From NCBI RefSeq assembly GCF_963668385.1, contig NZ_OY764327.1, forward strand, positions 682,001 to 746,000: DNA of 64,000 nucleotides, written 5' to 3'. Below, in pieces: positions 1 to 64,000 of the stretch (positions within the stretch are counted from its first letter, which is position 1; each line of letters opens with the position of its first letter). Made by a program: the position numbers and the translations under genes. This stretch comes from an uncultured Carboxylicivirga sp. GTDB taxonomy: Bacteria > Bacteroidota > Bacteroidia > Bacteroidales > Marinilabiliaceae. The notes beneath the pieces were generated by a model that made no database searches, was not told the DNA's origin, and was given only the letters and a program-made list of their open reading frames with translations.

Positions 1-255
1 GATGGCAAACTCGTTAAAAAGCATATTAAAGATGATAAAATGCTATTGCTTGAACCCCTTGAATCATATGAATTAGTAATTGATAAAATGACCTATACCG
101 GCGATACTGGTGCCAATTTTATTGTAGAGTGGGGAGGCAAAATAAATAATAGCTCTATGCTTGTACAGGCATTGATGATAAATACTTCGGGCCAGCAAGG
201 TCTGTCGTTTATTACAGAAGGAAAAACTATTGAATCAAAAACCATTAAACCTTAA
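1..255 (+). CDS. C-terminal part of an unrecognised protein (5' end outside the window)
   Basis: An open frame runs in from the first base and stops at 253-255, giving 84 visible residues; the start lies upstream of the window. The visible part is a mixed, beta-rich-looking sequence with a short pattern around GGKINNSS and no transmembrane segment. I recognise no domain. It ends 6 bases before the next gene on the same strand, so the two may be cotranscribed. Seen: an open frame to the window edge. Not known: function. Confidence 0.55.
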   Translation, partial: DGKLVKKHIKDDKMLLLEPLESYELVIDKMTYTGDTGANFIVEWGGKINNSSMLVQALMINTSGQQGLSFITEGKTIESKTIKP

Positions 256-261
256 CCAATT

Positions 262-594
262 ATGAATGATCAAAGCAGAACCATTGCAATTGTTAGCTAC
301 ATTACCCTACTTGGATGGATTATAGCGCTTATTATGCGCCAAAACGAAAGACCACAAAGCGAGATAAGCAGATTTCATTTACGACAAGCATTAGGTGTTA
401 ACCTATTGGTCTTTTTAGTTTCCTCATCACAGTTTTTCTTTTCAGCGCTATATCTCGGCTTTATTGGTACTGTTTTGTCCTTTGCTGCTGGTCTTCTATG
501 GTTAATGGGGCTGATTGCTGCCATTCAAGGGCGATTTAGATATCTTCCTTTCTTTGGAAGATGGTTTGAAGAGACGTTTAATTTTATTCACTAA
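262..594 (+). CDS. DUF4870/Tic20-like small membrane protein
   Basis: This encodes a 110-residue protein with three or four hydrophobic segments (about residues 8-25, 45-65, 68-90) and a charged loop containing a FHLRQALG motif at about residues 38-45. That pattern of a polar Q/R-rich loop followed by two membrane helices is typical of the DUF4870/Tic20-like family of small inner-membrane proteins, whose function is unknown. The N-terminal segment (IAIVSYITLLGWIIAL) fits the family. It lies 6 bases downstream of the preceding partial gene. Length is normal for the family. Alternative: an unrelated four-helix membrane protein. Confidence 0.7.
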   Translation: MNDQSRTIAIVSYITLLGWIIALIMRQNERPQSEISRFHLRQALGVNLLVFLVSSSQFFFSALYLGFIGTVLSFAAGLLWLMGLIAAIQGRFRYLPFFGRWFEETFNFIH

Positions 595-599
595 CATTC

Positions 600-830
600 T
601 TTCTCATTCAGTTCCCGTATAACTAAGTATATTATTAACCGCTCCAGCCGCGGAGGCTTTTCATTTCTTGTCTTGATACAAGAAACGAAACAAAGAAAAT
701 CAAGGCTGCATTGGAGATTTGTCTTTTTTATTTGTTGAACCTAAGTGCGGCTGGGTGATCTTCGAACAAGTTCTCAGCTTCCAAGTCTTACTAATGTTCA
801 ACTTCAAAAAACTCCATATCTCCAATGAGG
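600..830. other. Intergenic stretch with nested inverted repeats (possible structured RNA or dispersed repeat)
   Basis: This gap lies between two convergent genes and holds no credible gene. It contains nested complementary segments: CATTGGAGAT at 709-718 with ATCTCCAATG at 818-827, GTTGAAC at 734-740 with GTTCAAC at 796-802, and the short palindrome GAACAAGTTC between them. Just before lies CTTGTCTTGATACAAG (about 667-682), itself an imperfect inverted repeat. The nesting would fold into one long branched stem on either strand. From memory, similar sequence recurs between genes of other Bacteroidota, but that was not checked. Confidence 0.4.
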
Positions 831-859
831 TTAACATGTATCAAGATTAAATACAACCT

Positions 860-1399
860 TTACAAAAACTGTTCACACCATCGATCGAACTGATCAACCT
901 GCTTCTGCCCGTGTTTTGCCATTGATTTACGTATTTTTTCAACGCTTTTGGGTTGCATAAGATTTCCGCTCTTACTGAAGAATTTATCAGCAAAACAAAT
1001 GATTTTTTCTTCTATGGATTGAGGCCTCATATCCCGAAGCGGAATAGGTAAATTTTGTGTTTGGATATCTTCAACAGACAATCCGGTTCCGGTATGTCGT
1101 TCACAAACTAAAGCATGTAAAGGATACCCTTCTTTTTCCAATAATTCTCTCCCCATATATCCATGGCATATATATGGTTTATCTCCAACACAATGCAAAT
1201 CGGGAGCATCAGTATAAAAGATACCAATATCATGCAACATACAGGCTTCTTCAATAAATTGCTGATTGGCTTTTAACTCTGAATGATTCTGAGCAATTGA
1301 CAATGCCATTTTTGTAACAGCCATACTATGTTCAACCAAAACAGTCCATAAAGGACTGCCCGGCTGATAATATTTATCTATTATTTCTTGTGGATTCAT
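860..1399 (-). CDS. HD-domain phosphohydrolase
   Basis: A 179-residue single-domain HD protein. The metal-binding pattern is visible: His24 in VEHS, His56-Asp57 in LHDIG, His79, His102 in the ERHTG segment, and Asp138 in CFADKF. The family hydrolyses phosphate esters of nucleotides or similar substrates in the cytoplasm; the substrate cannot be told from sequence. It resembles the stand-alone YedJ/YqeK-like HD hydrolases by length. It is the last gene of the his-gene run, separated from hisIE by a hairpin array at 1402-1469. A role in histidine metabolism is not implied. Confidence 0.8.
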   Translation of the reverse strand: MNPQEIIDKYYQPGSPLWTVLVEHSMAVTKMALSIAQNHSELKANQQFIEEACMLHDIGIFYTDAPDLHCVGDKPYICHGYMGRELLEKEGYPLHALVCERHTGTGLSVEDIQTQNLPIPLRDMRPQSIEEKIICFADKFFSKSGNLMQPKSVEKIRKSMAKHGQKQVDQFDRWCEQFL

Positions 1400-1401
1400 G
1401 C

Positions 1402-1469
1402 GATTAGTTGAAAAGTCAGTGATCAGTAGATTATAGTAGACACTACTCTCTACGGACTAAAAACTAACA
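1402..1469. repeat. Gene-less heptamer-type hairpin array between hisIE and the HD gene
   Basis: The whole gap folds into one nested hairpin: TTAGTT (1404-1409) with AACTAA (1462-1467), AGTC (1414-1417) with GACT (1455-1458), GTAGA (1426-1430) with TCTAC (1449-1453), and AGTAG (1435-1439) with CTACT (1443-1447). On the minus strand the arm reads as 7-base units starting TAG (TAGTTTT, TAGTCCG, TAGAGAG, TAGTGTC). It resembles the arms around the nearby four-helix-bundle genes but encloses no gene. Confidence 0.6.
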
Positions 1470-1478
1470 AGCTACTTT

Positions 1479-2078
1479 TTATTTATGTCTACTCTTTAAC
1501 TCACGAGCTAAATCTTCGATACGATAGCCTTTGTAAGTAAGCAATACAATCAAGTGATAAAGAAGATCAGCACCTTCATATAGAAAATTCTCATCATCAT
1601 TTGCCATGGCTCCAATCACTGTTTCTATGGCTTCTTCACCTACTTTTTGAGTTATCTTGCGAATACCTTTATTGAATAAATGAGTGGTGTACGAGCCTTC
1701 TGGCATTTCTTCTTTACGCTTATCAATAAAGTCCTGTAAGGTCTTCAGGAACAATAAATCATCTTGCTTATTTTCCTCTTCCCAACAAGTATCTGTTCCT
1801 TTATGACAAACTGGTCCAACTGGGTTTACTTTGATCAACAAAGTATCATCATCACAGTCAACAGCTATCGAAACCACATTCAAAAAGTTACCTGACTCTT
1901 CACCTTTTGTCCAAAGACGTTCTTTGGTTCGGCTATAAAAAGTAACTTTTCTTTCCTCCTTTGTTTTTTCGTAGGCTTCTTCATTCATAAATCCCAACAT
2001 CAATACTTTGTTGGTGGTATTATCCTGAATAATTGCCGGCACAAGGCCGTTTCCCAGTTTTTGAAAATCTATTTTCAT
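1479..2078 (-). CDS. hisI: Bifunctional phosphoribosyl-AMP cyclohydrolase / phosphoribosyl-ATP pyrophosphatase HisIE
   Basis: Carries out steps 2 and 3 of histidine synthesis: pyrophosphate removal from PR-ATP, then opening of the PR-AMP ring. The N-terminal HisI domain (residues 1-105) shows WTKGEESGNF at 56-65, the Mg-binding DCDDD at 74-78, and the zinc cysteines Cys91 and Cys98. The C-terminal HisE domain (about 106-199) shows KVGEEAIET at 145-153 and Glu/Asp ligands in YEGADLLYH. Length (199) is normal for the fusion. It is the last his gene of the cluster, 12 bases downstream of a heptamer array. Upstream his genes (hisG, D, C, B) are not in the window. Confidence 0.97.
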   Translation of the reverse strand: MKIDFQKLGNGLVPAIIQDNTTNKVLMLGFMNEEAYEKTKEERKVTFYSRTKERLWTKGEESGNFLNVVSIAVDCDDDTLLIKVNPVGPVCHKGTDTCWEEENKQDDLLFLKTLQDFIDKRKEEMPEGSYTTHLFNKGIRKITQKVGEEAIETVIGAMANDDENFLYEGADLLYHLIVLLTYKGYRIEDLARELKSRHK

Positions 2079-2090
2079 GTTTTACCTTTT

Positions 2091-2123
2091 AGCTATTAGC
2101 TACTAGCTGCTGGCTACTAGCTA
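2091..2123. repeat. Element A, left inverted-repeat arm (tandem TAGCTAC heptamers)
   Basis: Tandem 7-base units of the type TAGCTAC/TAGCTGC/TGGCTAC. Positions 2097-2122 match the reverse complement of 2492-2517 at 24 of 26 bases, so the two arms bracket the four-helix-bundle gene 2128-2478 as terminal inverted repeats. The arm starts 12 bases from the hisIE start codon. Confidence 0.85.
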
Positions 2124-2127
2124 TGTA

Positions 2128-2478
2128 TTACTTTAATTTTTTCATGAAGGATTGCAGCATTTTAGCTTCTTCTTCAATTAAATTCTCTAATATTTTAACA
2201 AACTCCTCTAAGTGTGAATACTGTAATTTAACAATTTCCAATTGTGTATCTAATTCAAAACAACTACCAAGTGCAATTTCAACATATCGATGATAATCCT
2301 TATCACTTCTTCTGCTACTTCCTTCAGCTATATTAGAAGGAATTGAAACAGAACACCTGTTCATCTGAGATACCAAATTAAACTTTTCGATATCTGGTAA
2401 CTGAGCTGTTAAATCATAAGTTGCTTTAACAATCTCAATCCCCTTTTGCCAAATTTTAAGTTGCTTGTAGTTTTTCAT
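2128..2478 (-). CDS. Four-helix-bundle protein (S23/IVS family, TIGR02436-type), copy A
   Basis: A 116-residue all-helical protein with the family signature SIPSNIAEG (residues 45-53) and the N-terminal LKIWQKGIEIV helix. Members are encoded inside intervening sequences of 23S rRNA genes in some bacteria and are structurally related to the Avd accessory protein of diversity-generating retroelements; their biochemical role is unsettled. No reverse transcriptase is present here. The gene sits between hisF and hisIE, framed by near-perfect inverted repeats, the same layout as rRNA intervening sequences. Two paralogues (3320-3682 and 5142-5492) lie in the same gene run. I infer it belongs to a small insertion element rather than to histidine synthesis. 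Confidence 0.9.
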   Translation of the reverse strand: MKNYKQLKIWQKGIEIVKATYDLTAQLPDIEKFNLVSQMNRCSVSIPSNIAEGSSRRSDKDYHRYVEIALGSCFELDTQLEIVKLQYSHLEEFVKILENLIEEEAKMLQSFMKKLK

Positions 2479-2486
2479 AAAAAAAG

Positions 2487-2517
2487 CTAACAGCTAGTAG
2501 CCAGAAGCTAGCAGCTA
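2487..2517. repeat. Element A, right inverted-repeat arm
   Basis: Reverse-complement partner of the 2091-2123 arm (24/26 identity over 2492-2517), also built of 7-base AGCTAGT-type units. It ends 2 bases from the hisF stop codon, so in transcription order the array begins directly after hisF. Confidence 0.85.
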
Positions 2518-2519
2518 TT

Positions 2520-3278
2520 TCATAATCTTATCGATATCCCCTGCTTATCTAAATACCTCTTCAAGTCAGGTATCGGAATCTCTTTAAAGTGAAAGATACT
2601 GGCTGCTAATCCGGCATCGGCTTTACCCAATGTAAAAACATCTTTAAAGTGTTCCATTGCACCTGCTCCACCCGAAGCAATAATTGGAATAGACAAGTCA
2701 TCGCTTAATTTAGCCAAAGCTTCATTGGCAAAACCTGTTTTCACTCCGTCATGATCCATACTGGTAAAAAGAATCTCACCGGCACCTCTGTCTTCAGCCT
2801 CTTTGGCCCATGAGAAGAGCTTTTTCTCAGTAGGAATGCGTCCACCATTTACGGTAACAATCCAATCATCTCCCTGATCATGTTTCGCATCAATGGCAGC
2901 AACCACAAACTGACTTCCAAAATTCTTCGCCAAATCATCAATCAATTGCGGATTTCGCACAGCTGAGGAATTAATGGAAATCTTATCTGCCCCAGCATTT
3001 AAAAGAGCATCAGCATCGCTCAACTCACTTATTCCGCCACCAACGGTAAACGGGATATTAATATTACGAGCAATGCGTCGAACCAAATCAACAAAAGTCT
3101 TGCGCCCTTCGTGACTGGCAGTGATATCAAGAAAAACCAATTCATCAGCTCCTTGTTCAGCATACAATGCACCCAACTCAACAGGATCTCCAACTTCTTT
3201 AATTTCTACAAACTTAACCCCTTTAACGGTTTGTCCGTTTTTTATATCGAGGCATGGTATAATACGTTTTGCAAGCAT
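2520..3278 (-). CDS. hisF: Imidazole glycerol phosphate synthase cyclase subunit HisF
   Basis: The 252-residue (beta/alpha)8-barrel cyclase that works with HisH: ammonia from HisH and PRFAR give imidazole glycerol phosphate and AICAR. Catalytic Asp11 ([10 protein letters not shown]) and Asp130 (AAIDAKHD) are at their canonical positions. Phosphate-binding glycine motifs are seen in FTVGGGI and IIASGGAG. Length is normal and the start ATG is clear. It lies in the minus-strand his run but is cut off from hisA and hisIE on both sides by four-helix-bundle insertions. Cotranscription with hisH is likely, but stoichiometry could be altered by the insertions. Confidence 0.98.
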
Positions 3279-3287
3279 GTTTTTTTT

Positions 3288-3320
3288 AAGTTTTAAGTTC
3301 GACAGGCAGAGGGCAGAAGT
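3288..3320. repeat. Element B, left arm (AGGCAGA-type heptamers)
   Basis: Units with a 7-base beat (AAGTTTT, AAGTTCG, then AGGCAG and AGGGCAG). Positions 3304-3319 match the reverse complement of 3706-3721 at 14 of 16 bases. The arm reaches the stop codon of four-helix-bundle copy B and ends 9 bases from the hisF start. Confidence 0.7.
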
Positions 3321-3682
3321 TATTTAGATGACTGCTTAAGTTTATATATTAAACTTGATAACATCTTCTCAATCTCGATAGATAAATTGTTCACTTTATC
3401 AAAATCTTCCTTGACAATATATTCTAAACGTAAAGCGATCTCAATTTGTGTTTGAAGCTCATAAAGCGATCCAGAAGATATCTGTAGGAAACGTATGTAA
3501 TCCTTTGTGTGATTTCTTCCATATCCTTCAGCGATATTTGAAGGAATTGATATTACGCATCTTCGAACTTGTTGAGTCAAACAATATAATTCTTCAGCAG
3601 GAAAATGTTTTGTCAGCTTATAAGTATCCTCAACCAGATCCATACCTTTTTGCCAAACAATTAAATCTCTATACGTTTTCAT
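3320..3682 (-). CDS. Four-helix-bundle protein (S23/IVS family), copy B
   Basis: A 120-residue helical protein with the same landmarks as copies A and [12 protein letters not shown] at residues 7-17, [17 protein letters not shown] near 40-56, and a heptad-rich C-terminal helix. It lies between hisA and hisF, framed by inverted arrays of AGGCAGA-type units. Sequence similarity to copies A and C is clear but far from identity, so this is not a recent local duplication. Function is unknown; the family occurs in 23S rRNA intervening sequences. Its stop codon overlaps the left array. Alternative: a resident small RNA-binding protein with no mobility. Confidence 0.9.
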
Positions 3683-3705
3683 ATTCTTAAGTTTAGTTAC
3701 ATCAT

Positions 3706-3750
3706 CTACTGCCTTCTGCCTTACATTCTTCTGCCTTATATTCTTCTGCC
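3706..3750. repeat. Element B, right arm with a 15-base tandem repeat
   Basis: CTTCTGCC occurs three times in this stretch, the last two separated by a 15-base period (CTGCCTTACATTCTT followed by a near copy). The part nearest the gene (3706-3721) pairs with 3304-3319. The array begins 3 bases after the hisA stop codon in transcription order. Confidence 0.7.
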
Positions 3751-3753
3751 TAT

Positions 3754-4479
3754 TTAAAGAAATCTTTGCAACTCTTTCAACTCAATTCTCCCCTCATAAA
3801 TTGCTTTACCAAAAATGACTGCAGGCACTTTGGCTTCGGCTAGCTTCTCTATATCTTCGATATTACTAACTCCTCCACTGGCTACCAGATACAAATCAGG
3901 AATTTCAGCCAGTATATCTTTGTATAACTCAATGGCAGGACCTTGCAGCATACCATCTTTACTGATATCAGTACAAATGACTTTTTGAATCCCCTTTGCT
4001 GAATAATCCTTTATGAATGGAATTAATTCCTGGTCGGTTTCTTCAATCCAACCTGTTACTGCTATTTTATTGTCTTTAGCATCCGCTCCCAGAATTATTT
4101 TCTCGCTTCCATATTGCTCAATCCATCCCTCAAATTCAGGACGATTTTTAACCGCGATACTACCTCCGGTAATCATCTGAGCTCCGCATTCAAAAGCAAT
4201 CCTAAGATCTTCTGTTGTCTTCAATCCGCCACCAAAATCAACCACCAGGTTTGTTTTACCTGCAATATTTTCTAGCGTTTTATAATTGATGATATGTCCG
4301 GCTTTGGCGCCATCCAAATCAACTACATGCAAACGCTGAATCCCATTATCTTCAAACTCACGAGCTACTTCCAATGGATCTTCGTTATAAACCTTTTTGC
4401 TCGCGTAATCACCCTGACTTAATCGAACACATTTGCCTTCAATAATATCAATAGCAGGTATAATATCTATCTTCCCCAT
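3754..4479 (-). CDS. hisA: Phosphoribosyl-formimino-AICAR ribotide isomerase HisA
   Basis: Isomerises ProFAR to PRFAR, the fourth step of histidine synthesis. It is a 241-residue barrel protein with Asp11 in [14 protein letters not shown] and the second catalytic Asp at about 133 in LGADAKD. Phosphate-binding glycines are in DFGGGLKT and VASGGVSN. Length is normal for the family. The start is 4 bases after the hisH stop, so hisH and hisA are tightly coupled. Downstream it is separated from hisF by element B. Confidence 0.97.
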
Positions 4480-4483
4480 TTTT

Positions 4484-5140
4484 TTACAGACTTAAGAAAT
4501 TTGACAAAATACGCTCACCCACTGATCCACTTTTCTCAGGATGAAACTGTGTTGCGTAAAAATTATTCTTTTTCAAGGCTGAACTATATTCCAAGATATA
4601 TTTTGTGGTAGCTGCAGTATCGGGGCCTTTGGCCACATAAAAACTATGCACAAAATACACAAACTCGTTTTCCAATGTAGCATCAAACAGTGCACTATTC
4701 ACATTATAGATAGAGTTCCAACCCATGTGCGGAATTTTAATGTTATCAGGATTTCCTTCTGGCAACTGAAACTTACGCACTTTTTCATCGAAGATACCCA
4801 AACACTCAACGTCACCTTCTTCGGACCAGCTACACATCAATTGCATCCCAAGACAAATTCCCAAAACAGGTTGCTTCAGATTTACAATTAAATCATCTAA
4901 ACCTGTTTCTCTAAGATATTTCATGGTTGTACTAGCTTCCCCAACACCGGGAAAAATAACCTTATCTGCACTTTTAATTACTTCTGGATCTGCCGATATC
5001 TCAGCCTCATACCCCAATCGGTTTAATGCATTTAAAACAGATCTGATATTACCAGCATTGTATTTAATTATTACGATTTTTTGAGAGTTCGAAGCTCCAA
5101 GTTCGGAGTCCGAAGTATGCTTTTCTGAATTTTCATTCAT
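4484..5140 (-). CDS. hisH: Imidazole glycerol phosphate synthase glutaminase subunit HisH, with a repeat-derived N-terminal extension
   Basis: Glutamine amidotransferase that feeds ammonia to HisF. The triad is present: Cys96 in GICLGMQ, His200 and Glu202 in FHPEKS. The protein is 218 residues, about 20 longer than usual, because the normal start ([11 protein letters not shown]) is preceded by residues 1-20. That extension (around [10 protein letters not shown]) is encoded by the 7-base repeat array 5085-5118, the left arm of element C. The ATG lies 1 base after the stop of the four-helix-bundle gene, a likely translational coupling. I see no in-frame ATG closer to KIVIIKYN, so the extension is probably made. 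Confidence 0.95.
5085..5118. repeat. Element C, left arm, lying inside hisH
   Basis: Degenerate tandem heptamers (AGTTCGA, AGCTCCA, AGTTCGG, AGTCCGA) in the 5' coding region of hisH. The core AGTCCGAAGT (5108-5117) is inverted at 5521-5549, the right arm beyond the four-helix-bundle gene. Because 7 is not a multiple of 3, successive units are read in different frames, giving a non-repetitive peptide. Confidence 0.75.
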
Positions 5141-5141
5141 A

Positions 5142-5492
5142 TTATTTCAATTTTGCTTTTAATCCCTTAAGCATTTTATCAATCTCTTCCAGCTTGTCAA
5201 TAGCTTTGTTTAAATCATCTATTGTTAGGTACCCCACATTCTTCGCAATTTCCAACTGAGTTTGCACTTCGTAATTTGAACCAATTGCAATGGAAAGAAA
5301 CCTTGAAAAGTCACCGTCTGATTTTCTACCATACCCTTCAGCTATATTCGATGGAATAGAAACAGAGGCTCTTCTAATTTGATTTGTTAGACCAAATTTC
5401 TCTTCTTCAGGAAAAGCAGTTGTGATATCATACACTTCTGTAACAAAATCCATCGACTTCTGCCAAACCATCAATTCTCTAAATGACTTCAT
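5142..5492 (-). CDS. Four-helix-bundle protein (S23/IVS family), copy C
   Basis: A 116-residue helical protein with LMVWQKSMDFV at residues 7-17, [18 protein letters not shown] near 40-57, and a lysine-rich C-terminal helix. Third member of the family within 3.4 kb. It is placed directly upstream of hisH, and its stop codon is one base from the hisH ATG. It lies between arms made of AGTCCGA-type heptamers, one of which now codes for the HisH N-terminus. Family function is unsettled. The tight junction suggests that translation of hisH depends on translation of this gene. Confidence 0.9.
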   Translation of the reverse strand: MKSFRELMVWQKSMDFVTEVYDITTAFPEEEKFGLTNQIRRASVSIPSNIAEGYGRKSDGDFSRFLSIAIGSNYEVQTQLEIAKNVGYLTIDDLNKAIDKLEEIDKMLKGLKAKLK

Positions 5493-5520
5493 AATATGTA
5501 GATTTGAGTTAATATCTCAT

Positions 5521-5549
5521 ATCGGACTTCGGACTTTCTACTACGGACT
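5521..5549. repeat. Element C, right arm (AGTCCGA-type heptamers)
   Basis: On the minus strand this reads as units AGTCCGT, AGTAGAA, AGTCCGA, AGTCCGA. It shares the inverted core AGTCCGAAGT with 5108-5117 in hisH. It touches the stop codon of the TlpA-like gene (5549-5551). Confidence 0.75.
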
Positions 5550-6073
5550 TACTTTAATTTCTCCCCAATCTTCTTAACCAACTCTCCAAACTCGTCTTCA
5601 TTGTATAATCTGGTCAGAAAGATGATTTTACCTTCACGATCAATTAGCACATTACGAGTAACACCAGCTTGCTTATCAGCATACAACCCAAAAATATCTG
5701 CTCCTGGATCTAATCCCATATCATATGTAACCTTTGTAGCCTTCTTCAATTCCAAAGCTTTTTTAACAGGTTCATCTCTATCGATACCATATAGTTTAAG
5801 GCCTTTATCTTTGTATGCCTGCCATATTTGCTCCTCGATATGTGGCATTTCCTTGCGACAAACACTGCACCAACTGGCTGTAAACTGAAGCATTACCACC
5901 TGTCCTTTCAAGTCGGATAACTTCACCTTTGTCCCATCTGTTAATACCATTTCAAAATCAGGAGCTTGATCACCCACTTTTACAATATACCCTCTGTCAT
6001 CAGGAGCAGATTGAGCAAATAGTGAAATACAAAAGACAGATAATAAGAATGATAGAATTGTTTTCTTCATCAT
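5549..6073 (-). CDS. TlpA/ResA-like secreted thioredoxin-fold protein
   Basis: An extracytoplasmic thioredoxin-family protein with a CXXC active site in SWCSVCRKE, preceded by GDQAPDFEMVLTDGTKVKLSDL, the usual AhpC/TSA-Redoxin entry. I chose the ATG at 6071-6073, at the double Met before KKTILSFLLSVFCISLFAQ, a good signal peptide. An upstream ATG at 6142 would overlap purU and add a polar, unlikely leader. The mature protein is about 150 residues. It probably reduces or exchanges disulfides of periplasmic proteins. It lies 16 bases after purU and just before element C, and its link to his genes is positional only. Confidence 0.88.
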   Translation of the reverse strand: MMKKTILSFLLSVFCISLFAQSAPDDRGYIVKVGDQAPDFEMVLTDGTKVKLSDLKGQVVMLQFTASWCSVCRKEMPHIEEQIWQAYKDKGLKLYGIDRDEPVKKALELKKATKVTYDMGLDPGADIFGLYADKQAGVTRNVLIDREGKIIFLTRLYNEDEFGELVKKIGEKLK

Positions 6074-6089
6074 CAAATATTTTTCAGAT

Positions 6090-6947
6090 TTATGCAAAGA
6101 TGATTGTTTTGTTTTTATATACCAGTGTTTTGCGATCAACATGCGCTTTTACAGCCTTTGATAGAACAATCTTTTCAATATCCTTACCTTTTTGAACCAG
6201 ACTTTGAACGGTATCGTGATGTGTAATACGTGTCACATCCTGCTCAATAATTGGACCCGCATCTAAATCAGATGTCACATAATGACCTGTTGCTCCGATG
6301 ATTTTCACACCTCGTGAATGAGCCGCATGGTATGGTTTAGCTCCAGCAAATGCAGGTAAGAATGAATGGTGAATATTGATGATTCGATTAGGGTATAACT
6401 CATTAAATTCAGATGAAAGAATTTGCATATAACGAGCCAACACAATAAAATCAACCTTATTTTCTTCCAACAAACGAATCTGCTCTTTCTCCACGTCTTC
6501 TTTATTCTCCTTAGTTACTGGCAAGTGATAAAATGGTAAGCTGAATTGTTTAGCTACCTTCTCAAGATCTTTATGATTACTAATGATTAAAGGAATCTCA
6601 ACATTTAATTCTCCTGCACTATAGCGAGCCAACAAATCATACAAACAATGAGATGAGCGGCTCACAAAAATAGCCATGCGTGGCACCTGATGCGAAAACT
6701 TGAGCGACCAAACCATCTCCATTGGCCATGCCAGTTTCTCTTGAATAACATCCTTAATCTGCTCCATTGGAATTTCAAATCCTTCCAAATCCCATTCCAC
6801 ACGCATAAAAAAACGATCTTCACTATAGTCAGTATGCTGATCGAGATACACTACATTTCCATTATGACGATGAATAAAGTCAGTTACTTTCGCTACAATT
6901 CCTCTTTGATCCGGACAGTGTATCCGTAGAATAGCCGTTTCTCTCAT
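6090..6947 (-). CDS. purU: Formyltetrahydrofolate deformylase PurU
   Basis: Hydrolyses 10-formyl-THF to THF and formate, which balances one-carbon pools and supplies formate for purine synthesis. The 285-residue protein has an N-terminal ACT domain (residues 1-85) and a C-terminal formyltransferase fold. The catalytic Asn191-x-His193 (INIHHSFLPAF) and Asp229 (SDLDAGP) are present. Length is normal. The gene follows trpA after a heptamer-type array and precedes the TlpA-like gene. One-carbon and AICAR metabolism touch histidine synthesis, but the linkage may be chance. Confidence 0.95.
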   Translation of the reverse strand: MRETAILRIHCPDQRGIVAKVTDFIHRHNGNVVYLDQHTDYSEDRFFMRVEWDLEGFEIPMEQIKDVIQEKLAWPMEMVWSLKFSHQVPRMAIFVSRSSHCLYDLLARYSAGELNVEIPLIISNHKDLEKVAKQFSLPFYHLPVTKENKEDVEKEQIRLLEENKVDFIVLARYMQILSSEFNELYPNRIINIHHSFLPAFAGAKPYHAAHSRGVKIIGATGHYVTSDLDAGPIIEQDVTRITHHDTVQSLVQKGKDIEKIVLSKAVKAHVDRKTLVYKNKTIIFA

Positions 6948-6984
6948 TTATATTTTTTTGTTTAGTTGTTCAATATTATAGTCT

Positions 6985-7030
6985 GTTAGTTTTTAGTCAG
7001 TAGGCAGAAGTTGATTTACAAGTCGCACAA
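6985..7030. repeat. Direct repeat downstream of trpA (heptamer-type)
   Basis: This 46-base stretch matches 7885-7930 in the same orientation at 39 of 46 positions; the two copies are exactly 900 bases apart and flank trpA. The first part has a 7-base beat (TTAGTTT, TTAGTCA, GTAGGCA, GAAGTTG), and its AGGCAGAAGT is also present in element B. Confidence 0.75.
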
Positions 7031-7087
7031 AATCTATTCTATATAAAGATTTTCAGCTTGCTTAAAAACATTAATCCGCCACGTAAC

Positions 7088-7870
7088 CTATTTACCGGAA
7101 GTATCTTTGATACCTTTTACAAAATCGTTGATTGCCACTTTATCAGCACCTTTTTCGGCTAATAGCTTAACAAAGGCACTTCCTACTATGGCGCCCGATG
7201 CATATTGACATGCTGTGGTAAAGGTTTCTTTATTGCTAATACCAAAACCAATAATTCTCGGAGTTGACAATCCTAAATTATTAACCCGGTTGAAATATGC
7301 CAATTGTTGATCGGATAAACCACTTTTAGCTCCTGTTACCGCAGCTGACGAAACCATATAGATAAATCCATTACTATTGGCATCTATTAGCTTAATACGC
7401 TCATCAGGTGTTTGTGGTGTGATTAAAAAGATGTTTGAAATATTGGCATCCTCAAACAATTGCTGATACTTATCGTTGTATTCATCAAACGGAAGGTCTG
7501 GAAGAATCACCCCATCCACACCTACTTCTTTACATTTAGCAACAAAAGCTTCCACTCCATATTTAAAAACAGGATTGAAATACCCCATCAATACGATAGG
7601 CATATCAATGGTTTTGCGCATATCTTTTATTTGCTCAAAAAGCTTTTTGATGCTCATCCCATTCTCTAAGGCATCCTCACTACTTTTTTGGATGGTTGGT
7701 CCATCTGCCAAAGGATCGGAAAAAGGCATTCCTAACTCAACCAAATCGGTTCCTGCTTCCTGCAAGGCTTCCAAAACAGGCATCGTATCTTCCAGGTGAG
7801 GATAACCAGCAGTGAAATAAGCCGAAAATATATCTTTTTTCTCTTGTAAGAGTTTTTGTATTCTGTTCAT
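7088..7870 (-). CDS. trpA: Tryptophan synthase alpha chain TrpA
   Basis: Splits indole-3-glycerol phosphate into indole, which is channelled to TrpB, and glyceraldehyde 3-phosphate. The 260-residue barrel carries the catalytic Glu45 and Asp56 in ELGMPFSDPLADGPTI and the phosphate-binding GFGIS. Length is normal. It is the last gene of the trp operon, 87 bases after trpB. It is flanked on both sides by copies of a 46-base direct repeat, so it sits in its own repeat-bounded segment. Confidence 0.97.
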   Translation of the reverse strand: MNRIQKLLQEKKDIFSAYFTAGYPHLEDTMPVLEALQEAGTDLVELGMPFSDPLADGPTIQKSSEDALENGMSIKKLFEQIKDMRKTIDMPIVLMGYFNPVFKYGVEAFVAKCKEVGVDGVILPDLPFDEYNDKYQQLFEDANISNIFLITPQTPDERIKLIDANSNGFIYMVSSAAVTGAKSGLSDQQLAYFNRVNNLGLSTPRIIGFGISNKETFTTACQYASGAIVGSAFVKLLAEKGADKVAINDFVKGIKDTSGK

Positions 7871-7884
7871 GTTAATCTTAGTTG

Positions 7885-7930
7885 ATTAGTTTTAAGTCAG
7901 TAGGCATTAGTTTATTTACAGCTCGCACAA
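7885..7930. repeat. Direct repeat upstream of trpA (heptamer-type)
   Basis: Partner of 6985-7030 (39/46 identical, same orientation), lying in the trpB-trpA gap. It shares GTCAGTAGGCA and the tail GCACAA. Period of about 7 bases in its first half. Confidence 0.75.
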
Positions 7931-7957
7931 CCACTTTTTAACTTTCACTCATCACAA

Positions 7958-9151
7958 TTAAAAGCCAAATCGGTTCATATAAGTCTCCATATCTTTGTCG
8001 CCACGACCTGAAATAGTGATCACAACGGCATCATCGGGTTTGAATTTCATCTTACCCAAAGCAGCCAGTGCATGCGACGACTCCAATGCAGGAATGATTC
8101 CTTCCAGCTGAGTTAATTCCAATGCCGAATCCAAAGCTTCCTGATCGGTTGCCGAAATGATAGTGGCTCTTTTGGTATCGTGGAGATGGGCATGGATCGG
8201 TCCAATTCCAGGATAATCCAAACCTGCAGAGATCGAATAAGGTTCTGTAATCTGGCCATCGTCACTTTGCATCAAGTAGGTTTTACTACCATGAATAACA
8301 CCCAAATCACCCATAGCTATGGTGGCAGCTGTTTCGCCAGAAGAAACTCCCATACCAGATGCTTCTACAGCAACAAGCTTCACTCTTTCGTCATCTAAAA
8401 AATGATAAAACGAACCAGCGGCATTACTACCACCTCCCACACAGGCAATCACATAATCAGGATATTCTTTATCAGTCTTCTCCTTGATCTGCCATGCAAT
8501 CTCCTCACTGATGATAGCCTGCAATCGGGCTACCATATCAGGATAAGGATGCGGACCAACCACCGAACCAATCAGGTAGAAAGTATCTTCTGGATTACAG
8601 ATCCAGTCGCGCATAGCTTCGTTGGTAGCATCTTTCAGTGTTTTACTACCCGATTGAGCAGCTTTAACTTCAGCGCCCAACATTTTCATACGGGCAACAT
8701 TGGGAGCCTGACGTTTGATGTCAATCTCACCCATATAAACCACGCATTTCAAGCCCATCAAAGCACAAGCTGTAGCTGTTGCTACACCGTGCTGACCGGC
8801 ACCTGTTTCGGCAATAATGCGCTCTTTGCCCATATGCTTGGCTATCAAAATCTGTCCTAAGCAATTATTAATTTTATGTGCCCCGGTATGATTTAGATCC
8901 TCGCGCTTCAAGTATACATTGGTGCCATATTTTTCTGACAATCGCTTAGCCAGATACAGCGGTGACGGACGTCCCACATAATCCTTTAACAACGATATGT
9001 ACTCTTTCTGAAACGCTTCAGAATTGATAATATCGAGATAAACTTTCTTTAGATTATCGATATTGGGTTGCAACATCTCAGGGATGAAAGCTCCTCCAAA
9101 ACGGCCATACATCCCATTTTCGTCAACTTGATATTTGTTTTTATCACTCAT
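7958..9151 (-). CDS. trpB: Tryptophan synthase beta chain TrpB
   Basis: PLP enzyme that condenses indole with serine to tryptophan. The 397-residue protein has the PLP lysine Lys93 in NHTGAHKINN, the phosphate-binding ACVGGGSNAAG, and the C-terminal SGRGDKDM. It starts GMYGRFGGAFIPE, the classical TrpB1 form that pairs with TrpA rather than the stand-alone TrpB2. Length is normal. It lies 21 bases after trpF in the trpEGDCFBA order. Confidence 0.98.
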   Translation of the reverse strand: MSDKNKYQVDENGMYGRFGGAFIPEMLQPNIDNLKKVYLDIINSEAFQKEYISLLKDYVGRPSPLYLAKRLSEKYGTNVYLKREDLNHTGAHKINNCLGQILIAKHMGKERIIAETGAGQHGVATATACALMGLKCVVYMGEIDIKRQAPNVARMKMLGAEVKAAQSGSKTLKDATNEAMRDWICNPEDTFYLIGSVVGPHPYPDMVARLQAIISEEIAWQIKEKTDKEYPDYVIACVGGGSNAAGSFYHFLDDERVKLVAVEASGMGVSSGETAATIAMGDLGVIHGSKTYLMQSDDGQITEPYSISAGLDYPGIGPIHAHLHDTKRATIISATDQEALDSALELTQLEGIIPALESSHALAALGKMKFKPDDAVVITISGRGDKDMETYMNRFGF

Positions 9152-9172
9152 AGTGAATTTCTTAATCGATCT

Positions 9173-9829
9173 TTAAATATTTTTCAATCCTATCTCTGAA
9201 TTTGCTCCTTTTCTAATGGCAGAAATAAACGTTTTCAACTTTTCAACATCTTTTAAAGCCGGCTCTGTCTCAAAACAACTGTTGATATCGATAGCTTTTA
9301 TATTGAGCCCTTCTATCTCCAAAATAGAGGCAGCGTCATCAGGCCCAATGCCTCCACTTAAAAAGATTGGGCGAGCATTATTATAATCTTTCAACAAACG
9401 CCAGTCGAACTTCTTTCCACTGCCACCATACTCTTTAGTTGCCGTATCAAACAAAAAGTAATCAACAAATTCTTCGTACTTTCGGGGTAATTCAAAATCA
9501 AAATTCTCATCTACCCTGAATACTTTTATAATTTCAACTCCACTCTGCTTTAATATATGGCACAACTCCGGCGACTCATCACCATGAAGCTGTAAAACAT
9601 CCAACCCAAAACTGATTCTTTTCTCGCGAATCTCGCGCTCGGATGCATTTACAAACACGCCTACTTTCTTTACCGATGACGGGAATTCAACCCTAGGATA
9701 TGCAGTTACAAAACGAGGCGATTTAGGATAAAAGATAAACCCAAGATAATCGGGCGACAGCTTCAACACCTCCCTGATATTATCAGGATTGCGCATTCCG
9801 CAGATTTTTATTTGGGGCAGATGAGTCAT
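9173..9829 (-). CDS. trpF: Phosphoribosylanthranilate isomerase TrpF
   Basis: Amadori rearrangement of PRA to CdRP. The 218-residue barrel begins with IKICGMRNP, containing the catalytic cysteine, and has LQLHGDE, the second catalytic Asp in FLFDTAT, and the FLSGGIG phosphate site. Length is slightly above the usual 200-210. It starts 3 bases after the trpC stop, so the two are translationally coupled; they are separate genes here, not a fusion as in enteric bacteria. Confidence 0.96.
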   Translation of the reverse strand: MTHLPQIKICGMRNPDNIREVLKLSPDYLGFIFYPKSPRFVTAYPRVEFPSSVKKVGVFVNASEREIREKRISFGLDVLQLHGDESPELCHILKQSGVEIIKVFRVDENFDFELPRKYEEFVDYFLFDTATKEYGGSGKKFDWRLLKDYNNARPIFLSGGIGPDDAASILEIEGLNIKAIDINSCFETEPALKDVEKLKTFISAIRKGANSEIGLKNI

Positions 9830-9832
9830 GGA

Positions 9833-10618
9833 TTATCGTTTAATGGCTTTACAAAACTCGATACAAGCCTGACCGGGATCATTGGTCTTCATGAAGTTTT
9901 CACCAATCAAAAAACCATTAAATCCGTTTTCGCGCAAATAAAATACATCATCAGCCGAATGTATTCCACTCTCGGAAATTCTAATTTTATCCTTAGGTAA
10001 TTGTTGAGCCAAAGCAACAGAGTGCTTCAGGTTCACCTCAAATGTTTTCAGGTTACGGTTGTTGATTCCAACTACATCAACGTATGGGTTTAATCGTTCC
10101 AATTCACTTTCGTCGTGAAGCTCCATTAGAACCTCCAAGCCTAACTCGTGAGCCGCAGCTCCTAATTCTTCTGCCTGTTGGTTGGAAAGACATGCAGCAA
10201 TCAATAAAATGGCACTGGCGCCAATTGATTTAGCTTCGTACATCTGATACGGATCCACCATAAAATCTTTTCGCAAAATAGGAATGGTGGTAACCGAACG
10301 TGCTTCCTTCAAGTCCTCAAATGTTCCTCCAAAAAAATCGGTATCGGTTAGAACAGACAATGCCGATGCTCCTGCTTTTTCGTAGGCGGTAACGACATCT
10401 TTTACCTGAGCCGTTCCGTTAATCACTCCTTTAGATGGCGACTGACGCTTAAACTCGGTTATCACACCTGATTTGGAAGGATCAGTCAAATAGGCTTTCA
10501 AAGAAGGAACCTTCACGCCAAAAGCCTCTGACTGTTTCAATTCTTCAATTGTAATCTTGGCTTTTGAGGCTACAACTTCTTCCTTCTTCCGAATTATTAT
10601 TTTATCAAGAATATTCAT
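9833..10618 (-). CDS. trpC: Indole-3-glycerol phosphate synthase TrpC
   Basis: Decarboxylating ring closure of CdRP to indole-3-glycerol phosphate. The 261-residue barrel shows ITEFKRQSPSKG (catalytic Glu and Lys), ILRKDFMVDPYQ with the second catalytic Lys, GINNRNLKTF, and the phosphate-binding SESGI. Length is normal. It lies 9 bases after trpD and 3 bases before trpF, in the tight part of the operon where no repeat array is present. Confidence 0.97.
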   Translation of the reverse strand: MNILDKIIIRKKEEVVASKAKITIEELKQSEAFGVKVPSLKAYLTDPSKSGVITEFKRQSPSKGVINGTAQVKDVVTAYEKAGASALSVLTDTDFFGGTFEDLKEARSVTTIPILRKDFMVDPYQMYEAKSIGASAILLIAACLSNQQAEELGAAAHELGLEVLMELHDESELERLNPYVDVVGINNRNLKTFEVNLKHSVALAQQLPKDKIRISESGIHSADDVFYLRENGFNGFLIGENFMKTNDPGQACIEFCKAIKR

Positions 10619-10627
10619 AGTACAAAT

Positions 10628-11623
10628 TTAAGACAGGCTCAACAGGGTTGACAATACTTCGGCAGCTTTACCATCGCTTAAAGACCTTTTAGCATCTTCG
10701 ATGCACTGCTCCAGACTTCTATCGGGATAATAACATTGAAGAGCCGATGCAGCATTGGCAACCACTACACTATTCTGAGCATTGGTTCCATTTCCTTCCA
10801 ATACTTTTACAAATATTTCAGCCGCTTCGGGCACTGTATTTCCACCAAAAATATCTTCTGGTTTAACTGTATTCAATCCAAAATCCTTTGGAGAATACAT
10901 TTGCTCTCCTTTTTGAGTGATGGCTTTAAAATCACCTGTCAACGAAATTTCGTCATATCCATCCATTGAATGAATAATGCTGTAATTCTTATCTGTATGT
11001 TGATAAATGTATTGATAGATACGAGCCAATTCCAAACTAAAAACACCCACCAGCTGATTCTGCGGAAAGGATGGATTCACCAATGGTCCCAGCATATTAA
11101 AGAAGGTTTTTAATCCCAGCTCTTTGCGAATAGGACCAACAGCCTTCATGGCAGGATGAAACATGGGTGCATGCAGGAAACAAATATTGGCATTATTCAA
11201 CTGCTCCCTCAATTTATCTTCGTCGGCTGTAAACTGATACCCCAAATGCTCCATAACATTAGACGATCCACATGAAGAAGAAACCCCGTAGTTACCATGC
11301 TTGGCAACTTTAGCTCCAGCTCCGGCAACAATTAAAGATGAAAGAGTGGAAACATTAAAGGTGTTTTTACCATCGCCACCAGTACCGCACATATCTATGG
11401 TATTGAAATCCGAAAGATCAACTCTGTGACAAAGTTCCAATAAAGCATCCCTAAACCCCGATAATTCGTCAACTGTTACCGGACGCATCATAAATACCGT
11501 AAGGAAGGTAACTACCTCCGACTGATTATATCGTTCGGCCGCAATATTCACCAACATCTCTTTGGCCTGGCTGCGCGATAAGGTTTTATAATTGAGTAAT
11601 TCTTTTAATATGGTTTTAATCAT
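10628..11623 (-). CDS. trpD: Anthranilate phosphoribosyltransferase TrpD
   Basis: Transfers phosphoribosyl from PRPP to anthranilate. The 331-residue protein has an N-terminal helical domain and the PRPP-binding MCGTGGDGKNTFNVST followed by KHGNYGVSS. Length is normal and no TrpG fusion is present. The gene follows trpG after a gap filled by a gene-less hairpin (11667-11722) and precedes trpC by 9 bases. Confidence 0.97.
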   Translation of the reverse strand: MIKTILKELLNYKTLSRSQAKEMLVNIAAERYNQSEVVTFLTVFMMRPVTVDELSGFRDALLELCHRVDLSDFNTIDMCGTGGDGKNTFNVSTLSSLIVAGAGAKVAKHGNYGVSSSCGSSNVMEHLGYQFTADEDKLREQLNNANICFLHAPMFHPAMKAVGPIRKELGLKTFFNMLGPLVNPSFPQNQLVGVFSLELARIYQYIYQHTDKNYSIIHSMDGYDEISLTGDFKAITQKGEQMYSPKDFGLNTVKPEDIFGGNTVPEAAEIFVKVLEGNGTNAQNSVVVANAASALQCYYPDRSLEQCIEDAKRSLSDGKAAEVLSTLLSLS

Positions 11624-11666
11624 TGGTTTAAAATTAGTTCGTTAGTTTTTAGGCTTGATTAAAAAG

Positions 11667-11722
11667 TGCTTAGTGATCAGTGCATAGAGGTACTTATCAC
11701 CTGGCACTATGCACTCTATCAC
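11667..11722. repeat. Gene-less heptamer-type hairpin between trpG and trpD
   Basis: Nested complementarity: GTGAT (11673-11677) with ATCAC (11718-11722), GTGCATAG (11680-11687) with CTATGCAC (11707-11714), AGGT (11688-11691) with ACCT (11699-11702). The left arm reads as 7-base units (AGTGCTT, AGTGATC, AGTGCAT). The right arm begins on the trpG stop codon. It has the look of an element whose arms meet without a gene between them. Confidence 0.7.
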
Positions 11723-12291
11723 TATTTTTTCAACCAGTTACGAATCATTTGTTTTCCGTTCTCGGTTAATACCGATTCAGGGTGAAATTGAACTCCCCGC
11801 ACATCATACTCTTTATGGCAAACACCCATAATTTGTCCTTCTTCATCGCGCGAAGTAATGGTTAACTCAGCTGGTAAATCTTCTTCATTCACCACCCAGC
11901 TATGATATCTACCTGCCATAAATTCATCAGCAATAGAATCAAATAAATATTCATCACGACTGGTAACTTTTACCTTTGTAGCCACGCCGTGATAAACCTT
12001 ATTAAGGTTACGGATACTGCCACCACAAACCTCACCAATGGCCTGACAACCTAAACACACGCCCAAAATACTTTTGGTTGACATGTATGTCTTAATTACG
12101 TCTTTTAATATACCTGCTTCGTCAGGAATGCCAGGACCAGGAGATAACAGAATCTTATCGTAGTTGGCAACCTCTTCAATTGAGATTTGATCGTTTCGAT
12201 AAACATCCACCTTCTCATTCATAATTTCCTCAACGTAATGGACCAGATTGTATGTAAACGAATCGTAATTATCCAGAATCAGAATCTTCAT
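11722..12291 (-). CDS. trpG: Anthranilate synthase glutamine amidotransferase component TrpG
   Basis: Supplies ammonia to TrpE for anthranilate synthesis. The 189-residue class-I amidotransferase has the nucleophile Cys79 in LGVCLGCQ and the C-terminal VQFHPES with the catalytic His and Glu; LSPGPG is the oxyanion-region motif. Length is normal. It may also serve PabB in folate synthesis, as is known for some family members, but nothing here shows that. It lies 49 bases after trpE. Confidence 0.95.
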   Translation of the reverse strand: MKILILDNYDSFTYNLVHYVEEIMNEKVDVYRNDQISIEEVANYDKILLSPGPGIPDEAGILKDVIKTYMSTKSILGVCLGCQAIGEVCGGSIRNLNKVYHGVATKVKVTSRDEYLFDSIADEFMAGRYHSWVVNEEDLPAELTITSRDEEGQIMGVCHKEYDVRGVQFHPESVLTENGKQMIRNWLKK

Positions 12292-12297
12292 AATATA

Positions 12298-12334
12298 TAG
12301 CTTATATGCTTCTGCTTTACTGCTTAGCTTGGTT
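12298..12334. repeat. AAGC-rich array in the trpE-trpG gap
   Basis: On the minus strand AAGC recurs at spacings of 8, 6 and 8 bases (mean about 7). It is a weaker example of the arrays at other his/trp junctions. It encloses no gene and shows no clear inverted partner. Confidence 0.4.
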
Positions 12335-12340
12335 ATTCAA

Positions 12341-13756
12341 TTAAAAATCTTGTGCTATCTCAATGGCTTTTTTCAATGCTCCCAATTTATTATTGACTTC
12401 GGCCAACTCATTTTCTTCTTTCGACTCGCTTACCACACCAGCACCAGCCTGATAAAAGAGCGTATTATTTTTACTCAGAAAAGACCGAATCATAATGGCC
12501 TGATTGAAGCTTCCGTCCAATCCGATATTACCGATGCAACCACCGTAGTAACCGCGGTTTTGATTTTCGATGGAATCAATCAACTGCATAGCCTTGTATT
12601 TAGGAGCACCAGATAAAGTACCAGCAGGAAAAGTATCAGCCATCACACGAGCAGCAATGGATCCTTCCTGAAGCTGTCCGCTTACATCCGACACCAGATG
12701 CAACACATGCGAGTAATACTGCACTTCTTTATACGTATTTACTTTTACCTTCTCACAATTACGACTTAAGTCGTTTCGGGCTAAATCAACCAACATCACA
12801 TGCTCAGCATTTTCCTTAGCATCTTCACTTAGTTTGATAGCCAACTCCTGATCTTTTACATCATCACCTGTTCGCTTAAAAGTTCCGGCAATAGGATTGA
12901 TAGTGGCTTCATTGTTTTGAATCACCAACTGAGACTCAGGCGACGACCCAAAAATCTTATACGATCCGTAATCGAAATAAAATAAATAAGGCGATGGATT
13001 AATGTTTCGTAAAGCACGGTATACATTAAATTCATCGCCTTTAAACGATTGCTTAAACTGACGAGATAACACAATCTGAAAAACGTCACCTCTGAAACAG
13101 TGTTCTTTTCCTTTTGTTACCGTGGCCATATATTCTTCGTTGGTCAGGTTCGAAGTTTCGTTATTGGCTGGTTCGAAGTTGAATGCAGGTATGGCACGGT
13201 TATAGAATGTATCAATCAATGCATCAGCAGCCGATACTTCACCCTCATTCAGGTTTTCAATCAAATACAACTGATTACTAAAGTGGTTGAATGCAATAAT
13301 ATACTTGTAAAAAGTGTAGCGAATTTCCGGAATTTTATGCGCATCTAAAACGGGTGATTCAAATGTAAGAGTATCGAAGTATTGCACTGCATCAAAGGTT
13401 GTATATCCGAATAAACCATTCACTTTTACCGGGCAGCTATCGGTATTAACTTTAAAACTCTTAATAAAGTCATCGAGCAGTTGTGGTACATTATTATCCT
13501 TATCAATAATAATGCTTTCCAACTCTTTATGCGCTTCGCCCAACATTACTTTACCTTTATCGGCTATAAAATCGTAGCTTGGATTAAAACAGATAAATGA
13601 CATTGAATTGTTATTGCCATGATAATCGCTACTCTCTAATAAAATAGTGTTAGGATATTCATCGCGCAGTTTAAGGTATAAGCTTACCGGAGTGGTAACA
13701 TCTGCTACATTGGCCGGTATTGGGGTAGCTTTACAAGTTATATTTTTAATTTCCAT
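12341..13756 (-). CDS. trpE: Anthranilate synthase component I TrpE
   Basis: Converts chorismate to anthranilate, the committed step of tryptophan synthesis. The 471-residue protein has the N-terminal LLES motif at residues 39-42, which in this family forms the tryptophan feedback site. The chorismate-binding domain shows FQIVLSRQF, FGSSPESQ, MLVDLARNDLSR and TFPAGTLSGAPK. Length is normal. First structural gene of the operon, 26 bases after the attenuator stem. Expression is likely controlled both by feedback inhibition and by the leader attenuator. Confidence 0.97.
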   Translation of the reverse strand: MEIKNITCKATPIPANVADVTTPVSLYLKLRDEYPNTILLESSDYHGNNNSMSFICFNPSYDFIADKGKVMLGEAHKELESIIIDKDNNVPQLLDDFIKSFKVNTDSCPVKVNGLFGYTTFDAVQYFDTLTFESPVLDAHKIPEIRYTFYKYIIAFNHFSNQLYLIENLNEGEVSAADALIDTFYNRAIPAFNFEPANNETSNLTNEEYMATVTKGKEHCFRGDVFQIVLSRQFKQSFKGDEFNVYRALRNINPSPYLFYFDYGSYKIFGSSPESQLVIQNNEATINPIAGTFKRTGDDVKDQELAIKLSEDAKENAEHVMLVDLARNDLSRNCEKVKVNTYKEVQYYSHVLHLVSDVSGQLQEGSIAARVMADTFPAGTLSGAPKYKAMQLIDSIENQNRGYYGGCIGNIGLDGSFNQAIMIRSFLSKNNTLFYQAGAGVVSESKEENELAEVNNKLGALKKAIEIAQDF

Positions 13757-13781
13757 TGGTTTAGTTTTTCACAATTTAAAT

Positions 13782-13860
13782 AAAAAAAAGAAGGCTTACC
13801 TGGAGTCAGGTAAGCCTTCTTTTGTTCGTTATACTGTATACGGCTTGGGCCCTCAACTCC
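13782..13860 (-). promoter_or_regulatory. trp attenuator: intrinsic terminator with a competing antiterminator
   Basis: The terminator is a perfect 17-bp stem (13807-13823 with 13786-13802) with a 4-base loop, followed by a U-run on the minus strand. Upstream, 13842-13860 can pair with 13802-13816: GGAGT with ACTCC, AGG with CCT, AAGCC with GGCTT. This would block the terminator. The GGAGT half overlaps the last codons of the leader peptide. A ribosome stalled at the Trp codons would leave it free (read-through); a ribosome at the stop codon would cover it (termination). Confidence 0.9.
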
Positions 13861-13915
13861 TTGTTGAAAGTAATAGATGGTGCCACCAGCCTGTATTTAA
13901 AGTAATCAAATTCAT
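13853..13915 (-). CDS. trpL: trp operon leader peptide (20 residues, tandem Trp)
   Basis: Short ORF from ATG 13913-13915 to TGA 13853-13855, with two adjacent Trp codons at positions 10 and 11 (13883-13888) in the context TGWWHHLLL. It lies immediately upstream of the trp attenuator, in the layout of classical amino-acid leader peptides: stalling at Trp codons when charged tRNA-Trp is scarce favours the antiterminator. A near-consensus -7 box (CATATTTG on the minus strand, 13937-13944) would put the transcript start about 15 bases before the ATG; that promoter is a weak inference. Confidence 0.88.
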   Translation of the reverse strand: MNLITLNTGWWHHLLLSTRS

Positions 13916-14581
13916 TATTTCTTCGTTGTTGAGATGCAAATATGGGAAATATATTTTGAATATACCTAACAATCGATTCCATTTTTAACTGATGCACCCC
14001 AAAAAAGTTTTAAATTCATTATTAGAACTACAATTTAATAATAAAATATTATTTACAAATGCATATTTATGATTTCAATCAATTTGATTTTACCTCTTTT
14101 CAATTCTTAAATATCAAATTATAAATAGTTGATTACTTCTATTATTACAATATGCATAAAGATGCTTACTAACTTTGTTGAATTTTTATAGTTACTAATG
14201 TAATTTTTAACCTGGGTTATAATACCTTCCAACTGGGGTTAATATAATCCTTAACCGGGGTTATTATTATTATATATGCGTATCAATATTTCAAATTGTT
14301 TTTATATCATAGTTAAACCCTCTTTCGGGGTTGTATCATTAGTCAAATAGTCACGCCGCGCTCCGCACGAAGCTATTATTATTAATGTCCTTCAGATATT
14401 TATAAATCCTAATTTAATATGAATAGCCGTGAGTGGAACCCGTGGAACATGAACGTATTATAAAGGAACTCCAAAGTGGGTTCAACTGTTGATTCGCATT
14501 ATATAGTGATGAGTAGCAAAAATGATGATGGTATTGAATAATAATCAACAAAATATAAATAAGGTGCCAATACTTAAATAC
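13916..14581. other. AT-rich non-coding region between korB and the trp leader
   Basis: No convincing gene. The reading frame at 14414-14629 lacks any family resemblance and overlaps the korB terminator. The region holds three 22-base tandem units (14209-14274), a small hairpin with AACCC/GGGTT arms at 14316-14332, and presumably the trp promoter near its left end. Confidence 0.5.
14209..14274. repeat. Three tandem 22-base units with an AACYNGGGTTA core
   Basis: AACCTGGGTT at 14209, AACTGGGGTT at 14231 and AACCGGGGTT at 14253 recur at exactly 22-base spacing, close to two helical turns. The cores are partly palindromic and the spacers AT-rich. A related AACCC...GGGGTT hairpin follows at 14316-14332. 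The layout suggests a repeated protein-binding site or degenerate minisatellite. Confidence 0.6.
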
Positions 14582-14612
14582 AAAAAAAGCCGCGAAGTAG
14601 AAACTCCGCAGC
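14582..14612 (-). terminator. Intrinsic terminator of korAB
   Basis: On the minus strand GCTGCGGAGT (14603-14612) pairs with ACTTCGCGGC (14589-14598), with two G-U pairs and a TTCT loop, followed by seven U (14582-14588). It lies 26 bases after the korB stop. Confidence 0.8.
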
Positions 14613-14637
14613 CACAGACAGGTGTTCATTCTGTCGG

Positions 14638-15654
14638 TTAATCAACATCCCAGGTGTCTCCCGAGTGTATCAAATCATTAAATGATTTTATCTTGCTTAT
14701 CTCTTGTACTTCTTCTAATTGCGATTGTACGCATTGATCGTATACTGGTGCTTTTACGGCTCGTATTACACCCAGTGCAACCGGATAATCGGGATATTCC
14801 ATATCAGCCAGTTTCAGGTGCAAGGCGGTATCTTCGCAATGTGCATCATGAATTAAAATATCACCTTCCGTAATACCATTCTCTCCAATAGTTACTACTT
14901 TCAGATTTAAACCATCCAACATCAGCCCTTTATTTTTATCCTTACCAAAAACCATTGGTTTACCATGTTCTAGTTTAATGGTACGATCTTCGGAATGTAC
15001 CTTATCGGTAATGGCATTATGTGTTTTATCGTTATAGATCACGCAATTTTGCAGAACTTCAATAATAGAAGTTCCTTGGTGAGCAGCAGCTTCCTCCATC
15101 ATCTCAACCGAATGTTTTAAGTCTTTATCAATGCATCTGGCAAAGAAATGACCACGTGCACCAATACACAATTCTCCGGGCCGAAAAGGTGATTCTACTG
15201 TTCCGAAAGGTGATGTTTTTGAGATAAATCCACGTTTAGAAGTAGGTGAATATTGTCCTTTGGTCAATCCATAAATCTGATTATTGAACAGAATAACATT
15301 CAAATCAACATTACGTCGGATAGTATGAATAAAGTGATTACCTCCAATGGCAAGCGCATCTCCATCGCCGGTAATTTGCCAAACATGCAAATGAGGATTA
15401 GCTATTTTTACACCCGAAGCAATGGCCGAACCTCTTCCGTGAATAGTGTGAAAACCATATGTTTCCATGTAATATGGGAAACGAGATGAACATCCAATAC
15501 CTGATATTACCGCCACTTCTTCTTTAGCATACCCCAGATTAGCCATCGCCTTTTGAACAGAATTAAGAATAGCATGGTCGCCACAGCCAGGGCACCATTT
15601 CACACTCTGATCACTTTTAAAATCAGTAAATTTTATTTGACTTTCTTCAGACAT
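14638..15654 (-). CDS. korB: 2-oxoglutarate:ferredoxin oxidoreductase subunit beta (KorB)
   Basis: Thiamine-diphosphate subunit of the enzyme that oxidises 2-oxoglutarate to succinyl-CoA with ferredoxin, or runs in reverse as in the reductive TCA cycle. The 338-residue protein starts with KWCPGCGDHAIL and has the TPP/Mg site GDGDALAIGGNHF and FNNQIYGLTKGQYSPTS. The length and the latter motif fit 2-oxoacid rather than pyruvate enzymes. It follows korA by 3 bases. A related 2-oxoacid substrate cannot be excluded. Confidence 0.92.
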   Translation of the reverse strand: MSEESQIKFTDFKSDQSVKWCPGCGDHAILNSVQKAMANLGYAKEEVAVISGIGCSSRFPYYMETYGFHTIHGRGSAIASGVKIANPHLHVWQITGDGDALAIGGNHFIHTIRRNVDLNVILFNNQIYGLTKGQYSPTSKRGFISKTSPFGTVESPFRPGELCIGARGHFFARCIDKDLKHSVEMMEEAAAHQGTSIIEVLQNCVIYNDKTHNAITDKVHSEDRTIKLEHGKPMVFGKDKNKGLMLDGLNLKVVTIGENGITEGDILIHDAHCEDTALHLKLADMEYPDYPVALGVIRAVKAPVYDQCVQSQLEEVQEISKIKSFNDLIHSGDTWDVD

Positions 15655-15657
15655 TTT

Positions 15658-17505
15658 CTATTCCTCCAGCAATGTTTTAAAATGTTCTTTCAATTCAACT
15701 ACCGTAAATGGCTGCCCTTGTACTTTATTAAACTTCTGGTACGTAAATTCAGGGATATTCATGGTAAGATAATTGGCAAATTGCCCCATGTTTAATTCAC
15801 AAACTACTATCTTTTTATAGCGCTTCAATACCTCTTTGGTATTTCGTGGAAGCGGCTTGATATAGTTAAAGTGAGCCAAAGCCACATTATGTCCTTCGTG
15901 AGTTAATTCATCATATGCTGTGAATAAATGTCCGAATGTACCTCCCCATCCAATCACCAACAGGTCGGCATCGTCATTGCCAATCACTTCCAATTCAGGG
16001 ATATTATTGGCAACACGCTGCACTTTAGCCTCACGCAGCTCCACCATTTTCTGATGATTCATGGCATCGTGCGAAACAGCACCTGAAACTGCATCTTTCT
16101 CCAAGCCGCCCAAACGATGCTCAAATCCTTTGGTTCCGGGAGTAGCCCAATAACGAGATAATTTCTCAGGATCACGCTGATAAGCATGCCAGTCCTTCAT
16201 ACTCTCATTAACTTTAGGCACTATAATTTCAGGCCAATCAGCTAAATCAGGGATCAACCAAGGTTGTGTACCGTTGGCAATAAATCCATCGGTTAATAAT
16301 ATAACCGGAGTCATATGCTCAACCGCTACTTTAGCTGCATAAAAAGCATAATCGAAACTATTGGTTGGCGAACTTGCCGCTATCACCACGGCAGGGCTTT
16401 CTCCATTACGTCCGTAAAGTGCTTGCATCAAATCCGATTGTTCCGTTTTGGTTGGTAAACCAGTTGAAGGCCCACCTCGCTGAACGTTAACAATTACAAT
16501 AGGAAGCTCGGCCATTACCGCTAAACCAATAGCCTCACCTTTCAAAGCCAAACCAGGTCCTGAAGTGGTAGTAATGGCTAAACTACCGGCAAAACTTGCA
16601 CCTATAGCTGTACAAATACCCGCTATTTCGTCCTCGGCCTGAAATACTTTTACTCCTAAATCTTTACGTGCACTTAATTCCTGCAGTATTTCAGTTGCAG
16701 GTGTAATAGGGTACGAGCCCAAAAATAACTGAAGTTTACTTTTTTCGGCAGCAGCCAAAAAACCCCATGCCACAGCCATATTTCCGCTTAGATTACGGTA
16801 CTTTCCTTTTTTAATATCAGCCGGATGAATGTGATAAGATGGTGTTACAGCTTGTATAATATTACCGTAGTTATATCCATCGTCCAACACTTTTAGGTTG
16901 GCTTCAACAATTAACGGATTCTTCTTAAATTTCTTTTGAATATATTCCTTTGTATGATCCAGAGGGCGATCGAAAACCCAATATACCAAGCCCAAAGCAT
17001 ACATATTTTTGCTTCGGAGTATACTTTTATTATCAAGCCCCATGTCCTTTAAACTTTCTTTAGTTAAAGTAGTAATAGGTGCTTTAACAATATTATAGTC
17101 TCCCAAACGATCTTCTATAATTGGATCATCGGTTTCATATCCGGCCTTTGCAAGATTTTTCTCATCACAACTATCCACATCCAGTATAATCGTACCTCCG
17201 GGTTTCATCCATTTAGCATTAGCTTTTAAGGCAGCCGGATTCATCGCAACTAATACATCGCAATAATCGCCAGGAGTATAAACTTCTGAATGTCCGAAAT
17301 GAATCTGAAAGCCTGATACTCCACTAATAGTACCTTGCGGGGCTCTGATTTCGGCGGGATAATCGGGGAATGTAGAAATATCATTCCCAAAAATGGCTGA
17401 AGTGTATGAGAATAAGGTACCAGTTAATTGCATTCCGTCACCGGAATCACCAGAAAACCTTACAACCACTTCTTCTTTCTCAATAACTTTTGATCTTTTA
17501 CCCAT
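15658..17505 (-). CDS. korA: 2-oxoglutarate:ferredoxin oxidoreductase subunit alpha (KorA, gamma-alpha fusion)
   Basis: A 615-residue protein in which the gamma domain (residues 1-190, starting VVRFSGDSGDGMQLTG) is fused in front of the alpha domain (about 210-600, with LFLGSYPITPATEIL and QAEDEIAGICTAIGASFAG). This fusion is the usual form of Bacteroidota KorA. The enzyme replaces the NAD-dependent 2-oxoglutarate dehydrogenase in many anaerobes of the phylum. No delta (4Fe-4S) subunit gene is adjacent. It is transcribed divergently from the gamma-carbonic anhydrase gene across a 336-base gap. Confidence 0.93.
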   Translation of the reverse strand: MGKRSKVIEKEEVVVRFSGDSGDGMQLTGTLFSYTSAIFGNDISTFPDYPAEIRAPQGTISGVSGFQIHFGHSEVYTPGDYCDVLVAMNPAALKANAKWMKPGGTIILDVDSCDEKNLAKAGYETDDPIIEDRLGDYNIVKAPITTLTKESLKDMGLDNKSILRSKNMYALGLVYWVFDRPLDHTKEYIQKKFKKNPLIVEANLKVLDDGYNYGNIIQAVTPSYHIHPADIKKGKYRNLSGNMAVAWGFLAAAEKSKLQLFLGSYPITPATEILQELSARKDLGVKVFQAEDEIAGICTAIGASFAGSLAITTTSGPGLALKGEAIGLAVMAELPIVIVNVQRGGPSTGLPTKTEQSDLMQALYGRNGESPAVVIAASSPTNSFDYAFYAAKVAVEHMTPVILLTDGFIANGTQPWLIPDLADWPEIIVPKVNESMKDWHAYQRDPEKLSRYWATPGTKGFEHRLGGLEKDAVSGAVSHDAMNHQKMVELREAKVQRVANNIPELEVIGNDDADLLVIGWGGTFGHLFTAYDELTHEGHNVALAHFNYIKPLPRNTKEVLKRYKKIVVCELNMGQFANYLTMNIPEFTYQKFNKVQGQPFTVVELKEHFKTLLEE

Positions 17506-17790
17506 GATCGATAAGTTCTGATTTAAGTATATAGGATTTAATAATTGTAACTTGTAAACTCAACTTAATATAATGCTTCTAACCAAGTTAAGGATACATT
17601 AATTGCTTTCAAAATATAAAGTAAAGGTATTTATATGTGTAGCTCAATTAGGTGACCTTTGTCATGTAACACCAGTTTTTGTTAACTGTTATACAACACG
17701 TTTTGAATATTATGGTGAAAAAGTCGGTCCTTTATAAGTGATTTACTAATATTCAAACACTGTTAATGTAAATACTTAAACAGATGATTG

Positions 17791-17798
17791 TATTTTTG
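17791..17798 (+). promoter_or_regulatory. Candidate -7 box for the gamma-carbonic anhydrase gene
   Basis: TATTTTTG matches the Bacteroidota TAnnTTTG consensus and would start transcription near 17806, about 36 bases before the ATG. No clear -33 TTTG is visible. The rest of the 17506-17841 gap contains the korA promoter region, which I could not assign. Confidence 0.45.
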
Positions 17799-17841
17799 TA
17801 TCTACTTACGAAGTAACAAATACTAAATATTAGATAGTACA

Positions 17842-18363
17842 ATGGCATTAATTAAAGAAGTAAGAGGATTTACCCCGAAATTTGGTAACAATGTGTTTTT
17901 AGCAGAGAATGCTACCATTGTAGGTGATGTAGAAATTGGTGATGACTGCAGCATTTGGTTTAATGCAGTATTGCGAGGTGATGTTAACACTATTAAAATT
18001 GGTAACAAAGTAAATATCCAGGACGGATCAGTATTACATACCCTTTATCAGAAATCTACCATCGAAATTGGAGATAATGTTTCGGTAGGTCATAACGTAA
18101 CTATTCACGGTGCAAAAATTGAAGATAACGTACTTATCGGAATGGGAGCAACAGTCTTAGACCATGTGGTAGTTGGGCACAACTCAATTATAGCAGCCAA
18201 TTCGTTAGTCCTGACCGGTACTCAGGTTGAACCTAACAGCGTTTATGCAGGAGTTCCAGCTAAAAAAGTAAAGGACATTGAACCTGAACAAACCAAAGAA
18301 ATGATTAATAAAATTGCCAACAATTACTTAATGTACTCAGGTTGGTATAAAGAGGAGAAGTAG
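17842..18363 (+). CDS. Gamma-carbonic anhydrase-family left-handed beta-helix protein
   Basis: A 173-residue hexapeptide-repeat protein of the YrdA/PaaY/gamma-CA type. The repeats run from about residue 25 to 130 (IVGDVEIGDDCSIWFNAVLRG, then IGNKVNIQDG and IGDNVSVGHNVTIHG). Candidate zinc histidines are His67 (SVLH) and the two in VGHNVTIHG. Family members form trimers in the cytoplasm; many are active or inactive carbonic anhydrases, some are thioesterase-like. Length and the C-terminal capping helix fit. It stands alone, divergent from korA, and activity cannot be read from sequence. Confidence 0.88.
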   Translation: MALIKEVRGFTPKFGNNVFLAENATIVGDVEIGDDCSIWFNAVLRGDVNTIKIGNKVNIQDGSVLHTLYQKSTIEIGDNVSVGHNVTIHGAKIEDNVLIGMGATVLDHVVVGHNSIIAANSLVLTGTQVEPNSVYAGVPAKKVKDIEPEQTKEMINKIANNYLMYSGWYKEEK

Positions 18364-18474
18364 ATCAGTACCTTCAAAACTGTCCAATAAAATGATAGGA
18401 GTTAGGTTTTAGGCAATTCTTCATACTCTATCAAACAATAAAATATATAGCTATCAGAACAATGCTTTTGGTAG

Positions 18475-19299
18475 CTATAAATGTATTTTCTCAACATTTA
18501 TTTCTCCATCAAAAAAGATACCGGCTGTTTGTTTAAATTTTTCCACGCTCTCGGTAGTATAAAAACGTACCGATCCATTTTTTGAGCATTTACGATCCAT
18601 TTCGGGATGCCTAGATAAATACCCTTTTAAGCTCTCTGCAACAATTTCGCCTTGCCCAACAACCTTGACCCCTTCTGGTAAAAAATTTGCAATCTTCGGC
18701 TCTAAAAGGGGATAATGAGTACAACCTAGGATGATGGTATCAATTCTAGTATCTTGACCAAGTATATTCTCAACATGTTTTTTCACGAAATAATCGGCTC
18801 CCGGTTTATCAAATTCATTATTCTCAACTAAAGGCACCCACATCGGGCAAGCCTCTTGTACAACCTTAAAATCAGGAAAAAACTTATTAATCTCCATCAC
18901 ATAAGACTCTGATTGTACTGTACCACTGGTTCCTAATATACCAACATGGCCCGAGGCACTTAAATCACCAACCTTTTCGGCACTTGGACGAATTACTCCC
19001 AATACTCTTCTATCTGGATCTATATTGGGTAAATCTTTCTGCTGAATATTTCTAAGCGCTTTGGCTGATGCGGTATTACATGCTAATATTATTAAATGAG
19101 CACCCATTGCAAACAAACGTTGTACTGCTTGCAATGTATATTCATATACTACTTCAAACGAACGTGTTCCATAAGGGGTTCTGGCATTGTCACCTAAGTA
19201 AATATAATCGTACTGAGGAAGATATTTAATGATTTTATCTAGTACGGTTAATCCTCCATAACCTGAATCAAAAACAGCAATAGGACCAAAATTCGTCAT
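18475..19299 (-). CDS. murI: Glutamate racemase MurI
   Basis: Makes D-glutamate for peptidoglycan. The 274-residue protein has VFDSGYGGLTVL near the N-terminus and the two catalytic cysteines, Cys74 in LACNTASA and Cys193 in LGCTHYPLL. Length is normal. It is the last gene of the envelope block, 84 bases after the third Skp-like gene, with a hairpin (19335-19361) between them that may lower its expression. The synteny bamA-ompH-murI is common in Bacteroidota. Confidence 0.96.
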   Translation of the reverse strand: MTNFGPIAVFDSGYGGLTVLDKIIKYLPQYDYIYLGDNARTPYGTRSFEVVYEYTLQAVQRLFAMGAHLIILACNTASAKALRNIQQKDLPNIDPDRRVLGVIRPSAEKVGDLSASGHVGILGTSGTVQSESYVMEINKFFPDFKVVQEACPMWVPLVENNEFDKPGADYFVKKHVENILGQDTRIDTIILGCTHYPLLEPKIANFLPEGVKVVGQGEIVAESLKGYLSRHPEMDRKCSKNGSVRFYTTESVEKFKQTAGIFFDGEINVEKIHL

Positions 19300-19334
19300 C
19301 GTAAATTTATCTTTCTAACATTTAAAGATACAAA

Positions 19335-19361
19335 AGCGGGTGACTTAAAAAGCCACCCGCT
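19335..19361 (-). terminator. Hairpin between the Skp genes and murI
   Basis: AGCGGGTG (19335-19342) pairs with CACCCGCT (19354-19361), extended inward by CTT/AAG. On the minus strand it is followed by a short U-rich tract (TTTTG), so it is a weak terminator or attenuator between the OmpH cluster and murI. Confidence 0.6.
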
Positions 19362-19383
19362 ATAAATAAATGCAATATTTTAA

Positions 19384-19896
19384 TTACTGTGCATTGAATT
19401 TAGCCTTAACTAAATCTGCCACATCAATACTTTTATCTGAATGATAAACTACAGCCTGAGCGCTTAAGTTAAAGATGTAAATCAAACCTTGTTCTTGACC
19501 GACTTCGTCAATTGCTTTTTGTAGTTTTTCAACAATAGGAGCTAACAATTGTTGGTTTTTCTTTTCAATTTCTTGAGATGCCATTTGCTGATATTGTTGC
19601 AAACGTTGATCTTTATCCTGCATCTCTTTTTCTTTAGTTGCACGGATTAAGTCAGGTAAACTATCTCGTTGCGACACATAATCAGTGTACATTTTTTCTA
19701 ACTCGCTTTGCATAACCTGCAACTGGTTTTGCAATTTTGTTGCTTCTGCTTGTAGTGTTTTATCTGCCTCAATTTTTGCAGGCAATTCAGAAAGAACTTT
19801 TTGAACATCAATATGACCAAACTTTAGTTCCTGAGCAAATGTCTTTCCTGAAAAAGCAATTGCAGCGATTACGACGAATACTTTTACTAATTTCAT
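19384..19896 (-). CDS. OmpH/Skp-family periplasmic chaperone, copy 3
   Basis: A 170-residue secreted protein with a signal peptide (MKLVKVFVVIAAIAFSGKTFAQ) followed by FGHIDVQKVLSELP, the start of the Skp core, and long coiled-coil helices (about residues 40-115) rich in Gln, Glu and Lys. Skp trimers hold unfolded outer-membrane proteins in the periplasm for delivery to BamA. It is the third of three consecutive Skp-type genes downstream of bamA. Similarity to copy 2 is evident (KFGHxxxxxxxxxxP, xxxAxQAVVYHSDKSIDV against xxxASRVPLFNSEKSVDV). Confidence 0.93.
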   Translation of the reverse strand: MKLVKVFVVIAAIAFSGKTFAQELKFGHIDVQKVLSELPAKIEADKTLQAEATKLQNQLQVMQSELEKMYTDYVSQRDSLPDLIRATKEKEMQDKDQRLQQYQQMASQEIEKKNQQLLAPIVEKLQKAIDEVGQEQGLIYIFNLSAQAVVYHSDKSIDVADLVKAKFNAQ

Positions 19897-19924
19897 ATAC
19901 TTACTATTTCTTAGTCAATAATTA

Positions 19925-20437
19925 TTACTGGATGCCTAATTTTTCCTTAACAAAAGGAGTAACATCAACACTTTTTTCTGAATTAAATAATGGTACTCTT
20001 GATGCTAAATCAAATATATATAAGAAACCTTGCTCATCTCCTACCTCTTGAATAGCAGCTTGAAATTTTTGCATAATTGGTGCCATTAATTCCTGCTGCT
20101 TAGCCTGCATTTGCTGCTGTGCCAACATATAATAATTTTGCACCTTTTGATTCAATTCCATCATTTCTTGCTCCTTTGCTTGACGCTGTTCCGGAGTTAA
20201 GGCAGAAGCATTTGTTTGATATTCCTGCTGTTTTTTTTGTAATTCTTGCTGCATTACAGCTAGCTGATCTTCTTTTACTTTAAATTCTGAGTCTATTTGT
20301 TCCTGCAAGGCTTTTAACTCAGGCATTGCAGCCATTAACTCACTCGAATTTAAGTGTCCGAATTTCATTGGTTGCTGTGCCTTTACTGTAAAAGAGGCAA
20401 TGAAAATCAGCGATAATAATCCTACTATCTTATTCAT
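19925..20437 (-). CDS. OmpH/Skp-family periplasmic chaperone, copy 2
   Basis: A 170-residue secreted protein with a signal peptide ending near AQQ, the FGHLNSSELMAAMPEL core start, and very Gln-rich coiled coils (about residues 45-120). Its C-terminal FNSEKSVDVTPFVKEKLGIQ parallels copy 3, so these two look like a tandem duplication. Role as for other Skp proteins: periplasmic holding chaperone for outer-membrane proteins, acting upstream of BamA. It starts 28 bases upstream of copy 3 and 85 bases after copy 1. Confidence 0.93.
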   Translation of the reverse strand: MNKIVGLLSLIFIASFTVKAQQPMKFGHLNSSELMAAMPELKALQEQIDSEFKVKEDQLAVMQQELQKKQQEYQTNASALTPEQRQAKEQEMMELNQKVQNYYMLAQQQMQAKQQELMAPIMQKFQAAIQEVGDEQGFLYIFDLASRVPLFNSEKSVDVTPFVKEKLGIQ

Positions 20438-20522
20438 CTTACTAGTTATTAGTTAAGATATATAATTACCGATTAATATTCATTAAAGACCAGTTAATTA
20501 TCTACCTATCTATTTTTCTTTT

Positions 20523-21035
20523 TTACTCACTTTTATATCCAAGTTTCACCAAAACTTTATCACTAATATCTTGTTTTGGGTCAACATACATGATTCCCAT
20601 ACCCGATGCTTTATCAAAAACAGCCACATAGTTATTATCCGTAGCAATCTCGGTTATGGCGTTAAATATATCATCTTGAATGGGTTTTACCAAAGATTCT
20701 CTTCTTTTAAACAATTCACCTTCTTGCCCAAAGTAAGATTGCTGTAGCTGTTTGGCTTGCTTTTCCTTTTCAACTATCTCATTTTCACGTTTAACTTTCA
20801 TTTCACTTGAAAGAAAAACATTTTCCGTTTGATAGGCCTGATAAAGTTGAGACACTTCCTGATAACGCGTCTCAATTTCCTTTTGCCATTTATTTGACAA
20901 TTCGTTTAATTGCTCATTTGCAGCCTCATAGGCTGGTATATTACGAAGTATATACTCCGAATCAACAAATGCATACTTTTGTGCACTTACCAAACTGGAC
21001 ACCAGTAGTAAGGCGACTACTAAAATATTTTTCAT
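20523..21035 (-). CDS. OmpH/Skp-family periplasmic chaperone, copy 1
   Basis: I chose ATG 21033-21035, giving MKNILVVALLLVSSLVSAQ, a clean signal peptide. An ATG at 21089 would prefix an implausible leader. The mature protein begins KYAFVDSEYILRNIP and has two long helices with ELSNKWQKEIETRYQEVSQL. It is about 170 residues. More diverged than copies 2 and 3, it is the direct neighbour of bamA (66 bases) and probably the ancestral Skp of the cluster. Confidence 0.93.
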   Translation of the reverse strand: MKNILVVALLLVSSLVSAQKYAFVDSEYILRNIPAYEAANEQLNELSNKWQKEIETRYQEVSQLYQAYQTENVFLSSEMKVKRENEIVEKEKQAKQLQQSYFGQEGELFKRRESLVKPIQDDIFNAITEIATDNNYVAVFDKASGMGIMYVDPKQDISDKVLVKLGYKSE

Positions 21036-21100
21036 AGTTGTCAATTTTTGGTTTATTGATTTCATACAAAAATCAAACCAAACACACAATTATCTCATAT

Positions 21101-23647
21101 CTAGAAACTTTGACCTATAACAAAGTGGAACTGACTACCTCCAGCATTCTTACGATATGGACTCTCATCAAACCCGTAACCCCAATCAATTCCCATCAAT
21201 CCAAATATAGGCAAGAATATTCGTAAACCAACACCCGCGGATCGTTTGAGTTCGAATGGATTAAAATCTTCATACTGACTCCACGCATTACCTGCCTCCA
21301 GGAATCCGAGCGCAAACACAGTGGCCGATGGCTGTAAGGCCAGTGGGTACCTAAGTTCAAGTGTTAATTTATTATAAATATTACCATCATACGATCCGGA
21401 GGAATTATATGGAGTCAACGAAGAATTTTCATACCCCCGCAGTCCTATAGTCTCACTTCCATACATACTATATCCCGACATTCCATCACCTCCAAGAATG
21501 AACTTTTCAAATGGGGATTGTAAATATTTATTATAGTAACCAAGATATCCCATTTCCATTTTACCCATTACAACTAACTTTTCAATATTATCAATGGGTT
21601 TGAAGACTGCACCTTTGAACGTCCACTTGTGATATTCAATTTTCTGGTACCGCTCCTCGTCAGAAATATTTGGATTCGACCAATCTTTATCAGAGAACAT
21701 CGACCAAGGTGGAGTAAATTCTACTCCCACAGAAAAGTCGGAACCTCTACGAGTATAAATCGGGTTGTCAATGGACCGTCGACTCAACACAACTTTAAAG
21801 TTTAAGTTGTTGGAAATTCCATTTTGCATAATAAAATAATTCCAGTCGAGCAGATCGTAGCGCTGATAACTTGCCTCGGTATAAAGAGTGAACCAGTCAT
21901 CTGGCCATCGAAGCCTTTTTCCAAATCCGACCGACACCCCTGAGATATTCATGTGTTGGTCTGTATTGGCATTTCCATAACCGGGATACCCTCCACCAGT
22001 AGAATAATAAGGATTATAATAACTACTACTTACTCCTGTTTGAATCGAGTGATACATTGAAACACTCAACGAGTTTGGTTTCTTACCTCCTAACCAAGGT
22101 TCGGTAAATGAGATACTATATGATTGGTAGTACTTACCATTGGTTTGTGCTCTCAATGCAAGTGTTTGTCCATCACCAGTTGGAAGAGGTCTCCAAGCTT
22201 CACCGTTAAAAATATTTCTCATTGAGAAGTTCGTGAATTTCAGACCTAAAGAACCAACAAACATTCCGGCTCCCCATCCTCCAGATAATTCAATCTGGTC
22301 ATTAGCACGTTCTTCTAACTGATATACAAGATCTACAGTACCATCATCCTGATTTGGTTGAACATCAGGTTGAATATTTTCTGGATCGAAATGACCTAAT
22401 TGAGATAACTCTCTAACGGTACGGATTAATTCAGATTTACTAAACAACTGTCCAGGTTTTGTTCTGATTTCGCGACGAACAACATGTTCATGAGTTTTAG
22501 TATTACCTCTGATAATTACATTATTAATACTAGCTTGTTGTCCTTCATATATCCTCATTTCCAGATCAATAGTATCACCTTGAACACTAACTTCTACAGG
22601 ATTTATACTTGAAAACAGATAACCTTTATCCATGTATTCATTAGAAACAGCATCTTCATCATCTGTTAATCGCTCGCTCAAAAGCTTTTGATTAAAAACG
22701 TCACCTTTTTTAATTCTTAATTTATATGACAGATAATCACTTAAGTAGATAGTATTTCCAACCCAGGTAATATCACCAAAATAATATTTATTACCTTCTT
22801 CTACCTTTATTTTTACATCAACCGTATTTTCTTCGATATTGCGCACCACTTCTTCAGAGACGATACGTGCATCACGATGACCTAGCTCGTTGTATTTATC
22901 AATAATTGCAACAAGATCCTCGTCATATTTTTCTTTGATAAACTTCTTGGTGCGGAAAAAGTTCTTTATTTTACCTTTTGCATTGGTTTTTTTCATTGCT
23001 CTGTTCAGCTTCGCATCTGTCAGAACTTCGTTTCCTTCAAAAATAAGAGAGTTAACTTTTACTTTATCTTTCTTATCTACATGTATTTCGAGCTTAACAT
23101 GATTGGCTTGACTAATATCATCTTTTTGAACAATATTAACTTCTGTATTATAAAAACCTTTTTCATGAAAATAACCAGCAATATATTTTTCGGCACGAGC
23201 AATCAGATAGGGAGTAACTTGTGAACCTTTCATCATTGCTACTTTTTCTTTCACCGTTTCGATCTCATTTTTTTTCAATCCATAAAAGGTCATCTCAGAT
23301 AAACGGGGCCTTTCCTGCAGATATATTTCGAGATCAATTTTTCTGCCTTCGATATGTTTAGCCCTTATTTTTACGTCAGAAAATAGTCCATGATTCCAAT
23401 ATCTACGAATTGCCTCTGATACTTCATCTCCAGGCACAGTAATTTCTTGCCCAACACGCAATCCACTAATATTAACAAGAATTTTAGGATCTAAATTTTC
23501 AACACCAACTACTTCAATACTGGATATTTCGTAGCGTTTTGGTGTTCCTGAGTACGATATATTAGGAACTTCCTGACCGACAATATAATTTGTTGTCAGC
23601 AGAAAAACTAAAATCAATAAGTACTTATAGTGGTATAAACCTTTCAT
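21101..23647 (-). CDS. bamA: Outer-membrane protein assembly factor BamA
   Basis: Core of the beta-barrel assembly machinery in the outer membrane. The 848-residue protein has a signal peptide, five POTRA domains (about residues 35-430, typical pieces IEVVGVENLDPKILVN and ISSINPVEVSVQGD), and an Omp85 barrel. The barrel shows IRGNTKTHEHVVRREIRTKPGQ before it and GGDGMSGYSMYGSETIGLRGYENSSL near residue 720. The C-terminus ends in Phe, as expected for an outer-membrane barrel. Length is normal. It lies between uppS and three Skp genes, a conserved envelope layout. Confidence 0.96.
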   Translation of the reverse strand: MKGLYHYKYLLILVFLLTTNYIVGQEVPNISYSGTPKRYEISSIEVVGVENLDPKILVNISGLRVGQEITVPGDEVSEAIRRYWNHGLFSDVKIRAKHIEGRKIDLEIYLQERPRLSEMTFYGLKKNEIETVKEKVAMMKGSQVTPYLIARAEKYIAGYFHEKGFYNTEVNIVQKDDISQANHVKLEIHVDKKDKVKVNSLIFEGNEVLTDAKLNRAMKKTNAKGKIKNFFRTKKFIKEKYDEDLVAIIDKYNELGHRDARIVSEEVVRNIEENTVDVKIKVEEGNKYYFGDITWVGNTIYLSDYLSYKLRIKKGDVFNQKLLSERLTDDEDAVSNEYMDKGYLFSSINPVEVSVQGDTIDLEMRIYEGQQASINNVIIRGNTKTHEHVVRREIRTKPGQLFSKSELIRTVRELSQLGHFDPENIQPDVQPNQDDGTVDLVYQLEERANDQIELSGGWGAGMFVGSLGLKFTNFSMRNIFNGEAWRPLPTGDGQTLALRAQTNGKYYQSYSISFTEPWLGGKKPNSLSVSMYHSIQTGVSSSYYNPYYSTGGGYPGYGNANTDQHMNISGVSVGFGKRLRWPDDWFTLYTEASYQRYDLLDWNYFIMQNGISNNLNFKVVLSRRSIDNPIYTRRGSDFSVGVEFTPPWSMFSDKDWSNPNISDEERYQKIEYHKWTFKGAVFKPIDNIEKLVVMGKMEMGYLGYYNKYLQSPFEKFILGGDGMSGYSMYGSETIGLRGYENSSLTPYNSSGSYDGNIYNKLTLELRYPLALQPSATVFALGFLEAGNAWSQYEDFNPFELKRSAGVGLRIFLPIFGLMGIDWGYGFDESPYRKNAGGSQFHFVIGQSF

Positions 23648-23728
23648 TTAATTCAAAAGTTTGTTCGTTAAGGTCTAAAATAATCTCTCTTACTCTTTTA
23701 TAAGGTTCAAAGATTATTCTCTTCAACT

Positions 23729-24472
23729 TCATTTTTTAATTTGATCACCAGTTTTTCCAAAACGTCGTTCTCTCTGCTGGAAATCAAGTATGGCTCTGAA
23801 ATAATCCTCACTGGTAAAATCAGGCCATAAAATATCACTAAAATACAACTCTGAATAAGCTAATTGCCATAATAAGAAATTACTTATTCTTTGTTCGCCA
23901 CTTGTTCTAATCATTAACTCTGGATCAGGTATTCCTGTCGTAGCTAGATAAGAACCAAATGTAGCCTCATCAAGTTGATTAACATCAATTTTATTAGACT
24001 CAGCATCTGCAATAATAGTTTTAACTGCTTCAAGTATCTCCCAACGAGAGCTATAGCTCAAAGCTAAAGTTAAAGTTAAACCTGTATTAACAGACGTTTC
24101 TTCAATGCAATCATCCAAACGTTTCTGAACACTATTGGGTAAATTACTTTTACATCCAATTACATTGAGTTTTACATTATTTTTCATTAATGTTTTAGTT
24201 TCGGAGCTAATTGTTGAAACCAATAAACTCATCAGAGCATCCACCTCTATTTTGGGTCTACTCCAATTTTCAGTACTAAAAGCATAAAGTGTTACATATT
24301 GAATTCCTAGTTCAGCCGAAGCTTCTGTAATTTCACGTACAGTAGCAACTCCATGTTTGTGGCCAAACATACGAGAATTTCCTCTTTTTTTTGCCCATCG
24401 CCCATTACCATCCATGATAATGGCAATATGCTTTGGTAATTTATCTTTTATCAGTTGGTCCTTTACTGACAT
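23729..24472 (-). CDS. uppS: Isoprenyl transferase (undecaprenyl diphosphate synthase)
   Basis: Cis-prenyltransferase that makes the C55 lipid carrier for peptidoglycan and surface glycans. The 247-residue protein shows HIAIIMDGNGRWAKKRG with catalytic Asp21, FSTENWSRP, and the C-terminal RTSGEQRISNFLLWQLAYSELYF. Length is normal. It lies 15 bases after the PorG-like gene and 81 bases before bamA. The product feeds both MurI-dependent wall synthesis and the polysaccharide operon elsewhere in the window. Confidence 0.97.
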   Translation of the reverse strand: MSVKDQLIKDKLPKHIAIIMDGNGRWAKKRGNSRMFGHKHGVATVREITEASAELGIQYVTLYAFSTENWSRPKIEVDALMSLLVSTISSETKTLMKNNVKLNVIGCKSNLPNSVQKRLDDCIEETSVNTGLTLTLALSYSSRWEILEAVKTIIADAESNKIDVNQLDEATFGSYLATTGIPDPELMIRTSGEQRISNFLLWQLAYSELYFSDILWPDFTSEDYFRAILDFQQRERRFGKTGDQIKK

Positions 24473-24487
24473 ATCAACTGTCTTGTT

Positions 24488-25213
24488 TTAGTAGCCTCCG
24501 TTGCAAGTAGATTTACGTCTGAACATACTTACAGTAATATAAACTCCTGCAAAAGAAACCCAATCATTATTATGTGTCCAGGTGCTTTCACCGCCATAAG
24601 GATTTGATGGATCAATTTCTCCAGGCCCATCATAATCAAGATCATCCACAAATGTTTTTCGAAATGACCACTCTGCTCCAACTCTAACCCACTTATTTAC
24701 CTTATACTTTATTCCAGCACCGAATGGCAAAGATAATATAAAAGTTGGTTTAGAAGTAAGATTTTCATCATCACGATCAACTCTACTGTAAATCATTGTA
24801 CCTAAGCCAACTGAAATATATGGTGTAAAGTTAGTATTTGACAGATACTTATGATCATATGATAAAAAATTAAATTCTGCCTGAACAGATGCATCAGCAA
24901 TTGTTCGACTAAAATCATATTCAGGTCTTCCTATCTGCTGGTCGTCAGGCCGCAAATCTTTATAATTTAAATTCTCATCTGTATAATCGCCACTAATATT
25001 TCCCAAAATTAAAGAACCTTTAAATGCAATTCGATCGCTATATGCATATCGTCCAATACCTCCTATTGCTAAATGCGGTTTATAAAATTGTTTTGATGGA
25101 TTTAAATCGCCAAAATAATACGAAGTTCCTAAAAAACCACCTAACTCGATTCTATCCTGCGCGTACAATTTATTTCCTAGCATAAAAAAAATCACATGTA
25201 TACAAAGCAACAT
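24488..25213 (-). CDS. PorG-like outer-membrane beta-barrel protein (DUF6089)
   Basis: I start at ATG 25211-25213, giving the signal peptide MLLCIHVIFFMLGNKLYAQ; a GTG at 25291 would add 26 basic residues with no signal character. The mature part begins RIELGGFLGTSYYFGDLNPSKQFYKP, the hallmark of DUF6089/PorG proteins, and continues as an eight-strand-type barrel of about 220 residues. PorG is an outer-membrane component of the type IX secretion system in this phylum. The conserved spot before uppS-bamA supports the assignment. A plain structural barrel is the alternative. Confidence 0.8.
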   Translation of the reverse strand: MLLCIHVIFFMLGNKLYAQDRIELGGFLGTSYYFGDLNPSKQFYKPHLAIGGIGRYAYSDRIAFKGSLILGNISGDYTDENLNYKDLRPDDQQIGRPEYDFSRTIADASVQAEFNFLSYDHKYLSNTNFTPYISVGLGTMIYSRVDRDDENLTSKPTFILSLPFGAGIKYKVNKWVRVGAEWSFRKTFVDDLDYDGPGEIDPSNPYGGESTWTHNNDWVSFAGVYITVSMFRRKSTCNGGY

Positions 25214-25394
25214 TTTAGTGTTACTTCTAATGGAATTGAGTTTTACCCGAAAGTTAATATCCTTCACAAGTCGTTTTTTAACTCCTGTCACAAATGTATT
25301 ATTTAAATGATTACTACAAAGAATGTCTCAACCAAACGACAAAACATCTCAACTAATAAACGTTTTATTTCTATTTTATTGTCAAGTATTGTAA

Positions 25395-26273
25395 TTAATT
25401 CCGGCGATCAAGACCCCACATTAACTTATTACGGAGTGTAGTAAAAAAGGAATAATCAGGAAGTTTGATGACATTAATACTAAAATCTGCTTTTTTTACT
25501 TTAAGATGGACGGAATCTTCAAAAACCTCACTCCGCGAATCAAGCGCTGCTAAAAATTTAGTATCTCGTCCCTCTACCTTTAAAGTGATTTCCACATTAT
25601 TAGGTACTACCATCGGACGAACCGTTAAATTATGTGGTGCAATTGGTGTAATAACGAAATTATCGGCATCAGGATGGATAATAGGTCCACCAACGCTTAA
25701 AGAATAAGCAGTTGATCCAGTAGATGTTGCAATAATTAATCCATCAGCCCAATAGGAGTTGACAAACTCATTATTTATATATGTATGAATGGTAATCATT
25801 GAAGAACTATCACGTTTTACAACTGACAATTCGTTTAAGGCATAAGGATTATCTTTAAAGAATCGTCCATCGGTCTCGAGCGTCAATAAATCGAGTTGAT
25901 GAATTTCATACTCTCCGTTTACGATATTAATGATTGTATCTTCCATTTGATCCTGCGAAACATCAGCCAAAAAACCTAACCTTCCACTGTTAATACCCAC
26001 AATAGGAATACCAGTATTACGAACAAAACTAACTGCTTCTAGGAAAGTGCCATCGCCACCAATACTAAATACCTGATCTACTTTTGGCATTCCCGATGTA
26101 GCATCGAAAAATCCAGTAACCTCGGGTTGCATATTTACCTGCGATAAAAGAAACTCGTAAAAGGGCCTATAAATCACAACCTCTATTTGATTTCTCTTTA
26201 ATACATCAAAAAGCAATACACACGAATCGTAGAATGATTTATTAAATTGCTTTCCAAAAACAGCGATCTTCAT
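25395..26273 (-). CDS. nadK: NAD kinase
   Basis: Phosphorylates NAD to NADP. The 292-residue protein has the nucleotide-binding GGDGTFLEAV, the NELSVVKR segment, and DGLIIATSTGSTAYSLSVGGPIIHP. Length is normal for the bacterial type. It lies in the minus-strand block between the small Omp85 protein and the PorG-like gene, a common Bacteroidota synteny. No sign of a fused domain. Confidence 0.97.
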   Translation of the reverse strand: MKIAVFGKQFNKSFYDSCVLLFDVLKRNQIEVVIYRPFYEFLLSQVNMQPEVTGFFDATSGMPKVDQVFSIGGDGTFLEAVSFVRNTGIPIVGINSGRLGFLADVSQDQMEDTIINIVNGEYEIHQLDLLTLETDGRFFKDNPYALNELSVVKRDSSSMITIHTYINNEFVNSYWADGLIIATSTGSTAYSLSVGGPIIHPDADNFVITPIAPHNLTVRPMVVPNNVEITLKVEGRDTKFLAALDSRSEVFEDSVHLKVKKADFSINVIKLPDYSFFTTLRNKLMWGLDRRN

Positions 26274-26369
26274 CAGTTAAATTTTAATATTTGTGTTGTC
26301 TTCAATTCGAATATAATCAATTAATATTAGTAGCCGCAAAGCCACAATTAATACAAAGGTAAAGAAAGC

Positions 26370-27806
26370 TTACATTTCGAGATTAAAGTGAACAAAAAAA
26401 CCATGATATCCCAGTTTGTTAATCGAATAATTGAAGCTAAATACTTTATCGTAAAAAGTCACAAAATCAAGACCAACACCATAACCATACTGCCAACTGT
26501 TGACCATATCGTTTGTTACATCAGCATTGTTTTGCCATGCATATCCATTATCAAAAAATGCCTTTAGATAAAAGGCATAATGAACCTTTGCAAATTGAGT
26601 TAAGGGCATAAAACCGATTGACTTCACTTTAGGCTCCATTAGGGTGAAAATAAGTTTATTTTGAACCATCGCATTTCGTACACCATCAAGTACATAAAGC
26701 TCATAACCATTCATAAAACCCTTATAGCCTATACCTTGATTCAAAACATATGGAAGCTCATCACTACTCCCTAATCTGCCAACGAACTCCCCTCCCCAAT
26801 GCAGGCGTGACCCCAACTCAGCATATTGCTGAAAATGGGCTTTTAAACTCCAATCATTTAATTTCGAGTTAACCAAGCCCAGTCCAATTTTGGAAGCAGT
26901 AATATTCAAGGCTGTTCCTTGTAGTGGATATATCTTAGAATCACGTTTATCAAACTCATAATTATAGGAGAGGCTCAGATACTCCATTCTTGCATCTCCT
27001 TTTGTTAGGTAGTTTGGGTTAAATTCTACAATAGAATCTGATACATTATAGTCTTCGTAAGTAAGTTCCAATTTATGACGGTGATATAAATTACTTCGAA
27101 TGCCATAATTCAATGCTGCCTTTAAATAAAACTGAGCCAAATCATTATTAATAGTCATAAACACAGGCTGATTATCAATAGTTGCATAGGGCACTTTGTT
27201 AAAAGCTTTACCTGTAATTTCAGCTCCCCATCCTGTTTTTCGTTTATATTCAGGAGAATCGAACCTTAGAGTAAATTGAGTGGAAAAGCCAGTTTTAAAC
27301 CGAACTTTCAATAACTCCTTACGACCTCTAAAATTATCTCGTTTTAAGTAGATTCCGTAATTCATTCGAGACCAATCGCCACTAGCCAAAAAAGAACTCA
27401 GATTTCTATCGGTATGTTCAAAAATTGGAAAAACCCACCAATACCATCGTTCATCAACCTTTATTTGAAACACCATAGTACCATCTAATTGGTCGCTATA
27501 TGTTATTGTAACGAAATTAAAAAGGGATGTATTTAAGAGATTATCTCTGCTACGACTAATGAGTTGCCCTAATAGATTTGATTTAATTCTATCACCAGTT
27601 TTAAACTCTAATTCATTAAGGATGACACGTGGCTTGGTTACCTTGTTACCAGTAATAATTACTTGTCTAACAAGGACACTATCTTCTGTATTTATTTCTT
27701 CGCCATTCGTTTTTAGCTCCCGCCCATAAGCTTCAAATGAATACGTTGTCAGTATAATAAGCAATAAAATTACCAGTACCGACCTATCACCTTCATCTAC
27801 TTGCAT
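26370..27806 (-). CDS. Small Omp85-type outer-membrane protein (one POTRA plus barrel)
   Basis: The ATG at 27804-27806 is preferred; an in-frame TTG lies 9 bases upstream. After a hydrophobic leader (VLVILLLIILTTYSF) comes one POTRA-like domain (about residues 45-125, VRQVIITGNKVTKPRVILNE) and then a surface-antigen barrel that ends in a beta strand with aromatic residues. At 478 residues it is far shorter than BamA and has no FtsI-like or other extra domain. It resembles single-POTRA Omp85 proteins of unknown substrate. It sits 15 bases after the CBS gene. Confidence 0.8.
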   Translation of the reverse strand: MQVDEGDRSVLVILLLIILTTYSFEAYGRELKTNGEEINTEDSVLVRQVIITGNKVTKPRVILNELEFKTGDRIKSNLLGQLISRSRDNLLNTSLFNFVTITYSDQLDGTMVFQIKVDERWYWWVFPIFEHTDRNLSSFLASGDWSRMNYGIYLKRDNFRGRKELLKVRFKTGFSTQFTLRFDSPEYKRKTGWGAEITGKAFNKVPYATIDNQPVFMTINNDLAQFYLKAALNYGIRSNLYHRHKLELTYEDYNVSDSIVEFNPNYLTKGDARMEYLSLSYNYEFDKRDSKIYPLQGTALNITASKIGLGLVNSKLNDWSLKAHFQQYAELGSRLHWGGEFVGRLGSSDELPYVLNQGIGYKGFMNGYELYVLDGVRNAMVQNKLIFTLMEPKVKSIGFMPLTQFAKVHYAFYLKAFFDNGYAWQNNADVTNDMVNSWQYGYGVGLDFVTFYDKVFSFNYSINKLGYHGFFVHFNLEM

Positions 27807-27821
27807 AAACAGCAATTAATT

Positions 27822-28487
27822 TCACATACTCAAATATTTCATAAGTGAATCGTAGTTTTTCTTAACAGTTTCATCATACGAATCATTATCAACATACGTT
27901 GTTTTAACCTGATATCCATATCTATCAAATGCATTTAAAACAGGATCTAAATCGGTTCGATTCAACTTAATAGATATAGAATAACTATCTTCTGTCCCCA
28001 CTTGAGTTACATACAAGCTTAATATTTTTGCATCGGCATCTTCTACTATCCGAGCAATCTCAGATAAAGAATAATCGCGCATCTGAAGCTCTAATTCCAC
28101 AATTCCACCAGGAGTATGAGCTGCTATCAAATCAGCAAAACGCTGTAACAGCTGGCTTTGCGTTATTAATCCCAAATACTCCTCATTGGCATTTAAAACA
28201 GGTACAACTGTGAGTTGCAATCGCGACGCCAACTCTATCACATCATAAATGTGCTGATAATCGTACACATAAGGCTTAGCATACGATAAGGTATGATTGC
28301 CTAAGGGTTGATCTGCCTTATTTAAATCATAGATATCAACATCAGAAATAAGACCCAAAAACGACTTGTTATTAACAATAGGTAATTGCGACACCCTAAA
28401 TACCTCCATCCAGTTAATTGCATCTAATCCGGTATCGGAAGTTTTAAGCGAAGGAACCACATCTGATATTAATTCTTTTGCCAACAT
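27822..28487 (-). CDS. Tandem CBS-domain protein
   Basis: A 221-residue cytoplasmic protein with two CBS motifs (about residues 5-60 and 70-125; QLPIVNNKSFLGLISDVDIYD and VVPVLNANEEYLGLITQSQL). A C-terminal ACT-like segment of about 75 residues follows (LSLYVTQVGTEDSYSISIKLN). CBS pairs bind adenine nucleotides and act as energy sensors; the target is unknown. It heads the minus-strand envelope block, divergent from pdxJ, which is conserved in many Bacteroidota genomes. Confidence 0.85.
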   Translation of the reverse strand: MLAKELISDVVPSLKTSDTGLDAINWMEVFRVSQLPIVNNKSFLGLISDVDIYDLNKADQPLGNHTLSYAKPYVYDYQHIYDVIELASRLQLTVVPVLNANEEYLGLITQSQLLQRFADLIAAHTPGGIVELELQMRDYSLSEIARIVEDADAKILSLYVTQVGTEDSYSISIKLNRTDLDPVLNAFDRYGYQVKTTYVDNDSYDETVKKNYDSLMKYLSM

Positions 28488-28651
28488 AGGATAGTTTTAG
28501 AAATACTTTATAATTTTGTCAAATAATAAAACCCTATTACTAAATGGTTGTTTGCCTATTAAAAATACTTTTTATGTATTAAACAATCAACCCACACCAT
28601 AGTTTATTAAGTTTTTTTAACCACAAACGCATATTAATCAATAATTCAGAA

Positions 28652-29368
28652 ATGACAAAGCTGAGCGTTAATATTAACAAAATTGCTACCATAAGAAATT
28701 CTCGTGGTGGTAACATGCCAAACGTACTAAAAGCAGCTGTAGACGTACAGCAATTTGGAGGAGAAGGAGTAACCGTTCATCCACGCCCTGACGAGCGACA
28801 CATTCGTTATCAGGATGTTATTGACATTCGCCCAGTCATTACAACTGAGTTTAATATCGAAGGCTATCCATCGAAAGAATTTATTGATTTAGTACTAAAA
28901 GTAAAACCCCATCAAGTAACACTTGTACCTGATCCCCCAGAAGCACTTACTTCAAATGCTGGATGGGATACTGTAAATAACATGGAATTTTTACAAGATA
29001 TAATCGGACGATTTAGTGAAGCTGGAGTTCGCACATCAATCTTTATCGATACTGATTTAGAAAATATTAACAATGCAGTCAAAACAGGTACCGATCGCAT
29101 TGAGCTATATACCGAGCCTTATGCAACTAATTATCCAAAAAATAAGGAAGCAGCCATAGCCCCTTTTGTTGAAGCGGCTAATCTTGCCAATAAAATAGGA
29201 TTAAAAATAAATGCAGGTCACGACTTAAGCCTTGAAAATCTTCAATACTTCAACGAAAAAATACCTTTCTTAAAAGAAGTATCGATAGGTCATGCTTTAA
29301 TTTGCGATGCCTTATATTACGGTTTAGAACGAACAATTCACATGTATAAAGAGTTATTGGTAAAATAA
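28652..29368 (+). CDS. pdxJ: Pyridoxine 5'-phosphate synthase PdxJ
   Basis: Condenses aminoacetone phosphate derivative with DXP to pyridoxine phosphate. The 238-residue barrel starts [17 protein letters not shown] and has [17 protein letters not shown] and [14 protein letters not shown]. Length is normal. It is divergent from the CBS gene and is followed by a hydrolase after 6 bases. A TAATTTTG box at 28511-28518 fits the -7 consensus and may be its promoter, with a leader of about 125 bases. Confidence 0.97.
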
Positions 29369-29374
29369 TTTTTC

Positions 29375-30181
29375 ATGAAACTCTTTTACAGAGAATACGG
29401 ATCACAAGGCCCCATACTTATCATTTTGCATGGTTTGTATGGGTCTTCTGATAATTGGGTAAGCATTGCCCGCATGTTACAAAACGATTACCACGTATAT
29501 CTTATCGATCAACGTAATCATGGTCAGTCACCACATAGTTTAGAAATGAATTATGAGGTAATGGCGAATGATCTTTTTGAGTTTTTTCAAGATAAAGGAA
29601 TAGAAAAAGCACATCTTGCTGGTCACTCCATGGGAGGTAAAACCGTAATGAGGTTTGCACTTAATCATCCCGATTTAATTGATAAGTTAATCGTATTGGA
29701 TATTGCTCCTAAATCATACGCCTCTTATAGTAACTATGGAGAAATCACCAACAACCATGCATTGATTATTGACTCTCTGCTAAAAATCAATTACGAAAAT
29801 GCCCAAAGTCGTACTGATATTGATAAACAGTTAGCTCAATATCTCCCATCAAAAACGTTGCGTCAGTTTTTATTGAAAAACATGGAACGCACAAAAGATG
29901 GTAATTATCACTGGAAGTTGAATATTCCCGTTTTAAGAGATAATCTTGAGAACATTATGAATGGTTTTGATGATGTTGATCCCGAAACAAATCATATTAA
30001 CACACCAACAATTGTTATCAGAGGTGAAAAATCGGGCTATGTAAAGGATGAAGACACACTGATTATCCATAAATATTTCAAACAAGCCGAAGTTGTAACA
30101 CTACCCAATGCCGGTCATTGGCTTCATGCCGAACAACCCGAATTACTAGTAAAAACGCTGGCTTACTTTCTACTGGATTAA
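29375..30181 (+). CDS. Alpha/beta hydrolase, YbfF-like
   Basis: A 268-residue alpha/beta-hydrolase with LHGLYGSSDNW (oxyanion), nucleophile Ser in AGHSMGGKTVM at about residue 87, an acid in the VIRGEKSGYV region, and catalytic His in NAGHWLHAEQP. By arrangement it resembles YbfF-type esterases that act on acyl-CoA or short esters; the substrate is not known. It probably forms a two-gene unit with pdxJ (6-base gap). Its stop codon overlaps the convergent exonuclease gene by 4 bases. Confidence 0.88.
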   Translation: MKLFYREYGSQGPILIILHGLYGSSDNWVSIARMLQNDYHVYLIDQRNHGQSPHSLEMNYEVMANDLFEFFQDKGIEKAHLAGHSMGGKTVMRFALNHPDLIDKLIVLDIAPKSYASYSNYGEITNNHALIIDSLLKINYENAQSRTDIDKQLAQYLPSKTLRQFLLKNMERTKDGNYHWKLNIPVLRDNLENIMNGFDDVDPETNHINTPTIVIRGEKSGYVKDEDTLIIHKYFKQAEVVTLPNAGHWLHAEQPELLVKTLAYFLLD

Positions 30182-30897
30182 AGTGCTAATTCAATAGCAT
30201 CTTCCTCAATTAATGGTTCTCCTTTAAACCGTAAGAATAACTGAGCTGTTGCTAATACATCTTTTTCGCAATAGCGAGCAATGCGCTCTATATCTTTTTC
30301 TTCGTAAAAAACACGCGCAACTTCACTACCATCAATATCATCTTTGGGCGATGGAATATCAAAAATAGTTGTTAGCAGATTTAACGAGGTATAATGTTTA
30401 TAATCGCCAAATTTCCATAAATCAAGTGTATCTAAAAACTTGACTTCCCATGGTTTTTTACCTGCAACATCTAATACTGCAGGCAACTTAATTCCATGAA
30501 TTAACATTCGGCGAGCAATAAATGGAAAATCAAATTCCTTGGCATTATGCCCACACATATTGCGTGTAGGTTTTGACATAAAATGCTCTAAGGTTTGTTT
30601 GAATTCAGTCAATAACAATTGCTCATCCTCACCTGCAAATGACTTTAAACGAAAGATACGTTGTCCATCTCGATGAGCTAATACTCCAATGGAAATACAA
30701 ACAATCTTTCCGAATTCAGCATAAATGCCAGCACGTTCATAAACGTCACCAGCACTTTCCTCATCTTTTCTAAAATAAGCCGATTTTTTATCCCACAAAT
30801 CCCTCAACGCGGGCTTAACCATATCAAACGAAGGTTGATCAGGAACTGTTTCTATATCTAAAAACAGGATATCCTCGGTACGAACATGGTCAAGCAT
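30178..30897 (-). CDS. DEDD-type 3'-5' exonuclease (PolB-like family)
   Basis: A 239-residue ribonuclease-H-fold exonuclease. The DEDD residues appear as LFLDIETVPDQ, CGHNAKEFDFPFIARR, and YCEKDVLATAQLF near residue 215. This is the family often labelled predicted PolB-associated 3'-5' exonuclease and is common in Bacteroidota. Substrate and role are not established. The gene converges on the alpha/beta hydrolase and overlaps it by 4 bases; it starts 12 bases from the udk stop. Confidence 0.85.
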   Translation of the reverse strand: MLDHVRTEDILFLDIETVPDQPSFDMVKPALRDLWDKKSAYFRKDEESAGDVYERAGIYAEFGKIVCISIGVLAHRDGQRIFRLKSFAGEDEQLLLTEFKQTLEHFMSKPTRNMCGHNAKEFDFPFIARRMLIHGIKLPAVLDVAGKKPWEVKFLDTLDLWKFGDYKHYTSLNLLTTIFDIPSPKDDIDGSEVARVFYEEKDIERIARYCEKDVLATAQLFLRFKGEPLIEEDAIELAL

Positions 30898-30909
30898 AGG
30901 CAGTATTTT

Positions 30910-31527
30910 TTAATTAAAACACGATAGATTGCGTTCAATAAAGTTAGTTAAAATATCGATAGCAATATGATTATTTCCTCCCTGCGGAACAATCAAATCG
31001 GCATAACGCTTAGTAGGCTCAATAAACTGTAAATGCATAGGTTTTACCGTATCTCCATAACGCTGTAATACCTTATCAACAGTACGGCCGCGCTCTTCAA
31101 TATCACGCTGGATCACCCTTGATAAGCGATCATCAGCTTCTGCATCCACAAAAACTTTTAAATCCATCAATTCACGTAGTCGCTCATTTCCTAGAATCAA
31201 GATTCCTTCAACAATTACAACATCGCGCGGTAAAACGGTAATGGTTTCTTCTGAACGCGTACATGTTAAATATGAATAAATAGGCTGCTCAATTGCATTC
31301 CCCTTTTTTAATTCAGCCAAATGATCGTACAACAAATCAAATTCAATAGCATTCGGATGGTCAAAATTTATTTTTTGACGTTCTTCCAACGAAATATGCT
31401 TATTATCTTTATAATATGAATCCTGTGGCAAAACAGCCACCTCGTCTTTAGGTAAACGTTCTATGATTTTACGTACCACAGTTGTTTTTCCTGAACCTGT
31501 CCCTCCGGCAATACCAATTATCAGCAT
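30910..31527 (-). CDS. udk: Uridine kinase
   Basis: Phosphorylates uridine and cytidine in pyrimidine salvage. I use ATG 31525-31527 (MLIIGIAGGTGSGKTTVV), which puts the Walker A motif directly at the N-terminus as in the family; an ATG at 31599 would overlap the divergent Dabb gene and add a hydrophobic leader. The QDSYYKD motif and DVVIVEGILIL are present. The protein is 205 residues, normal length. It is divergent from the Dabb gene. Confidence 0.95.
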   Translation of the reverse strand: MLIIGIAGGTGSGKTTVVRKIIERLPKDEVAVLPQDSYYKDNKHISLEERQKINFDHPNAIEFDLLYDHLAELKKGNAIEQPIYSYLTCTRSEETITVLPRDVVIVEGILILGNERLRELMDLKVFVDAEADDRLSRVIQRDIEERGRTVDKVLQRYGDTVKPMHLQFIEPTKRYADLIVPQGGNNHIAIDILTNFIERNLSCFN

Positions 31528-31585
31528 TTTTATACTTTTGCTATGTATTATAATTAAGACTACAAAACTACTAAAAATAATGACT

Positions 31586-31876
31586 ATGATTAAGCACATT
31601 GTTCTGTTTCAAGTGAAACCAATTGATAATAAAGAAAGCAAACTACAGGAAATTAAAGAAGGCTTATTAGGTTTGAAAGAAAAAGTAAGCGTTTTAAAAT
31701 CGATTGAAGTGGGATTAAACTGTAATCCGGCTGAAAAATTCGACATCGCTCTTACTACAACTTTCGATAATATGGAAGATTTGGAAACCTATGCTAAACA
31801 CCCCGATCATTTAGCTGTTGGAAAAGTACTTCGCGAAGTTTTAGAAGCCAGATCGTGTGTTGATTATGAGTACTAG
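31586..31876 (+). CDS. Dabb-domain (stress-responsive A/B barrel) protein
   Basis: A 96-residue ferredoxin-fold dimeric barrel protein. It begins MIKHIVLFQVK and continues to EVGLNCNPAEKFDIALTTTFDNMEDLETYAKHPDHL, the standard Dabb pattern, with the HPDH segment typical of the family. An ATG two codons upstream (31580) is possible; longer starts run into udk. The biochemical function is unknown in bacteria. It ends 10 bases before a bidirectional terminator shared with lysA. Confidence 0.88.
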   Translation: MIKHIVLFQVKPIDNKESKLQEIKEGLLGLKEKVSVLKSIEVGLNCNPAEKFDIALTTTFDNMEDLETYAKHPDHLAVGKVLREVLEARSCVDYEY

Positions 31877-31882
31877 AAAAAG

Positions 31883-31916
31883 AAAAAGCGCGTGAATCAA
31901 TCACGCGCTATATAAT
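31883..31916. terminator. Bidirectional terminator between the Dabb gene and lysA
   Basis: Perfect 9-bp stem AGCGCGTGA/TCACGCGCT (31887-31895 with 31901-31909), loop ATCAA, with an A-run on the left (U-run for the minus strand) and a T-rich tract on the right. It serves the convergent genes. Confidence 0.85.
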
Positions 31917-31936
31917 TTTAACTTTTTTACTTAAGC

Positions 31937-33091
31937 TTAAATGCTGTCAGAATAATATGCTTGAGGCAATGTTCGTAAGTTATACTGATTAGCCATTACC
32001 TCGCCATATGCACCGGCTGAACGAAGGGCAATTAAATCACCACGTTTTGTTTTTGGTAAACTAACCGCTTTACCAAAGCAATCGCTCGATTCACAAATGG
32101 GGCCTACCACATCATACTTCTCTTCCTCTCCCGTAGAAGTCAAGTTTTCAATTTTATGGTATGCCTGATACAATGCAGGACGAATAAGATCGCTCATTCC
32201 CGCATCAACTATTGCAAAGTTTGTTTGAACACCTTCTTTGATGTACAAAACTTTTGTAAGTAACGAAGCACATTGTCCCACCAATGATCTACCTAATTCG
32301 AAATGTAATTCCTGACCTGGCATCAACTCCATCAATTCATCGAAAAGAGCAAAATAACTTTTAAAATCAGGGATAGATTGCTCATCAGGCTCTTCGTAAC
32401 TAATCCCTAGGCCACCACCTACATTTACAACTTTAGGCATTATTTGCTGCGATACAAACCATTTCTGAAGCTCATTTACCCTAACACATAACTCTCTGAA
32501 AGATTGCAAATCTGTTATTTGCGATCCGATATGAAAATGAATTCCTTCTAACTCAACATTGGTAAGTTCAGCAAGTTTTTTAACTACTTTTTCGAGATCC
32601 CACTGATTGATACCAAACTTATTTTCGTTTAATCCGGTTGTGATATAATGATGAGTATTGGCATTTACGTTCGGATTAATACGCAAAGCAACCTTAGCCA
32701 CTTTTCCTTTTTTACCTGCTAATTCATCAATAATTTCGAGCTCAGGAATAGACTCAACGTTGAAACAAGCAATATTATTATCCAATCCTAAGTTGATTTC
32801 CCAATCAGCTTTTCCAACACCGGCAAAAACAACCCCTTCTGAAGAGAATCCACAATCGATGGCTTTCTGCACTTCGGCTCCACTCACACAATCTGCACCA
32901 AAACCTTTACTTTCAATAGCCTTTAGTATTCGATCATTGGCATTAGCCTTTACAGCATAATGCACTTTGAAACCATACCTACCAGCTTCGGTTGCAACAG
33001 CATCCAAAGTAGCATTCAACAACTCCATATCATAAAAATAAAATGGAGTATTTATGTTATTCAAGGTTTTAACCGGAAAATTAAATTTCAT
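31937..33091 (-). CDS. lysA: Diaminopimelate decarboxylase LysA
   Basis: PLP enzyme for the last step of lysine synthesis, meso-DAP to lysine. The 384-residue protein has the PLP lysine in VHYAVKANAND, HFHIGSQI, NVGGGLGI, and the C-terminal CESSDCFGK with the active-site cysteine across the dimer. Length is normal. It follows lysC by 8 bases, forming a lysine operon that ends at the terminator on its left. Confidence 0.96.
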   Translation of the reverse strand: MKFNFPVKTLNNINTPFYFYDMELLNATLDAVATEAGRYGFKVHYAVKANANDRILKAIESKGFGADCVSGAEVQKAIDCGFSSEGVVFAGVGKADWEINLGLDNNIACFNVESIPELEIIDELAGKKGKVAKVALRINPNVNANTHHYITTGLNENKFGINQWDLEKVVKKLAELTNVELEGIHFHIGSQITDLQSFRELCVRVNELQKWFVSQQIMPKVVNVGGGLGISYEEPDEQSIPDFKSYFALFDELMELMPGQELHFELGRSLVGQCASLLTKVLYIKEGVQTNFAIVDAGMSDLIRPALYQAYHKIENLTSTGEEEKYDVVGPICESSDCFGKAVSLPKTKRGDLIALRSAGAYGEVMANQYNLRTLPQAYYSDSI

Positions 33092-33099
33092 CCTTCCTC

Positions 33100-34413
33100 T
33101 TAATTAAATAAATTATCACTCAACAGGTTTAAAGCCCTCTTTTTATCTTGTGCATTAATCAATATCGATACGTTATAATTACTTCCTCCGTACGAAATCA
33201 TTCTAATAGAAATATCTTTTAAAGCATCAAATATTTTATTAGCATACCCTTTATTTTCAGCTACTAGATCTCCAACTACACATATTATAACCTGATCGCT
33301 ATCAACTTCAACAGTACCATATTTTTTTAGATCGGTTACAATCTCATCCAAATGCTTATTTTCATCAATCGTAACCGAAACACCAACCTCTGAGGTTGTA
33401 ATCATATCAATAGGAGTTTTATAGCTCTCGAATATCTCAAATACTTTTCTAAGAAATCCGTATGCCAATAACATTCGTCCCGACTTGATTTTAATGGCTG
33501 TTATTCCATCTTTTGCAGCAATAGCTGCCATACGATGCTTACGCTGATGAGACGAAATCAATGTACCTCTTGCATCGGGCTGCATTGTATTTAATAGATG
33601 AACCGGAATATTAGCCAATTTAGCAGGCAATACACTTGTTGGATGCAGAATTTTAGCTCCAAAATAAGCTAGCTCAGCAGCTTCATCATACGATAGTTCC
33701 TCAATTGATTTTGTATTTTCAACAAATCGAGGATCGTTGTTATGCATACCATCAATATCTGTCCATATCTCTATCTCTTCCGCATTACAAGCCGCACCTA
33801 TCAACGATGCTGAATAGTCACTTCCTCCTCGTTGTAAATTATCAACTTCGCCAAAAGCATTTCTACAAATATAACCTTGTGTTATAAAAATAGTTTTATC
33901 CTTATGCTGATCCAAAATATTTACTAAGTGCTCTTTTATATAAGCATTGTCTGGCTCATTATTTTTATCAGTTCTCATAAAATCGAGAGCAGGCAACAAA
34001 ACTGAATCTTTTCCAGCCTCCTCAAGATAATAATGAAACATGGCTGTTGAAATTAACTCGCCTTGTGCCAATATTGTTTTCTCCTCGAAAACTGTAAACA
34101 TATCAATAGTAAACGACTTCAGATATTCAAAATGAGACTTAATCAACTCAACACCTTTCTGCTTATATTCATCTGTTGAATATAAAGCTTCCACTTCTGC
34201 ATAATACTTCTGCTCCAGTTGATTAATTACTTCATTGGCACCTTCATGGTTCTTCTTATATAAATAATTGGCTATTTCAACCAAACCATTCGTTGTTCCA
34301 GACATGGCTGATAAAACCACAATCTTCCTTCGTTCATCAGAAACAAGATCAGCCACTTCTTTCATGCGCTTTGCTGACCCAACCGATGTTCCACCAAATT
34401 TGAGTACTCTCAT
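33100..34413 (-). CDS. lysC: Aspartate kinase
   Basis: Phosphorylates aspartate, the first step to lysine, threonine and methionine. The 437-residue protein has the kinase motif VLKFGGTSVGSAKRM at the N-terminus, GGSDYSASLIGAA, and two C-terminal ACT domains (about residues 300-437) that usually bind lysine for feedback. It is monofunctional, without a homoserine dehydrogenase fusion. Adjacency to lysA suggests the lysine-specific isozyme. A TAGTTTTG box at 34459-34466 on the minus strand is a candidate promoter. Confidence 0.95.
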   Translation of the reverse strand: MRVLKFGGTSVGSAKRMKEVADLVSDERRKIVVLSAMSGTTNGLVEIANYLYKKNHEGANEVINQLEQKYYAEVEALYSTDEYKQKGVELIKSHFEYLKSFTIDMFTVFEEKTILAQGELISTAMFHYYLEEAGKDSVLLPALDFMRTDKNNEPDNAYIKEHLVNILDQHKDKTIFITQGYICRNAFGEVDNLQRGGSDYSASLIGAACNAEEIEIWTDIDGMHNNDPRFVENTKSIEELSYDEAAELAYFGAKILHPTSVLPAKLANIPVHLLNTMQPDARGTLISSHQRKHRMAAIAAKDGITAIKIKSGRMLLAYGFLRKVFEIFESYKTPIDMITTSEVGVSVTIDENKHLDEIVTDLKKYGTVEVDSDQVIICVVGDLVAENKGYANKIFDALKDISIRMISYGGSNYNVSILINAQDKKRALNLLSDNLFN

Positions 34414-34595
34414 TGCTTTACTATCTTAAATTTTTCGCTCCTAGTTAAATAAGCATTACAAAACTAATATAAATAGCTGTATTACCTTCGTATATTTTGT
34501 TAATATTTTCACATATTTTGAATATATTAACTACAAAGAGATATATTTAACCAAATACACACAACAAAATTGACAGGCGAGTAAATTATAACAAT

Positions 34596-34622
34596 AAAAA
34601 ATCCGGCATTGACATACCGGAT
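34596..34622 (-). terminator. Terminator downstream of manA
   Basis: ATCCGG (34601-34606) pairs with CCGGAT (34617-34622); the A-run just left of it (34596-34601) gives a U-run on the minus strand. The stem is short. The remaining 34414-34595 stretch is AT-rich and contains only a candidate lysC promoter. Confidence 0.6.
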
Positions 34623-34661
34623 CTATATTTATACCTCAATGCTTATTGAGTTTCTTATTTC

Positions 34662-35642
34662 TTACAAATGCACCTCGATTAAACGAGCTTTTCCATTAGG
34701 TTTGATGTTAATTTCTTTCAAATCCGCAGGAATCAAAACGGTTTCACCCATTGAAATACTCTCAGACAGATCACCATTATAAAGAATTTCAGCAGATCCC
34801 TCAACGCACATATAGATCAAAAATGAATCTAAACCATAAAAATCTTTCTTCACGGTTTTATCCAACTCTAATACATTAGTAATAAAATAATCGCTTTTAA
34901 CAACTTCATTTACTTGATTTGGCTCAACCGCATATTTACTTTTAGGTTCTGCAACATAGGTATAATCAATTGCATCAACCGCTTCGTCGGTATGTAACTC
35001 ACGAGTATTTCCCTGATCATCTTTACGATTAAAATCGTATATACGATAGGTAACATCAGATGTTTGCTGAATTTCGGCCAACAAAATTCCTTTCCCAATT
35101 GCATGTACTCTACCTGCTGGAATAAAGAACACATCACCTGGAGCCACTTCGTGAGATGCCATAATTGACTCTACCTCATTAGCTTCCAATTTTGCCAAAT
35201 ATTCTTTTTTATCAAGTTCTTTGCTAAAACCAGAAATAAGCTGCGCACCCTTATCAGCTTGCATAACATACCACATTTCGGTTTTACCAAAAGAGTTATG
35301 ACGCTCTTTAGCTAATGCATCATCTGGATGCACCTGAATACTCAATACATCATTAGCATCGATAAATTTTATCAATAATGGAAACTCTTCACCAAATTTC
35401 TGGAACACCTTATCGCCTACTAAATCACCCATATATATTTCGATGATTTCGGAAAGGGTATTTCCTGCTAAAAATCCATTTGAAACAACTGATACATTAC
35501 CTGGAACCCCTGAAATCTCCCAACTTTCACCTGCATTAGGAAGTGGTGAAATCTTTTTATTCAATAATAATTCAAGTTTATGACCTCCCCATATCTTATC
35601 TTTCAAGATTGGTTGAAACTTGATTGGATACAATTTACTCAT
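34662..35642 (-). CDS. manA: Mannose-6-phosphate isomerase, class I (short form)
   Basis: Interconverts mannose 6-phosphate and fructose 6-phosphate, supplying GDP-mannose pathways. The 326-residue cupin-type protein has KIWGGHKLE, zinc ligands in IQVHPDDALAKERH and the FGKTEMWYV Glu, and VFFIPAGRVHAIG. Length matches the short bacterial class. It stands alone, divergent from engB. GDP-mannose would have fed the now broken gmd in the polysaccharide locus. Confidence 0.93.
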   Translation of the reverse strand: MSKLYPIKFQPILKDKIWGGHKLELLLNKKISPLPNAGESWEISGVPGNVSVVSNGFLAGNTLSEIIEIYMGDLVGDKVFQKFGEEFPLLIKFIDANDVLSIQVHPDDALAKERHNSFGKTEMWYVMQADKGAQLISGFSKELDKKEYLAKLEANEVESIMASHEVAPGDVFFIPAGRVHAIGKGILLAEIQQTSDVTYRIYDFNRKDDQGNTRELHTDEAVDAIDYTYVAEPKSKYAVEPNQVNEVVKSDYFITNVLELDKTVKKDFYGLDSFLIYMCVEGSAEILYNGDLSESISMGETVLIPADLKEINIKPNGKARLIEVHL

Positions 35643-35661
35643 CGCTATAATTCATTTTTGA

Positions 35662-35669
35662 CAAAAATA
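35662..35669 (-). promoter_or_regulatory. Candidate -7 box for manA
   Basis: On the minus strand TATTTTTG matches TAnnTTTG and would start transcription about 12 bases before the manA ATG. No clear -33 element. Confidence 0.4.
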
Positions 35670-35777
35670 AACTTCTAAAATGTTTTAAACTAACATCTAC
35701 CGAATATTAACAATATTTTGCCAATGCATATTAACATCCGTTAAGTTCAGGCAGTTTCATTATTAAATAAGTAGCTG

Positions 35778-35785
35778 TACATTTG
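35778..35785 (+). promoter_or_regulatory. Candidate -7 box for engB
   Basis: TACATTTG matches TAnnTTTG, with a TTTC resembling the -33 box about 19 bases upstream. Transcription would start near 35792, about 12 bases before the ATG. Confidence 0.55.
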
Positions 35786-35803
35786 TGCTAAAATTATCTG
35801 AGA

Positions 35804-36403
35804 ATGGAAGTATTAGAAGCCGCATTTTTAAAAAGTAGCTCCAACGTAAAACAATGTCCAAAACCCGACAAACCTGAATACGCCTTTATTGGCCGTTCTA
35901 ATGTTGGCAAATCATCATTAATAAATAAAATTTGTAATCGTAAGGCGCTAGCCAAAACATCTTCCACTCCTGGAAAAACACAACTGATCAATCATTTTAC
36001 TATTAACAACGATGCCTGGTATCTCGTTGACCTTCCAGGATACGGATATGCTAAGGTTTCAAAGAAACTTCGCTCAGGCTTTAGTAAAATCATTCTCGAC
36101 TACATTGGTAATCGTGAAAGTATGATGTGCTTATTTATTTTAATCGACTCACGTATACCCATGCAAAAGGCAGATATTGATTTTATGAATCTTATGGTTG
36201 AAAACGGCGTACCCATCTCAATCATTTTTACAAAAACCGACAAACTTAACAAAACTCAATATGCCGAGAACATGGAAGCCTATAAAAAAGGTTTACTAGA
36301 TTATTGGGAAGAGCTACCTCCCATCTTTTATTCATCGGCAGTTAATGGAGAAGGCACTAACGAAATACTCTCATTTATAGAAGAATTAAACGACAAATGG
36401 TAA
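35804..36403 (+). CDS. engB: Ribosome-biogenesis GTPase EngB (YihA/YsxC)
   Basis: GTPase required for assembly of the large ribosomal subunit and cell division. The 199-residue protein has G1 FIGRSNVGKSSLI, G2/switch I TPGKTQLINHF, G3 DLPGYGYAKVSK, G4 FTKTDKL, and G5 SSAV. Length is normal and the order of motifs is the unpermuted one expected for EngB. It stands alone, with its own candidate promoter and a divergent manA. Confidence 0.95.
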   Translation: MEVLEAAFLKSSSNVKQCPKPDKPEYAFIGRSNVGKSSLINKICNRKALAKTSSTPGKTQLINHFTINNDAWYLVDLPGYGYAKVSKKLRSGFSKIILDYIGNRESMMCLFILIDSRIPMQKADIDFMNLMVENGVPISIIFTKTDKLNKTQYAENMEAYKKGLLDYWEELPPIFYSSAVNGEGTNEILSFIEELNDKW

Positions 36404-36477
36404 CGATTCCTTAATTTATAATCAAAACAATTAAGTTTTTTTTAGGCCTAGTTCATGTTAAGAGAATATGAATTTCT

Positions 36478-36485
36478 TACCTTTG
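36478..36485 (+). promoter_or_regulatory. Candidate -7 box for prs
   Basis: TACCTTTG matches TAnnTTTG exactly at the invariant positions and would start transcription near 36492, about 40 bases before the prs ATG. Confidence 0.5.
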
Positions 36486-36532
36486 CGCAAAATTGCAACA
36501 TTCATCAATTAATCTGATAAACATCTTATTAA

Positions 36533-37471
36533 ATGCCACCGAAAGCTCCAATTAAGATATTCTCGGGAACAAGTACGAAATATCTGGCAGAAAAGATTAG
36601 TCTTAGTTCAGGTCGCGAACTAGGAAGCCACAATTGCTTACGATTTAGTGACGGCGAATTTGCCACAGCTTACGAAGAAACCGTTCGTGGATCACACGTA
36701 TTCATTATTCAATCAACATTTCCACCAGCTGATAACTTAATGGAATTATTAATGTTGGTTGATGCGGCAAAACGTGCTTCGGCATACAAAATTGTGGCAG
36801 TAATGCCTTACTTCGGATATGCTCGTCAAGACAGAAAAGACCAACCTCGTGTATCAATTGGTGCTAAACTGGTTGCCGATATGCTTAGCACAGCAGGCGT
36901 TGATCGTGTAATAACTATGGATTTACATGCTGATCAAATTCAGGGATTCTTTGATATTCCGGTAGATCACTTGTATGCTTCATCGATTTTTGTGCCTCAC
37001 ATTAAGCACATGAATCTTGAAAACCTGGTAATTGCATCGCCTGATGTTGGGGGTACAAAACGTGCCAATACTTACGCTAAATTCTTAGAAACACCAATGG
37101 TTATTTGTCATAAAACAAGAGCAAAAGCTAATGTTATTGAGTCAATGAGAATCATTGGAGACGTAAAAGATAAGAATGTAATTATTGTGGATGATATGAT
37201 TGATACCGCTGGTACCATGTGTAAAGCTGCAGACATGATGATGGAAGCAGGTGCACGTAGCGTTAGAGCATTTACCACACATGCTGTTCTTTCTGGTCCT
37301 GCTTACGAACGTATCGAAAATTCAGCATTAACAGAGCTCATTGTTACCGATTCAATTCCATTGAAAAAGCAAAGCTCTAAGATTAAAGTTCTTTCGGTAG
37401 CTCAACTTTTTGCCGATACAATTGAAAAAGTATATAATTATCAGTCAATAAGTAATCAATTCTTGCTATAA
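36533..37471 (+). CDS. prs: Ribose-phosphate pyrophosphokinase (PRPP synthase)
   Basis: Makes PRPP from ribose 5-phosphate and ATP, the shared precursor for the histidine, tryptophan and nucleotide pathways encoded in this window. The 312-residue protein has FSDGEFA, ARQDRKDQPR, the metal/pyrophosphate motif DLHADQIQGFF, and the ribose-phosphate loop VIIVDDMIDTAGTM. Length is normal for class I. It is followed by rplY after about 90 bases. Confidence 0.97.
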   Translation: MPPKAPIKIFSGTSTKYLAEKISLSSGRELGSHNCLRFSDGEFATAYEETVRGSHVFIIQSTFPPADNLMELLMLVDAAKRASAYKIVAVMPYFGYARQDRKDQPRVSIGAKLVADMLSTAGVDRVITMDLHADQIQGFFDIPVDHLYASSIFVPHIKHMNLENLVIASPDVGGTKRANTYAKFLETPMVICHKTRAKANVIESMRIIGDVKDKNVIIVDDMIDTAGTMCKAADMMMEAGARSVRAFTTHAVLSGPAYERIENSALTELIVTDSIPLKKQSSKIKVLSVAQLFADTIEKVYNYQSISNQFLL

Positions 37472-37476
37472 AGTAT

Positions 37477-37484
37477 TATCTTTG
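37477..37484 (+). promoter_or_regulatory. Candidate -7 box for rplY
   Basis: TATCTTTG, placed just after the prs stop codon, matches TAnnTTTG. It would give rplY its own leader of about 75 bases. Confidence 0.5.
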
Positions 37485-37564
37485 CAGCCGCTTATTGCGA
37501 GCGTGTGATGGGAAATTAAGCCAACACGTTGAACTTAATTTTGAGTAGCACTAAAAAAAGAAAC

Positions 37565-38140
37565 ATGAAAACAATTGAAATCAAAGGTACTAAGCGTACT
37601 GACTTAGGCAAAAAAGCCACAAAACAACTTCGTAGCGAAGAAAAAGTTCCTTGTGTAATTTACGGTGGTGAAGAAGTTATTCACTTCTCAGCTCCAGAAA
37701 AAGAATTCAAGAAAATTATTTACACTCCAAACGTTTACATTATCAATGTTGATGTTGATGGTACTGTAGTTCCTTGTATTCTTCAGGATTCTCAATTCCA
37801 CCCAGTACAAGATCAAATTCTTCACCTTGACTTCTTACAAGTTAAAGAAGACAAGCCTGTAAACATCGAGATTCCAGTTGAATTAAGTGGTTTAGCAGAA
37901 GGTGTTAAAGCAGGGGGTAAATTACAATTAGAAAAACGTAAACTTAAAGTTCGCGGTTTAGCTAAAGATTTACCTGATACTTTAAAAATCGATATCACTG
38001 AATTAGGATTAGGTAAAACGATTCAAGTAGGTGCTTTATCGTACGAAAACATCGAACTTACAACTGCTAAAAATGCAGTAGTAGTTGCAGTAAGACTTAC
38101 AAGAGCAGCACGTGCAGCAGCACAGCAAGCAGGAAAGTAA
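37565..38140 (+). CDS. rplY: 50S ribosomal protein L25/general stress protein Ctc
   Basis: 5S rRNA-binding protein of the large subunit. I chose ATG 37565 (MKTIEIKGTKRTDLGKKATKQLR), which fits family N-termini; an in-frame ATG at 37529 would add 12 unlikely residues. The L25 domain (about residues 1-92) ends with the LHLDFLQV segment, followed by the TL5/CTC C-terminal domain to residue 191 with an alanine/arginine-rich tail. The 191-residue length fits the long (Ctc) form. A strong terminator follows. Confidence 0.94.
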   Translation: MKTIEIKGTKRTDLGKKATKQLRSEEKVPCVIYGGEEVIHFSAPEKEFKKIIYTPNVYIINVDVDGTVVPCILQDSQFHPVQDQILHLDFLQVKEDKPVNIEIPVELSGLAEGVKAGGKLQLEKRKLKVRGLAKDLPDTLKIDITELGLGKTIQVGALSYENIELTTAKNAVVVAVRLTRAARAAAQQAGK

Positions 38141-38160
38141 TTTATTTTACTCAACATATA

Positions 38161-38191
38161 AACCTCCATATACTTCATATGGAGGTTTTTT
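38161..38191 (+). terminator. Intrinsic terminator of rplY
   Basis: Perfect 11-bp stem AACCTCCATAT/ATATGGAGGTT (38161-38171 with 38177-38187) with a 5-base loop and a run of six T (38186-38191). It separates rplY from the pth promoter. Confidence 0.9.
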
Positions 38192-38206
38192 GCATTTTAT
38201 TGTTTG

Positions 38207-38214
38207 TACATTTG
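38207..38214 (+). promoter_or_regulatory. Candidate -7 box for pth
   Basis: TACATTTG matches TAnnTTTG, right after the rplY terminator; start of transcription near 38221, 11 bases before the upstream pth start codon. Confidence 0.5.
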
Positions 38215-38231
38215 CATAAGCAAATAAAACT

Positions 38232-38855
38232 ATGTTCAGATTTATTAAATCCTTATTTACATCAATACAAAATAAACCAGAGGATCCAGCGATGAAGTAT
38301 TTAGTGGTAGGACTAGGAAACATTGGAGAAGAATATACTAAAACAAGGCATAACATTGGTTTTGATGTTTTAGACAAATTGGCTTTTGATAACGATTTAC
38401 AATTTAAAGACGAGCGTTATGGTGCTGTTTGCACCTACAAATTCAAATCGCGACAATTTGTACTACTTAAGCCTAACACTTACATGAACCTAAGCGGAAA
38501 GGCTGTTAATTACTGGCTTCAAAAAGAACGGGTGCCCTTAAAAAACCTATTAGTCATTGTAGATGATCTGGCATTACCTTTTGGAGATTTACGCTTGAAA
38601 ACCAAAGGTGGCGATGCCGGTCATAACGGATTAAAAAACATTCAGAGTATTCTCGGAACTGCTAGTTATTCGCGCCTACGTTTTGGTATTGGAAATGAAT
38701 TCCCAAAAGGTCAGCAGGTTGATTTTGTTTTGGGTAAATGGTCTGATGAAGAAATAGAAGCATTAAAAGAGCGAAAAGATATTGCTATTGAGATGATAAA
38801 GGCTTATGCTACTATAGGAGCAGCACAAACCATGACTCAATTTAATAAGAAGTAA
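38232..38855 (+). CDS. pth: Peptidyl-tRNA hydrolase
   Basis: Releases tRNA from drop-off peptidyl-tRNA. The conserved part begins at Met21 ([24 protein letters not shown], with the catalytic His in TRHNIG) and includes [25 protein letters not shown] and [12 protein letters not shown]. The first 20 residues (basic, partly hydrophobic) come from the upstream ATG and are not part of the usual fold; the start may be 38292 instead. The promoter position allows either. It probably forms an operon with the S4 and DUF4924 genes. Confidence 0.93.
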
Positions 38856-38856
38856 A

Positions 38857-39249
38857 ATGGATAATTCAGGAGTACGAATTGATAAGTTTTTATGGGCTGT
38901 TCGTTTATACAAAACAAGAAGTCTGGCTGCCGAAGCCTGTAAAAAAGGCAGAATCACCATTAGTAAACTACCCGTTAAATCTTCTCGAACCATTAAAGTG
39001 GGGGATTTAATTGAGATACGCGTTCCTCCTATTACTCGTACTTATAAAGTATTGGATGTAGCTGAAAAACGAATGGGTGCCAAATTAACACCCGGATATA
39101 TTGAGGATGTAACCACTCCTGATCAAATTGAAATGCTGGAACTTGCCAAACTGGCTTCCAGTGCACAACGCGGCAGAGGACTAGGACGTCCAACAAAAAA
39201 AGACAGAAGAGATATTGAACGCCTTCAGGAAGGTGATTGGGATTTTTAA
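38857..39249 (+). CDS. RNA-binding S4-domain protein (Hsp15-like)
   Basis: A 130-residue protein with an N-terminal S4 domain (RIDKFLWAVRLYKTRSLAAEACKKGRI, residues 5-31; SSRTIKVGDLIEI) and a basic C-terminal tail (GRGLGRPTKKDRRDIERL). Hsp15 binds stalled 50S subunits carrying nascent chains. Its place one base after pth, which rescues peptidyl-tRNA, supports a role in ribosome rescue. Length is normal. Confidence 0.9.
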   Translation: MDNSGVRIDKFLWAVRLYKTRSLAAEACKKGRITISKLPVKSSRTIKVGDLIEIRVPPITRTYKVLDVAEKRMGAKLTPGYIEDVTTPDQIEMLELAKLASSAQRGRGLGRPTKKDRRDIERLQEGDWDF

Positions 39250-39261
39250 ACAGAAGAAAAT

Positions 39262-39804
39262 ATGATTGTAGCAAATCAAAAGAAGAAAGAAAATATCATC
39301 GAATACATCTTATACATGTGGCAGATTGAAGATCTAATCAGAGCCAATGAAGTAAGTATGTCTAATATCGACAAGAATATTATACCCAGTTACAATCAAG
39401 AAGAAGATAAATTACTGGAAATAAGAGATTGGTGGGCCAATTTAACAGAAATGATGCGATTGGAAGCAAAACAAATAAACGGCCACCTACAAATTAACAT
39501 CAACACGGTTAATGAGGTAAACCATCTTCATCTTAAATTAATGAAGGCCCCTAACGAAGTATCGTATCAGCATTTATTTAATAGTGTTTTACCAACTATC
39601 AGGGAATTTGATCAGAAGTCAGGACAAAAATTAACTAACGATGTAGAAATTTGCCTAACAGCCATATACAGCACATTTTTATTAAAATTGAAGAAGCAAC
39701 AAGTTTCGCCCGAAACAGAATTAGCCATAAAGTCAATCAGTAAGTTTTTGGCCGTCTTAGCTAAAAAATACAATGAAGATGAAAAGGGTAAACTTGAACT
39801 CTAA
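39262..39804 (+). CDS. DUF4924 family protein
   Basis: A 180-residue, mostly helical protein starting with MIVANQKKKENIIEYILYMWQIEDLIRA, the recognisable opening of DUF4924, a family I know from Bacteroidota only. No signal peptide or membrane helix. Function is unknown. It lies 12 bases after the S4 gene and ends 4 bases inside the convergent DCC gene, so pth, S4 and DUF4924 form a likely three-gene unit. Confidence 0.8.
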   Translation: MIVANQKKKENIIEYILYMWQIEDLIRANEVSMSNIDKNIIPSYNQEEDKLLEIRDWWANLTEMMRLEAKQINGHLQININTVNEVNHLHLKLMKAPNEVSYQHLFNSVLPTIREFDQKSGQKLTNDVEICLTAIYSTFLLKLKKQQVSPETELAIKSISKFLAVLAKKYNEDEKGKLEL

Positions 39805-40196
39805 CCTATTTGGCAAGTAGACTTTTTACCAAACCAACCATACCTGTTATTGGCAATAAAACGATAGCTTGCATTAATAAATTTATTAGGTAGTATACGC
39901 AACAATGCAGCCAATACTTTATAAAAACCACCCATCTTATCAAGAATTAAAACCACAGCTGTTGCACCAGTAATTACTTTGCGATTTATAAGAACAGCTA
40001 TTTCATTACCATCAACAAAAGCACCATTTAAATCAATCTTATTAAAATACTGATTGGCTGACTGAACTGGTAGATAAACAAATGTTTTACCTTTTTTTGT
40101 TTTGAGCAACAAGGACACCAGACCTGAACATAAATTACACCATCCATCGTAGAAAATGGTTATTGAAACTTCTGTATGTGCAGATTCTTTATCCAT
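39801..40196 (-). CDS. DCC-family thiol-disulfide oxidoreductase-like protein (DUF393)
   Basis: A 131-residue thioredoxin-fold-like protein with the diagnostic motif IFYDGWCNLCSGLVSLLLK, Asp followed by CXXC, near residues 14-32. The ATG at 40194-40196 is preferred over the GTG one codon upstream. DCC proteins are widespread, and their reactions are largely unknown. The gene overlaps the end of the convergent DUF4924 gene by 4 bases and follows a 62-residue cysteine-containing ORF whose stop is 2 bases before this ATG. Confidence 0.85.
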   Translation of the reverse strand: MDKESAHTEVSITIFYDGWCNLCSGLVSLLLKTKKGKTFVYLPVQSANQYFNKIDLNGAFVDGNEIAVLINRKVITGATAVVLILDKMGGFYKVLAALLRILPNKFINASYRFIANNRYGWFGKKSTCQIG

Positions 40197-40198
40197 CA

Positions 40199-40387
40199 CT
40201 ACAACAAATTATCTGAATGATCGCACTCATGCTGATCACTTTTACTTTGCTCGTCCGCCAAATAGTTTTCATTGGTGTTAAAAAAACTCCCGGCATCGGT
40301 AACAAATCCTTTATCAGAGAAAACATCAAAAATAAAATCCTTATCACTTATTCCTTTACACATACAATGAGCTTTTCTTCTTGTCAT
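40199..40387 (-). CDS. Small Cys/His-containing hypothetical protein
   Basis: A 62-residue ORF starting MTRRKAHCMCKGISDKDFIF and ending in an Asp/Ser/His-rich tail (DQHECDHSD). Three Cys and several His suggest metal or redox chemistry. Its stop lies 2 bases upstream of the DCC gene ATG, so the two could be translationally coupled. I do not recognise the family. Support is positional, plus the unusual composition, so it may be spurious. Confidence 0.4.
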   Translation of the reverse strand: MTRRKAHCMCKGISDKDFIFDVFSDKGFVTDAGSFFNTNENYLADEQSKSDQHECDHSDNLL

Positions 40388-40461
40388 ATTATCAATTTTT
40401 AGGTTAGATATTTAAATTCAATTACAATACACCTAACATAGACTTAAATGTATCATAACAC

Positions 40462-40494
40462 AAAAGGCGGCATACTAAAGTAACACCGCCTTTT
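40462..40494 (-). terminator. Terminator downstream of the OmpA-family genes
   Basis: AAAAGGCGG (40462-40470) pairs with CCGCCTTTT (40486-40494) across a 15-base loop; U-rich 3' side on the minus strand. It lies 21 bases after the stop of the second OmpA-family gene. Confidence 0.7.
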
Positions 40495-40514
40495 AACAAT
40501 AGTTCATCTATCAA

Positions 40515-41810
40515 TTACTTTTTCAAAACAACATCAACTCTTCGGTTAATGCTAAGCCTACTTCGTTTAGAGGTTATTTCTTGTGGTAATACATCTTCCT
40601 CACCCAAAGGATGAAGAACAAACCGATCTCTTTCTAAACCTAAATCCCGAACAAAAAATTGCAAAATTCTTTCACACCTTTTATGACTAATTTCAATATT
40701 CTCATCTGTATCATCATAGTCATTTGAATAACCATATATATCGGCCTTCCACGATTTATTCTTAGTCATATTTAGAGCCAGGGTAGCTAAATCCACCAGT
40801 GTTTCTTTATCTACCTCGTTATACTTCCCTAATTCGAAAAAACTCGTAATTAAATTTGCAGTTCCATAAATACGTTGAGCACTATGAATAACTGTTACCG
40901 AATCTTTTTTTACAACCCGGCCTTCGCGATATTTTTTGAAATCTTCTTCCAACACACGGATTTCACTTACCAATGGATCGTTTTTAGGAGCACCAAAAAC
41001 ATTAAACCCATAACCACGGTAAGTCCAACGACTATGCCGCTTATCCTTTTTCCCAATTTTATAACACAGACTTATACTGGTACTCCAGTATTTATCGTTT
41101 TGAGCTCCCACCAAAATATTATCAAACTTATCTTCCAATGAAAGGCGCATGGTTGACTCTACTCCAATATCAAAACTACGATTTAAACGATATTGAACAC
41201 CCACTCCAACAGGAACAACAAACTCCAAATCTCTATCAATTTTACGGGTTGGATCATCAGGATCATAGCCCAATACTACATAACCATTTTCTTCATTACC
41301 GGTACCTAAATCTCTGAAATGAACAAATTCATCGGTATCAGTATATCTAACTCTCGTTCTAAATGCAGTTACCCCAACTCCTAACTTAAAATAGAAATTC
41401 CATTTATCATTTAATGGACCGGGTAACGGCAATAACTGATTAATATACGTTAGACTGTTTAATGAGAAATCCATTAAATTACCTTCGCTATAATAGGTAT
41501 TGTTTCCTGAGTGAAAATCAGAGGTTAAAAACTGAAGATCAAAAGCCCAGGCAGGCACCAACTGTTTGGCAATAGTTATGTTAGGGCCAAATTTCCAATG
41601 AGTAGGAAAAACGGAGTAACCAGCTAAGTCGTTATACATTATTAACGGCCCATACCCCAGAGATACCGACCATGTATTAAACGGCTTTTCTGCACTGTAA
41701 CGCATGTGCTCAAATATAATCCGATTGTCGGTTGAATATTGTCCCAATACCATTTGTCCACACAAAACAAACAAACATGCTAATAGTATTTTGTTTAGCT
41801 TTTGGATCAT
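40515..41810 (-). CDS. OmpA-family outer-membrane protein, copy 2 (diverged)
   Basis: A 431-residue protein from ATG 41808-41810, one base after the stop of copy 1. It has a signal peptide (IQKLNKILLACLFVLCGQMVLG), a predicted outer-membrane barrel (about 30-260), and a C-terminal OmpA-like domain (about 310-431). The peptidoglycan-binding motif is weaker than in copy 1: the usual phenylalanine-Asp entry is missing, but the NRRVDVVLKK end is kept. Likely a paralogue produced by tandem duplication; its wall-binding ability is uncertain. Confidence 0.85.
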   Translation of the reverse strand: MIQKLNKILLACLFVLCGQMVLGQYSTDNRIIFEHMRYSAEKPFNTWSVSLGYGPLIMYNDLAGYSVFPTHWKFGPNITIAKQLVPAWAFDLQFLTSDFHSGNNTYYSEGNLMDFSLNSLTYINQLLPLPGPLNDKWNFYFKLGVGVTAFRTRVRYTDTDEFVHFRDLGTGNEENGYVVLGYDPDDPTRKIDRDLEFVVPVGVGVQYRLNRSFDIGVESTMRLSLEDKFDNILVGAQNDKYWSTSISLCYKIGKKDKRHSRWTYRGYGFNVFGAPKNDPLVSEIRVLEEDFKKYREGRVVKKDSVTVIHSAQRIYGTANLITSFFELGKYNEVDKETLVDLATLALNMTKNKSWKADIYGYSNDYDDTDENIEISHKRCERILQFFVRDLGLERDRFVLHPLGEEDVLPQEITSKRSRLSINRRVDVVLKK

Positions 41811-41811
41811 A

Positions 41812-43179
41812 TTACTCAACAATTACGAACATATCGACCCTACGATTGACAAGATGTAAACCATATGGTTGCAAGTTTTTAGTATCAGAAAGCAACTCAC
41901 TCTCTCCTCTAGGATCAATCTGGAAGCGATCTGCTGGCACTTTAAACTGATTAACAAGAGTATTTAATACAGACATACATCGTCGCTTACTTAATGCCAG
42001 ATTATATTCCTCGGAGCCACGCTCATCACAATATCCCACTATTCTTATTCGAATATCTTCATTCTCTTTTAATACACGGGCTAACTTAGCTAATGTACGC
42101 TCCGATCGGCGTGTTATATCCGACTTATCAAAATCGAAAAATACCGATTCTGAAATTCCCTCCTGATAGATAATGGATTCGGTATAAATAGTTGTGGTAT
42201 CTCCTGATAACGAATCCTGAGCTGCCAGATACTCAATTTCTGAACGGATGGAATCCAAACGTACAGCCAATGGATCGTTTTGACGTAAGCGTTTATACTC
42301 CATGTTAAAATCTTTATACGTCCAGGCAGCATGGCGCTTATTCTTTCTTCCTAATTTATAAGTAAGGTTGAAAGAAGTATACATATAACTATCATTATCA
42401 GCTCCAGTAAGATTAACGTCCAGATTATCGGCACTCAAATTACGAAGCATTACTTCAGCCCCCACATCAAAGCTTTTATTGATTCGGTACTTAACGCCAA
42501 CTCCAAAAGGTATTACAATTTCATTACGCCGGTCTGTTTTTTTATCTGGGGCACCTTCACCATTTCTCTCATAACCAATAACCAAATAATCGTCGCGATC
42601 CCATCCATAAGCATCCGGATAGCCAAAATTATAATCATATACGTGTTTCACTTGTAACACCTGACCTGGGACCAATTCTTCAATCGTTCCATCCGGATTA
42701 GTGTACGATCCTGGAGTCAATCGATATTGTTTACTTCTAAAATAGGTTAATCCAAAACCAAGCTTACCATAAATATTCCATTTATCGTTGATAGGACCAA
42801 ATATTGCAAGTTGATTGATAGAGAATGTAACATTAAGAGTTAAATCCATTAAATCGCCCTTAAAATAGCGTGTATTCTTTTGACCATACATATCGGCCAT
42901 CATATACTGAGCATCAAGCCCCCAGGTACGATTCAACTGCTTACTAAGCATTAAGGTGGGACCAAACTTCCAATCGTTTTTAGGAAATAATGTATAATCA
43001 ATTACATCCACATAGTAAATAACTGGCCCATACCCCAACGTCACAGCCCATGTATTATATCTATTCTCTTTCCGATAGATTTGTTCTTCTGATAAATTGG
43101 CAAAGTCAATTTGAGCCATTGAGGTGAAGAAAATTGAACTCAATAGCAAGGTATAGATAAAGGTTAAAAAACGCTTCAT
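41812..43179 (-). CDS. OmpA-family outer-membrane protein, copy 1
   Basis: I start at ATG 43177-43179 (MKRFLTFIYTLLLSSIFFTSMAQ, a signal peptide). The 455-residue protein has a barrel domain (about 25-290) and a C-terminal OmpA domain with the classic VFFDFDKSDI, GYCDERGSEEYNLALSKRR, and GLHLVNRRVDMFVIVE. It tethers the outer membrane to peptidoglycan. Copy 2 follows immediately; the barrels share motifs such as WAVTLGYGPVIYY and WSVSLGYGPLIMY. Confidence 0.9.
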   Translation of the reverse strand: MKRFLTFIYTLLLSSIFFTSMAQIDFANLSEEQIYRKENRYNTWAVTLGYGPVIYYVDVIDYTLFPKNDWKFGPTLMLSKQLNRTWGLDAQYMMADMYGQKNTRYFKGDLMDLTLNVTFSINQLAIFGPINDKWNIYGKLGFGLTYFRSKQYRLTPGSYTNPDGTIEELVPGQVLQVKHVYDYNFGYPDAYGWDRDDYLVIGYERNGEGAPDKKTDRRNEIVIPFGVGVKYRINKSFDVGAEVMLRNLSADNLDVNLTGADNDSYMYTSFNLTYKLGRKNKRHAAWTYKDFNMEYKRLRQNDPLAVRLDSIRSEIEYLAAQDSLSGDTTTIYTESIIYQEGISESVFFDFDKSDITRRSERTLAKLARVLKENEDIRIRIVGYCDERGSEEYNLALSKRRCMSVLNTLVNQFKVPADRFQIDPRGESELLSDTKNLQPYGLHLVNRRVDMFVIVE

Positions 43180-43239
43180 ATGTATATATTTAGCACTAAA
43201 AGTTAAAGCTAAAACATTTAGTAGTGTATAGAAACTCAA

Positions 43240-44308
43240 GGATGCAGATTTTTGGCTAACACTTCAAAATATTACACTAAAGTACATGTCACTCTTTTAT
43301 AAACCTTTCTATACATTCGATCAAACAACCTGATACAATCCTACTGAATCCGTCATCTTAGAAAAACCTGCTAGTTGGCAGCCAAGGGAAGCAAATATTT
43401 ATGAAAACGTAAAGAGGCAGGTTTATCTTTTAAGTTCACATTATAGATAGTCGTCCTTACAGGACTCTTGCGCATATCATTCAACAAACGGCACTTACGT
43501 ATAATTCTATTACAAACAAAAGAACGCATATAACTTTTACCGTACATCTGATAGGTTACTACATTACCAATTCAGCCTGATGATCCATCATTTATGCTTT
43601 TGTATCATGCCATAATTTATCACTTTTACAGAATGATCAGGTATCTGAAGATTGCTAGCTTCTTAATAAGCTCACGCTAAATTCAATTATAAGTTATAAT
43701 TAACTCATTTCTCAGTCAGGTTAAAGTCAATTCGAATCGAATTTAATTTGAATTTACTTTGAGTTTAGTATGTATTTAATATGACTTTATGCTGATTCAA
43801 ACACGACTTCTTCAAGAAGCCAACCCGAATAGTGAACAATGCTTCGGGCACGCACTCCACAAAAAGCAAAAGTACTTTTATCTACCTGTTTTTATGGCTA
43901 TTAAACACATATCGGATTACTTTAAAAAGTTGTGTGGAATCTTAAAATTAACGTTAAACTCTTTTATATGCCGTGTTCACGACACAAACTTTGGGCATCT
44001 ATGCCACTTTCAAACTCTTTCAGTACCTTAAGATCTGACTCTCTGTAAATCGTACTTTTTTCATATTCTTTTAGACTGCTTAAAATTAATAATTTGTCTA
44101 ATTCAAAAGTGTCTGATTTTCAGGGAAGGATACATAAATGGTAAGGTTACATCACAACTGGAAGAACTCTTAGAATTGTGAGAATTGTCCAAAGATTCTA
44201 TGCCATATTGGAATGTCTCGCTTTAACTAAAATTATTGACTATTCTTGACGTGCAAGCGCGAATGCTTACTTTGGATTAACTTATTAAAATATCTATCAG
44301 AATAGTAC
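43240..44308. other. Long AT-rich non-coding region with decayed fragments
   Basis: No intact gene. The plus-strand frame at 43789-44031 has no recognisable features, and neither strand shows an intact transposase. A degraded fragment is noted at 43371-43604. The region lies between the OmpA pair and the end of the polysaccharide operon and looks like decayed sequence. Repeated short motifs such as TTAGAATTGTGAGAATTG (near 44168-44190) carry no clear meaning. Confidence 0.5.
43371..43604 (-). pseudogene. Decayed gene fragment of uncertain family
   Basis: The minus strand reads as a 58-residue frame from 43547 to 43371 (MYGKSYMRSF... LLPLAAN). Upstream it continues in frame to 43604 apart from one TGA at 43572-43574, with the pattern SSG-stop-IGNVVTYQMYGKSYMRS. 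That pattern recalls the G-K-x-G-x-V-V opening of DUF6266-type proteins. The match rests on about 20 residues and no search, so the family call is weak. Confidence 0.25.
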
Positions 44309-44339
44309 AAAAAAAGCCCCTTCGTATTGAAGAGGCTTT
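44309..44339 (-). terminator. Terminator of the polysaccharide operon
   Basis: AAAGCCCCTTC pairs with GAAGAGGCTTT (44313-44339) around a short loop, with A7 on the left giving a U-run on the minus strand. It ends the operon after the gmd pseudogene. The same 27-base hairpin (25/27 identical) recurs in direct orientation at 59583-59609, at the other end of the locus. Confidence 0.8.
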
Positions 44340-44418
44340 GGTAATTATCTTTATATTTTTTACTCGAAATAATTCAATATCTGATATCCGCCAGCTTTCA
44401 GATATGCATCTTTCTGCA

Positions 44419-45496
44419 TCAGTTTAAATCCGATTGCATCATATCTTCTACCAAGCCTTTTAAATCATATTCCGGTTCCCATCCAAGGACAGTTTTAGAT
44501 TTAGTTGGATCACCAATTAATAAACCAACCTCAGTTAGACGGAAATATTGTGGATCTACTTCCACTATTTCTGCATTGGAAGCAATCTTTTCTTTTATGC
44601 TTGCTAAATATTGTTCTCCTACTTTTTCACAGAAAACAGCTTCATCAACAGATCCTATATATCCTTTCTCATCAGCATCGTCACCTTTAAAGATGATTTC
44701 CAAGCCTGCCTCTGCTCCTGCCATCTTAATAAAATCACGGATTGTCGTTGTAATACCTGTAGCAATTACATAATCATCCGGTTGATCCTGTTGTAAAATC
44801 AAATACATTGCCTTGATGTAATCCTTGGCATGTCCCCAATCTCACTTACTTGATAAATTACCCATATATACCTTATCCTGCATTCCCAAGGCAATACGAC
44901 TCTTGGCACGAGTTACAAAAGTCCCCCCACACATTGAACTCTCAAGATTAAATAGTATACCATTCGAAGCATGCATTTTATATGCTTTACGGTAATCCAG
45001 TAGGCATACATTTTAGCCACTGAATATGGAGTACGAGGGTAAAAAGGTGTTGTGTCAGACTAAGGTACCGCTTGCACTAAACCATATAACTCAGAAGTTG
45101 ATGCCTGATAATTACGAGTCTTTTCAGTTAAGCCTAACAAACGTACTGCCTCTAGTATACGCAGAGTACCAATTCCATCGGCATTAGCTGTATACTCAGG
45201 AGTATCAAAACTGACTTTAACATGACTCATGGCAGCCAGATTATAAATCTCATCCGGTTGAACCTCCTGTATGATACATGTCAGGTTCATTGAATCAGTC
45301 AAATCATCATAATGCAAAACCAAATTACGATTCTCCACATGAGGATCTACTATAATTGATCAATTCGATCGGTATTAAACATCGAATAACGACGTTTTAA
45401 ACCATGAACTATATAGTTTTTTAGAAAATATTCTGTCAGATATGCACCATCCTATCCAGTGATACCTGTTATAAATGCAACTTTTTGATTTGACAT
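44419..45496 (-). pseudogene. gmd: Decayed GDP-mannose 4,6-dehydratase gene
   Basis: The reading shows the Gmd protein from start to end, but broken. It begins SNQKVAFITGITG, then TAG at codon 15 (45452-45454) before [13 protein letters not shown] frameshift follows near 45360, before [22 protein letters not shown]. Then come TAG at 45060-45062 after [11 protein letters not shown], a frameshift near 44995 inside the AYWIT...RKAY segment, and TGA at 44842-44844 before DWGHAKDY. The last 390 bases (YLILQQDQPDDYVIATGITTTIRDF to the end) are open. All three nonsense codons are consistent with C-to-T change (CAG, CAG, CGA). GDP-fucose or GDP-rhamnose supply from this locus is lost; no fcl partner is adjacent. 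Confidence 0.92.
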
Positions 45497-45515
45497 TGAT
45501 TAATATTTCAGAGTA

Positions 45516-46622
45516 TTACAGCTTCATCGAGTATTCTAATATTTCCTCAAAATGCTTTATATATTGCTTATTAATAGTATCCCAATGATACTTTGTTTTT
45601 ATTTTTTGATCATTATTCTCAAGCTTATCTAAACTATCTTTCTTATTAAGACTTTCTAGAACACTTTTTACATCCTCAGAATTTCTAAAATAAAATGCAT
45701 CATCATTTAGAATTGCTTTGTTAAATACATTATCGTTTGCACATATTAAAGCTTGCGATCCCATTGCTTCTAATAATGACGGATTAGTTCCTCCAACAGT
45801 ATGTCCATGAAAATAAACATTAGAAAAGTGTCTTAGATTATTTAGTACTTCTATATCATATATTCCACCTATAAATTTTATATTAGGATATTCCTTAAAT
45901 TTACCCTTTAGAAAGTTACCATATTCCGTCTCATGATTACCTATAACTAGAAAAGGATCTTTTTTAGTACTAATTGAAACACCTTCCAAAATTATTTCTA
46001 CACTATTTTCTGGTTCCAATCGTGCAATTAGCATATTGTACTTATACTTTTCTACATCGTAACCTGCTATTAAATCAATATTTGGAGAAGTAAACAAATT
46101 AGAGCCATAAGGAATATAAATTGATTCCTTATTATACTTTTTATTTATATATTGCTGAATACCTATCGAATCTGATATTAGATAATCACTGTATTTAACA
46201 CCTAATTTTTCAGCTAAAAGAAGAAATTTTTGTACATATTTAGAATATTTAGATCTTTTCCATTCTAAGCCATCCATATTAGTAGTTACAATACTATTCT
46301 TTCTCGGCAATAACCACCCCCATATACTGCTACTAGTGTATCCAAGTTGTAAAATAATATCATAATTACGTTTTCTAGCGTCCAAAATACAGTTTAAATC
46401 ATAAATAAACTGACCAGCCGTACCGATTTTATCTTCAGGATCAAATTTGTGTATTAATTGCACTTCCTTCCAAACACTTTCCTGATATGGATGTTTATGC
46501 GAATTATATACCGTAACCTGATGACCTTTTTTAACTAGTCCTCTAGATAAATATTGGGCAAATTGTTCAAATCCACCATAATAGTTAGGGATCCCTCGAG
46601 TCCCGATGATCGCAATATGCAT
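45516..46622 (-). CDS. Family-4-type glycosyltransferase with DUF1972 N-terminus
   Basis: A 368-residue GT-B enzyme. It opens with IAIIGTRGIPNYYGGFEQFAQYL (DUF1972), found in rhamnosyl- or similar transferases, and ends with a nucleotide-sugar-binding half (HGHTVGGTNPSLLEAMGSQALI, with the Glu of the E-x7-E site). It transfers a sugar onto the growing lipid-linked repeat unit on the cytoplasmic face. It starts 2 bases after the preceding GT gene. The donor cannot be predicted, and a rhamnose-type donor is only a family hint. Confidence 0.88.
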   Translation of the reverse strand: MHIAIIGTRGIPNYYGGFEQFAQYLSRGLVKKGHQVTVYNSHKHPYQESVWKEVQLIHKFDPEDKIGTAGQFIYDLNCILDARKRNYDIILQLGYTSSSIWGWLLPRKNSIVTTNMDGLEWKRSKYSKYVQKFLLLAEKLGVKYSDYLISDSIGIQQYINKKYNKESIYIPYGSNLFTSPNIDLIAGYDVEKYKYNMLIARLEPENSVEIILEGVSISTKKDPFLVIGNHETEYGNFLKGKFKEYPNIKFIGGIYDIEVLNNLRHFSNVYFHGHTVGGTNPSLLEAMGSQALICANDNVFNKAILNDDAFYFRNSEDVKSVLESLNKKDSLDKLENNDQKIKTKYHWDTINKQYIKHFEEILEYSMKL

Positions 46623-46624
46623 AA

Positions 46625-47572
46625 TTAAAATTGAGATTTAAGGATATGTTTCAATTTAAACTTTCTCCAAATAATTTTAAAGGGCACAATAAAACTTAGA
46701 AATATAACAATGTAGTATGATCCAAACGGGAAATAATGTTTAATGTCCTTTCGAAAATTGTCAAAACTAAATGATTCCCTTTTTATAATTCTAACATTAA
46801 AAAATAATAGTGGTAAATATGTTAATAATAAATGAAGTAGTATATGCTTTCTTGTTTTTAATGTTATATACCCTTCTTGATAAATTGTATCTATTAAGGA
46901 AGGATATTCAATACTAAATGCATGAAATTTATTATGTCCACCCCTTTTTTTAACAAATTGTGTAGTAAAGAGTTTTTGATCGTTAATAATAAAATCTGAT
47001 TTATAATATTGAGTTAAAAGAAGCGATGTATGCGGGAAAAGCGTATTCAAAGATGTTTCACCACTTATTTTTTCAAAATCTTCTTTCCAAATTGTAAACC
47101 CATTACTCCAAGATGAAAAATAGGATAAATGATACATGAAATTATTAAAATTATCATATTTACATTCTTTTCCTGACATCAACAATCCACTTGTAAAGAA
47201 AATAAAAGGTTTCTTTTTAGATTGATCTTTAACTAATTTAATCATTTTTTTAAGCGAGCCAGTATTGAATAGTTCTTGACTATTATGCAATTTTAGTAAG
47301 TACCCTTTTGCATAAGTCAATACATGATATGAATTCATAAAACCCTCACTATCTGTACTATGATAATGCAAATTATTATACCTAAATTCCTTTACAACTT
47401 CTTTCAAAGTTTGCGATGGATCATTATCAGAAATTATAACTTCAAAATCTGACAATTCACAATCGCATATATTATCCTTAGTATATATACTTGATAATGT
47501 ATTACGTACATATTCAAGTCTACCAAAAGCGGGTATACAAATGGAAAGATATGTTATATTTTGAGAATTCAT
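46625..47572 (-). CDS. Family-2 glycosyltransferase
   Basis: A 315-residue GT-A enzyme starting with TYLSICIPAFGRLEYVRNTLSSI and continuing to DFEVIISDNDPSQ, the nucleotide-binding region. Catalytic details beyond the DxD-like positions are weak, and the C-terminal half (about 225-300) has one or two hydrophobic segments. It likely adds one sugar to the repeat unit. Very AT-rich with many Lys, Asn and Ile codons, typical of a transferred glycan locus. It lies 2 bases before the GT4 gene. Confidence 0.82.
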   Translation of the reverse strand: MNSQNITYLSICIPAFGRLEYVRNTLSSIYTKDNICDCELSDFEVIISDNDPSQTLKEVVKEFRYNNLHYHSTDSEGFMNSYHVLTYAKGYLLKLHNSQELFNTGSLKKMIKLVKDQSKKKPFIFFTSGLLMSGKECKYDNFNNFMYHLSYFSSWSNGFTIWKEDFEKISGETSLNTLFPHTSLLLTQYYKSDFIINDQKLFTTQFVKKRGGHNKFHAFSIEYPSLIDTIYQEGYITLKTRKHILLHLLLTYLPLLFFNVRIIKRESFSFDNFRKDIKHYFPFGSYYIVIFLSFIVPFKIIWRKFKLKHILKSQF

Positions 47573-47612
47573 TACACTACATATTTAACAATAATCATTT
47601 ATCATATAGTCG

Positions 47613-48296
47613 TCATCTATACTTAATAACTTTAGCTGGAACACCACCAATTATAACATTATCAGGGAAATGCCCCCTTATCACAGCACCTGCAGCCACA
47701 ATACAACCATCACCAATTTCTGAATTGTCTAAAAAGGTTGCTTTGGCACCAATCCAGCAATTTCTACCAACTTTTATCCCATTACCAGTTACACCTTGTA
47801 ATCTTATTGGACGTGTTAAATCAGAGAAGTTATGGTTTTCCGGATGAAAACTTACATAGTTACCAATTATGGTGTCATCGCCTATCTCTAATCCACCTAT
47901 TCCACTACCGAAATGACCATGTGAACCTAAACCAACATTATTACCTATTTTTAGACCTTTAGCAATATTCTTAAGGCTTCCAGTAAGATCAATATGTGTA
48001 TGAAAGCCCATAGAAACATTATCTCCACAAGTCATACCTTCGCGAGATAAGGCATTTATATAGCAATTAGGTCCAACGGAAAAATTTTTCCCGCATTTAA
48101 TCTTTGAACGGCATTTTATTTTTGATGTTGGATGAATAAATATTCTTTTTGTTGTTCGAAATCTAACCATTCCATTGAGTAGCGAAATGAATTTTATAGT
48201 GAAAAAAGATATTAAATAATTTAGGGGAATTGAATTATCGATTTGAAATTCTTCACCTTTTAGCTTAGTTACAATTCTATTTAGATACTCTCTCAT
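47613..48296 (-). CDS. Hexapeptide-repeat O-acetyltransferase (CatB/LacA-like)
   Basis: The start ATG 48294-48296 (MREYLNRIVTKLKGEEF) is preferred over an ATG 36 bases upstream, which would overlap the previous gene more deeply; even so it overlaps by 20 bases. The 227-residue protein has a left-handed beta-helix (about residues 70-215: IGNNVGLGSHGHFGSGIGGL, YVSFHPENHNF, VAAGAVIRGHFPDNVIIGGVPAKVI). The His in SFHPENHNF matches the active site of sugar acetyltransferases. It probably acetylates one sugar of the polymer with acetyl-CoA. Confidence 0.85.
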   Translation of the reverse strand: MREYLNRIVTKLKGEEFQIDNSIPLNYLISFFTIKFISLLNGMVRFRTTKRIFIHPTSKIKCRSKIKCGKNFSVGPNCYINALSREGMTCGDNVSMGFHTHIDLTGSLKNIAKGLKIGNNVGLGSHGHFGSGIGGLEIGDDTIIGNYVSFHPENHNFSDLTRPIRLQGVTGNGIKVGRNCWIGAKATFLDNSEIGDGCIVAAGAVIRGHFPDNVIIGGVPAKVIKYR

Positions 48297-49038
48297 GATG
48301 TTTAATTTTAAAGAGCTCATAACCGATAACATCAGTTAAGAATAAAAATCTATTATATAGAGGATTAATTGTTTTATGATGTTTACGAATTTGATATGCT
48401 TCGATTATTGCTTTTAAACTAAAGCTCATTCCTCCAACCTTCATTTGTGCAATTCTTTTATCTAAAAAATAACTCTTTAATGATTTACCTTTTCGCAATA
48501 ATAGTTCATAATCCCCACATATTTTGAATTGGGTGTCATAGTTTCCCACTTTCTGAAATAGATTATGCTTGTTATGTAGTGATCCAACATGCGCAGCAGC
48601 CATATATCGCCTCATTTTAGACCATTTCGCATCTTCCCCCAATATCTTTAAGATACTCCCTGATTCGTCTATATATTCATTAGTTGCAGATATATAGTCA
48701 TAGCCTGATAAATTTACTTTTGCTAAAAGTTCATTAAAAAAATGAATAGAATCAGAAAATAAAAAATCATCTGCACCTAGAAACATAATCCATTTTCCTG
48801 TAGCTAACTTAACTCCCTTGTTCCAAGCATCATATATACCAGAATCAGGCTCGGATATATAACAATCAATTACATCACTATTTTTTTTAATTTTTTCTAA
48901 TGTATCATCTTTAGAATCACCATCAATAATAATTAATTCGAAATTTTTATCTAACTGCTTTCGTACAGAAGAAATAAAATAATCAAAAGTTGCTGAGGCA
49001 TTATATGTTGCACATATAATAGATATATTATAACTCAT
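48277..49038 (-). CDS. Family-2 glycosyltransferase
   Basis: A 253-residue GT-A transferase with NISIICATYNASATFDYFISSV, LIIIDGDSKDDT (acidic nucleotide-binding motif), DSGIYDAWNKGVKLATGKWIMFLGADD (the D-x-D-like region), and ICGDYELLLR, in the layout of WcaA/WcaE-type enzymes. Probably adds one sugar in assembly of the repeat unit. It overlaps the acyltransferase start by 20 bases and follows the polymerase gene by 27. Confidence 0.88.
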   Translation of the reverse strand: MSYNISIICATYNASATFDYFISSVRKQLDKNFELIIIDGDSKDDTLEKIKKNSDVIDCYISEPDSGIYDAWNKGVKLATGKWIMFLGADDFLFSDSIHFFNELLAKVNLSGYDYISATNEYIDESGSILKILGEDAKWSKMRRYMAAAHVGSLHNKHNLFQKVGNYDTQFKICGDYELLLRKGKSLKSYFLDKRIAQMKVGGMSFSLKAIIEAYQIRKHHKTINPLYNRFLFLTDVIGYELFKIKHHERVSK

Positions 49039-49065
49039 ACGGCTATTTTAATAATTTGTAGGAAA

Positions 49066-50388
49066 TCAAGTATTATAATGCATTAACTGTTTTGATATAC
49101 TACCTATCCAAGGATTAACGCCAAGTCCCATGAATGCCCATGAATATAATACATATGGCATGCCATATGTATTAACTGACAAATAACTTGCTAAAAAAGT
49201 TAGTATAACAATCGAAAATCCTAAAGATGACATGGGATTGTACTTGTTCGAACAATAAGCCTTTAAGGCTATCGAAGCATAGATAGATAATAGCAAAAAG
49301 TATCCAATAATACCTATTTCATATATCATATTAATGCTGGCTGATTCTACAAAAAATTCAACTTTTCCATCACCGTTATTAGTTGTTGAACCAAGGCCAT
49401 TTCCAAAAGGATTTTTTAAGATTCCTGAAAATCCTGCCTCTATATTATTTATTCTATCTGAAGAACTTGCTTCTTTCCCTGTAAATGTATTTGTAAGTAA
49501 TTCTACAATATTAGCGTTAATGGCAATTATTAATATCAAAATTGTAAAAGCAGTTAGAATTGATGACATTGCTTTCTTACTGATTTTCACTTTAAAGAAA
49601 TAAGACATTATTACAATTCCACCAAATAATATTGCTAATCCAGCTCTAGAAAATGAAAAGAACAAAGATACTACACCTAGTAAGAATAATATATACAATT
49701 TTAAACGAGCTCTACTATTTATAATATTACCGTACTGACTAAATCTAATGGCAAATACAAATAATAGTGATATCGCAATAAATAGCCCGAAGTCATTTGG
49801 TCCACCGATTATACCGGCCATTCGCTCAAAGTTATGAATTGTTGCAGAATTTGTAGTATATATGATATGTCCACTTGGATCAATAACTTCAATACGGCCC
49901 ATCAAAAATCCTAAGGGAATTTTGAGCCAGAATAATTGAACAAACCCAAGAATATAACTTATGAAGAAAGAAATGAAGACGTATTTAATGTACTTTTCTA
50001 CCTTATTTAATGCGTACTTAGCATTGGCGAAAACAATAAATAGTAATATAGTAAAGATATGATTTCTTAAGGGACCTAAACCATTTTTAAAATCTGGTAG
50101 AATTAAAAAAAAATATAAGACATATCCTATAAATAAAACCATAATACCTAACAACTTTTTATTCAATCGTATGGTTAGATTATTACTAAATAACAACTTG
50201 ACAATAAAGATTATTATTACAGCCTCTTTCCAGAATGAGAATAGTGATCCTCCTAAATGGAAAAATTCAAGGAATCGTTTAATGAAAGCATGAAAAGGTA
50301 AAAATGCAATAAATAATATAGTTCCCTTGTTAATATCAACTTTTAGAAATATTATTAATAGGAAAGATATCAGAATTAGTTCTACCAT
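49066..50388 (-). CDS. O-antigen/capsule polymerase (Wzy-like, O-antigen ligase family)
   Basis: A 440-residue integral membrane protein with about 10-12 helices and a large periplasmic loop around residues 300-355 (FTGKEASSSDRINNIEAGFSGILKNPFGNGLGS), a hallmark of Wzy_C-type proteins. Polymerises lipid-linked repeat units in the periplasm, or ligates glycan to acceptor; the position beside a Wzx-type flippase favours polymerase. Sequence is poorly conserved in this family, so the call rests on topology and loop. Confidence 0.85.
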   Translation of the reverse strand: MVELILISFLLIIFLKVDINKGTILFIAFLPFHAFIKRFLEFFHLGGSLFSFWKEAVIIIFIVKLLFSNNLTIRLNKKLLGIMVLFIGYVLYFFLILPDFKNGLGPLRNHIFTILLFIVFANAKYALNKVEKYIKYVFISFFISYILGFVQLFWLKIPLGFLMGRIEVIDPSGHIIYTTNSATIHNFERMAGIIGGPNDFGLFIAISLLFVFAIRFSQYGNIINSRARLKLYILFLLGVVSLFFSFSRAGLAILFGGIVIMSYFFKVKISKKAMSSILTAFTILILIIAINANIVELLTNTFTGKEASSSDRINNIEAGFSGILKNPFGNGLGSTTNNGDGKVEFFVESASINMIYEIGIIGYFLLLSIYASIALKAYCSNKYNPMSSLGFSIVILTFLASYLSVNTYGMPYVLYSWAFMGLGVNPWIGSISKQLMHYNT

Positions 50389-50436
50389 ATATATTGTAGT
50401 AATTGAGTAAAGTTAAAGTTTTATCACTACCTGTAA

Positions 50437-51885
50437 TTAAATGGACTTTTTTGTAAACCCAAATACCTTTAACAATTCATTATATTGGTCAAATTTGAAA
50501 ATGAATGAAAATCCAATCCATATCAAACAATATATTAATCCCATAAGTAAAATCATTAGAATATTATTTGAAAAATCTATCAATTGATTTAAATAATAAA
50601 CTATTAAACTAATTACAATTGTCAGAAAATAACTTGGTAAGATATCTTTCAATTGTTCCCAAATTTTTAGTTGTATCTCCTTGCCACAAAAATAGAGGTT
50701 CAATAATACTGCAAATAATGAATACACTATATTGCCGTAAACTACTGCTTCCAAATTAATTCGAATGGTATATATCAGAATCAATGCCATTACAACCTTC
50801 TTTATTACTTCTAATTGTATGAGTTTTGAAGATTTACCAACCACCTTTAATATATTAATACTGATACTGCTAACTGGATATAATACTCCAATCAAACAAA
50901 GCATTTGGAAAAAAAAGATTGCACCATTCCATTTTTCTCCTAATATCATTTTAAACAAATCAGGTGCTGTTATTATTAAAAACCCACAAATTGGACTTAT
51001 TATATAAACTGCTAACTGAATTATTCTACGATAATTATACTTTAATTTAGATAAGTCAGTTTGAAATAAGGATAAAGATGGATAAGTAACTTTTTGAATG
51101 ACATTTGAAATACTTAAAGCAGGTAATTCTGCAATTTTTTTTGATTGTGTATATAAACCTAGACTCTTTGAATCATAAAACTTACCAATCATCAGTGTAT
51201 ACATGTTATCAAAAATAACGCCTACAAGACCTGACAATAGTAAGTTAAATGAAAATCTTCCTAGGTCATATATTGATGACAAACTAAATTTACCTTTTAA
51301 TCTCCAAGTGCTAAAAAACCAAAATAAAATACTTTTAAAGGTGTTAAAAAATAGAATTTGTAAAATCAATGCCCAGACATTCCTCAATAATATGGCAAAC
51401 AATACTCCGAGTATTCCAGACAATATTGATGCTGATATTGTAATCTTAGAGATTTTCTTGAAATTCAACTCCTTCTGTAATACAGTTTGTTGTATTATTG
51501 AAAGGGCATTAATGGGAAAAGAAAGAAAGGAAACTCTCGCTATCAAAGTTAGCTGAGGAGTATTATAAAATTTAGCTATTAAAGGTGCACAGAAATAAAA
51601 AATTAGATAAAGAACTATACTTAATATAATATTAAATGCAAAAACACTAATTAAATCATCATTGGTTATTCTACTCTTTCTTATTAATCCTTGACTAAAA
51701 CCACTATCTATTATAACGTTACCTAAAGCAGTGAAGATCGCAAGCATCCCTATAATTCCAAAATCTTCAGGAGTTAATATTCGGGCAATTATTAACGTAC
51801 TAACAAGCTGTATAAATAATGTTGAAAATCGTTCTATACCATTCCATATTATACTATTAATGGTCTTTTGTTTTACGCTCCCCAT
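50437..51885 (-). CDS. MOP-superfamily polysaccharide flippase (Wzx-like)
   Basis: The ATG at 51883-51885 (MGSVKQKTINSIIWNGIERF) is preferred over an upstream TTG. The 482-residue protein has about 12-14 membrane helices and the opening typical of Polysacc_synt/MATE-like exporters (LVSTLIIARILTPEDFGIIGMLAIF). It flips undecaprenyl-linked repeat units across the inner membrane to the polymerase. It lies 6 bases after the CDP-polyol phosphotransferase gene. Confidence 0.9.
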   Translation of the reverse strand: MGSVKQKTINSIIWNGIERFSTLFIQLVSTLIIARILTPEDFGIIGMLAIFTALGNVIIDSGFSQGLIRKSRITNDDLISVFAFNIILSIVLYLIFYFCAPLIAKFYNTPQLTLIARVSFLSFPINALSIIQQTVLQKELNFKKISKITISASILSGILGVLFAILLRNVWALILQILFFNTFKSILFWFFSTWRLKGKFSLSSIYDLGRFSFNLLLSGLVGVIFDNMYTLMIGKFYDSKSLGLYTQSKKIAELPALSISNVIQKVTYPSLSLFQTDLSKLKYNYRRIIQLAVYIISPICGFLIITAPDLFKMILGEKWNGAIFFFQMLCLIGVLYPVSSISINILKVVGKSSKLIQLEVIKKVVMALILIYTIRINLEAVVYGNIVYSLFAVLLNLYFCGKEIQLKIWEQLKDILPSYFLTIVISLIVYYLNQLIDFSNNILMILLMGLIYCLIWIGFSFIFKFDQYNELLKVFGFTKKSI

Positions 51886-51891
51886 TTGCAA

Positions 51892-53052
51892 CTAATTACC
51901 TGACACTAAATCATATAACCTAGAACAGGAATTCCCATCCATAAATTTATGATGTTTTTTTATTGTCTCAATAGATGGTTGAAAGCTATTATAATTGATA
52001 AATATTTTTTTTAAGAGATATAATAATTCGTTTTCGTCGTTACAAAAAGAACCAATATTCTCATTTCTTATATTGAAGTATGTTTCATTATCCTCAACTT
52101 CATAATTGTCATAAAAATAAAATATAATAGGTCTATTAAGTAGAAGATAATCTATCCAAACACTTGAAAAATCAGTAATTAAAACATCTGTATTAGAGAT
52201 TACAGTTTGAGCATCAAAACCCGATTTTGATATATCAATAATATTACTCAAATCTTTGCCATCAATTACTTTTGTTGCCATATTAGGATGATTTTTAATT
52301 AACAACAAAATATTATTCTTTCTAAAAAAATCATTAGCTAGAGGATTATGCTCAAATAGAAATGGTGAAACTTCACAATTACCATAATCTCTATGTGTTG
52401 GCATATATGTTATAATAAATTTCTCTTTATGCTGCTCAAAGAAAGCTTCTTTATCTAACATTTCATTGTTAAACAAAGAATCGTTTCTCGGCATACCAAT
52501 GGTAAAAACATTTTCTGATCGAAATGCACTTTTCAGAAATGGTATGTAAAAATCAGATGTACTTGTAAGATAATCGATATCAGACACCTTAAAACCTGCA
52601 ACGTATTTACGATAAAGTCTATCACCTATGCTGCCAGATGGCATTCTTCTTTTAGGCTGATCGTAAATTGCTTTTTTATGCGGCATTCCATGTACAAAGT
52701 ATATGTATTTTCGAGAATCCTTTTTAAAACAATAATTAATATCCGAACCAAAAGAAGTAGAGGTACCTATAAACTCAGCAGTTAAAGAATAAAATAAGCC
52801 TTTTATACTGTAATTTAAATAACATCTGTATCCTCTAGCATTAACCTCTTTTTTAATAATCTTTCTATTTGTAATCCAACAAGCATCAGCATTTGGTATT
52901 CCATTTAAAAAAGCCAACATATATTTAGCTCCTTCTTTAAAGTCTTTCCCTGCGGATGATCCGAGTACCCATCTGTTTTTCTTGACTTTAAAAAGAGGGT
53001 TAATTAAATAGATAAAAAATCCTAAAAATAGCTTGAATATCTTAGTTATCAT
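51892..53052 (-). CDS. CDP-glycerol/ribitol glycerophosphotransferase family protein (TagF/TagB-like)
   Basis: A 386-residue GT-B-like transferase. Visible features are NRWVLGSSAGKDFKEGAKYMLAFL, DYLTSTSDFYIPFLKSAF, TYMPTHRD with the catalytic-His region, and the family signature DVLITDFSSVWIDYLLLNRPIIF. In teichoic-acid synthesis these enzymes transfer glycerol- or ribitol-phosphate from a CDP-polyol. Here the neighbouring CDP-ribitol synthase fusion makes ribitol-phosphate the likely donor. It lies 2 bases after licD. A stretch near the N-terminus is hydrophobic, in keeping with membrane attachment. Confidence 0.87.
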   Translation of the reverse strand: MITKIFKLFLGFFIYLINPLFKVKKNRWVLGSSAGKDFKEGAKYMLAFLNGIPNADACWITNRKIIKKEVNARGYRCYLNYSIKGLFYSLTAEFIGTSTSFGSDINYCFKKDSRKYIYFVHGMPHKKAIYDQPKRRMPSGSIGDRLYRKYVAGFKVSDIDYLTSTSDFYIPFLKSAFRSENVFTIGMPRNDSLFNNEMLDKEAFFEQHKEKFIITYMPTHRDYGNCEVSPFLFEHNPLANDFFRKNNILLLIKNHPNMATKVIDGKDLSNIIDISKSGFDAQTVISNTDVLITDFSSVWIDYLLLNRPIIFYFYDNYEVEDNETYFNIRNENIGSFCNDENELLYLLKKIFINYNSFQPSIETIKKHHKFMDGNSCSRLYDLVSGN

Positions 53053-53054
53053 AT

Positions 53055-53885
53055 TTATTTATTTCTTTCATTCCAATAAAGTACTTCCTTATGATCGCAA
53101 GGATTAAATGGGTCAACTTTGACAGTATGTGTTGAAACCCTCTTTTCCTTTGGAGGTAATTTCATATAGTCACCGTATTGTCTTCTAAGTATGGTATCAT
53201 ATCCAACAAGTACATAAGCTTCCATATCTTCAAATTTCACCATCAAATACTCCCCTATTTCTTTCTGATATATATATGTTTTACCAAATTTTCTTTTTAG
53301 CATACCTAAGTCCTGCATCCAATTGCAGTTATAGACTAAAAGTTTCTCAAAAATACTCTTAGAGATATACGTTAAAATTCTTTCCCTCTTTTCAGTATTG
53401 TTATAAACTTTCTTTATAAGATAATTAGTAATGACATTAGTAGCTTTAATTGGTAAAAATGCTTTATCGTAAATGAATATATCTATTTGAAGGCCATCGT
53501 GCCAATTAATAATTTCACCATCCAAATGAATATACTTGCTGTATTTATCACGTAATCTAGCATCGGCATGATGGCATTGAGTATAATATGGATCTGTTTC
53601 TATGTCTTGGTAAAAAATATCAAACGGCAAATGCGGAACAACCTTCTCTCTAAATAAATTAAAATTGTCTCTTGTCATTCCTATATCTAAATCATCATCC
53701 CAAGGAATAAAACCTTGATGACGAATTGCTCCAATACAAGTTCCTCCTGTCAAAAAATATTTAATATCATTTTTCTCACATAAGAAATGAAGTATCTTAA
53801 GCATCCTCAACATAACTGCCTGAGACTGTTTCAATGGAGAATCATATTGCTCTCTCACATCTGGATAAATTCGGCTAAAATCCAT
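53055..53885 (-). CDS. LicD-family phosphotransferase
   Basis: A 276-residue LicD protein with YFLTGGTCIGAIRHQGFIPWDDDLDIGM (residues 43-70), the nucleotidyltransferase-like signature of the family. LicD enzymes transfer phosphocholine, or in the eukaryotic relatives fukutin and FKRP ribitol-5-phosphate, from a CDP donor to sugars. The adjacent CDP-ribitol synthase fusion and absence of a choline pathway here make a polyol-phosphate role plausible (inference). It lies 2 bases before the TagF-like gene and 26 after the synthase. Confidence 0.88.
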   Translation of the reverse strand: MDFSRIYPDVREQYDSPLKQSQAVMLRMLKILHFLCEKNDIKYFLTGGTCIGAIRHQGFIPWDDDLDIGMTRDNFNLFREKVVPHLPFDIFYQDIETDPYYTQCHHADARLRDKYSKYIHLDGEIINWHDGLQIDIFIYDKAFLPIKATNVITNYLIKKVYNNTEKRERILTYISKSIFEKLLVYNCNWMQDLGMLKRKFGKTYIYQKEIGEYLMVKFEDMEAYVLVGYDTILRRQYGDYMKLPPKEKRVSTHTVKVDPFNPCDHKEVLYWNERNK

Positions 53886-53911
53886 AATATTTAATATTAA
53901 GTCAAAATAAA

Positions 53912-55288
53912 TTATTTTTTGATTTTAACATCAATCACTTCTCCTGTCAGGCAAGACATTAGCGTATTTATAGAGGCAACTGCGACTTCTTTGGGATCTA
54001 ATAAGCTATTATTAGGTTCTATTCCAAAATTTGTTACTCTCATTGGCGTCTTAGTTCTTTCTGGATTAACACAATTGATCCTTATATTATCTTCTAACCA
54101 TTCTTCGCTTAAAGCCTGAACTAAATTAACTATTGCAGCTTTTGTTGCGGAATAAGTAGAGTAAAAAGATCTGCCTCTTGTATAAGAACTGGATGTATAT
54201 AATAGCATTGAACCAGCGGATTCTTTCAAAAATGCATAACTTTCTTTGGCAACTATTATAGATCCTAAAAGATTTATATTGACACTATCTACTATACTGT
54301 CGTAATCCATGTTGCATAAAGCTTCTTTAACCAGAATACCTGCAGAAGAAACTACATAATCAATTTTTTTATGTATTTCATAAACATGTTTAAGGGCATT
54401 TCTAACATGTTCGATATTTGAGATATCAGTATTATTCTGTGATCTACTAAATGAATAAACTTTGACACCAAAATCATTGCAAATATTAACAATCTCGTTT
54501 CCAATACCATAACTCCCACCAAAAACAATTATTACTTTGTCTTTCAATTCAAGTTTAACGTCTTCATTAATTGTTTGTTGATCTACTTTGTGAGTCTTGA
54601 GTTGAAAGATTTTATCCATTAAATGTAAGTCTTCCTTATATGTTAGTTTCATATTAAAAGACTCACCATCTACTAAATAGATAGGCTCTTCAGGAAGATA
54701 CCTTTTAACGACACCACAATCATCAGTCGTTGTCAAATTTGGATCTGCCAAAGCCAACTGATATGCTTCATTTATGGTCTTAAGCTTAAATGCCTGAGGT
54801 GTTTGTCCATTTCTTAACTTATTTCTATTAGGGATATTCGCAATATTATTGTTTTCAGATGCTTCTATTATCGTATCCACAGTAGGAATTACCACATCCA
54901 CAGCGTTATAATCTTCAAGTGCATCAATACAATCATCAATAATTCTATGACTAACTAAAGGTCTAACCGCATCGTGAAAAATAAGATTTGTTGATTGGTC
55001 CAGACGTTCACATGATTGAATGGCCGCTATGCTTGAATGGTAACGTTCTTGTCCACCTTGTAAGATTTTTTTTACTTTATTTAGTTTATTTTTTAACACA
55101 ATATTCTGAACATCACTGATATATAGCGAATTAGACACAACAATGATTTCGTCTATTCTTTTGTGAGTTTGAAATACATCAATAGTGTGTTCAATTATCA
55201 TTTTACCAGCAACCTTTATAAATTGCTTTGGGCAATCAGAACTCATCCTTTGTCCACTTCCTCCAGCTAATATTACTGCAATATTCAT
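53912..55288 (-). CDS. Bifunctional CDP-ribitol synthase: IspD/TarI-like cytidylyltransferase fused to a short-chain dehydrogenase
   Basis: A 458-residue fusion. The N-terminal domain (about 1-230) is an IspD/TarI-type cytidylyltransferase with LAGGSGQRM, CPKQFIKVAGK and VHDAVRPLV-like NLIFHDAVRPLVSHR. The C-terminal domain (about 240-458) is a short-chain dehydrogenase with VIIVFGGSYGIGNEI and the Tyr-x3-Lys in YSATKAAIVN. The same fusion is known in Haemophilus influenzae type a/b (Acs1/Bcs1), where it reduces ribulose 5-phosphate and makes CDP-ribitol. It is also distinct from the essential IspD, which would not need an SDR. It feeds the LicD and TagF-like genes next to it. Confidence 0.88.
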   Translation of the reverse strand: MNIAVILAGGSGQRMSSDCPKQFIKVAGKMIIEHTIDVFQTHKRIDEIIVVSNSLYISDVQNIVLKNKLNKVKKILQGGQERYHSSIAAIQSCERLDQSTNLIFHDAVRPLVSHRIIDDCIDALEDYNAVDVVIPTVDTIIEASENNNIANIPNRNKLRNGQTPQAFKLKTINEAYQLALADPNLTTTDDCGVVKRYLPEEPIYLVDGESFNMKLTYKEDLHLMDKIFQLKTHKVDQQTINEDVKLELKDKVIIVFGGSYGIGNEIVNICNDFGVKVYSFSRSQNNTDISNIEHVRNALKHVYEIHKKIDYVVSSAGILVKEALCNMDYDSIVDSVNINLLGSIIVAKESYAFLKESAGSMLLYTSSSYTRGRSFYSTYSATKAAIVNLVQALSEEWLEDNIRINCVNPERTKTPMRVTNFGIEPNNSLLDPKEVAVASINTLMSCLTGEVIDVKIKK

Positions 55289-55467
55289 TTGTATCTAATT
55301 TTATTTAAGAATAGTAAGTTATCTTAATTATTGATATATCTATGAATTATAGAAATTAAGGGTCTGTAATTATGGTTTTTTATTATAATAGAATAATTAA
55401 AGAATATAAGAGTTTGGGTATTTTAGAAGAATAAATTCCAAACTAATTGGTGTTTATTCTTAAAGTC

Positions 55468-56589
55468 CTATTGCATATCTTCAATAAAATTCCAACGTTC
55501 TTTTATATCATCAACCAAATATTTAACAAAATGATATCCTGTTCCAGCAACAAATCCAAGAAAAATAAAACCAATTAAAATTAAGATTCTATTAGGAGCT
55601 GATTTTTTATTCGGGATTGTGACTTTTTGAATAATGTTGAATGTTGGTGTATCTTCTGTTACTTTAATCTTTGCTTGTTCTAATTGCTTTGCAAGCTCAT
55701 TATAGATATTAAACTTTAATTGGTAATCGGCAGATAATCTATCGTACTGGGCCTTAATATACGCTGATGTAATATTTTTGTTTTGGTCTGCATATTTTGC
55801 TAATTCTTCCTGCGCCAGATAAAACTCTTTTTCCTTGTCAGCAAATCGTTCTTCTACAAAATTCAAATCTTTTTGAGCGTTGCTGATTTTATAATCTGTA
55901 ACATATTTTTGCAATAAATTCTGGGCTCTTTTTGCTACCTGAGCTGCAGCGTAGGCTTCAGGCATCTTGGCAGAAATACTTACAGTTCCGACTTTATCAT
56001 CTACCTCTAAACTGAGAATATCACCTATTAATTGTTTGATTTTATATTCATCCTCAGAAAGTATCTCCACTCCTGTTTCAATATCATTACCTAAGTTAGA
56101 TACTTTCTTAGGTAGAATTGCACTTTTAATAAGACCTGGTAATCCAATTGTATATTTTTTGATATTTTCAAGAATAGAAGGAGACTTAACTTCAGTGAAA
56201 TAGTCAAAAAAAGTAACTTCCTCAGAAACATCTGAAACCTTTATCTTAGTTTGCATCAACTCTTTACAAAATGAGGTCCCTGCGATTACTTGCGGATAAA
56301 TAGCCGGCGATATTTCGGCACTTTGTCCACCACTTCCTAAACTTATTCCTGCCATAGCAGCTAATCCACTTAAGCCTCCCCCGGAAGATTTAGCATCAGT
56401 AACCTGAGGGACAAAAATACCTTTTGCTACATATTCCTTTGGTGAAAAGATGGCTACAAAAAAGCCAAGTATCGTGAATACAATAACTGATTTAATTATT
56501 GTTTTTCGCCCTTCCCATATGGTTTTGGCAATTGCAATTAAATCTATTTCATCTTCTTCCAGGGCAATTTCCTTTACCTTCTCAGACAT
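55468..56589 (-). CDS. Wzz/chain-length-determinant protein
   Basis: A 373-residue inner-membrane protein with N-terminal helix (about 31-51, SVIVFTILGFFVAIFSP), a periplasmic coiled-coil region (about 225-330), and a C-terminal helix (about 335-355, ILILIGFIFLGFVAGTGYHF). It sets polymer length or bridges to the export channel. It has no attached tyrosine-kinase domain, and no Wzc/Wzb pair is in this operon. It follows wza by 2 bases. Confidence 0.9.
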   Translation of the reverse strand: MSEKVKEIALEEDEIDLIAIAKTIWEGRKTIIKSVIVFTILGFFVAIFSPKEYVAKGIFVPQVTDAKSSGGGLSGLAAMAGISLGSGGQSAEISPAIYPQVIAGTSFCKELMQTKIKVSDVSEEVTFFDYFTEVKSPSILENIKKYTIGLPGLIKSAILPKKVSNLGNDIETGVEILSEDEYKIKQLIGDILSLEVDDKVGTVSISAKMPEAYAAAQVAKRAQNLLQKYVTDYKISNAQKDLNFVEERFADKEKEFYLAQEELAKYADQNKNITSAYIKAQYDRLSADYQLKFNIYNELAKQLEQAKIKVTEDTPTFNIIQKVTIPNKKSAPNRILILIGFIFLGFVAGTGYHFVKYLVDDIKERWNFIEDMQ

Positions 56590-56591
56590 AA

Positions 56592-59030
56592 TTAATTTTT
56601 TAAAATATTAGCTAACGAAGTAATACTTATAGCCAGTCCACTAATGGCAGATCCTATCGCTACCCATTGACCAACTCCCATGGTAGATTCCGGCTTTTGT
56701 GGAACCATAATTTCACTTCCAGGTTCAACCTTAGGATATCGTTTAAAAAACAAATAAGTATGAGTAGTTTCCGAAATACCATTTGCACTAACAACATATA
56801 CACTATTCCGTTTTGGTCTGGCATCAAAACCACCTGCTTGTTTGATAAAAAATTTAGCTCTTTTTCCGGCCTTGTATGTCATAGATATCGGATTCATCAC
56901 ATTACCTGATATTTTAACAGTACCCATTTGACGAGGTATAAATATTTTATCTCCTGCTGCTAATAATAAATCATCAGGTCCGCCCGGTCTCGCCAGAATC
57001 TTATCTAAACGAATCCCAACCTGTTCGTACGGTTCCATTGTCAATCCAACTAACGAATCTTTCTCAATCATCATTTCACGTTGATGCTTCTCTTGCTCAC
57101 TCAACTTAATTTCACGTTGAAGCATTGCTCCTTGTGTAAAAGCTAAAGGAGTAAGTCCTCCGGCCCTTTTAATCAGATCAGAAATTCGCTCCTGTCGATT
57201 ATCTAGACTATAAGAGCCGGCTTGCATTATCTCTCCGTCCAATTTTACAGTTCCGCCTTCTCTGATTCCAGGTGCTTTTCTTACATTAATAACATCAAAT
57301 GGTAAGATCTTAAAGTCTTCAGCTGCTCGAGATAACTTCAAATCTCTATTAACATCAAATGTGTAAATATGACCTAACTGGTTTGTATATTGCTGTCCTT
57401 CGTCAAAAGAGAGCCTCCTCGATATCTCTATTTCATTAATATCTGCATCATTTAGGAAACCACCAGCTATAAAAATTGCATCTACAAGTGTTAAATCAGA
57501 AGCATAGGTAAATTGTCCTGGTTGATTAACGAATCCCTCAATGGCAATATATTCTTCTTCTTTCATGTCGTAAATACTTCGTATAGTAACAAAGTCCTCG
57601 CGTTGAAGTGCAATATCCCATTTTTGATCCAACACATCCTTTAGGCTAAAGGAAATATTTTTATAAGTCCCATCTTCATTTAACCTTGTAATTATGGCAC
57701 GATTTAGATAAACATCCTGAGTTACTCCTTCTGCTTTATTAATAAGATCAGACAACATCATTCCATCTATCAACTGATAACTCCCCGGACGATAAACAGA
57801 TCCATTCACTGTTACTCTATTCTCGAATCGATCGAGTAACTCTCCAGAAGTAATCTCGTCACCATTCTGAAGTACAAATGAATCAAAGTCATTCTCTGCA
57901 ACATCACATACCTTTAACTCACTACTGGTTTTTCGGATAATGGTTATATTCTTGTGAAAAGCATTCTCCTTAAAACCTCCTGCTAACTTAATCACCTCAC
58001 TCAAGGTACTTTCCGGCAGGGTTTCATATAATCCGGTTCTCTTAAAAGATCCTGACAAACGCACTTTATTAATGTAACTTGATACATAAATAATATCATT
58101 TTCTTTTAAGTTGATATTATCATCAATATCTCCATTTAATAGAAAATTATATACATCAATAATTTGAACACATTTACCATCTCTAATTACCTGAATATTA
58201 CGAAAAGATCCATGTTCATTAGGTCCACCTGATAAATACAAGGCATTGTATGCAGAGGCGGTTGCAGGTACTGTATATGTGCCAGGGAGGTTTACTTCTC
58301 CAACCACATTTATTTTTATAGAGCGTAAAGCACCTAAACTTACTTCGGCAAACGTATTCGGATGCTCCCCACTCATTCCGCTATAAATATTTACCAACCT
58401 AGCTTTTATCTTATTAGAAACGGCTTCGAAAGTTTGTCCATAAATCTTAACTGACCCAATATCAGGAATATTAATAGCTCCATCTGTAGCGACAGGCAAT
58501 TGATACGTAGCTTGTGATGCACCCCAAACCGTTATCACAACAACATCACCAATACCCATTGTATAATCTTTTGGTGTTGGAAGATTGATCGATGGTTCGA
58601 AAGTTAGATTTTTTGAATTAAAAAGACTATATCCAAAGGTTTCATCTAAATTATTTGGTTGAATTTCTTCTTTTACTGACAAATCCAAATTTTGTTTTAA
58701 TTCTAAACTATCATTTGACTTAGCAAACTGCGTATCCGATGTACCACTACTCATCTGCAATCTGGCTTCTTGAATTCGCTCCATCATTTGACTAATTTGA
58801 GAGGAAGACGCCCCACGCATACGTGCTATCGCAATAGCTTCCTGATCAGAAAGCCCTCGTTTGCTAATTTCATCTACAATTTTGGTTATTTGATCGTCAC
58901 TAAGCTCATTTACATTAATATTTGTAACATTAGTGTTTTGAGCAACAGTAAAATCACTTTTTATACAGGCTAAAATTATCAATAATCCACCAAGTAAATA
59001 CCTCATCTTAAATGATATTGTTTTATGCAT
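56592..59030 (-). CDS. Outer-membrane polysaccharide export protein (Wza-like, multi-SLBB)
   Basis: An 812-residue protein. It has a signal peptide (from Met9, MRYLLGGLLIILACIKSDFTVAQ, if ATG 59006 is used), a DQEAIAIARMRG-type helical segment, the Poly_export domain (about 150-240, YTMGIGDVVVITVWG), several SLBB repeats (about 245-760, pattern VxGxVxxPGxYxxxxxxxxxxLIxxAGG), and a C-terminal hydrophobic helix. It forms the outer-membrane channel for the glycan. It is the first gene of the operon, behind a promoter near 59129-59159. Longer than E. coli Wza (about 380) because of extra SLBB units, common in Bacteroidota. Confidence 0.92.
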   Translation of the reverse strand: MHKTISFKMRYLLGGLLIILACIKSDFTVAQNTNVTNINVNELSDDQITKIVDEISKRGLSDQEAIAIARMRGASSSQISQMMERIQEARLQMSSGTSDTQFAKSNDSLELKQNLDLSVKEEIQPNNLDETFGYSLFNSKNLTFEPSINLPTPKDYTMGIGDVVVITVWGASQATYQLPVATDGAINIPDIGSVKIYGQTFEAVSNKIKARLVNIYSGMSGEHPNTFAEVSLGALRSIKINVVGEVNLPGTYTVPATASAYNALYLSGGPNEHGSFRNIQVIRDGKCVQIIDVYNFLLNGDIDDNINLKENDIIYVSSYINKVRLSGSFKRTGLYETLPESTLSEVIKLAGGFKENAFHKNITIIRKTSSELKVCDVAENDFDSFVLQNGDEITSGELLDRFENRVTVNGSVYRPGSYQLIDGMMLSDLINKAEGVTQDVYLNRAIITRLNEDGTYKNISFSLKDVLDQKWDIALQREDFVTIRSIYDMKEEEYIAIEGFVNQPGQFTYASDLTLVDAIFIAGGFLNDADINEIEISRRLSFDEGQQYTNQLGHIYTFDVNRDLKLSRAAEDFKILPFDVINVRKAPGIREGGTVKLDGEIMQAGSYSLDNRQERISDLIKRAGGLTPLAFTQGAMLQREIKLSEQEKHQREMMIEKDSLVGLTMEPYEQVGIRLDKILARPGGPDDLLLAAGDKIFIPRQMGTVKISGNVMNPISMTYKAGKRAKFFIKQAGGFDARPKRNSVYVVSANGISETTHTYLFFKRYPKVEPGSEIMVPQKPESTMGVGQWVAIGSAISGLAISITSLANILKN

Positions 59031-59128
59031 AAAAAAAACAGTTTAGTCCAATTTAACCAGCTACCTTATTTTGAGACAACAGGAATGAGAAAGACTGTCA
59101 GAAAAACACAGCTCCGCCACGTAGATTA

Positions 59129-59159
59129 CAAAAATAACCCCTAGCAAAGTAGCTTCAAA
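59129..59159 (-). promoter_or_regulatory. Promoter of the polysaccharide operon
   Basis: On the minus strand TTTG (59156-59159), 19 bases, then TATTTTTG (59129-59136), an exact match to the Bacteroidota -33/-7 pattern with normal spacing. Transcription would start near 59122, about 90 bases before wza. A second -7-like box TACTTTTG lies at 59164-59171 without a -33 partner. Confidence 0.65.
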
Positions 59160-59582
59160 ACCGCAAAAGTATGCTTAAAATTTTTATTTTGTAATATTTT
59201 AGGCCAAATTCTTATTTATTAATTTAATGTTTGGAAACCAATTTAAAATTTCAAACCAATAATTAATTTTTCAACAAAGTAATCAATACCTATTTCTGCT
59301 ATTAAAATTAATTAAATTTTAACAATCAATATAAAAATGACCATCCCTTACCTTTAGTAAAATTCCTACGTGTACACCAATAATTTGTTGCACAAAATTC
59401 CTACCACCGTATTAAAATTAGAGGAGATAAAATTTAATGTACAACTAACTTTTAATTTTACTTATACATCTCTTTTATTATCAAACTAGTCAACATCATA
59501 TTTAGTAGAAACCCTCTTTTTTTTATTAATTCGTCAAGCAACAAGAGCTATGCAACACAAATCAATAACAAGCCCAAAAACC
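59160..59582. other. AT-rich non-coding region upstream of the polysaccharide promoter
   Basis: About 420 bases with no gene and no UpxY-type antiterminator or invertase. Apart from the promoter on its left edge and the hairpin on its right edge, I see nothing recognisable. Confidence 0.5.
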
Positions 59583-59613
59583 AAAGCCCCTTCGGGTTGA
59601 AGAGGCTTTTTTT
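59583..59613. terminator. Hairpin at the right end of the polysaccharide locus
   Basis: AAAGCCCCTTC pairs with GAAGAGGCTTT (59583-59609), with seven T on the plus side (59607-59613). It ends transcription from dsbD weakly (U-tract GGUUUUUGG on the minus strand) and plus-strand transcripts strongly. It differs from the 44313-44339 hairpin only in two loop bases. Confidence 0.75.
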
Positions 59614-59630
59614 AGGGTATATAATTTTGT

Positions 59631-61559
59631 CTAATCTTTAAATTTCTGTAATCCGTCGAGTAACCAGTTTTTATACTTATCAACATCCGGATCGTAAGCT
59701 ACTGGCTTATTTAGGGTATTTTCTTCTTCATCAACGATTACATAATAAGGCTGACCTTGTTGCTGGTAACGCGAAAACTGAAACTCAGCCCATTTTTGCC
59801 CCACGGTTCTAATCTTCTTACCTGTAACATCAGAAACATAAGGCTCATCTAATTTCTTTCTTTCATCAACATAGAGGGTCACCAGTATAAAATCATTAGC
59901 TAACATACTCTTTATATCTTCATTTACCCATACATTTTCGACCATCTTCCTACAATTAGCACAAGCCCATCCTGTAAAATCTAACAACAAAGGCTTATGT
60001 ACAGATTTTGAATATGCAAGTGCCTTATCGTAATCATCAAAAGCCGGAATACCTAAAGGTCCCTCATGCATTCCTTCTATCATATTTGTATGTAAATTAT
60101 ATGAAGCAGGCAGCTCCCTCCCAACACCATAAGGAGATTCAGAATTCCCTTTTGAAGGAGGCAAACCACTAATTAAATTTACAGGAGCACCCCACATTCC
60201 TGGAAGCATATAAATAGCAAATGCAAAAACTATGATCGCTAATAAAAATCTTGGTACCGGAATATGCTCTAAGATTGAATCATGTGGCAATTTTATTTTA
60301 CCAAGCAAATAAAATCCCATTAACATAAATATAGCCACCCAAATTGCAATAAAAACCTCTCGTTTAAATAAAAATAGTTGGGCCGCTTCGTCAGCCATGG
60401 ATAAGAACTTAAATGCAAACGCTAATTCTAAAAAGCCAAGTACAACTTTTACAGAATTCAACCACCCCCCTGATTTGGGTAAGGAATTTAAGTAACCTGG
60501 AAATGCAGCGAATAAAGCAAATGGCAATGCCAATGCCAATGAAAACCCAAACATACCAACAATGGGCCCCATATAGCCACCAGTAGCCGCTTTAACTAAC
60601 AATGAACCAACAATGGGACCAGTACAACTAAAAGACACTAATGCCAATGTAAACGCCATAAAAAAGATGCCTATAATACCACCTTTATCTTCATTCTTTG
60701 ATGTGAAATTTACCCATGAACTTGGCATAACAATCTCAAAAGCTCCTAAAAAAGAGACTGAGAATACTAATAACAATATGAAGAAAAACATATTCATCCA
60801 CGGTCCAGTTGCCCATTCATTCAATTTATCTGCACCAAAGGCAGCAGAAACAACAACACCTAAAAAAACATATATTGCAATTATGGAAACTCCATAAGTT
60901 ATTGCATTTCTGATACCGGCAACCTTGGTTGCACTTTGTTTGGTAAAGAAACTAACCGTCATGGGTATCATTGGGAACACACAAGGTGTTAACAAAGCAG
61001 CTAAACCACCACCAAAAGCTAATAAAAAGATGGCCCAGTATGATTCGTCACCCTCTTCCTCTGTTGTGGCTGCAGATTCAACTTTTACAGCTGCTGCAAC
61101 AGTGCCTTTTACATCCAAATCGAAGTCAACCATTTCGGGAGGCATACATGTTTCGTCATTACAAATCATTGCCTCAACATATCCTTTGATTTTTACATCT
61201 CCTGCTATTTTAAGTTGTACAACTTTAGAAAACTTAGCAGAACCTTCGAACCATTGCAATTCAGCATTAAACGTTTCATCAAAATGCTTTTGAGGATCCG
61301 GAACCTCTTTTATACCATCTAATACAACATAGGCGTCACTTTCTTCAATTTCGATAGTGGTTGGAATTGCAGTGCCTTCGGGTAATACGGATGAATAAAC
61401 GTGCCATCCATTATCCACAGTAGCCTCACATACAACTTCAACTTTATTATCATCCAAGACTCTAGTTGAAAACTCCCATGTGATGTGTTGTTCAAACTGA
61501 GCAAGCAAATTACTTGCTGCCAACAAAACCATCACTATCGTTAAAAATATCTTTCTCAT
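59631..61559 (-). CDS. DsbD-type thiol:disulfide interchange protein
   Basis: A 642-residue inner-membrane electron shuttle. It has a signal peptide; an N-terminal periplasmic domain (about 20-165) with the redox cysteines in MICNDETCMPPEM; a membrane core of about eight helices (175-480) with Cys in LTPCVFPMIPM and VSFSCTGPIVG; and a C-terminal thioredoxin domain with CXXC in FTGWACANCRKMVENV. It passes electrons from cytoplasmic thioredoxin to periplasmic partners, such as the TlpA-like protein. It stands alone, with a terminator-like hairpin downstream. Confidence 0.93.
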   Translation of the reverse strand: MRKIFLTIVMVLLAASNLLAQFEQHITWEFSTRVLDDNKVEVVCEATVDNGWHVYSSVLPEGTAIPTTIEIEESDAYVVLDGIKEVPDPQKHFDETFNAELQWFEGSAKFSKVVQLKIAGDVKIKGYVEAMICNDETCMPPEMVDFDLDVKGTVAAAVKVESAATTEEEGDESYWAIFLLAFGGGLAALLTPCVFPMIPMTVSFFTKQSATKVAGIRNAITYGVSIIAIYVFLGVVVSAAFGADKLNEWATGPWMNMFFFILLLVFSVSFLGAFEIVMPSSWVNFTSKNEDKGGIIGIFFMAFTLALVSFSCTGPIVGSLLVKAATGGYMGPIVGMFGFSLALALPFALFAAFPGYLNSLPKSGGWLNSVKVVLGFLELAFAFKFLSMADEAAQLFLFKREVFIAIWVAIFMLMGFYLLGKIKLPHDSILEHIPVPRFLLAIIVFAFAIYMLPGMWGAPVNLISGLPPSKGNSESPYGVGRELPASYNLHTNMIEGMHEGPLGIPAFDDYDKALAYSKSVHKPLLLDFTGWACANCRKMVENVWVNEDIKSMLANDFILVTLYVDERKKLDEPYVSDVTGKKIRTVGQKWAEFQFSRYQQQGQPYYVIVDEEENTLNKPVAYDPDVDKYKNWLLDGLQKFKD

Positions 61560-61942
61560 ATTTAAATAACTACTTATATTTAAGATATACTACAAATCTC
61601 TATATAGATAAATTTCCTTTTATCGTATTTATTATTCTAGATATATTAATACAATCGAATCATATTGTTGTTCACACTTAGAAACTAAATCAGATTTAAC
61701 ATCAACAAAAATAGCACTTCTGATTAATAATAAAGTTAATAACTAAACACCTACCCGTGACTTAATGAACCTTTTACTATACAATAGTTAAACCAAACCC
61801 ATAAACACCTATATATCAATCTATATAGAAATTTAAAAGAACATTTGACTTAACAAGTTTTTAACATGATTTTTATCACTGCCTTCAGGGAAATAATTAA
61901 TTTCAGCAAATTTGTCATGCTCGAATTATTAAAATTAGGCAC
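61560..61942. other. AT-rich non-coding region between dsbD and the RNase G gene
   Basis: About 380 bases without a gene. A minus-strand TATTTTTG (61706-61713) matches the -7 consensus and may drive dsbD with a leader of about 140 bases. Otherwise nothing recognisable. Confidence 0.4.
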
Positions 61943-61973
61943 AAAAAAAGGTTGACCTAAGAAAGGTCAACCT
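61943..61973 (-). terminator. Terminator overlapping the stop codon of the RNase G gene
   Basis: Perfect 10-bp stem AGGTTGACCT/AGGTCAACCT (61964-61973 with 61949-61958) and U7 after it. The stop codon TAG (61957-61959) lies at the loop/3'-arm junction, so the left arm codes for the final residues EVDL of the protein. A terminating ribosome would cover the hairpin. Confidence 0.8.
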
Positions 61974-63552
61974 CGTTATCTTCATTATCTACAATCTTGA
62001 ATTCTAAAAAGCCTAATGAGTCGGAAGACATCACCTTTAATCCATGTACGTACTTAAACTTCCATCGTAATGCAAGAGATGGAAAACCTCTTTTGAGGTA
62101 GGCATACACCATGGGGTGAACCTTCAGGATCAACTTTTTCATTTTAAGCTCTTGCACAGCTTTTTTAACAGCATCTTCTATCACATTAGGATAGAATATT
62201 GAAGGTTGAATTTTACCTGTCCCATTACAAGTTGGGCAACCTTCGGTGGTTTTCATATGCATTTCAGGTCTTACACGTTGACGTGTAATCTGCATTAAAC
62301 CAAATTTACTCAATGGTAAAATATTGTGTTTGGTTCGATCAGACGCCATTGCCTGCTTCATTTTTTCAAAAACCTTTTGACGGTTTTCGTTATTCTGCAT
62401 ATCGATAAAATCCACAACAATAATACCACCCATATCTCTTAACCTTAACTGACGAGCAATTTCATCAGCTGCAGCTAAATTTACCTCAAGGGCATTGTTC
62501 TCTTGATTTGAGGCCGATTTAGAACGGTTTCCACTATTAACATCAATAACATGAAGGGCTTCGGTATGTTCAATTATGAGGTAAGCACCACTTTTAAACG
62601 ATACTGTTGTACCGAACAATGCCTTTATCTGACGGTGGATTTGAAACTGGTCAAATAAAGGTGCCGCACCCTTATAGTGTTTAACAATTTTTTGTCGGTC
62701 GGGAGCAATTAGCCCCACATAATTTTTTATTTCTCCACAGACCTCTTCATCGTTTACAAAAATAGAATTAAACGAAGGATTTAGAATATCCCTTAATAAT
62801 GCTGAGGTTCTGCCAATTTCACCAACAACAAGTCCTGGAGCTTTTACGTCTTTTATTTTGGCTGTATTTTCTTCCCACCTTTTAACCAATGTACGTAATT
62901 CCTTATCCAAATCGGCAGCTTGCTTACCTTCAGCCACTGTACGAATTATTACACCATAATTTTTTGGTTTGATACTCGTAACTAAATGCTTTAGGCGATT
63001 TCGCTCTTCAGAAGAGGAAATTTTTTGACTTACCGACACCTTATCGGAAAAAGGAAGCAATACCAGATTTCTTCCTGCTATTGATAGTTCTGATGTTAAT
63101 CGAGGCCCTTTTGTTGAAATGGGCTCTTTGGCCACTTGGACCAAAACATTTTGTCCAGCTGTTAAAACTTCCGGAATAGTACCGTTTTTATTAATATCCG
63201 GCTCCGGTTTTAGCTTGTGCAATGCTATAACTCCTTTTTTATTGGAAGCAATATTCAAGAATTTCTGTAGGGAACGAAATTGTGGTCCAAGATCTAGATA
63301 ATGTAAAAAGGCATCCTTTTCATATCCTACATCAATAAAAGCTGCATTAAGACCTGGCATAATTTTTTTTACCCGGCCTAGATAAATATCTCCAACAGCA
63401 AACTGAACATTACTTTTCTCCTTGCGGAGCTCAACCAATCGCTTATCTTCCAATAAAGCCATTGAAAGATGCTCAGGAGCAACATCTACAAACAGTTCTG
63501 CATTCACTATATGATCGCAATTTATTTCAAAGAACGTTGTATATAAATACAA
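61957..63552 (-). CDS. rng: RNase E/G-family ribonuclease (RNase G-like)
   Basis: Endoribonuclease for rRNA maturation and mRNA decay. The 531-residue protein has an S1 domain (about 45-120, GDIYLGRVKKIMPGLNAAFIDVG), the catalytic Asp residues in VIDVNSGNR and GIIVVDFIDMQN, and the Zn-link CPTCNGTG near 450. Length fits RNase G without the RNase E tail. The start could be the GTG at 63505-63507 (VNAELFVDVAPEHLSM), since residues 1-15 have no family counterpart. Its transcript ends at a terminator that overlaps its own stop codon. Confidence 0.93.
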   Translation of the reverse strand: MYLYTTFFEINCDHIVNAELFVDVAPEHLSMALLEDKRLVELRKEKSNVQFAVGDIYLGRVKKIMPGLNAAFIDVGYEKDAFLHYLDLGPQFRSLQKFLNIASNKKGVIALHKLKPEPDINKNGTIPEVLTAGQNVLVQVAKEPISTKGPRLTSELSIAGRNLVLLPFSDKVSVSQKISSSEERNRLKHLVTSIKPKNYGVIIRTVAEGKQAADLDKELRTLVKRWEENTAKIKDVKAPGLVVGEIGRTSALLRDILNPSFNSIFVNDEEVCGEIKNYVGLIAPDRQKIVKHYKGAAPLFDQFQIHRQIKALFGTTVSFKSGAYLIIEHTEALHVIDVNSGNRSKSASNQENNALEVNLAAADEIARQLRLRDMGGIIVVDFIDMQNNENRQKVFEKMKQAMASDRTKHNILPLSKFGLMQITRQRVRPEMHMKTTEGCPTCNGTGKIQPSIFYPNVIEDAVKKAVQELKMKKLILKVHPMVYAYLKRGFPSLALRWKFKYVHGLKVMSSDSLGFLEFKIVDNEDNEVDLS

Positions 63553-63609
63553 ACAACAAACAGAAAGTGTAACACTTTCTGTTTGCTAATTTTTTATAGA
63601 CTTAAGAAA

Positions 63610-63702
63610 TTATTTCTTCTTCTTATGACGGTTTTTTCTTAGTCTTTTCTTACGCTTGTGCGTAGCCATCTTATGTCTTTTACGTTTTTTTCCACTTGGC
63701 AT
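63610..63702 (-). CDS. AURKAIP1/COX24 (mS38)-like small ribosomal protein
   Basis: A 30-residue, extremely basic protein (MPSGKKRKRHKMATHKRKKR at the start, then RLRKNRHKKK) that I recognise as the small AURKAIP1/COX24-domain protein found next to HU in Bacteroidota. It resembles mitochondrial mS38 and probably binds rRNA near the decoding site of the small subunit. It was too short for automatic ORF calling and lies between the RNase G and HU genes, a position in keeping with coregulation of translation-related genes. Confidence 0.85.
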   Translation of the reverse strand: MPSGKKRKRHKMATHKRKKRLRKNRHKKKK

Positions 63703-63727
63703 GGTAATACGTTTTAATTGGTTATAC

Positions 63728-64000
63728 TTACTTTACGTTATTTTTCACTTTAGTCACAAAGCTTTTTGAAGGCTTGAATGATGGAATAAAGTGTTCTGGA
63801 ATGATAATGGTAGTATTTTTAGAAATATTACGTGCAGTTTTCTCTGCTCTTTTCTTCACTACGAAAGACCCAAAACCTCTCAAATACACATTTTTACCCT
63901 TCACCAATGAACCTTTAATAGTGTCCATGAAGGCTTCAACAGTCTTCTGAACAGTAACCTTCTCGATTCCAGTATTTTTCGAAATTTCGTTTACAATATC
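63728..64000 (-). CDS. HU/IHF-family DNA-binding protein (5' end outside the window)
   Basis: The frame runs from the window edge to the stop at 63728, with 90 visible residues: IVNEISKNTGIEKVTVQKTVEAF followed by GKNVYLRGFGSFVVKKRAEKTARN and IIPEHFIPSFKPSKSF. The conserved GFGSF beta-arm start and the proline-containing arm are present. The apparent Met start at 63928 is internal; the open frame extends into the sequence before it. HU compacts and bends DNA. The C-terminal FKPSK tail is normal. Confidence 0.93.
   Translation of the reverse strand, partial: DIVNEISKNTGIEKVTVQKTVEAFMDTIKGSLVKGKNVYLRGFGSFVVKKRAEKTARNISKNTTIIIPEHFIPSFKPSKSFVTKVKNNVK

Follow-up and report, generated by a model that had tools for sequence, protein, structure and literature searches.

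Why should three genes of one small protein family sit at the gene junctions of a his operon, each enclosed by inverted arrays of seven-base repeats? The question is raised by the window analyzed here, a 64,000-nucleotide stretch of a contig from an uncultured Carboxylicivirga sp. The family concerned, S23, is encoded inside 23S rRNA intervening sequences (IVSs), which are themselves gene-plus-inverted-repeat cassettes. All three genes lie on the minus strand: gene A at 2128..2478 (hisF/hisIE junction), gene B at 3320..3682 (hisA/hisF junction) and gene C at 5142..5492 (junction between a TlpA-like gene and hisH). They score 112.9, 140.2 and 146.7 bits, respectively, against PF05635 (S23/23S-IVP; cut-off 33.8 bits), which bears out the earlier note's assignment of all three to one S23/IVS-type family. 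Gene A also matches TIGR02436, and the product of gene C matches the solved structure 2GSC (E 1e-25). The host operon genes are on the minus strand as well and comprise hisIE (1479..2078, PRA-CH plus PRA-PH), hisF (2520..3278), hisA (3754..4479) and hisH with an N-terminal extension (4484..5140, TIGR01855 202.4 bits); hisF and hisA were named by translation and operon order, and hisF served as the marker for junctions in relatives.

Each gene was confirmed to lie between inverted arrays with a period of about seven bases, in which the arms of one pair have a common unit and the unit differs among cassettes A, B and C. Cassette A has its 3' arm at 2090..2123 (unit TAGCTAC; 4.9 copies at 81% by TRF) and its inverted 5' arm, read from the sequence, at about 2486..2517, adjoining the hisF stop codon. 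The inverted 5' arm of cassette B (about 3707..3751; TRF 3713-3751) adjoins the hisA stop codon and, by sequence comparison, exceeds its counterpart in the near relative G003 by one 15-base repeat. Its 3' arm (about 3303..3319, read from the sequence) holds just about 2.3 units of AGGCAGA, a correction to the earlier note. In cassette C, the inverted 5' arm (about 5522..5551; TRF 5522-5536) adjoins the TlpA-like gene at its stop codon, and the 3' arm (about 5085..5117, unit AGTCCGA) lies within the predicted hisH ORF, in which HisH proper starts at residue 22 and the extension before it is the translated arm. The upstream arms begin at or next to the stops of hisF, hisA and the TlpA-like gene, in line with the earlier note. 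In each his-region cassette, the sole ORF is the PF05635 gene, and therefore no transposase or recombinase is encoded. In predicted RNA folds, the two arms of cassette A pair with each other, and comparison with shuffles gave z values of -5.2 for cassette A and -2.5 for cassette B; the arms of cassette C also pair, but its fold is no better than shuffles (z 0.09).

We then asked how unusual the seven-base period is. In 484 kb of the genome, lag 7 gives only four stretches with 20 of 28 matches or better, and the flanks of gene A make up two of these, while lag 6 yields five stretches and lag 21 yields six. Since lag 7 is no commoner than lag 6 or 21, heptamer arrays are no general feature of this genome, and a genome-wide trait was rejected on these counts together with the flanks of other genes. 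Within 60-bp flanks, at least 16 of 21 matches at lag 7 were found for 12 of 34 PF05635 loci of the genus versus one of 328 other genes, and at least 15 of 21 for 14 of 34 versus 6 of 328; lag 8 is likewise raised in the genus (5/34 PF05635 loci at 16/21). Among the intact copies in the source genome, one of six passes at 16/21 and three of six at 15/21. By eye, heptamer arms were recognized at four of the five other PF05635 loci of this genome (4020202, 3994285, 1906236 and the pseudogene 3991374-3991672), as the earlier note had anticipated, and none at the fifth, a decayed locus at 4021820. The heptamer signal is weak per single copy and strong family-wide: of 78 flank pairs from many phyla, 59 upstream and 46 downstream flanks have lag 7 as their best period, and in none of the sets examined does another lag come out best more often. 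For these counts, flank and ORF starts were set by rule, and one 40-locus PF05635 set was picked by hand across the score range; loci with short or N-bearing flanks were dropped here and from the arm-complementarity and unit-similarity comparisons below. A control small-ORF family, GxxExxY (PF13366; 30 loci of the phylum), behaves differently, its best upstream lag being 9 in 6/30 and 8 in 4/30, with lag 7 ranking below the top eight upstream and leading in 2/30 downstream flanks (a count that keeps two mis-framed rows, L296 and L319). These genes too sit between inverted short repeats with a spacing other than 7, so inverted arms per se are not unique to S23 genes.

Relatives within the genus do differ at the three his junctions, where filled, empty and scarred sites coexist. 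Gene and arms behave as one block at homologous junctions, both being there, both missing or both exchanged, and at one junction the repeat unit tracks the protein type. Plain vertical descent of one cassette was rejected, given the filled, empty and replaced sites and the differing kinds at one junction. The earlier note had taken the divergence of the copies as a sign of separate or old insertions; the divergence is real, but age is not its sole cause, because one junction can hold different kinds of copies and replacement also explains it. No target-site duplication was seen by eye at the compared junctions, where the arrays are degenerate and have no sharp ends.

The same junctions bear on whether the arrays are instead a target, arising independently, into which S23 genes insert or beside which they persist. 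Consistent with this, in G007 a cassette with the unit AGTGC adjoins the stub of an older AGTCCGA array, the 18-bp hisA>hisF gap of G004 contains two AACTAA near-repeats, and gene-free arrays exist, among them published ones for which the available parts of two reports give no known partner (PMC4692102, PMC4679880). Yet arrays are missing from the remaining short empty junctions of the genus, the unit tracks the protein within a single junction, few arrays occur in the source genome beyond S23 flanks, and insertion into a single array would not yield arms inverted around the gene; we judge this explanation quite improbable. Alternatively, the arms could be translation or transcription signals (a terminator, a coupling element or all-frame stops) of an ordinary host gene whose S23 protein serves the host. 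Such a role would fit the vertical persistence at the hisH junction, where 10 genomes of the genus have a common unit, the purifying selection found on the S23 protein, and the stop in every frame that a TAG-bearing unit provides at seven-base spacing. It is nevertheless very unlikely, since many units contain no stop (AGGCAGA, AGTCCGA), close relatives have filled, empty and replaced sites, and the nested copies described below avoid stops in the host frame.

Arms and protein were also compared across loci, after removal of L007-L009 and the duplicate L089 from the arm-complementarity, unit-similarity and unit-on-tree analyses. Arm complementarity is 15.1-18.6 within a locus versus 8.9-10.0 between loci (n=160), and in four sets a locus's own arms exceed every one of 24 other loci in 22/34, 12/20, 14/28 and 28/78 cases. 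With increasing divergence, own-arm complementarity stays at 16-17 while cross-complementarity drops from 16.9 to 12.5, and unit similarity climbs with protein identity from 0.47 to 0.71 in pairs without shared flanking genes; the locus pairs behind these trends are not independent, and their p-values are not to be taken literally. On the S23 protein tree, unit classes require 34 changes versus 62.9 in shuffles, and the signal is small with one locus per context (16 changes versus 19.3 shuffled, least 17). One protein tree of the family draws on few columns and leaves many forks open. These data show that the arm unit and the protein are inherited together and that the two arms of one copy change together. 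Evolution of the arms by heptamer slippage, as previously suggested, cannot by itself account for this, because complementarity between the two arms of a copy is preserved as they diverge from relatives' arms. The filled, empty and scarred sites and the heptamer arms on other family members support the idea of a small protein-coding insertion element; they are also the opposite of the two findings that the earlier note had named as refuting it. We assign a probability of roughly 0.78 to the reading that each S23/IVP gene is carried as cargo by a small mobile IVS-type cassette whose range extends far beyond rRNA.

According to the earlier note, the element lands after stop codons, but copies occur inside genes as well, so this is no general rule. 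Of 513 relatives confirmed for one query, the 80 best form a pan-bacterial set in which 23 genes are nested in a DNA-methyltransferase gene (22 in pglX); the query is itself nested and the sample is ranked by similarity, so this fraction is no estimate of how frequent nesting is. In the Bacteroidota set, an open host frame was found in 2 of 84 loci (L095 and L089, the latter being the same element as L147). The nested copies among these best 80 of 513 keep a single register throughout with the host frame open, and all 23 have no host-frame stop versus 3.26 expected; non-nested relatives are also short of such stops (4.72 versus 6.40 expected). A test of arm phase is partly circular, since nested copies were defined by the open host frame, and placed L158, L172 and L192 in neither group. 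At L148, L153 and L169, the host frame terminates early downstream of the insert, so these host genes may be defective at other sites. As natural dual-coding genes, the nested copies reveal which arm bases the host frame does not tolerate.

Could the nested copies be a frame switch of the host, in which heptamer slippage by seven bases turns the methyltransferase off and on? Seven is not a multiple of three, the N-terminal half of pglX at L158 continues into the S23 frame, and arm copy number is unequal between G000 and G003. A shifted frame was found in just 1 of 23 pglX loci, however, slippage is expected to be slow because the arms are degenerate, and the intergenic copies are left unexplained, which makes this explanation unlikely. 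Frame switching may still arise as a side effect of nested cassettes, and heptamer slippage within a phage-defence methyltransferase would amount to a direct frame switch. Removal of the cassette from RNA with rejoining, as for an intron, is hardly credible, and rRNA IVSs themselves leave the RNA without rejoining. In its favor, the complementary ends do close a stem, and rRNA IVSs undergo excision according to the available text of PMC4990558. Intron-like splicing was rejected on the nested hosts, whose frame is kept open through the insert; rejoined RNA would have no need of an open frame there.

The mobile cassette reading also bears on arrays that lack the gene. Some genomes have dozens of such arrays with the same unit yet few S23 genes. 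An array pattern occurs in 20 of 296 genomes, little above the 14 of 296 for the reversed control pattern (which has 26 matches in G383), and PF05635 is present in 232 of 296 sampled genomes of the phylum. Intergenic heptameric arrays are known from Beggiatoaceae (TAACTGA) and Xanthomonas (GGGAATC), the latter mostly of four units and with 70 and 75 in inverted pairs, as given in the accessible portions of PMC4692102 and PMC4679880; the former source calls heptameric repeats over-represented and ascribes this to polymerase slippage. They resemble the cassette arms in being intergenic seven-base arrays, some in inverted pairs, but those portions name no partner gene for them, and the S23 link is our proposal. 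If true, it would provide a testable source for the over-represented heptameric repeats.

In this reading, the cassette consists of a 5' heptamer array, an S23/IVP gene that starts from a codon of its own and an inverted 3' heptamer array; for its movement and for the function of the S23 protein we infer a scheme. Pairing of the arms, in the transcript or else in single-stranded DNA or a cruciform, may form a stem open to RNase III cleavage, as reported for one 23S rRNA IVS. The S23 protein, a solved relative of which forms a pentamer, would target the RNA or DNA that encodes it and might promote copying in partnership with an enzyme of the cell, comparable to the pairing of Avd with the reverse transcriptase of diversity-generating retroelements (DGRs). 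Gene-free arrays would be non-autonomous derivatives, and the host would probably tolerate the cassette by having it between cistrons or by reading through it. The gene-plus-arms unit points to an overlooked, widespread kind of mobile genetic element. A more far-reaching view, to which we give slightly less than even odds, is that of a bacteria-wide mobile class whose ends are set by a seven-base period and not by sequence, whose sole protein is an S23 pentamer without known transposase chemistry, which can hide in host genes by encoding that protein in a shifted register while the host frame stays readable across the insert, and whose gene-free arms account for much of the long-noticed heptameric-repeat excess.

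No description of such cassettes was found in searches of an open-access library. Several known systems share features with them. The Avd protein of DGRs is a remote homologue: gene C reaches 44.4 bits as bAvd-like versus a Pfam cut-off of 40, and the likeness between Avd and S23 proteins was pointed out earlier, according to the part of PMC10053308 available to us. The genes are not of the DGR type of Avd, as their NF033474 equivalog scores are 24.2-30.6 bits versus a cut-off of 80, and the cassettes differ in having no reverse transcriptase, for which there was no Pfam match among ORFs within about 1 kb of the copies in the window. A literature search found no paper on Avd as an RNA-binding pentamer. 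REPIN/RAYT systems and MITEs have many gene-free palindromic copies beside few gene-bearing ones, and in that excess of gene-free copies they are like the cassettes, which differ in having no Y1 or DDE transposase and in conserving the period of the arms but not their sequence. Rickettsia palindromic elements are selfish palindromes that sit within protein genes and are translated in frame; the nested cassettes share this in-frame read-through, the his-region copies do not, and the cassettes have in addition their own conserved protein in another frame and heptamer-array ends.

The closest comparison is with the rRNA IVSs of Coxiella, Leptospira and others, which have in common with the cassettes the protein family and terminal inverted repeats closing a stem. 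Residence in 23S rRNA was rejected for the copies studied here, as 0 of 341 PF05635 loci match 23S and the six 23S copies of the source genome each span the model in 2802 bases. In the Coxiella IVS, tandem heptamers lie directly before the S23p ORF, at the RNase III site, and their copy number varies among strains, so that heptamers stand beside the ORF in both systems, the IVS side resting on one paper, consulted in part, and one species (PMC4990558). Unlike rRNA IVSs, the cassettes lie between or inside protein genes, occur in many copies with differing units per genome, have heptamer arms as a family-wide rule and nest with the host frame open. If the cassette reading is true, the S23 family gains a biological setting, and the rRNA IVS, so far a curiosity, would become the most visible part of a mobile family spanning many phyla.

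The S23 genes A, B and C of the window (2128-2478, 3320-3682 and 5142-5492, minus strand) and their flanking heptamer arrays lie where the earlier note had placed them, next to hisIE, hisF, hisA, hisH and a TlpA-like gene. All three proteins match PF05635 (23S_rRNA_IVP; 112.9, 140.2 and 146.7 bits, respectively) and TIGR02436 ('four helix bundle protein'). For gene C, there is also a match to 2GSC, a solved S23 protein (E 1e-25), and a weaker one to the structural entry 2RLD; both entries have five chains. A Xanthomonas S23 protein is described as a homopentameric ring in a section of PMC4990558, passages of PMC10053308 liken PF05635 to Avd, and a four helix bundle protein appears in a table of PMC5524665.

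The S23 gene and its two inverted arms form a cassette that is present, absent or replaced as a unit. The earlier note had taken the window genes for copies of an insertion element and proposed looking for empty sites in relatives; filled, empty and remnant-bearing his junctions were all found. A search for HisF in 40 relatives was positive in 35, and the junctions were read at 30 loci. Between hisA and hisF, an S23 gene was present in 9 of 27 readable junctions (truncated in genome G011), remnants in three (G005, G006 and G022) and neither in 15, including G015 with zero gap and G025 with 1247 bp of other sequence. The hisF-hisIE junction was filled in 9 of 26 genomes; the hisH junction was filled in 11 of 24, empty in 11 and remnant-bearing in G004 and G009. 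Where junctions of the genus are short and empty (2-19 bp; G004, G007, G008, G010 and G011), they contain none of the array types found at filled junctions. In G004, the 18-bp hisA-hisF gap has two near-repeats of AACTAA and may represent a cassette remnant.

Within one his junction, the repeat unit of the arms tracks the protein type. Between hisA and hisF, AGGCAGA arms accompany proteins that share 69-100% identity with gene B, one of them from another genus (G017), and AGTCAGT arms accompany proteins of 57-62% identity; at hisF-hisIE, three identity groups correspond to three unit types. The hisH unit is AGTCCGA in ten genomes, in which the 3' arm is read in the HisH frame, starting at an ATG further upstream, and extends HisH at its N-terminus. 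In G007, the protein at this place is 57% identical and its arms have the unit AGTGCNN, next to a stub of an AGTCCGA array. Another junction, preceding a gene that starts with MRPxFNNIDFK and probably encodes methylmalonyl-CoA mutase, was compared in 14 genomes of the genus (one interrupted by a contig end). Here the S23 gene has TAGACTT arms in six genomes, AGTANNN in three and AGATAAG in one, and two genomes carry instead an ORF with arms of different spacing, presumably of the GxxExxY family judging by its motif. In the genome under study, this junction (about 2010-2090 of sequence piece L279) retains halves of two AGTANNN arms and no ORF, the scar that a lost cassette left behind. GxxExxY-type ORFs, seen in L280 and L289 (about 2020-2540) and in L292-L321 (with PF13366 in the latter), often lie between inverted CACAGAG-like arms with a spacing of 8-11 bases. 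These ORFs and arms form a second cassette type, and one such junction is S23-filled in relatives.

Arm unit and S23 protein are inherited jointly. Among pairs without a common flanking gene, unit similarity rose from 0.47 in the 311 pairs whose proteins are 30-40% identical to 0.71 in the 42 pairs with at least 70% identity. On the protein tree, the unit class changed 34 times compared with 62.9 in 200 shuffles (least 59), 16 times compared with 33.3 in the Bacteroidota set, and 16 times compared with 19.3 (least 17) with one locus per context. The two arms of a copy also change in concert. Complementarity between own flanks averaged 15.1-18.6 in four sets; it was 8.9-10.0 when flanks from different loci were compared and 9.8-11.2 when the same flank was left unreversed (n=160). 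Own flanks exceeded the mean of other loci in 33/34 genus, 17/20 family, 24/28 phylum and 61/78 many-phyla loci, and the best of 24 other loci in 22/34, 12/20, 14/28 and 28/78, respectively. Between copies, cross-complementarity was 16.9 at 90-97% protein identity (15 pairs), 16.4 at 80-90% (43 pairs), 14.7 at 70-80% (107 pairs) and 12.5 at 60-70% (780 pairs), compared with own complementarity of 16.2-17.4 across these classes; above 80% identity, own and cross values did not differ.

PF05635 was detected in 53 of 60 sampled genomes of the family and 232 of 296 of the phylum. Arm units are very diverse among loci; their period shows no such diversity. When the best lag among 3-21 was taken in 100-bp flanks of mostly best-scoring loci, lag 7 ranked first upstream and downstream in 11 and 19 of 34 genus loci, 6 and 13 of 20 family loci, 16 and 16 of 29 phylum loci, and 59 and 46 of 78 loci from many phyla. 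Forty further loci, hand-picked across the score range, gave lag 7 in 6/20 upstream and 9/19 downstream flanks in Bacteroidota (a further 6 and 5 had lag 14 or 21), and in 14/19 and 13/20 in other phyla. Among 213 loci, arms passing the score (127 upstream, 116 downstream) had median lengths of 31 and 32 nt, and 72 and 55 of them, respectively, comprised four or five heptamers.

The genome under study contains eight PF05635 loci (nine match rows). Inverted heptamer-like arms, which the earlier note expected at other copies, were recognized by eye at 4020202, 3994285, 1906236 and a pseudogene (3991374-3991672); none were seen by eye at the decayed copy 4021820. In 60-bp flanks, at least 16 of 21 matches at lag 7 were reached by 1/328 other genes compared with 12/34 PF05635 loci of the genus (1/6 copies of this genome), and 15 of 21 by 6/328, 14/34 and 3/6, respectively. 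In 484 kb of this genome (the window together with 20 stretches of 20 kb), the level of 20 matches in 28 at lag 7 was reached by four stretches, two of them in the flanks of gene A and two in sequence piece L238, where an AGTCAGT array (1955-1997) has an inverted partner about 100 bp further (the pair spanning 1955-2140) with no S23 gene between. By eye, two similar stretches with AGTCAGTAGGCA at neighbouring gene junctions of the window (6978-7013 and 7876-7913) resemble array remnants, and AGTCAGTGATCAGTAGATTATAGTAGAC followed by CACTACTCTCTACGGAC after hisIE (1415-1475) resembles an inverted one. A partial 23S rRNA copy (3068766-3069996 of contig C1; model 15-1301, two pieces) was also observed in addition to six full copies.

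Gene-free arrays are numerous in some genomes. Overlapping matches to the pattern AGTGGYY numbered 80, 214 and 41 in G387, G393 and G394, genomes with 4, 10 and 4 PF05635 matches, respectively; among 12 genomes, the reversed control pattern was absent from these three, matched 26 times in G383 and one to four times in two more. The 80 matches of G387 form 31 arrays, three of them at most 250 bp away from a PF05635 match; five inverted pairs lie within 800 bp. The 41 of G394 form 23 arrays, none near a PF05635 match and none paired. All eight array examples inspected, out of 15 taken, lacked an S23 ORF. Across the phylum, the pattern occurs in 20 of 296 genomes, a weak contrast with the control (14 of 296); every one of the 20 belongs to the 232 genomes that match PF05635, G293 with a match of only E 2.7e-4. 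In L396, another palindromic repeat of the CTCCCTCAGTCACC type replaces the gene between two AGTGG arrays, as judged by eye. Such arrays may be derivatives of cassettes.

Some cassettes are nested in host genes whose frame stays open across the insert. In a pan-bacterial set made up of the best 80 of 513 confirmed relatives of one query, itself nested, the +2 (= -1) frame was open across the S23 gene in 26 loci and the +1 frame in none. Two of the 26 (L172 and L192) are chance openings beside genes and L158 is shifted on the N side; the other 23 lie in long host ORFs, which are pglX in 22 loci and an N6_N4 methyltransferase gene in L215. NCBIfam NF033452 names PglX in 12 of the 22 hosts (10 above cut-off, L175 and L199 below), and the remaining ones were named by similarity to two of these. 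With L158 included, 20 of 23 pglX loci have the host on both sides in an open frame; only one side was seen in L167 and L175. Additional nested cases are L095 (N6_N4 methyltransferase) and L247 (pglX by its translation). Compared with solved PglX structures, inserts replace 12 residues (BrxX 282-294) with about 136, 15 (8c45 999-1014) with about 189 and, in a weak alignment, 5 (8c45 333-338) with about 167. In L148, L153 and L169, the pglX frame stops early downstream of the cassette; these hosts may be broken outside the insert, or reflect assembly errors.

The 23 nested S23 genes have no host-frame stops compared with 3.26 expected from shuffling their own synonymous codons, and 54 non-nested relatives have 4.72 compared with 6.40. 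In nested 5' arms, the base before AG is C in 13/13 host-phase heptamers and T in 13/28 of other phase, compared with T in 17/24 at the corresponding phase of non-nested loci, a comparison that is partly circular because nesting was defined by the open frame. Whether pairs are nested or not, substitutions cluster at third codon positions of the S23 gene; therefore, selection preserves the S23 protein, and the host frame is chiefly kept free of stops. Nesting-site labels show 16 changes on the protein tree compared with 24 in shuffles; the starred branches require two or more changes at site 1 and three or more at site 3. Identical nesting sites have therefore probably been hit more than once, as far as this tree indicates.

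The predicted transcript of cassette A forms a far more stable fold than its shuffles (z -5.16); cassettes B and C gave z values of -2.51 and 0.09. The arms close the ORF in A and still pair in the best fold of C. We suppose that the arms would pair in mRNA and be cut there by RNase III, and that the S23 ring may take part in copying together with a cellular enzyme.

In the open-access literature, we found no description of heptamer-armed S23 cassettes. The nearest published case, as portrayed in part of PMC4990558, is the Coxiella 23S IVS, in which the S23 ORF is preceded by three tandem heptamers plus a degenerate fourth copy, variable among strains; its RNase III cut falls at the first heptamer, and its terminal stem measures 28 bp. 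Heptamer arrays are reported as abundant, in Xanthomonas often as inverted pairs (PMC4692102, PMC4679880); the portions of these papers considered here name no partner gene. Location in 23S rRNA was tested for the cassette family and was found in none of 341 loci, so the family is not an rRNA IVS. The S23 cassette family acts like an IVS and differs from the rRNA IVS in where it resides.
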